From contig JAFXMP010000189.1 of assembly GCA_017530275.1 (NCBI GenBank), positions 1-23,677 on the forward strand: a stretch of 23,677 nucleotides of DNA, in the 5' to 3' direction. Of this stretch, positions 1 through 23,677 are shown in pieces (the first letter of the stretch is position 1; every line of letters begins with the position of its first letter). The position numbers and the translations under genes were made by a program. The notes beneath the pieces are model-generated. The model ran no database searches. It was not told where the DNA came from and saw nothing but the letters and a program-made list of their open reading frames with translations. Source of the DNA: Clostridia bacterium (GTDB lineage Bacteria; Bacillota_A; Clostridia; Christensenellales; Aristaeellaceae).

Positions 1-1
1 C

Positions 2-118
2 ATCATTGCCTTGGCCAGGAAGATTTCCCGCATCGTCTTCGTCATGCTTTCAAAGAGGGAGACTTTCAATCCCGATTTGATGCGCATAACTGAACAAAAT
101 TTTCAACAAACAGCCTAA
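2..118 (+). CDS. IS110-type transposase, C-terminal end only (partial at window edge)
   Basis: An open frame enters from the left edge and stops at TAA 116-118, giving about 38 residues. It reads IIALARKISRIVFVML, then a short charged tail. A basic ALARK-type helix followed by a hydrophobic stretch and a short tail is how IS110/IS116 transposases end; compare IIAIARMILTSIYAML in the unrelated copy at the right end of this window. The catalytic part lies outside the window, so function is inferred from this tail alone. The two copies differ clearly in sequence and orientation. No start can be assigned. Confidence 0.55.
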   Translation: MIALARKISRIVFVMLSKRETFNPDLMRITEQNFQQTA

Positions 119-147
119 ATCTATTGACTTTTTATAGGAGAATCAAA

Positions 148-1629
148 ATGATCAGGATTTATCCGGCAAGCGAAGCGCCAAAAATCGTCAGAAAATATGT
201 ATCAAGCGATGAAGAAGTCTTTCTTCAAGCCAGGGATTTCTTTCATCGCAACAAAGACATCCGCCACCACAAGGTGGTGGTTTACGACCATGAAAAACCC
301 GTTTTCTGCTTGGGCTTTATGAAAAACAACCCCACCAATGTGGACAAGGATAACCCGCGGGTACAGATGCAGCTTTCTAATTTCTGGGAGTATTCCCCGG
401 ATGACAAGGGGCTCGATTATTCCTATGCCGACCGGTTTGAACTCATCATTTATCACGAGCTGGAGGAATACAGCTATCATACGGCCAGGATGATCCGCAA
501 GCATCATCCCGATACGGTGATCGCCTTTACGGACCCCAACGCCGCTTTCTTCTTTCAGGCGGACGATAAGCTGATCCTGGCGGAATCGGAGGACGCGCTG
601 TTTCAAAAGCGCCCCGAACTGAAAACGCTGAAAACCTTACGAGCGGACAGCGAAATCAAATGGGATGTGCAGGGCGTATTTACCAATCGCGTATCCAGTT
701 ATGTGATCATGACCAGCCTCTATTGGATCAAACGGGAATTCTACTACGGCCCGCTGAACCCGGACAAGACCTTTTACCTGATCAAGCAACCGGTGAAGGA
801 AAACGGGCTGACGGCCCTGATCGCCAATGTGATCGGCACGAAGCAGATGATCCGCCACATCCGCCCGGGCTTTATTCCCGTGGTGGATTTGGGCGTGGCT
901 GGAGACCCGAACCAGTTTGCCGGAACATCCGGCGAGGATGTATGGTCCATGTTCTTTGAACAGCTTTCCGATTACAGCCTGAAAGAAGTGTACAATTCCC
1001 AACATGTGATTCTTGACCAGAATTCCAACCTGAACATGAACCCGTACATGACGGAATTCGTCTTTTCCAATCAGCGGGCGGAACTGAAATATGGAAAAGA
1101 CCTTCAATACAACGAGGCTGTCACCCGCCATACGGACGCCGTACTTGCCAAAGTATTCCCCCGGGACGCCAAGCGGGTATTGGCGGTGATCGTCCGCGGC
1201 AGCGATTATTTGGCCCCGAAGGTGGCGAAATACGTCCCCCACGGCATTACGGCGGAGGAGACGCTTGAAAAAGCGATCCGGTATGTCCGGGAAAAGCGGT
1301 TTGATTATGTGTACCTTTGTACGGAGGATCAGTCTTATTTGAAGCTTTTCCAAAAGAGCGAGCTGCGTGATCGGCTGATTTATGTCGATCAGGAAAGGAT
1401 CGATTATCAGAAAGAGGAAAATAACGGGAAACTGCTGCTTGAAATCTACGGGCAGGAAAAATCGAATCCGTATTCCAGGACGCTGAATTATATCGCCGTG
1501 CTGGAGGGCCTGACAAAGTGCCGGGCGCTGGTTGCGAACGTTCCCTGCGGCGCTGTTACCTACGCCTTGGGAAGGGGAACGGATTATGAATTTGTGGATG
1601 TATCGAAAATCAGAGACGGAATTGGGTAA
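148..1629 (+). CDS. Glycosyltransferase-like protein (fucosyltransferase-like C-terminal half)
   Basis: 493 residues. I chose ATG 148 because TATAGGAG (133-140) sits 7 bases upstream; an in-frame TTG at 124 has no such site. There is no signal peptide or membrane segment, so it is probably cytosolic. The C-terminal half carries GFIPVVDLG, then WSMFFEQLSDYSLKEVY, then VIVRGSDYLAPK and FDYVYLCTEDQSYLKLF. This order matches capsule-locus glycosyltransferases of the O-/alpha-1,6-fucosyltransferase-like superfamily, where the Arg-Gly-(Ser/Thr)-Asp-Tyr segment is the nucleotide-sugar site. The first 200 residues or so I do not recognise. A role in surface polysaccharide assembly is inferred. An HD-domain frame follows 27 bases downstream. 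It could instead be a degenerate member with altered specificity. Confidence 0.6.
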   Translation: MIRIYPASEAPKIVRKYVSSDEEVFLQARDFFHRNKDIRHHKVVVYDHEKPVFCLGFMKNNPTNVDKDNPRVQMQLSNFWEYSPDDKGLDYSYADRFELIIYHELEEYSYHTARMIRKHHPDTVIAFTDPNAAFFFQADDKLILAESEDALFQKRPELKTLKTLRADSEIKWDVQGVFTNRVSSYVIMTSLYWIKREFYYGPLNPDKTFYLIKQPVKENGLTALIANVIGTKQMIRHIRPGFIPVVDLGVAGDPNQFAGTSGEDVWSMFFEQLSDYSLKEVYNSQHVILDQNSNLNMNPYMTEFVFSNQRAELKYGKDLQYNEAVTRHTDAVLAKVFPRDAKRVLAVIVRGSDYLAPKVAKYVPHGITAEETLEKAIRYVREKRFDYVYLCTEDQSYLKLFQKSELRDRLIYVDQERIDYQKEENNGKLLLEIYGQEKSNPYSRTLNYIAVLEGLTKCRALVANVPCGAVTYALGRGTDYEFVDVSKIRDGIG

Positions 1630-1656
1630 AGCGCCATGATGAATGAGGAGAAACGG

Positions 1657-2580
1657 ATGATGCCAAGCCATCAGGCGCACGATTATGCCATGGAAAAGCG
1701 GCTCTGCCAGTTAGATCCGACGCTGCACAAACGTTTTACCGACGCCGTGTTTGCCCTGCAGTTAAATCTGTCCAAATATCAGCTGATTTTCCCGGAATAC
1801 ACGGATCATTCAAACCTTCATTCCCTGAACGTCATCAGTTTCTGCAATCAGCTGATCGGGGATCAGATCGACAGGATGAACGCGGACGAACTCTATATCC
1901 TGCTGTCAGCTTGCTATTTGCACGATACCGGAATGGGTATTGCCATGAAGGACTACAGGGAGTTTTCTGATTGCCTCGATTTCGGAAACTATTTTGAAAA
2001 CCACAGCCGGGCGGATATTCCCAATATCATTCGCGACTTTCACCATGAGTTTTCCGGCTTGTTTATTCAAAAATACGCCGCGCTTTTTGAGTTCCCGTCT
2101 CAGGAGCATCAATGGGCGATACAAATGGTTTCCAGAGGACACCGCAAAACCGAACTGATGGATGAGAGCGCATACCCACTGGCACTGCGGATGCCGGGCG
2201 GAAACCGGGTATGCCTTCCGTATCTCGCGGCGCTCATAAGGCTTGCGGACGAAATCGACGTGGCTGCCGAGCACAACCCGATCCTGCTCTATAATATAGA
2301 AGCGTTGACGGACGAAAAGCAGATCATGGAGAATATTCGGCTTTGCGGATACCCCGGAGAAGAAAAAATAAAATACGTCGTCGAGATCATTCCCTTTTTG
2401 ATCTATGTGACGGTACTGTTTGATACCGCCTACCTGCTGATTGCCCGTTTCCTGGGGCCGGAATTGGTCTCGCTTTGCGCGGCGGCTGTTTCTATGATGT
2501 TGTCATTGCCACGTCCCGGAAGGGCTTTCTCATCCCCAAGGACAAGTGGAAATTTGGACGGAGCGCGGAACACAAGATAG
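1657..2580 (+). CDS. HD-domain phosphohydrolase-like protein fused in frame to a lactate permease fragment
   Basis: I chose ATG 1657 because GAGGAG (1645-1650) lies 6 bases upstream; the in-frame ATG 1636 has no site. Residues 1-230 look like an HD-superfamily metal phosphohydrolase: DHSNLHSLNV near 50-59 supplies the first His, CYLHDTGMG holds His89-Asp90, RDFHHEFSG supplies later His residues, and IRLADEIDV contains a late Asp at 198. The nucleotide substrate is unknown. From about residue 238 the frame abruptly becomes hydrophobic and reads PFLIYVTVLFDTAYLLIARF then LGPEL, which is the middle of an LctP-type lactate permease. After about nucleotide 2500 this frame is nonsense to its stop. 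I infer a deletion fusion, so the HD protein has probably lost its own C terminus. Confidence 0.6.
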   Translation: MMPSHQAHDYAMEKRLCQLDPTLHKRFTDAVFALQLNLSKYQLIFPEYTDHSNLHSLNVISFCNQLIGDQIDRMNADELYILLSACYLHDTGMGIAMKDYREFSDCLDFGNYFENHSRADIPNIIRDFHHEFSGLFIQKYAALFEFPSQEHQWAIQMVSRGHRKTELMDESAYPLALRMPGGNRVCLPYLAALIRLADEIDVAAEHNPILLYNIEALTDEKQIMENIRLCGYPGEEKIKYVVEIIPFLIYVTVLFDTAYLLIARFLGPELVSLCAAAVSMMLSLPRPGRAFSSPRTSGNLDGARNTR

Positions 2581-3596
2581 AAAGCCCGAACGCTCTGTTT
2601 CAGCCGAAATTGATAACAAAGCTCAAGAGCATGCTGGAGGAGAGCTTTAAAAAAGAATATGAACGGCTGGGTGTGGAGATCGACAAACTGGAGAAGGATA
2701 AAAAAGCGCAGATCGACGAGATCATGAAGAACGAGGAAATCCAGCTGGAACATCTGAACACCGAACTGAACGACTATTGGAAACAGCAGGGCGTTATCAA
2801 AAGATTCAAAAGGAAGGGTTTTCTGCTTGGCGTGCCCCTTCTTCGCGCATGGCTGCCCTATTTCATCATCGGAGCCATCCTCGCGCTGACAAGAGTGCTT
2901 TCTACCCTGCGGCCGGATAGCTGGGCAGGTCAGCTAAAGGCTTTCAAACTGTCCATCCCGGGGGCCGACGGAGAAGTGTTCTGGAACTTTGCCGCGCTCT
3001 GGAATCCGGGGGTCGTCTTCATTCTTGTAGCGCTGCTCACGATCGTTATTCACCGCATGAGAAGCGCCTATGTAAAGCGAGCGTGGGTCAAAAGCCTTGA
3101 CCAGGTACGCGGCGCCGCCATTCCGCTGATGTTTGGCGTGGCGATGGTATATGTTCTGCGGAATTCAGCCAATGCTTCCGTTGAAGTATCCTATCTCATG
3201 AGCGGAAAAGCGGGCGGCCTTGGCTCCATGCTGACCATGATGGCGGACGGGCTTGGATATGTGTTCAGGAATTTCTACCTGTGGGTATCGCCGCTTGTCG
3301 GGGTCGTGGGTTCCTTTGTTTCAGGGTCCAATACGGTGTCCAACACATTGTTTGCCGGTCTCCAATTTGAAACCGCCATCCTCGTCGGGCTGCCCCAGGT
3401 GATCGTTCTTGCCCTGCAGAATACCGGCGGCGCGATTGGAAATATGATTTACGTCAATAATGTCGTTTCGGCCTGCACCACGACGGGAATCAACGGAAAC
3501 GAAGGCAGGATCATGCGAAAGAATATTCTGCCATGTCTTCTGATTTGGGTCGTGCTGGCCGGGAGCGCTGCAATCATCATCGGTATATCCTTCTGA
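2345..3596 (+). pseudogene. L-lactate permease family (LctP), N-terminally truncated and frameshifted
   Basis: The central and C-terminal parts of an LctP-type lactate/proton symporter are clear. KYVVEIIPFLIYVTVLFD through LGPEL is in the frame of the upstream HD gene; from about 2490-2510 the homology moves to another frame with KGFLIPKDKW, LLRAWLPYFIIGAI, GSFVSGSNTVSNTLFAG and LQNTGGAIGNMIYVNNVV. LctP proteins are usually about 530-560 residues; the first 230 or so are absent. One frame change separates the two blocks. An extra charged, probably coiled-coil stretch of about 90 residues (2560-2830) separates the GFLIPKDKW block from the next membrane helix. A functional transporter is unlikely. 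A sequencing error could explain the frameshift but not the missing N terminus. Confidence 0.75.
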
Positions 3597-3639
3597 TTGC
3601 GTCAGTCAGCAAAGAAAGTATGGATGGAGGGTGTCTGCC

Positions 3640-4140
3640 ATGAAAAAAGCATCCTTTGCTTTCTGTTTCTGATGCTGTGGACAGGTTCAGCATTTGCGGA
3701 AAGCACCATCACCAGCATCGAATTTTTGCCTATGACCGGCGGCAGATGGAGCTGTCCATCGAAAACGGGCAGACGGGCGTTCATCTGCTGGAAGAGACCC
3801 TGAACGAAACGATGAAGGTGGCCGTGGGCATTTCCCCTGTTTCCAAAATCCCTGATCTAACCGGCAAAATCAACCGTTTTATCGCGGAACTGCGGGCCGA
3901 CGGCACCCTGGATGATATGTTACCGCGGGGTCTTAAAGGCCGATGAAACCATGCCGGACATTCCCTTGGCGGACCCCCTCGGTTCATCTGACTGTTGGCA
4001 CTTCCGGCATCGTGCCGCCCTACAGCTACTATGCAGGAAAAAAACTGAACGGCTACGACATTGAACTGGCTTATCGTTTCGCTGCCTGGCAGGGGACGGA
4101 TGTTCAATTCAAGGTTTACGATTACGGCTTCATCGTTCCC
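3640..4140 (+). pseudogene. Tandem solute-binding (SBP_bac_3-type) protein, multiply frameshifted remnant
   Basis: ATG 3640 follows GGAGGG (3626-3631). In the starting frame only MKKASFAFCF is made before TGA, but adding one base to the A6 run after ATG would give MKKSILCFLFLMLWTGSAFA, a clean signal peptide. Homology then hops frames: VGISPVSKIPDLTGKINRF and IAELRADGTLDDM (end of one binding domain), RGVLKADETMPDIPLADP in a second frame, and LTVGTSGIVPPYSYYAGKKL plus NGYDIELAYRFAAW in a third (start of a second domain). Most of the first domain is missing right after the signal peptide. The remnant ends near 4140 where it meets the stump of an opposite-strand gene. Family resemblance is to amino-acid ABC-type periplasmic binding domains in tandem. 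Clearly non-functional. Confidence 0.7.
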
Positions 4141-4141
4141 G

Positions 4142-4196
4142 CCGCCAGCAGGTCCAGATAGCTTTTCGCATGCTGAATGATCTGACGCTTGTTCAT
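4142..4196 (-). pseudogene. 5' stump of a truncated minus-strand gene
   Basis: On the minus strand ATG 4196-4194 has AAAGGGA 5 bases upstream. It starts MNKRQIIQHAKSYLDLLAAG, a regular amphipathic helix like the N terminus of a real gene, then runs into the reverse complement of the solute-binding pseudogene and stops at TAA soon after. I infer that a deletion joined the two genes near 4140. The parent family is not recognised with confidence; the start resembles small conserved Clostridia proteins of unknown function. Confidence 0.4.
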
Positions 4197-4253
4197 GATT
4201 ATTCCCTTTCATGCGTGTTGCGCATTTCTATAAGTATGAATGCATGGTACAGA

Positions 4254-5063
4254 TCAATCCCTCCGCCGTAGCTGCCAGAAGGCTACGGCGGCGGCCGCCG
4301 CCACATTCAGAGAGTCGATCCCGGCGGTCATGGGGATTTTGACGATGTGGTCGCACTGGCAGATGGTTTCTTCGGTAAGCCCCGTATCCTCCGTACCCAG
4401 GGCGATCACCAGCTTGGGGAGGCAGCGCAGCAGGGGATCGTCTAACGACAAACAATTGTCCCGCAGGGCCAGACCGGCGATTTGGAAGCCGACGGCTTTC
4501 AGGGGCGTCAGGTCAGCGTTTTCCAGCCTTGCCCACGGTATTTGAAATATTGCGCCCATGCACACCCGCACGGCCCGGCGATGCAGTGGATCGCAGCAGG
4601 TGGGGGAGAGCAGCACCGCATCCGCCCCCAATGCGGCGGCGGAACGGAAAATCGCGCCTACGTTGGACGGCTCTGTGATCCCTTCCAGCAGCGCCACCCG
4701 CCGCGCGCCCTGGATCACAGTTTCCAGCGGTTGAGGTTTCGGGCGACGCATGGCGCACAGCACCCAGGAGCGCTGCAGGCGGAAGCCAGTAAGCTCCGCC
4801 AGTGAATCGTCATCGCTCGTGTAAACAGGAACATCCCCGCAGCGGCGGATAATCTCCGCCCCCAGCCCATCCACGAATTTGCGGCGCATGAGCAGCGCCA
4901 CCGGCACGCAACCCGCGTCCAGCGCGGCGTGGGTCACCCTGGGCCCCTCGGCGATAAAAACGCCCTTTTCCGGCTCCTGCCTGCTGCGCAGCTGCGCGTC
5001 GGTCAATTGGCTGAACAGGGCCGTTTCCGGGGCGGATAAATCCTGGATTTCTATAACGGGCAT
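4254..5063 (-). CDS. TrmH/SpoU-family RNA 2'-O-methyltransferase
   Basis: 269 residues. Such enzymes methylate ribose 2'-OH in rRNA or tRNA using S-adenosylmethionine through a knotted SPOUT fold. All three SpoU motifs are visible: motif 1 EGITEPSNVGAIFRSAAAL (127-145, with the Asn134 and Arg140 positions), motif 2 ALGTEDTGL (221-229) and motif 3 IPMTAGIDSLNVAAAAAV (243-260). The N terminus (FIAEGPRVTHAALDAG) matches the small substrate-binding domain, so length and layout fit 23S rRNA-type members. ATG 5063 has a GGAGGGGGG site 8 bases upstream. It stands alone with its own promoter (5128-5156). The exact target nucleotide cannot be read from sequence. The 3' end faces the degraded region, and I see no obvious terminator. 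Confidence 0.88.
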   Translation of the reverse strand: MPVIEIQDLSAPETALFSQLTDAQLRSRQEPEKGVFIAEGPRVTHAALDAGCVPVALLMRRKFVDGLGAEIIRRCGDVPVYTSDDDSLAELTGFRLQRSWVLCAMRRPKPQPLETVIQGARRVALLEGITEPSNVGAIFRSAAALGADAVLLSPTCCDPLHRRAVRVCMGAIFQIPWARLENADLTPLKAVGFQIAGLALRDNCLSLDDPLLRCLPKLVIALGTEDTGLTEETICQCDHIVKIPMTAGIDSLNVAAAAAVAFWQLRRRD

Positions 5064-5127
5064 AGGCGCATCCCCCCTCCCGCCGCTTTCTGGGCTTGCG
5101 CAAAGAAAACGGCGAAATAATGGCTTT

Positions 5128-5156
5128 ATTATATCGCAAGGCTAAAGCACGTGCAA
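5128..5156 (-). promoter_or_regulatory. Likely sigma-A promoter of the TrmH-family gene
   Basis: Read on the minus strand: TTGCAC (5156-5151), a 17-base spacer, and a perfect TATAAT (5133-5128). This would start RNA near 5121, leaving a leader of about 58 bases. The -35 box matches only three positions. Confidence 0.5.
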
Positions 5157-5227
5157 GTAAAACCAAAGGTAAGGTACATGGATGAAAACAGGCCAATATT
5201 GTATACAAAATTTTTTAATTTTTCCTC

Positions 5228-5256
5228 TTGCTTTTTTTGCGGTTTGGGTGTAATAT
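5228..5256 (+). promoter_or_regulatory. Likely promoter of tRNA-Thr
   Basis: TTGCTT (5228-5233), a 17-base spacer and TAATAT (5251-5256) end about 20 bases before the tRNA, a usual distance. A T-rich tract lies between the boxes. Confidence 0.5.
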
Positions 5257-5277
5257 ATCACCGTTGCCCCGCTTGAT

Positions 5278-5353
<76 letters not shown>

Positions 5354-5356
5354 GTG

Positions 5357-5383
5357 AAACCAGTCAGAAATGGCTGGTTTTTT
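5357..5383 (+). terminator. Rho-independent terminator after tRNA-Thr
   Basis: AAACCAG (5357-5363) pairs with CTGGTTT (5374-5380), followed by more T to 5383, three bases after the encoded CCA. Confidence 0.75.
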
Positions 5384-5484
5384 CGTGCTTTTGGACATTT
5401 TTGGGCGTTTTGATACAGCTTCTGGTTCGGAATCGTACATCTCATCTTTTCGCTCTGTCCGTTTTCGTCAGTAAGTTCGTCAAC

Positions 5485-5679
5485 TGCCCCTCCCGGAAAC
5501 CCTTGTATGAGGATTGGAATGCCTTGATTGACGAAAGAGGTTGGATGGAGATTGAAGACCCACTGCCAGGTTGTCAGCATGACGCTTTTATTCCTATTCG
5601 AGTGAAAGACAGGAATATCGGAAAACCTGAATGGGGAAGGCATGAAGTCCTGATTGACGGCAAGTGGAAGGATTATTAA
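5485..5679 (+). pseudogene. Probable C-terminal remnant of an unidentified gene
   Basis: The frame ending at TAA 5677-5679 reads like real protein in its second half (KPLYEDWNALIDERGWMEIE, later WGRHEVLIDGKWKDY), with mixed, hydrophilic composition and sensible codons. Upstream of about 5485 the frame is poor, and no ribosome binding site precedes any start. I read it as the tail of a gene whose front was lost, lying between the tRNA terminator and the small-peptide promoter. The family is not recognised, and it could be chance. Confidence 0.3.
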
Positions 5680-5722
5680 CCCGTATAGTGGATGCGTTCA
5701 AAAGGGCATTCAAGAATTTTAA

Positions 5723-5751
5723 TTGACATCATAGATTTTCATTCGTATAAT
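5723..5751 (+). promoter_or_regulatory. Perfect consensus sigma-A promoter of the double-glycine peptide gene
   Basis: TTGACA (5723-5728), exactly 17 bases, then TATAAT (5746-5751): twelve of twelve consensus positions at the ideal spacing, in AT-rich DNA. The expected RNA start near 5758 leaves about 29 bases before ATG 5787. Confidence 0.85.
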
Positions 5752-5786
5752 AAATTAGATCATAATTTGGAAAGCGAGGAATGAAT

Positions 5787-5990
5787 ATGGATAAAATGCC
5801 CTTGGAAGGCAAAGACCTTAACCACGTAACAGGAGGTATACATCTGCGGGAAGATGATGTCAAATGCCCATATTGCGAAATCAAATTACCTAAGTCAATG
5901 CTGGTCAGTCACATTAAGAGTGTTCATCCAGATAAAATAGAAGAAGACGACGAAGAAGAAGGAGGCACAATAGTAAACATTATGTGGTAA
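5787..5990 (+). CDS. Double-glycine-leader peptide with C2H2 zinc-finger-like core (putative bacteriocin/RiPP-like precursor)
   Basis: 67 residues. ATG 5787 is preferred: GAGGA (5776-5780) is 6 bases upstream, whereas the in-frame ATG 5781 touches it. Residues 6-17 read LEGKDLNHVTGG and fit the class II bacteriocin leader consensus LSxxELxxIxGG (Leu -12, Asp -8, Leu -7, Val -4, Gly -2, Gly -1), the signal cut and exported by peptidase-containing ABC transporters. The 50-residue core holds Cys27-x2-Cys30-x11-His42-x4-His47, a C2H2 zinc-finger spacing, then an acidic run (52-58), a second Gly-Gly (59-60) and a hydrophobic end TIVNIMW. No transporter, immunity or modifying gene is adjacent. The leader match is observed; secretion, zinc binding and antimicrobial or signalling action are inferred. 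It could instead be an intracellular mini zinc-finger protein. Confidence 0.7.
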   Translation: MDKMPLEGKDLNHVTGGIHLREDDVKCPYCEIKLPKSMLVSHIKSVHPDKIEEDDEEEGGTIVNIMW

Positions 5991-6187
5991 ATACCGTATT
6001 TGACAGGTTTCCCTTGAAAGCGTCTTTCCAGCGGATGGAAACAGAAATCCCCAAAGTGCTTTGTGAGCGAAGGATTCTCTCCCTTCATCTTTCCTTTGCG
6101 CTCACGTCTCAATTTCGGGCACGTTTGTTCCCATCCGTTTCCTTTCCCCATAAACTTTTGCATTGAACCAAGAAGAATAATGAATTG
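5991..6187. other. Non-coding 3' region of the peptide gene with an imperfect hairpin
   Basis: I see no convincing gene here. GTGAGCGAAGG (6063-6073) is the imperfect inverse of CCTTTGCGCTCAC (6093-6105), a hairpin with about a 19-base loop. Open frames here lack ribosome binding sites and have low-complexity Phe/Ser/Leu composition. The peptide mRNA probably continues through this stretch to the terminator at 6188. Confidence 0.4.
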
Positions 6188-6219
6188 CGGGAACTGCGTT
6201 TGCGGTTCCCGTTCTTTTT
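6188..6219 (+). terminator. Rho-independent terminator downstream of the peptide gene
   Basis: CGGGAAC (6188-6194) pairs with GTTCCCG (6205-6211) around a short loop, followed by TTCTTTTT. Confidence 0.75.
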
Positions 6220-6280
6220 GTTTTGAGCATACGCATTGATTATTCGGGCTTCCGTTGGTACTGCGATTACTGTTTATCAG

Positions 6281-6310
6281 TAGACATTAAGGGACAATAT
6301 GTGATATAAT
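6281..6310 (+). promoter_or_regulatory. Promoter upstream of the exopolysaccharide sugar transferase
   Basis: TAGACA (6281-6286), 18 bases, then perfect TATAAT (6305-6310). It follows the terminator at 6219 and is the only clear promoter before the gene at 6508, implying a leader of about 190 bases. Confidence 0.6.
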
Positions 6311-6336
6311 CATCATTGTTAGGAGTTACCTATCAT

Positions 6337-6459
6337 TTGCTGACATTTCCTCCAAATCTTCAGTTGAGGCGGAAAATATCCAAGATTGAAGAGATTTATG
6401 GAGAGAAAGGCATTTACTCCATCTGGTACCGAAAAGACTTTATGGCGCACAATCAATAG
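6337..6459 (+). CDS. Short ORF or gene remnant in the leader of the sugar transferase
   Basis: The frame is open from just after the TAA inside TATAAT (6307-6309) to TAG 6457-6459. AGGAG (6321-6325) lies 11 bases before a TTG at 6337, which would give 40 residues. The end reads KIEEIYGEKGIYSIWYRKDF, protein-like composition that suggests a genuine tail. It could be a translated leader peptide, a complete small protein, or the C-terminal remnant of a lost gene. I do not recognise it. A second short frame (ATG 6398 to TGA 6511) overlaps it and ends over the start codon of the next gene. Confidence 0.3.
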   Translation: MLTFPPNLQLRRKISKIEEIYGEKGIYSIWYRKDFMAHNQ

Positions 6460-6507
6460 GTCCTGCCGCTTGAACCAAAGGATTCAGGGAGAGGAAAACA
6501 TACTCGC

Positions 6508-7956
6508 ATGATACGCAAGAATCAGGAATTCCTGAACCGGCTTAATCAATTGGGAGATATTCTTCTGGTCATCGGCTGTTACGCGTTTGCCTCCTGGTTC
6601 TGGCTTGTGGCAAAGGAAGGCGACGCTACTAACATGGCTATGATCAGCGGAAAATCATTGCTGATCTCCCTGGTCTATGCGTCCGCGCAGTCGGTTCTCT
6701 TTATGTTTTTAGGGTTTTACAGTACAACGCGCACCAAGCGCATGTCCTGGAAACTTGGTATTATTGCCTTTGGAACAACGGCTACTGTACTGTCTTCCAC
6801 TTTTCTTTTGTATTTATTTCGCCTGCATGATTTTTCCCGCGGCGTGCTGTTTATTTTCTATGGATCGACACTGACGCTGCTCAGCTTGAAATACTTCCTG
6901 ATGGAGTTCATGCTCCGGGAACTGCGCAAGCGCGGTTACAACATCAAGCATGAGGTTGTGATCGGGACAGGAAAAGTAGCCCAGTATTATTCGGCAAGTG
7001 TGAAAAGCGAGCAGGAATTGGGGCTGAATATTATTGGCTTTATTGGTCCCAGAAACATCATGCGGCCGTTGGGCGGCTATGAAAAGCTGGATCAGGTCCT
7101 TGCCAGATTGGATGTTGATGAAGTGATCATCGCGCTTGAACCGGAAGAGTATGGGAAGATTCGGGACATGATTGCCGCCTGTGATAAAAACGGCGTCAAG
7201 TATTACATTCTCCCGTTCTATAACGACATAATCCCTGAGCATCCCGCAATAGAAAACGTGGGCGGCTGCAAGCTCATCAACATGCGTTCGAACCGGCTGG
7301 AAATCGTCGGCTGGGGACTGCTGAAAAGAACGTTTGACATTGTGGTAAGCCTGCTTGGATTGGTGATCCTAAGCCCCCTTATGGCGTTTGTAGCGATTGG
7401 GGTCAAGCTCTCCAGTCCTGGCCCCATATTATTCAAACAGATGCGGATCGGCTATAAGCGCCAGTCCTTCACCATGCTGAAGTTTCGCAGTATGCGGATC
7501 AATGATGAGGAGAATACGGCATGGTCGAAAAAGATGGATAATCGAAGGACATGGTTTGGAAGCTTCATCCGCCGCTGCAGTATCGATGAATTTCCGCAGT
7601 TCATAAACGTATTAAGGGGCGATATGAGCCTGGTAGGACCACGGCCAGAGCTGCCCTTCTTTGTGGAGCAGTTCAAAGAAAAGATCCCTTTGTACATGGT
7701 CAAACATCAGGTCAAGCCCGGCATTACCGGTTGGGCGCAGGTCAATGGCCTGCGGGGAGATACCAATATTGAGGAACGGGTGAAATACGATCTTTGGTAC
7801 ATTGAGAATTGGTCGGTTGGATTGGACTTGAAGATTATCTTCAAAACGGTTTTCGGGGGTATGATGAACAAGGAGGCCCCGATTGACCGCAAGCATCCGC
7901 GCCAGTCCGCATCCGAAGAACACCAGGAGGAAAAGGAACGATCCGCTGCGCAGTGA
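6508..7956 (+). CDS. Exopolysaccharide polyprenyl-phosphate sugar-1-phosphate transferase (WcaJ/WbaP type)
   Basis: 482 residues. Enzymes of this family move a sugar-1-phosphate, often glucose or galactose, from a UDP-sugar to undecaprenyl phosphate at the inner membrane face, starting capsule or exopolysaccharide repeat units. Four hydrophobic segments occupy about residues 16-135, followed by a Rossmann-like domain beginning VVIGTGKVAQYY (150-161). The catalytic module follows: KRTFDIVVSLLGLVILSP (273-290, re-entrant helix), SSPGPILFKQMRIG, SIDEFPQFINVLRGDMS with Asp360-Glu361, VGPRPE (376-381) and KPGITGWAQVNGLRGDT. Length is normal. ATG 6508 has GGGAGAGG about 14 bases upstream, a rather long gap. 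No other polysaccharide gene is adjacent. The donor sugar cannot be told from sequence. Confidence 0.9.
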   Translation: MIRKNQEFLNRLNQLGDILLVIGCYAFASWFWLVAKEGDATNMAMISGKSLLISLVYASAQSVLFMFLGFYSTTRTKRMSWKLGIIAFGTTATVLSSTFLLYLFRLHDFSRGVLFIFYGSTLTLLSLKYFLMEFMLRELRKRGYNIKHEVVIGTGKVAQYYSASVKSEQELGLNIIGFIGPRNIMRPLGGYEKLDQVLARLDVDEVIIALEPEEYGKIRDMIAACDKNGVKYYILPFYNDIIPEHPAIENVGGCKLINMRSNRLEIVGWGLLKRTFDIVVSLLGLVILSPLMAFVAIGVKLSSPGPILFKQMRIGYKRQSFTMLKFRSMRINDEENTAWSKKMDNRRTWFGSFIRRCSIDEFPQFINVLRGDMSLVGPRPELPFFVEQFKEKIPLYMVKHQVKPGITGWAQVNGLRGDTNIEERVKYDLWYIENWSVGLDLKIIFKTVFGGMMNKEAPIDRKHPRQSASEEHQEEKERSAAQ

Positions 7957-8061
7957 TCTTCCCAATGCTGAACGCGGGGTTGGTTTTAGAAAAGCCTCTG
8001 CATCCGATGATGGAGCAGTCTCAAAACAGGCGCATTTACCAGTTTAACAGGAAAGACATAT

Positions 8062-8106
8062 AAAAAGCACAGAATACCACCGGACCGGCAGGATTCTGTG
8101 CTTTTT
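8062..8106. terminator. Strong bidirectional terminator between convergent genes
   Basis: AAAAAGCACAGAAT (8062-8075) is the exact inverse of ATTCTGTGCTTTTT (8093-8106), a 14-bp perfect stem with A and T tracts on both sides. It can end both the plus-strand sugar transferase and the minus-strand VOC operon. Confidence 0.92.
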
Positions 8107-8161
8107 CGTGTTGAAGAACGTGCTTTGATCTAACCTCTTTAGGCGGCGCCGGAATGCGTGG

Positions 8162-8545
8162 TTATTCATGCAGCTCCAGCGGCAGTCCATCCGGATCGAA
8201 AAAGAAGGTCATTTTTTTGCCCGTAAATGTGTCTGTGCGGATGGGCTCGCAGGGGATACCCTTTTCTGCCAGTTCCACCACGGTCTTTTCCACATCGTCC
8301 ACGTGAAATGCCAAATGGCGCAGACCGCAGGCTTCGGGCCGGTTCACCCGCCGGGGCGGTTTTTTCACGCCGAAGATTTCCAGTTCCGTTTCATCATTCA
8401 GGCGCAGGTCCAGCTTCCAATCGTCCCGTTCCGGGCGGTAGTTTTCCCGGATGATAGGAAAGCCCAGCTTATTGACGTAAAAATCCTTGGACACAGCGTA
8501 ATCGGAAACGATGATCGCCACATGATGGATGCGGGACAGGTTCAT
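8162..8545 (-). CDS. VOC-family (glyoxalase-like) protein, YaeR/GloA2 type
   Basis: 127 residues, one vicinal-oxygen-chelate unit. RIHHVAIIVSDYAVSKDFYV opens the first beta-alpha-beta half, with a His at the metal position. LELEIFGV-type sequence (TELEIFG) gives the central Glu, LRHLAFHVDDVEKTV starts the second half with another His, and FFFDPDGLPLELHE closes with the final Glu. This set of two His and two Glu fits a divalent-metal lyase or dioxygenase fold. The substrate is unknown; the YaeR-like group is uncharacterised. It is the last gene of a three-gene operon, 10 bases after the GyrI-like gene, with GAGG before its ATG. The strong terminator at 8062-8106 follows. Confidence 0.85.
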   Translation of the reverse strand: MNLSRIHHVAIIVSDYAVSKDFYVNKLGFPIIRENYRPERDDWKLDLRLNDETELEIFGVKKPPRRVNRPEACGLRHLAFHVDDVEKTVVELAEKGIPCEPIRTDTFTGKKMTFFFDPDGLPLELHE

Positions 8546-8555
8546 GACGCACGCC

Positions 8556-9017
8556 TCATTTCAGCCTTTTGATGGGAAAATACAGGTAACTTTTGCCCGT
8601 CAGCAAATCGGTCTGGTCAAACGCCGCTCCGGCCAGCGGCAAACCCTGCTCTTTCAAATAAGTCAGTCCTTCCTGAAAGGGATAACTGTCCTCGCACGCG
8701 ATGCGGATGTATTCCGCGGCAGGGGCCGTCCAAACCGTCCAGCCTTCCGCCGCCGCATCGGGACGGCATTCCACGCCCGCCAGGTATAAGCCCTTGGTGA
8801 AACCGTCCTCCCAAGGCAGAAACTGCCGGGAAAAATCGCTCATCAGGCCCCAGCAGGCGGCGGGCCGACTGTTCACCGCAATGGCGAAGGGCTGCACCTC
8901 CGCAAAATGCGCGTTAGCCTCGGCCCAAAGCCGCTGCACAAAGCCTTCTCCGTCCGCCGTGCTGCCTTCCTTGCCGATGACAGTGAAAGCGGGCTTGGAA
9001 ATCCTTTCGATTTGCAT
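8556..9017 (-). CDS. GyrI-like small-molecule-binding domain protein
   Basis: 153 residues without a DNA-binding part. It starts MQIERISKPAFTVIGKEGST and continues with GFVQRLWAEANAHF, later GWTVWTAPAAEYIRIACED, then FPIKR at the end. That is the layout of stand-alone GyrI-like domains (AraC effector-binding/SOUL-like fold), which bind hydrophobic small molecules or hydrolyse cyclopropanoid toxins in some members. AAGGAG sits 7 bases before ATG 9017 and overlaps the stop of the preceding gene, so the two are translationally linked. The ligand is unknown. Pairing with a VOC protein and a solute-binding protein hints at small-molecule uptake or detoxification, but this is only inference. Confidence 0.75.
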   Translation of the reverse strand: MQIERISKPAFTVIGKEGSTADGEGFVQRLWAEANAHFAEVQPFAIAVNSRPAACWGLMSDFSRQFLPWEDGFTKGLYLAGVECRPDAAAEGWTVWTAPAAEYIRIACEDSYPFQEGLTYLKEQGLPLAGAAFDQTDLLTGKSYLYFPIKRLK

Positions 9018-9029
9018 GGAGCGTTCTCC

Positions 9030-9821
9030 TTACAGTGGGTTCGTCAGGTCAGCGCCAAAATACTTCTGAGAGAGGCCGGCCAAAGTGCCGTCCTCACGAA
9101 TCTGAGCCAGGATTTCATTGATGGCGGCCAAGAGAGATGCGCTGTCTTCACCCTTGCGAATGGGATAGCACACCGGGTCGCCGGGGGCGGTGTAAACGAT
9201 CTTGATGTTGGCGTCGGGATGCTCGCTCAGGTAATCCTCCACAGAACCCTTGGCGTTGATGGTGGCGTCCGCCCGGCCCTGGAGCACCATAGCGATGGTT
9301 TCGCCCAGGGTGTCCACATAGGTGACGGACGCGCCTGCCTGTTCCGCCCGCTGAGCGTAAGTGGAGTTGGGGGAATTGGTAGTGGTTTTGCCCTTCAGGT
9401 CCTCAAAGGAATGAATGGCATCGTTGTCTCCGCGCACCACCAGCACGATTTCAGTATACACATAGGGATCGGAGAAAGCGTATTTTTCCGCCCGTTCCTC
9501 GGTATAGTCCACGCCGTTGCAGGCAATGTCGAACACGCCGGTGTCCACGCCCGCTAAAATGGCGTCCCAGGCTACTTCCCGGTAAGCGGGCTCCACGCCC
9601 AGGCCCGCCGCCAGCAGCGCGCCGATTTCCACGTCAAAGCCGGTGAGCACGTCGTTTTCATCATGATAGGTCCAGGGGCTCCAGTTGCCTTCGGTGGCGA
9701 TGATCAGGGAGCCGCGTTCCCGAATGCGGGCCAGCAGATCCTTTTCTCCGGCTTCGGACAGGGCAACAACGGAAACAGCGGTCAAAAGCAGGGCGAGTGT
9801 CCATGCAATCAGTTTTTTCAC
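9030..9821 (-). CDS. Amino-acid ABC-type solute-binding protein (SBP_bac_3), secreted, without lipobox
   Basis: About 263 residues. The AAGGAGG site abuts ATG 9830 with no spacing, but GTG 9821-9819 (fourth codon, then AAAAAA) lies 9 bases after it, so I favour the GTG start. A signal peptide KKLIAWTLALLLTAVSVVAL ends near ALSEA. No Cys follows, so it would be released rather than lipid-anchored, which is unusual for a Gram-positive binding protein. Family motifs: GSLIIATEGNWSPWTYHDEN, LTGFDVEIGALLAAGLG, FDIACNGVDYTEERAEKYAF, and REDGTLAGLSQKYFG at the end. It likely binds polar amino acids. No permease or ATPase gene is near, so it is an orphan subunit. First gene of the operon with the GyrI-like and VOC genes. 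Confidence 0.88.
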   Translation of the reverse strand: MKKLIAWTLALLLTAVSVVALSEAGEKDLLARIRERGSLIIATEGNWSPWTYHDENDVLTGFDVEIGALLAAGLGVEPAYREVAWDAILAGVDTGVFDIACNGVDYTEERAEKYAFSDPYVYTEIVLVVRGDNDAIHSFEDLKGKTTTNSPNSTYAQRAEQAGASVTYVDTLGETIAMVLQGRADATINAKGSVEDYLSEHPDANIKIVYTAPGDPVCYPIRKGEDSASLLAAINEILAQIREDGTLAGLSQKYFGADLTNPL

Positions 9822-9852
9822 GGGTTTCATCCTCCTTCATTCATTCGATTTC

Positions 9853-9881
9853 ATTATAAAGGCGCTTCCGCCGCCCGTCAA
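9853..9881 (-). promoter_or_regulatory. Promoter of the solute-binding protein operon
   Basis: On the minus strand TTGACG (9881-9876), 17 bases, then perfect TATAAT (9858-9853). Eleven of twelve positions match. RNA would start near 9846, roughly 25 bases before the start codon. Confidence 0.75.
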
Positions 9882-10038
9882 GCGGCAATCCAATCTCCCA
9901 TCCGGGGCAAAATAATCTTATCACAGATGATTCAGCCCGGTCAATGGGATGAATGATAAAATTTGTATAAACTGATAAAATATGTAAATGATGAAAAAAC
10001 ACTGCGCGTATTCTCATGGATTTCTCATTTTCCTTTTC

Positions 10039-10066
10039 TTGTATTCTCAGGAATCCGTGCTACAAT
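10039..10066 (+). promoter_or_regulatory. Promoter of the pspC-domain/yccF pair
   Basis: TTGTAT (10039-10044), 16 bases, TACAAT (10061-10066). RNA would start near 10073, 38 bases before ATG 10111. Confidence 0.6.
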
Positions 10067-10110
10067 ATGCGCGTAACCGGGAAACAAGGAACAAGAGGGA
10101 GGAAACGACA

Positions 10111-10302
10111 ATGGAGAAAAAGCTTTACAAGAGCAGGAACAATAAAATGGTGGCCGGCGTGTGCGGCGGCATCGGCGAATATTTCAACATCGACCCCACC
10201 CTGGTACGTCTGGGCTTCGTAGCCCTGTCCTTCCTGGCGGGCGGCGGACTGCTGGTTTACATCTTAGCTGCCATCATCATTCCGCAAAGGACGGATGACT
10301 GA
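10111..10302 (+). CDS. PspC-domain small membrane protein
   Basis: 63 residues, almost entirely one PspC domain: KKLYKSRNNKMVAGVCGGIG, then EYFNIDPTLVRLGFVALSF, then one hydrophobic helix ending in AAIIIPQR. PspC-domain proteins sit in the cytoplasmic membrane and take part in envelope-stress responses. This minimal form lacks extra domains, so its role is open. ATG 10111 follows GAGGGAGG with suitable spacing; a longer upstream extension of the frame overlaps the promoter and is rejected. Its stop overlaps or touches the start of the YccF gene, so the two are translationally coupled. Confidence 0.88.
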   Translation: MEKKLYKSRNNKMVAGVCGGIGEYFNIDPTLVRLGFVALSFLAGGGLLVYILAAIIIPQRTDD

Positions 10303-10303
10303 T

Positions 10304-10666
10304 ATGTTCAGTTTGGCGGGAAATCTGGTGTGGCTGCTGTGCGGCGGATTGATCAGCAGCCTTTGCTGGTTCATTGCCGGGCTGCTCTGGTGCGTTACCG
10401 TTGTGGGCATCCCCATCGGGGTGCAATGCTTTAAGTTTGCCCAGCTTTCCCTGATGCCCTTTGGAAAAGATGTGGTATACGAAGGGGGAGCAGTATCCTT
10501 TCTGGTGAATGTAGTTTGGTTTTTCATATCGGGGATCGAGCTGGCGCTGGTACACTTCATCCTGGGCGTGCTGTTGAGCGTCACCATCATCGGCATTCCC
10601 TTTGGCAAACAGTTTTTCAAGTTTGCCAAGCTGTCTCTGGCTCCCTTTGGCGCGCATGTGGTTTAG
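10304..10666 (+). CDS. YccF-domain inner membrane protein
   Basis: 120 residues built from two similar halves, each a hydrophobic helix followed by a conserved signature: VTVVGIPIGVQCFKFAQLSL with MPFG, then VTIIGIPFGKQFFKFAKLSL with APFG. This duplication is the mark of YccF-domain proteins, membrane proteins of unknown function. ATG 10304 matches the usual family start (short residue run then GNLVWLL); an in-frame ATG 10295 overlaps the upstream stop and is nearer AAAGGA (10286-10291), so either is possible. Coupling with PspC suggests an envelope role. A MITE-like inverted repeat begins four bases after the stop. Confidence 0.88.
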   Translation: MFSLAGNLVWLLCGGLISSLCWFIAGLLWCVTVVGIPIGVQCFKFAQLSLMPFGKDVVYEGGAVSFLVNVVWFFISGIELALVHFILGVLLSVTIIGIPFGKQFFKFAKLSLAPFGAHVV

Positions 10667-10670
10667 AGAA

Positions 10671-10851
10671 GGGTTTGGTCGAAACGCTAAAAGAACACTT
10701 TATGTTACAAAAGAGTGGAGAGTGGAGAGTTGAGAGTTAAGATTTATATAGTCGGTTCAAGATGACCCCCATCGTTTTATCAAAATTCATCTCAACTCTC
10801 AACGCTTAACTCTCAACTCTCATTCTGATATAAAGTGCTCTTTGCGAACCC
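10671..10851. repeat. MITE-like element with long imperfect terminal inverted repeats
   Basis: The two ends are inverse copies. Left: GGGTTT, then ACACTTTAT and GAGAGTTGAGAGTTAAG (to 10741). Right, read on the minus strand from 10851: GGGTTCGC, then GCACTTTAT and GAGAGTTGAGAGTTAAG (to 10805). Each arm is about 45-70 bases with small gaps, around a unique centre of about 60 bases. Repeated GAGAGT units occur in both arms. It contains no gene. Size and form fit a miniature inverted-repeat element or repeated intergenic hairpin; no target duplication is evident. It may also act as the end of the yccF transcript. Confidence 0.7.
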
Positions 10852-10877
10852 ACTGTACATAACCGTGTTGTCCACAG

Positions 10878-10905
10878 AAACCGGCTCCAAGCGGGCTGGT
10901 TTTTT
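10878..10905 (+). terminator. Rho-independent terminator after the MITE-like element
   Basis: AAACCGGC (10878-10885) pairs with GCTGGTTT (10895-10902) with one G-T pair, followed by a T run to 10905. It probably ends the PspC/YccF transcript if the MITE does not. Confidence 0.65.
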
Positions 10906-11010
10906 CTTGCGATAAAAAATGCGGGAAAAGCAGCGCAAGGCGGAAAAATGTGGTAAAATAAAAACGATGAAAAATATAGTTCCATCTTTGCTTTGGAAAG
11001 GAAGATCGCC

Positions 11011-12927
11011 ATGCATTCTGATTTATCCGCAGTTCTGCCGGATGGGAACGCTTTTGCCTTCTGGGAAAAGGAAACGCCGCCTCTGGAAACTTTGTTCGTG
11101 GACGGACAGAATCCCCTTGCTTCCGACGATAACGACGGCAGTGCCGCCCATCCCTTCAAAACCATCCAGCGGGCGGCTGATCTGGCTAAGCCCGGCGACC
11201 TGGTACGGGTTCATGCCGGGCTGTACCGGGAAGCGGTGCATCCCCGCCGGGGCGGGGAAGGGCCGGAGCGCATGATCCGCTATGAAGCCTTCGGCGACGG
11301 CCCGGTGATCATCCGCGCTTCGGAGGAGGTGCGTGATTTCGCACCCAGTACCGGCTGGCGGCTGGGAGGGTTTGGCCCCCAGGAAGATCAGCCAAACGTG
11401 CGCATCTGGACCCATCGGCTGGACCCCGATATGTTCCGGGGCTATAATCCCTTCTGCGCCGTGAACATCCTGCACGACCGCCTGTTCATCGAGTATGACA
11501 AAACGGATATGACGCCTTACCTGAACCGCCGGGGCTGCGTTTTCTGCGACGGAAAGCCCTTAAAGCAGGTGGCGCTGTATCGGAATATGGGGGAAGAGGA
11601 TAACACCTACTGGGTGGAGCACAACGGCCAGACGATACACTTCCGTCTGACGAGAGACGAGGACCCCAAAGAGCACTTGATCGAAATCACGGTGCGGGAA
11701 CAGTGCTTTGCTCCGGAAGAGCCCTTCGTTTCTTACATCAAGGTAAAGGGCTTTGTGTGCGAGCACGCCGCCACCGGCGCGCCTGTGCCCCAGCGGGGAG
11801 CCATTTCCGCCTATCGGGGCCACCATTGGGTGATCGAGGACTGCGAAGTGAACTGGTCCAACGGCGTAGCCATGGACGTGGGCAACGAATGCTGGCATCA
11901 CGAGCGTACGCCCGGCGAAATCATCGGTCATTCCGTGATCCGGGGCTGCACCATCCGGGACGCGGGGGTGTGCGGCATCGCGGGGCTGTTTGCGGAGGAA
12001 ATGCTCATTGAGGACAACGTGATCGAGGGCACCGGCTGGCAGAAAATGGAGCTGAGCTGGGAGGCCGGGGCCATCAAACTGCACAACAGCGTGAACGCCC
12101 TGATCCGGCGCAACGTGTTCAAAAATACCCTGCGGGCGGATCATCTATGGCTGGACTGCGGCAACGAAAACAACCGCATCACCGGCAATCTGTTCCTGAA
12201 TGGCATTGAACAGCGGGAGGCCATCTTCATCGAGTGCACCCGGGACGGGGTGAACCTGATCGACAACAACATCATTTGGAACGTGGAGGGCCGCTTCGAC
12301 CCAAAGAGAATCCCAGCGGAGCCCGGTTCCTCCGGCTGGTACAAGCTGCGTGAAAACGACGTTGTGAACGGTTACGCTGTCTACGCCGAAGGCACGGACC
12401 AGCTGCATATTTCCCACAATCTGATTGGCCGATGCCGCTATGGCGGCTATTATGCCAAGCCCGTTTCTTTCCGCTTTGCCGGCCTGGACCGTGGTGGCAC
12501 CTCCCGCAAAGCGGTGATCACCAACAATATTTTCTATGACTGCGGCGAGGCGGCGATCTGCTTTCCTACTGCCGATAACCAGGCGGAGGGCAATTTGTAT
12601 GTGAAAATGCAGGGCGGCTACCTTCGGGTGATGTATCCCGAGCCGGAAAACTGCCTGAATCTGCCCGCCTGGCGGGAGTTTTACGGTTTTGATTTGACTG
12701 GGCAGAACGCTTGGCTGGATATGGCGCTGGAGGGTGAAAGGTTTACCCTGACGAAATGCGCCAAGCCGCCCTTTGGTTTGCCCGGGCAGTTGAGCCGCCT
12801 ACACTTGATCCTTTCTCCCGAAGATATTCAGCCCGTGGCTCCCGATCCGCTGGTTTCCTGCGATCATACCGGCTCGCCGCACTCCGAAGGGCCTGTGCTG
12901 CCGGGACCGTACAGCACTTACGAGTAA
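11011..12927 (+). CDS. Right-handed parallel beta-helix repeat protein, probable polysaccharide-active enzyme
   Basis: 638 residues. ATG 11011 follows AAAGGAAG by 7 bases. The start LFVDGQNPLASDDNDGSAAH, followed by PFKTIQRAADLAKPGDLVRV and HAGLYRE, is the typical entry of pectate-lyase-like beta-helix proteins (DUF1565 type). From about residue 250 come repeated turns such as WVIEDCEVNWSNGVAM, HSVIRGCTIRDAGVCGIAG, MLIEDNVIEGTG, ALIRRNVFKNT and NRITGNLFLNG, each one helix rung. There is no signal peptide, so it may act on imported oligosaccharides inside the cell. The fold resembles glycoside hydrolase and lyase families with this helix, including GH141-like proteins, but I cannot name catalytic residues or substrate. 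It stands alone between two terminators. Confidence 0.8.
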   Translation: MHSDLSAVLPDGNAFAFWEKETPPLETLFVDGQNPLASDDNDGSAAHPFKTIQRAADLAKPGDLVRVHAGLYREAVHPRRGGEGPERMIRYEAFGDGPVIIRASEEVRDFAPSTGWRLGGFGPQEDQPNVRIWTHRLDPDMFRGYNPFCAVNILHDRLFIEYDKTDMTPYLNRRGCVFCDGKPLKQVALYRNMGEEDNTYWVEHNGQTIHFRLTRDEDPKEHLIEITVREQCFAPEEPFVSYIKVKGFVCEHAATGAPVPQRGAISAYRGHHWVIEDCEVNWSNGVAMDVGNECWHHERTPGEIIGHSVIRGCTIRDAGVCGIAGLFAEEMLIEDNVIEGTGWQKMELSWEAGAIKLHNSVNALIRRNVFKNTLRADHLWLDCGNENNRITGNLFLNGIEQREAIFIECTRDGVNLIDNNIIWNVEGRFDPKRIPAEPGSSGWYKLRENDVVNGYAVYAEGTDQLHISHNLIGRCRYGGYYAKPVSFRFAGLDRGGTSRKAVITNNIFYDCGEAAICFPTADNQAEGNLYVKMQGGYLRVMYPEPENCLNLPAWREFYGFDLTGQNAWLDMALEGERFTLTKCAKPPFGLPGQLSRLHLILSPEDIQPVAPDPLVSCDHTGSPHSEGPVLPGPYSTYE

Positions 12928-12944
12928 ACATTGGAGCATAACGC

Positions 12945-12974
12945 AAAAGCGCCCGGAGCAATCCGAGCGCTTTT
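12945..12974. terminator. Bidirectional terminator between beta-helix gene and ribonuclease J gene
   Basis: AAAAGCGC (12945-12952) pairs with GCGCTTTT (12967-12974), with CGGA/TCCG inside. A and T tracts on both sides let it serve both convergent genes. Confidence 0.88.
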
Positions 12975-13045
12975 GTATGAAAATCTGTCCAGATCCGTTC
13001 GCCGCAAACACGATCCTCTCGATACGAACAGCGGCCTTAGGCGGG

Positions 13046-14710
13046 TCAGCCTAAATCCACGATGATGGGCAGGATCATGGGATTGCGCTTGATCTTTTCG
13101 TAAATATACCGGTGCAGCTCATCCTTGATGCGGTTCTTGATGCTGGGCCAGTCGCTGCCCTCGATGCGGCCATAGGAGGCGATGATGCCGCGCACCACTT
13201 CCCGGGTGCATTCGATGATGTCCTCGTTTTCGCGCACGTACACGAACCCACGGGAAATCACGTCCGGGCCGGAGACCAGCACGCCGTTGGTTCGGTCGAA
13301 GGCCATGGCGACGATGATCAGGCCATCCTGACTGAGGTGCTTGCGGTCCCTGAGCACCACGTTGCCCACGTCGCCAATGCCCAGACCGTCCACCAGCACT
13401 TCGCCCACGGGTACGGTGCCTGCGATGGACAGGCTGTCCTGGCTCATTTCGATCACCTGACCGGCGGCGGGCAGCACGATGTCCTTGCGGTCCATGCCCA
13501 TGGCTTCCGCAAGCTCCGCGTGCTGCCAAAGCATGCGGTATTCGCCGTGCACGGGGATAAAATACTTGGGCCGGGTCAGGGCGTGCATCAGCTTGATTTC
13601 TTCCTGGCAGGCGTGGCCGGAAACGTGCACCTCTGCCATGGCTTCATAAATCACTTCCGCGCCGCAGCGGTACAGCTGGTTGATCACCCGGGAAACGAAT
13701 TTTTCGTTGCCAGGAATGGGGGTGGCGGAAATGATCACCTTGTCGCTGGGCTTGATCTGGAGCTTGCGGTGTTCGGAGAAGGCCATGCGGGTCAAGCCGC
13801 TCATGGGCTCGCCCTGGCTGCCGGTGGTGAGGATAAGCAGCTCGTCGTCCCGGTAATTGTCCAGGTCGTCCACTTCCAGGTAATACTCGTCGGGGATCAC
13901 CAATTCACCAAGCTGCATAGCCACCCGGCTGACGGAGATCATGCTGCGGCCCACGAAACACACCTTGCGTCCGAAGCGGATGCCGCTGTCGATTACCTGC
14001 TGCAGGCGGTTGATGTTGCTGGCGAACATGGCGATGATCACCCGGCCCTGGGCGTTGCGGAACTGGTTGATGAAGGTTTCGCCGATCTTGCGCTCGCTCA
14101 TGGTGTAGCCAGGCCGCTCGATATTGGTGCTTTCGCAGAGCAAAGCCAGCACCCCTGCGTCCCCCGCCATGGCCAGGGAGCTTAAATCGGTCACTTCCTT
14201 GTCCACTGGGGTGAAATCGATCTTAAAGTCGCCGGAATGCACGATCACGCCAGCGGGGCATTTGATGATCAAGGCGCAGGCCCCGGGGATAGAATGGCTC
14301 ACCTTGATGAATTTGACCGTAAACTGGCCGATAGTCACTTCCTGCCGCGGCACGATGGGGGTCATCTGGATATCGTTCACCCGGTGCTCCCGCAGTTTCA
14401 GGTCGATCAGCGCCAGCGTCAGCCTCGTGCCCCAGATGGGGGCGGGCACCTGCTGCAGCACGTAGGGGGTGGCGCCGATATGGTCCTCGTGGCCATGAGT
14501 GAACACATAGCCGCGCACCCGGTTTTTGTTGGCCACCAGATAGGAAGCGTCCGGGATCACCAGATCGATGCCCAGCATATCGTCGTTGGGGAAAATGGAA
14601 CCGCAGTCCACCACCAGGATATCATCTTCATATTCAATGGCGGTCATGTTTTTGCCGATTTCATCGACGCCGCCCAACGGTATAATCCGCACTTTAGGAA
14701 ATTGGGACAT
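13046..14710 (-). CDS. rnj: Ribonuclease J
   Basis: 554 residues, the normal length. RNase J is an mRNA- and rRNA-processing 5'-3' exonuclease and endonuclease of the beta-CASP metallo-lactamase group. Zinc site: THGHEDHIGA (His72, His74, Asp76, His77), SHSIPGA (His139) and HSGDFKIDF (Asp161). Beta-CASP motifs: ESTNIERPGYTMSER, TTGSQGEPMSGLTRMA, VHVSGHACQEEI (363-366) and IPVHGEYRML (388-390). The C-terminal domain is present. ATG 14710 follows AAAGGAGG by about 6 bases. It is transcribed away from secA. Only one copy is seen here, so J1 or J2 cannot be decided, though similarity of start and length fits RnjA. Confidence 0.95.
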   Translation of the reverse strand: MSQFPKVRIIPLGGVDEIGKNMTAIEYEDDILVVDCGSIFPNDDMLGIDLVIPDASYLVANKNRVRGYVFTHGHEDHIGATPYVLQQVPAPIWGTRLTLALIDLKLREHRVNDIQMTPIVPRQEVTIGQFTVKFIKVSHSIPGACALIIKCPAGVIVHSGDFKIDFTPVDKEVTDLSSLAMAGDAGVLALLCESTNIERPGYTMSERKIGETFINQFRNAQGRVIIAMFASNINRLQQVIDSGIRFGRKVCFVGRSMISVSRVAMQLGELVIPDEYYLEVDDLDNYRDDELLILTTGSQGEPMSGLTRMAFSEHRKLQIKPSDKVIISATPIPGNEKFVSRVINQLYRCGAEVIYEAMAEVHVSGHACQEEIKLMHALTRPKYFIPVHGEYRMLWQHAELAEAMGMDRKDIVLPAAGQVIEMSQDSLSIAGTVPVGEVLVDGLGIGDVGNVVLRDRKHLSQDGLIIVAMAFDRTNGVLVSGPDVISRGFVYVRENEDIIECTREVVRGIIASYGRIEGSDWPSIKNRIKDELHRYIYEKIKRNPMILPIIVDLG

Positions 14711-14830
14711 AAAAGCCTCCTTTTTTTCATGGCCGATTTAGGATTTTATGAAAACGCTTTCTGTGAACGATTTTGACACGAATCTGGGGAAGAAAGGCTT
14801 TTCAGAAAAATCTACCACCAATCTAATGCT

Positions 14831-14836
14831 ATTATA
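14831..14836 (-). promoter_or_regulatory. Possible -10 box of the ribonuclease J promoter
   Basis: A perfect TATAAT on the minus strand, 120 bases before the start codon, in a short AT-rich patch. No good -35 hexamer is found at 16-18 bases, so this is tentative. The leader would be about 115 bases long, leaving room for autoregulation, which is known for RNases but not shown here. Confidence 0.35.
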
Positions 14837-14917
14837 ACACATTGCGGGCCAAAATACCAGTGTGGCTAATTTCATAAATAATGCCCCCGTTTCTACGCCA
14901 ATATGAATAAAACTCAC

Positions 14918-14946
14918 AAAAAACGGTGCTTAACAGGCCGTTTTTT
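14918..14946. terminator. Terminator-like hairpin in the divergent rnj-secA gap
   Basis: AAAAAACGG (14918-14926) is the exact inverse of CCGTTTTTT (14938-14946) with an 11-base loop and A/T tracts on both sides. It lies upstream of both divergent genes, where no known transcript should end. Confidence 0.8.
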
Positions 14947-15005
14947 CCATCCTGTGATATTCCGGGGGATCAGGCGATGAAATGCATGAAAAATGAGCGC
15001 TGGGG

Positions 15006-15035
15006 TTGCTATGGGGGCATCTTGCGTGGTATAAT
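15006..15035 (+). promoter_or_regulatory. Likely secA promoter
   Basis: TTGCTA (15006-15011), 18 bases, perfect TATAAT (15030-15035). RNA would start near 15042, about 53 bases before ATG 15095. The same operon probably includes the RDD gene. Confidence 0.65.
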
Positions 15036-15094
15036 AAAAGATGGTGTTATGTGCCTTCAAGCCATCGCGCCAATCGATATCGAGGAGAAAAAGC

Positions 15095-17868
<2,774 letters not shown>

Positions 17869-17872
<4 letters not shown>

Positions 17873-18285
17873 ACGTCCCTTTCCGGCGTGCTCTTGCTGC
17901 AGTGATTGACTTTGCAGTGTTTATCGTCCCTGGCGCATTGATCATGAACCTGCTGACGAAATGCGGCCTTGTCGAAGCGCCTTCCGGGGCGGGTGTTTCT
18001 TCCGCTTTTCAGCTTTCTACGCTCATTCTGTCCGCGCTGGTTATGGTTGGCGTGGGCGTGAAGGATATCCTGTTTTTTCCGGATGGCAGCGTGGGAAAGC
18101 GTATCATGGGCTTGCGGCTTATGAAGCTTGATGGAAGTAAAGTGACGGTTTTAGACGGCTTCAAACGCCTGCTGCCCATCGCCATTTGGCCGGTGGAAGC
18201 TATTCTGGTGCTGGTGAAAAATAAACGCTTGGGAGACAAATGGGCAAATACCCAAGTCACGGCGGCAAATCCCCGGAAACTTTGA
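17869..18285 (+). CDS. RDD-family membrane protein
   Basis: 138 residues with three likely membrane segments (about 8-28, 45-65 and 100-117). The RDD signature is present: [18 protein letters not shown] with Arg and Asp in the first helix, then [20 protein letters not shown], then [10 protein letters not shown] with the last Asp. RDD proteins are poorly characterised; some act as ion/proton transporters. Its ATG overlaps the secA stop codon (ATGA), so it is translated from the secA mRNA by coupling. A role in envelope or transport physiology is inferred only from this link. Confidence 0.85.
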
Positions 18286-18342
18286 CGCCGTGAATCAATC
18301 AATGGAAGTATTTCTGACCGATCACAGAAGGGAGGAATCCGG

Positions 18343-19191
18343 ATGAAACGTTTATGCTGTATGCTGCTGGCCCTGTGCTTCCTATGCTGCGCCGCAGTTC
18401 CGGGCATAGCGGAAGCGTATGGGGAAGACTGGACGCTGTTTGAAAGCCGCTTTGGGTTTACTCTGTGGTATCCGGAGGACCAATTGGACTTATGGACCGA
18501 CGATTGGCTGGAGGAAACGGCGGAATGCTTCTGCCCCTGGGACGATCAATCCGGCGTAGCGGAATTGGTCTGCCGGGGCAGCCGCTATTCCGCCATGATG
18601 TGGGACGATTATACCCGGATCAGCGACGATGAGCTGGACGCCGATTTTGGCCTGCCCTTTGAGGTGACGGCTTATACCGACGGGGAAACCATCGCGGAAC
18701 AGTGGATCGTGTCCGCCCCGGATGCCGATTACGTGTTCATCATCGAATACGAAGTGGGCGATCCCCAGGGCTGGGCCCCGCTGTTCCATTCCGTGCTGGA
18801 AACCCTGGAGTTTCCGGGCCAATCCGCCGGGAACGCCGATTTCCGCGTAGACTTTTACCAGGGCGGCGCGGCGGGCATGCAGTTCACCGACATGGTAGTG
18901 GATGAGGACGCGGACCCCATTGTGCTGATTCCCCTGCGGGAAATGCGGGAATTTGCGCTGGAATACCTGGATTGGGATTTTGATGCCATGACGCCCACCG
19001 TCGCCATGACGCTTTATGCCGCCGCGTACCTTGCACCCGGCAATAACCTGCGCGTTTCCTGCTATTTTGAGGACATTATGCCCAACCTGCGCGTGCGCTA
19101 CACCGACGCGGAAGGGGAAGCCCAGTGTTTCTACCTTTTCCAAAGCGGACGGGATGGCTCTCTGATGCTGCTTACCGAGAGCGAGCTTTGA
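18343..19191 (+). CDS. Secreted protein of unknown function
   Basis: 282 residues. ATG 18343 follows GGGAGG by about 7 bases. A Cys-rich hydrophobic signal peptide (LCCMLLALCFLCCAAVPG) ends near IAEA-YGED. No standard lipobox is clear, so cleavage by signal peptidase I is likely. The mature part is acidic and Trp/Tyr rich (FGFTLWYPEDQLDLWTDDW), the style of small extracellular beta-sandwich domains, with a second half reading MTLYAAAYLAPGNNLRVSCY. I recognise no catalytic motif or named family. It lies between the RDD gene and prfB on the same strand with 57- and 102-base gaps, so it may share their transcript. Confidence 0.75.
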   Translation: MKRLCCMLLALCFLCCAAVPGIAEAYGEDWTLFESRFGFTLWYPEDQLDLWTDDWLEETAECFCPWDDQSGVAELVCRGSRYSAMMWDDYTRISDDELDADFGLPFEVTAYTDGETIAEQWIVSAPDADYVFIIEYEVGDPQGWAPLFHSVLETLEFPGQSAGNADFRVDFYQGGAAGMQFTDMVVDEDADPIVLIPLREMREFALEYLDWDFDAMTPTVAMTLYAAAYLAPGNNLRVSCYFEDIMPNLRVRYTDAEGEAQCFYLFQSGRDGSLMLLTESEL

Positions 19192-19293
19192 AAGGACCTT
19201 TGCGGCGCCTGGAGCTTTTTTGAGGCAAATCCGCTGTAGCAAGCGCTGTTTTCCAATATCCACACGCCACACTGAATCAAAGGAGAGATTTTT

Positions 19294-20400
19294 ATGATTT
19301 TAGAATTAGATCAATATACCCAGCGGGTGGACGCCCTGCGCAGCCAGCTCAAGGAAGTGGGCGAAGGGCTGCACATGGACGACATGGAACGGGAGCTGCA
19401 GGAGCTGCATGAGGAAATGAACGCCGACGGCTTCTGGGATAACCTGGAACGCTCCACCCACGTGAACCGCCGCATCGCCAATCTGGAAGGCCGTATCAAG
19501 CATTACAATTCCCTGGTGTCCGGCTGCGACGACGTGGAAACCATGATGGAACTGGCCCAGGAAGAAGATGATTCTTCCATGGTGGAGGAAGCCGGGGCGG
19601 AAATCGAGCGCCTGGAAAAGGAAACCGAAGCCCTGGCCCTGGAAACCCTCATGCGCGGGCATTACGACGATAACGACGCCGTGCTGTCGCTCCACGCGGG
19701 CGCGGGCGGCACCGAAGCCCAGGACTGGACCTCCATGCTCTACCGCATGTATACAAGATACTGCGAGCGCATGGGCTTTACCGTCAAATTATTGGATTTG
19801 CTGGACGGGGACGAGGCGGGCATCAAGTCCGTCACCTTCGAGGTCAGCGGCGATCACGCCTACGGGTATCTCCGCGGGGAAAAGGGTGTGCATCGGCTGG
19901 TGCGCATTTCGCCCTTCGACGCCAACGCCCGGCGGCATACCTCCTTCGCCTCCCTGGACGTGGCCCCCATGCTGGAGGAGGACGACAGCGAAATCGAAAT
20001 CGATATGAAATACGTCCGGGTGGACACCTACCACTCCTCCGGCGCGGGCGGCCAGAACGTGAACAAGACCTCCTCCGCCGTGCGCATGACCTACGTCAAG
20101 GACGACGTGACCATCGTGGTCAGTTGCCAGACCGAGCGCGACCAGGTGCAGAACCGCGCCACCTGTATCAAGATGTTAAAGGCCAAGCTGCTGGAGCTGC
20201 GCGAGCGCGCCAAGGAACAGGAAATGGCCGACATCAAGGGCGAAATGAAGAAGATCGAATGGGGCAGCCAGATCCGCTCCTACGTCTTCCAGCCCTACAC
20301 CATGGTGAAGGATCACCGCACCGGCTACGAATCCGGCAACATCGACGACGTGATGGACGGCAACTTAGAAGGCTTCACCACGGCGTATTTGAAGATGTAG
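19294..20400 (+). CDS. prfB: Peptide chain release factor 2, without programmed frameshift
   Basis: 368 residues, full length. RF2 recognises UGA and UAA in the ribosomal A site and triggers peptide release. Motifs: HAGAGGTEAQDWTSMLYRMY, RLVRISPFDANARRHTSF with the SPF codon-recognition triplet at 206-208, and SSGAGGQNVNKTSSAVR with the catalytic GGQ at 252-254. The N-terminal helices (MILELDQYTQRVDALRSQL) continue in one frame through the region where many prfB genes carry an in-frame UGA and a +1 shift near codon 25, so no autoregulatory frameshift exists here. ATG 19294 follows AAAGGAGAG by about 6 bases. Confidence 0.97.
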   Translation: MILELDQYTQRVDALRSQLKEVGEGLHMDDMERELQELHEEMNADGFWDNLERSTHVNRRIANLEGRIKHYNSLVSGCDDVETMMELAQEEDDSSMVEEAGAEIERLEKETEALALETLMRGHYDDNDAVLSLHAGAGGTEAQDWTSMLYRMYTRYCERMGFTVKLLDLLDGDEAGIKSVTFEVSGDHAYGYLRGEKGVHRLVRISPFDANARRHTSFASLDVAPMLEEDDSEIEIDMKYVRVDTYHSSGAGGQNVNKTSSAVRMTYVKDDVTIVVSCQTERDQVQNRATCIKMLKAKLLELRERAKEQEMADIKGEMKKIEWGSQIRSYVFQPYTMVKDHRTGYESGNIDDVMDGNLEGFTTAYLKM

Positions 20401-20419
20401 TAAGCGGACGGGGAGTTTT

Positions 20420-20459
20420 GCGAGAAACCTTTCTTTTCGGAAAAAGAAAGGTTTCTCGC
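20420..20459. repeat. 18-bp perfect hairpin after prfB
   Basis: 20420-20437 is the exact inverse of 20442-20459 around a 4-base CGGA loop. The stem holds GCGAGAAACC, then a pyrimidine run. No T tract follows (CGCTCTTCC), so it is not a textbook terminator, but it lies 20 bases after the prfB stop and could end the transcript or stabilise its 3' end. It could also be a dispersed intergenic repeat. Confidence 0.75.
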
Positions 20460-20522
20460 GCTCTTCCAAAGAAAACCCTCCTCGGGATGCTTCTTAATAT
20501 TCTATTCCAGCTTTACGCCCCG

Positions 20523-20531
20523 TGATACGAT
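20523..20531 (+). promoter_or_regulatory. Possible extended -10 promoter giving a leaderless mRNA
   Basis: TGATACGAT fits TGnTAnnnT and ends 6 bases before ATG 20538, which has no visible ribosome binding site. RNA would begin at or near the start codon. No good -35 is seen. Confidence 0.3.
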
Positions 20532-20537
20532 GATAAA

Positions 20538-21242
20538 ATGAAACGAGTTTCGTATTTTTGTTTGGGCCTGGTCGGGTTTATTTCTTTGCTCTGCTCCATC
20601 GCCGCGTCCGGCGTCACCAATGAAAACCTGATGAAGCAGGGCTTTCTTGGGTACAGCCAGACGGCACATTTGAATGTGCCTGCCAGCCGGTATGGGGATT
20701 ACGCCAAGGCCATCGCCCAATATCTGGATGGGAAAACGGCGGCTGTTCAGGTAAAAAATCCCGATTCCGACGAAATGGAAAACGCTTTTTCCGAAAAGGA
20801 AAACGCTCATCTTTCCGATGTGCGGGGCATCGTGAACGTGCTCAAAATCATCCGTTGGGTCGGGGGCGGGATGGTGATCGGATTGCTGGCCCTGCTGTAT
20901 TTCAAGCACAAAGCCCAGCCCGCGCAATTCCTGCAAGACGCCGTGCGTGGCTTCGCTCTTTCCGCCCTGTTCCTGCTGCTTATTGCCACCGTTTTGGCTG
21001 TTTGGGGTGGGGTGAATTTTGACGGCCTGTTCGTTACGCTGCATAAAGTATTATTCACTAACAATCTGTGGCTCCTGAACCCCAATACTGATTTATTGAT
21101 GGCTTTCATGCCCTTGAATTTCTTCATCTGGTACGCCGGGGAAATGCTCAAATCTATGCTGCCCGTGCTGGGCATGATGCTGGCCGTGATCGTGGCGTGG
21201 CTGAAAATCGGGAAAACACAAAAGGAAACGGAAACGAAATGA
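20538..21242 (+). CDS. DUF1461 / TIGR01906-type integral membrane protein
   Basis: 234 residues. There is an N-terminal hydrophobic helix (SYFCLGLVGFISLLCSIAAS), an extracellular domain, and helices at about 104-122, 135-155 and 197-223. The extracellular domain includes FSEKENAHLSDVRGIV, and before the last helix comes NNLWLLNPNTDLLMAFMPLN, the Trp-Leu-Leu-(Asn/Asp)-Pro and Met-Pro signatures of this family. The family has no proven function. ATG 20538 lacks a ribosome binding site, unlike its neighbours. Its TGA overlaps the tsaD start by ATGA, so the two are co-transcribed and translationally coupled. Confidence 0.8.
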   Translation: MKRVSYFCLGLVGFISLLCSIAASGVTNENLMKQGFLGYSQTAHLNVPASRYGDYAKAIAQYLDGKTAAVQVKNPDSDEMENAFSEKENAHLSDVRGIVNVLKIIRWVGGGMVIGLLALLYFKHKAQPAQFLQDAVRGFALSALFLLLIATVLAVWGGVNFDGLFVTLHKVLFTNNLWLLNPNTDLLMAFMPLNFFIWYAGEMLKSMLPVLGMMLAVIVAWLKIGKTQKETETK

Positions 21243-22294
21243 GCTATTTTGAATCCTGCCAGCGGCAGGCGGAAGCCCTGCAAAAGAAGGAACACGTCCG
21301 CATCCTCGCCATTGAATCCAGCTGCGACGAAACGGCGGCGGCGGTGATCGAGGATGGGCGTACGATCCTGTCCAACGCCGTCTTTACCCAAATCGACCTG
21401 CACGCCCTGTACGGCGGGGTGGTGCCGGAAATTGCCAGTCGGGCCCACGTGGAAAAGGTCGATCTCATGGTGGATCAGGCATTGAAGGACGCGGGGATGG
21501 AACTGAAAGACGTGGACGCCATCGCCGTCACCTACGGCCCCGGCCTGGTGGGGGCGCTGCTCATCGGCGTTTCCTGCGCCAAGGCCCTGGCCTTTGCGGC
21601 AAACAAGCCCCTGGTGCCGGTCAACCACATCGAGGGCCATATCTGCGCCAATTTCTTAACGCACCCGGATCTGGAGCCGCCCTTTGCCTGCCTGGTGGTC
21701 AGCGGCGGGCACAGCCATTTGTTCTCTGTGGAGGATTACGGCGTGTTCCGCATCATCGGCCAGACCCAGGACGACGCGGCGGGGGAGGCCTTTGACAAAG
21801 CCGCCCGGGTGCTGAATATCCCCTACCCAGGCGGGCCCCTGCTGGACAAGCTGGCCGAAACGGGCGATCCCCACGCCTTGAAGCTGCCCCGGCCCAAGAC
21901 CGAAGGCCGCTATGATTATTCCTTTTCCGGCCTGAAAACGGCTTTCATCAACGCCGTCCACAACGCCCGGCAGAAGGGCGAAGCGCTGAACGACGCCGAT
22001 TTGGCCGCTTCCTTCCGCGCCGCCGTGGTCTCCTTCCTGGTGGACAAGGCCATGCTTGCCGCCGAAGAACTGAACCTAAAAAAAATGGCCCTGGCCGGGG
22101 GCGTGTCCGCCAACAGCCTGCTGCGCCGCGAAATGGAAGCCGCCTGCCGGAAGCGGAACATTCATCTGTATATGCCCCGCCTGAACCTCTGCGGCGACAA
22201 CGCCGCCATGATCGGCTCCGCCGCCTACTATCATTTGATGCGGGGCGAAATCGCCGATTTGACCCTGAACGCCAAACCAGCGTTGCGATTATAG
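21239..22294 (+). CDS. tsaD: tRNA N6-threonylcarbamoyladenosine transferase TsaD
   Basis: 351 residues. TsaD transfers the threonylcarbamoyl group from TC-AMP (made by TsaC/TsaC2) to A37 of ANN-decoding tRNAs, working with TsaB and TsaE, which are not in this window. Motifs: ILAIESSCDETAAAVIEDG (22-40), VTYGPGLVGALLIGVSCAKA, NHIEGH with metal ligands His130 and His134, VVSGGHSHLF, DDAAGEAFDKAARVL, YSFSGLKTA, LAGGVSANSLLR, and LNLCGDNAAMIGSAAY with the second metal Asp. ATG 21239 overlaps the upstream stop (ATGA); AAGGAAAC is 11 bases upstream. A longer frame starting at 21197 would lie inside the upstream gene and is not needed. Confidence 0.96.
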   Translation: MSYFESCQRQAEALQKKEHVRILAIESSCDETAAAVIEDGRTILSNAVFTQIDLHALYGGVVPEIASRAHVEKVDLMVDQALKDAGMELKDVDAIAVTYGPGLVGALLIGVSCAKALAFAANKPLVPVNHIEGHICANFLTHPDLEPPFACLVVSGGHSHLFSVEDYGVFRIIGQTQDDAAGEAFDKAARVLNIPYPGGPLLDKLAETGDPHALKLPRPKTEGRYDYSFSGLKTAFINAVHNARQKGEALNDADLAASFRAAVVSFLVDKAMLAAEELNLKKMALAGGVSANSLLRREMEAACRKRNIHLYMPRLNLCGDNAAMIGSAAYYHLMRGEIADLTLNAKPALRL

Positions 22295-22312
22295 AATAGG
22301 ATAAATTTTAGA

Positions 22313-22340
22313 TTGATTCTTTTGCTTTTTTGTGTATACT
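22313..22340 (+). promoter_or_regulatory. Promoter pointing into the truncated ORF at the IS110 edge
   Basis: TTGATT (22313-22318), 16 bases, TATACT (22335-22340), 18 bases after the tsaD stop. Confidence 0.5.
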
Positions 22341-22358
22341 TAGCAATGAGGTGATAGT

Positions 22359-22442
22359 GTGAAAACAAAGTTTGGAGCAAGTAATGGCCCACCAATCCAA
22401 AGGAAGGCAAAGCAAACAAGCCTCATTGAGGCAGTAAATTGA
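22359..22442 (+). CDS. 27-codon ORF, probably the 5' end of a gene cut by the IS element
   Basis: GTG 22359 follows GAGGTG (22348-22353) by 5 bases, with a promoter just upstream. The frame starts (M)KTKFGASNGPPIQRKAKQ and stops at TGA 22440-22442, 15 bases before the transposase stop codon. Promoter, ribosome binding site and start all look real, but the product is too short for a usual enzyme, so I infer truncation near the IS110-family end. It could also be a genuine small protein. Not recognised. GCCTCATTGAGGC (22421-22433) inside it is a near-palindrome. Confidence 0.35.
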   Translation: MKTKFGASNGPPIQRKAKQTSLIEAVN

Positions 22443-23677
22443 AAGAAGCTTCTACCCCTACCCGGCCAAAGCCAAGGAATCCAAGGAGATTGAGCCTTCG
22501 ACAATGACACCCAGAGAAACGAGGAGCTTCACGGCATCTTTTGCGGAAGCAAGCGTCATTTTCTTCTTGAGTTCTTCGGGCAAATCGTACTTCTGGAGAT
22601 CAGAAGGGTTGAAGACTTCTCCAGAAGAAAGCATGGCGTAAATGGAAGTCAGGATCATGCGAGCGATAGCAATGATAGCGCGTTTCTTCCCACGGCGTTT
22701 CATGATGTGCTCGTACTTGATTCTGAAATAAGGCTGCTTTTCGGTAGATTTCACCGCCGCGTGTGCTGCCTCAACCAAAGCGGGTTTCAGGTAGACTCCG
22801 GCACGGGAAATCTTTACGGATTTCTTCTTGCCAGCGGATTGGTTGTTGTCAGGCGTCAGACCGGCCCAACTGCAAAGACGCCTGGCAGAGCCGAATTCCG
22901 ACATATTGGTACCGATTTCCGAGAGAATCGTTATAGCGAGACGGCGATCCACTCCGGGAATTGTACATAGGAGGGAAATGGTTCCTTCGTAATCAGAGGC
23001 AAGATTGCTGACAATGTCATCAATCTGGCCGATTCGCTTGTCAATATCCGCGAAGTGTCCCTGAACGATACGAACTCTTTCCTTCTGTTCCGGGGTCATA
23101 TTGAAACCTTCAACCGCTTCAATGACAGCGTCTGCTTTCTTCATCATGGAACGATGGAGAAGCGAAACACAGTAATTGGGGTCTACGGTTTCTGTATCCA
23201 GCAGATAGTTCTCGATAGCCGTAGCAGACTTCCCGAACATGTCGGAAACGACGGCATCCAACGTCAGGTTGCACACAGTGAAAGCATTCTGAAAACGATT
23301 CTTTTCACTGGAACGCATGGATACCAGTTTGCTCCGATAACGGGTACATTCCCGAAGAATCCTGATGTCCTTTACGGGAATGTAGCTGCCGGGGACGAGT
23401 CCCATACGGAACAGATTGCCGATCCACTTGGAATCCTTCTTGTCGTCCTTGTTGCCCTTGACAGCGGAAACCCATTTGGGATTCGCGATGACAACATGAA
23501 CGAAACCTTCAAGGGCATTCCAAACGGGAACCCAATACTTGCCGGTACTTTCCATACAGACATCCTTACAATTGTTGTCAAGGAGCCACTGCCTGAAAGC
23601 AATCAGGTTTCTGTAGGAAGTGCCGAAGTGTTTCTGCTTACACTGGGGAATCAGATAATCCCCCATAAGGATTGTGG
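22443..23677 (-). mobile_element. IS110-family insertion sequence, one end inside the window
   Basis: Defined by the DEDD transposase frame and the abrupt loss of the small ORF to its left. IS110 elements have no clear terminal inverted repeats, so the exact end is not readable. If the bridge RNA is coded upstream of the transposase, as in the IS110 subgroup, it lies beyond the right edge. Confidence 0.7.
22458..23677 (-). CDS. IS110-family transposase (partial, 5' end beyond window)
   Basis: At least 405 residues; the frame is still open at the right edge, so the N terminus (about 30-45 residues with the first catalytic Asp) is missing, and Met 23666 is internal. IS110 enzymes are RuvC-like DEDD recombinases guided by a bridge RNA from the element's own non-coding end. 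Seen here: CKDVCMESTGKYWVPVWNAL with the catalytic Glu, KGNKDDKKDSKWIGNLF with the later Asp pair, then a long coiled region, then the Tnp/IS116 domain with LLCTIPGVDRRLAITILSEI, RLCSWAGLTPDNNQSAGKKK (serine of the active site) and ARMILTSIYAML. It is a complete-looking copy apart from the window edge. The element's near end lies between 22443 and 22457 or slightly left. Confidence 0.92.
   Translation of the reverse strand, partial: TILMGDYLIPQCKQKHFGTSYRNLIAFRQWLLDNNCKDVCMESTGKYWVPVWNALEGFVHVVIANPKWVSAVKGNKDDKKDSKWIGNLFRMGLVPGSYIPVKDIRILRECTRYRSKLVSMRSSEKNRFQNAFTVCNLTLDAVVSDMFGKSATAIENYLLDTETVDPNYCVSLLHRSMMKKADAVIEAVEGFNMTPEQKERVRIVQGHFADIDKRIGQIDDIVSNLASDYEGTISLLCTIPGVDRRLAITILSEIGTNMSEFGSARRLCSWAGLTPDNNQSAGKKKSVKISRAGVYLKPALVEAAHAAVKSTEKQPYFRIKYEHIMKRRGKKRAIIAIARMILTSIYAMLSSGEVFNPSDLQKYDLPEELKKKMTLASAKDAVKLLVSLGVIVEGSISLDSLALAG

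Follow-up and report, generated by a model that had tools for sequence, protein, structure and literature searches.

A double-glycine-leader peptide with a zinc-finger-like core in Clostridia

The window analysed here, a 23,677-nucleotide contig of a rumen Clostridia bacterium, encodes a peptide in which a double-glycine (GG) leader stands directly before a C2H2 zinc-finger-like core. The combination of leader and core is more than chance, and the peptide belongs to a wider, mostly C4, set of GG-leader metal-type peptides in Clostridia. We consider it rather probable that the product of this orphan gene is an exported zinc-finger miniprotein and a C2H2 representative of the unnamed set, which would be cleaved by a C39 peptidase and folded around zinc outside the cell.

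Results

The features of the gene are collected in Table 1. The start codon ATG 5787 sits 7 nt after GAGG; ATG 5781, considered as an alternative start, fits less well. The promoter is the sole exact TTGACA-17-TATAAT match in the window and did not recur in 100 shuffles. The original prediction had taken a perfect promoter and a dedicated terminator as signs of heavy, independent expression. The promoter stands, and it is strong, but it is neither unique nor special: it is not extraordinary because a 12/12 match lies within 75 bp of 6 of the 738 genes in 80 related loci as well. Promoters of at least 11/12 lie within 300 bp of 42 of these 738 genes, and heavy expression is a conjecture. The 11-pair hairpin begins 196 nt past the peptide stop, and the description of the terminator as dedicated is therefore uncertain. 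A search of Rfam over 4900-6700 gave nothing but the tRNA.

Table 1. Coordinates of the peptide gene, its parts and its surroundings in the window
Feature	Coordinates	Strand	Basis or remark
tRNA-Thr(GGT), upstream flank, outside peptide function	5278..5353	+	ARAGORN; Rfam RF00005
Sigma-70-type promoter TTGACA-17-TATAAT, 12/12	5723..5751	+	Sequence match
Ribosome-binding-like GCGAGGA	5774..5780	+	Sequence
GG-leader zinc-finger peptide gene, 67 aa	5787..5990	+	Sequence; database relatives
17-aa double-glycine leader MDKMPLEGKDLNHVTGG	5787..5837	+	Sequence; leader positions as in PMC6363468
Predicted mature core, 50 aa	5838..5987	+	pI 4.8; 12 D/E against 6 K/R
C-x2-C-x11-H-x4-H unit, residues 27-47	5865..5927	+	Kept in P0001 and P0002; AlphaFold
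Terminator-like hairpin and T run	6187..6212	+	Assignment to the peptide gene uncertain

The text of PMC6363468 gives the GG-leader consensus as L-12, E-8 and L-7 and the C39 groove residues as V-4, L-7 and L-12. The window peptide carries L-12, D-8 for the consensus E, L-7, V-4, G-2 and G-1, and so falls within our definition of a GG leader (L-12, E/D-8, L-7, a hydrophobic residue at -4, G-2 and G/A/S-1); this is the class II bacteriocin-type leader that had been predicted, with D for E at -8. The leader has the same design as those of A3 (see below), the rows of which were chosen. No curated leader model in NCBIfam matched the peptide at E <= 1, no leader family was among its 11 Pfam matches at E <= 1, and neither the NHLP (TIGR03793) nor the Nif11 (TIGR03798) leader matched the peptide or its relatives P0001 and P0002.

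The zinc-finger-like core of the original prediction is present in the sequence, and its spacing, with the ligands C27, C30, H42 and H47, is kept in three of three sequences (window peptide, P0001 and P0002). Shuffling the core 200000 times left the Cys/His pattern intact in 641 cases. The AlphaFold model of the peptide has two 2-residue bridges and a helix at 36-46, with block-mean pLDDT of 76-83 over residues 21-50, and PDB matches were weak, many of them being C2H2/UBZ fingers; as modelled, the core is finger-like and may take a beta-beta-alpha fold. Its ligand order is common to C2H2/UBZ fingers (zf-C2H2, zf-Di19, RAD18 UBZ), and the RAD18 UBZ chain also has the x11 spacing. In contrast to these fingers, the window peptide lies under the Pfam cut-offs (zf-Di19, 23.3 against 27.5; zf-C2H2, 12.8 against 25.2) and carries an export-type leader.

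Relatives were sought in 5.8 billion proteins, in a search that reaches only proteins sharing 5-residue words. It gave P0001 (88% identical; 10 member sequences, 4 contigs) and P0002 (77% identical; 3 sequences, 1 contig), and in both of them the leader and the four ligands are conserved, as had been proposed for homologues; no homologue lacking the GG leader was found, these two being the sole relatives from protein searches. Pattern scans of genome contigs and viral contigs with A1 confirmed no close relative, an A1 search of 30 near genomes gave weak matches in 14 (E 0.19-0.96), and no close match occurred in 29 same-genus or 308 same-family genomes, mostly metagenome assemblies that may be incomplete and in which a missing match carries no weight by itself. 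Among 6214 small ORFs from 80 related loci, 22 had a C2H2/C2HC pattern, none had a strict GG leader and none had both. Under a looser GG rule the same 80 loci, which are RNase J loci totalling 1.28 Mb, contained 7 GG-like ORFs; the one in L069 has a C-x2-H/C-x2-C core and looks real.

Two metagenome-assembled genomes, G001 from goat reticulum and G002 from red deer, labelled Clostridia and Christensenellaceae, encode an RNase J with 98% identity to that of the window. Around the tRNA-Thr, positions 5193-5388 share 95% identity with G001 and 94% with G002, but the tRNA has other neighbours there, one cggR-like and the other a small gene unlike that of the window (gene names assigned by eye). 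That the flanks of this tRNA vary between genomes raises the idea of an island. Elsewhere in the window, an HD-CE domain gene (PF24391) at 1636-3596 (+) runs into lactate-permease sequence, the permease profile being split over two overlapping ORFs; overlapping short ORFs at 3597-4212 (+) look by eye like a broken solute-binding protein gene, one ORF piece having no Pfam match; and an IS110-type transposase (PF02371, PF01548) lies at 22458-23666 (-).

The wider set emerged from a family search with A1. Two of its three matches were small genes, in L127 with a C2HC motif and in L128 with a C4 ribbon behind the GG leader. With these added, A2 matched 45 of 308 genomes at E <= 0.1, many matches being noise. 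The translated loci held GG-leader ORFs with CxxC knuckles, many in tandem, with four each in L180, L181 and L182 and five in L183. The longest array, on a 6.5 kb contig (L184; G193:C171, 1-6468), consists of 20 tandem GG-leader ORFs that share a strand; all have one or more CxxC knuckles, with nearly constant leaders and variable cores. A3, made of 15 chosen rows, matched 71 database proteins at E <= 1. Of 37 examined, 32 combined a GG leader with one or more CxxC; the exceptions lacked either GG (P0060, P0062) or CxxC (P0063, P0066, P0068). P0057 places two C2H2 fingers behind a GG leader and scores 36.1 bits for zf-C2H2_4, over the cut-off of 27; modelled from the single sequence, it gave a poor structure with a mean pLDDT of 51.7 that is finger-like at 53-76 alone. 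Many matches of an order-level A3 search (78 of 396 genomes, E <= 0.001) were set aside as zinc ribbons within longer frames.

A single regex filter for short GG ORFs preceded by a ribosome-binding-like site, run over the window and loci L081-L253, yielded 46 distinct GG-leader peptides with a metal motif, the window's included: 41 C4, 3 C2HC and 2 C2H2, proportions that are biased, the loci having been chosen largely by profiles containing CPxC. L184 accounts for sixteen of the 46, and several peptides recur almost unchanged in another genome; the filter also misses some, such as the GG ORF in L124 that is absent from the L214 list. A class-level draw of 391 genomes showed GG+C4 ORFs, possible kin of the set, in L255, L256, L258 and L260; the leaders in L256 and L258 resemble Nif11 but score under its cut-off; L129, L257, L259, L261 and L262 held no GG peptide. 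Loci picked by C39 instead (22 of 24; 293 kb) contained 8 GG ORFs, at least two of which look spurious, and one of the 8 had two CxxC. Like GG leaders also stand before a LysM domain (PF01476, 46.5 bits; L198:5432-5662, minus strand, a C39 locus) and a bacterial SH3 domain (PF08239, 41.2 bits; L230:1501-1788, plus strand), and the export of small folded domains may be a more general use of such leaders. GG-peptide genes adjoin an alkyl-sulfatase-type metallo-beta-lactamase gene in L181, L182 and L192.

C39 had no match in the window, and a Pfam scan of 17 window proteins found no C39 exporter, no radical SAM and no zinc-uptake protein. C39 exceeded the cut-off in 17 of 30 relative genomes, both nearest included, with a strong full domain in 16; G002 has a TIGR03796 match over cut-off (894.0) and a TIGR03797 partner just under (691.5 against 709.4). 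Some members of the set adjoin exporter genes. On the minus strand of L246 (G385), an HlyD-like gene (TIGR03794, 41.1 bits, under cut-off), a C39 ABC gene (TIGR03796, 918.5 against a cut-off of 853.3), a second ABC gene (ABC2; TIGR03797, 724.6 against 709.4) and an ECF sigma gene are followed by a GG+C2HC peptide, a GG+C2H2 peptide, more GG peptides and a gene for a radical SAM/SPASM enzyme. The GG+C2H2 peptide, C-x2-C-x11-H-x3-H, has the x11 spacing of the window peptide and lies downstream of the C39 exporter on the same strand. In L183 (G218), five GG+C4 peptides precede TIGR03796 and TIGR03797 ABC genes, both over cut-off. The expectation that homologues lie near C39 exporters held for part of the set: a C39 gene occurs in 3 of 16 regions picked by peptide profiles (L180, about 9 kb from the peptide array, L183 and L246) and is absent from 13, against 0.065 expected, a rough Poisson figure that takes its C39 density from other genomes and counts the like loci L180-L182. 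The 16 leave out L190 and L191, where C39 was known beforehand, L195, and L251-L253, the last three of which contain no C39 and no GG+metal peptide.

Two further loci join GG-type ORFs to C39 genes. L191:8032-8681 (+) encodes GG peptides with repeated C-x-C beside a C39 ABC, a second ABC and a radical SAM gene, and is probably a RiPP locus. In G024 (L089:1501-1605, also L190), a GG-like ORF just upstream of a C39 exporter is interrupted by a TAG ahead of its C4-type stretch; L218 has an uninterrupted relative.

Discussion

Flexible bacteriocins, pheromones and RiPPs are generally regarded as the cargo of GG-leader exporters. The window peptide would be an exported-type peptide of this kind, differing from the known ones in its metal-folded core. 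It shares L-12, D/E-8, L-7, V-4, G-2, G-1 and a small precursor with class II bacteriocins and PCAT (C39) peptides, whereas its core is of acidic C2H2 metal type and the window holds no C39 exporter. NHLM systems (TIGR03796/TIGR03797/TIGR03794) adjoin some of its relatives. As described by Haft et al. (2010, PMC2887384), NHLPs have hypervariable cores behind a kept leader, and NHLM precursors (NHLP, Nif11-type) resemble the peptide set in this respect; the window peptide differs from them in its short leader (17 aa), in matching neither NHLP nor Nif11, and in its metal-type core.

The original prediction knew of no described class with a zinc-finger-like core. None of the peptides scanned matched a Pfam or NCBIfam family that combines a GG leader with a core of this type, and no GG-leader zinc-finger peptide was found among the literature matches listed, most subscription papers lying outside reach. 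Precursors with metal sites are, however, already on record: the precursors of type II pamtides, as PMC10787088 describes them, have a DnaJ-type zinc ribbon and are RiPPs modified by a methyltransferase. They too are small precursors with a zinc-binding, metal-type motif, and are, on that description, a precedent for a metal-binding RiPP precursor. They were found through a neighbouring methyltransferase and a conserved Asp, whereas the window peptide is a C2H2 type behind a GG leader. The terms 'double-glycine' and 'C39' are absent from the main text of PMC10787088, the motif given there (CxxCxGxG-D-CxxCxGxG) is absent from the window peptide, and the sole methylase among the 17 window proteins scanned is a SpoU RNA methylase.

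In the mechanism that we propose, an ABC exporter of NHLM/PCAT type, its gene lying elsewhere in the genome, would recognise the 17-residue leader through its C39 peptidase, cut after Gly-Gly (Gly17) and export the 50-residue core. If such substrates are unfolded in transit, metal binding before export would need to be weak or prevented. Outside the cell, the core would bind one zinc through Cys27, Cys30, His42 and His47 and form a small finger, with zinc stapling the core in place of disulfides, an arrangement that would suit an anaerobe in the reducing rumen. The suggestion of a metal-binding secreted peptide is thus consistent with the GG leader and the zinc-finger-like core, from which we infer both export and zinc binding.

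As to function, our guess is that members of the set act on neighbouring cells, and antagonism is the first guess mainly because of the company that the set keeps. In its specific form, a bacteriocin-like antagonist lethal or inhibitory to relatives and paired with an immunity gene at another locus, we hold this to be unlikely: the GG leader, the link of set members to NHLM exporters and tandem variable arrays such as that of L184, which recall toxin sets, speak for it, but the core of the window peptide is acidic. Still less probable is a RiPP precursor matured in trans by a radical SAM or other enzyme, in which the Cys/His pattern would not be, or not only be, the metal site of the product. 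The radical SAM genes of L246 and L191 and the methyltransferase-modified pamtides are compatible with such a route, but the four-ligand finger spacing is kept in three of three sequences, P0057 exceeds a C2H2 Pfam cut-off, and the scanned window proteins include no radical SAM. It would equally surprise us if the peptide were a secreted metal carrier or scavenger for zinc handling. A metal-type motif is common to otherwise different A3 cores, rows that were chosen for the motif, but one site per 50 residues would make a poor store, and zinc uptake is not represented among the scanned proteins. An intracellular zinc-finger protein with GG by chance would fit an orphan gene with no exporter nearby and intracellular fingers as best Pfam and PDB matches, but is improbable given that P0001 and P0002 keep GG with L-12 and L-7, that like leaders precede C4, LysM and SH3 cores, and that a strict GG leader was absent from the control ORFs.

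Returning to an exported zinc-finger miniprotein, we offer a wider proposal more tentatively, at somewhat short of even confidence: that gut Clostridia secrete families of metal-folded miniproteins through the GG/NHLM route, that their genes have diversified in tandem, as many as 20 to an array, that zinc (or iron) staples the fold instead of disulfides, and that the window gene is a single-gene C2H2 branch of them. If true, this would be a new class of secreted metal-folded miniproteins with entire zinc-finger or zinc-ribbon cores, carried in variable arrays and sometimes beside their exporters, and it would provide a simple answer to how a secreted miniprotein can fold without disulfides in an anaerobe.
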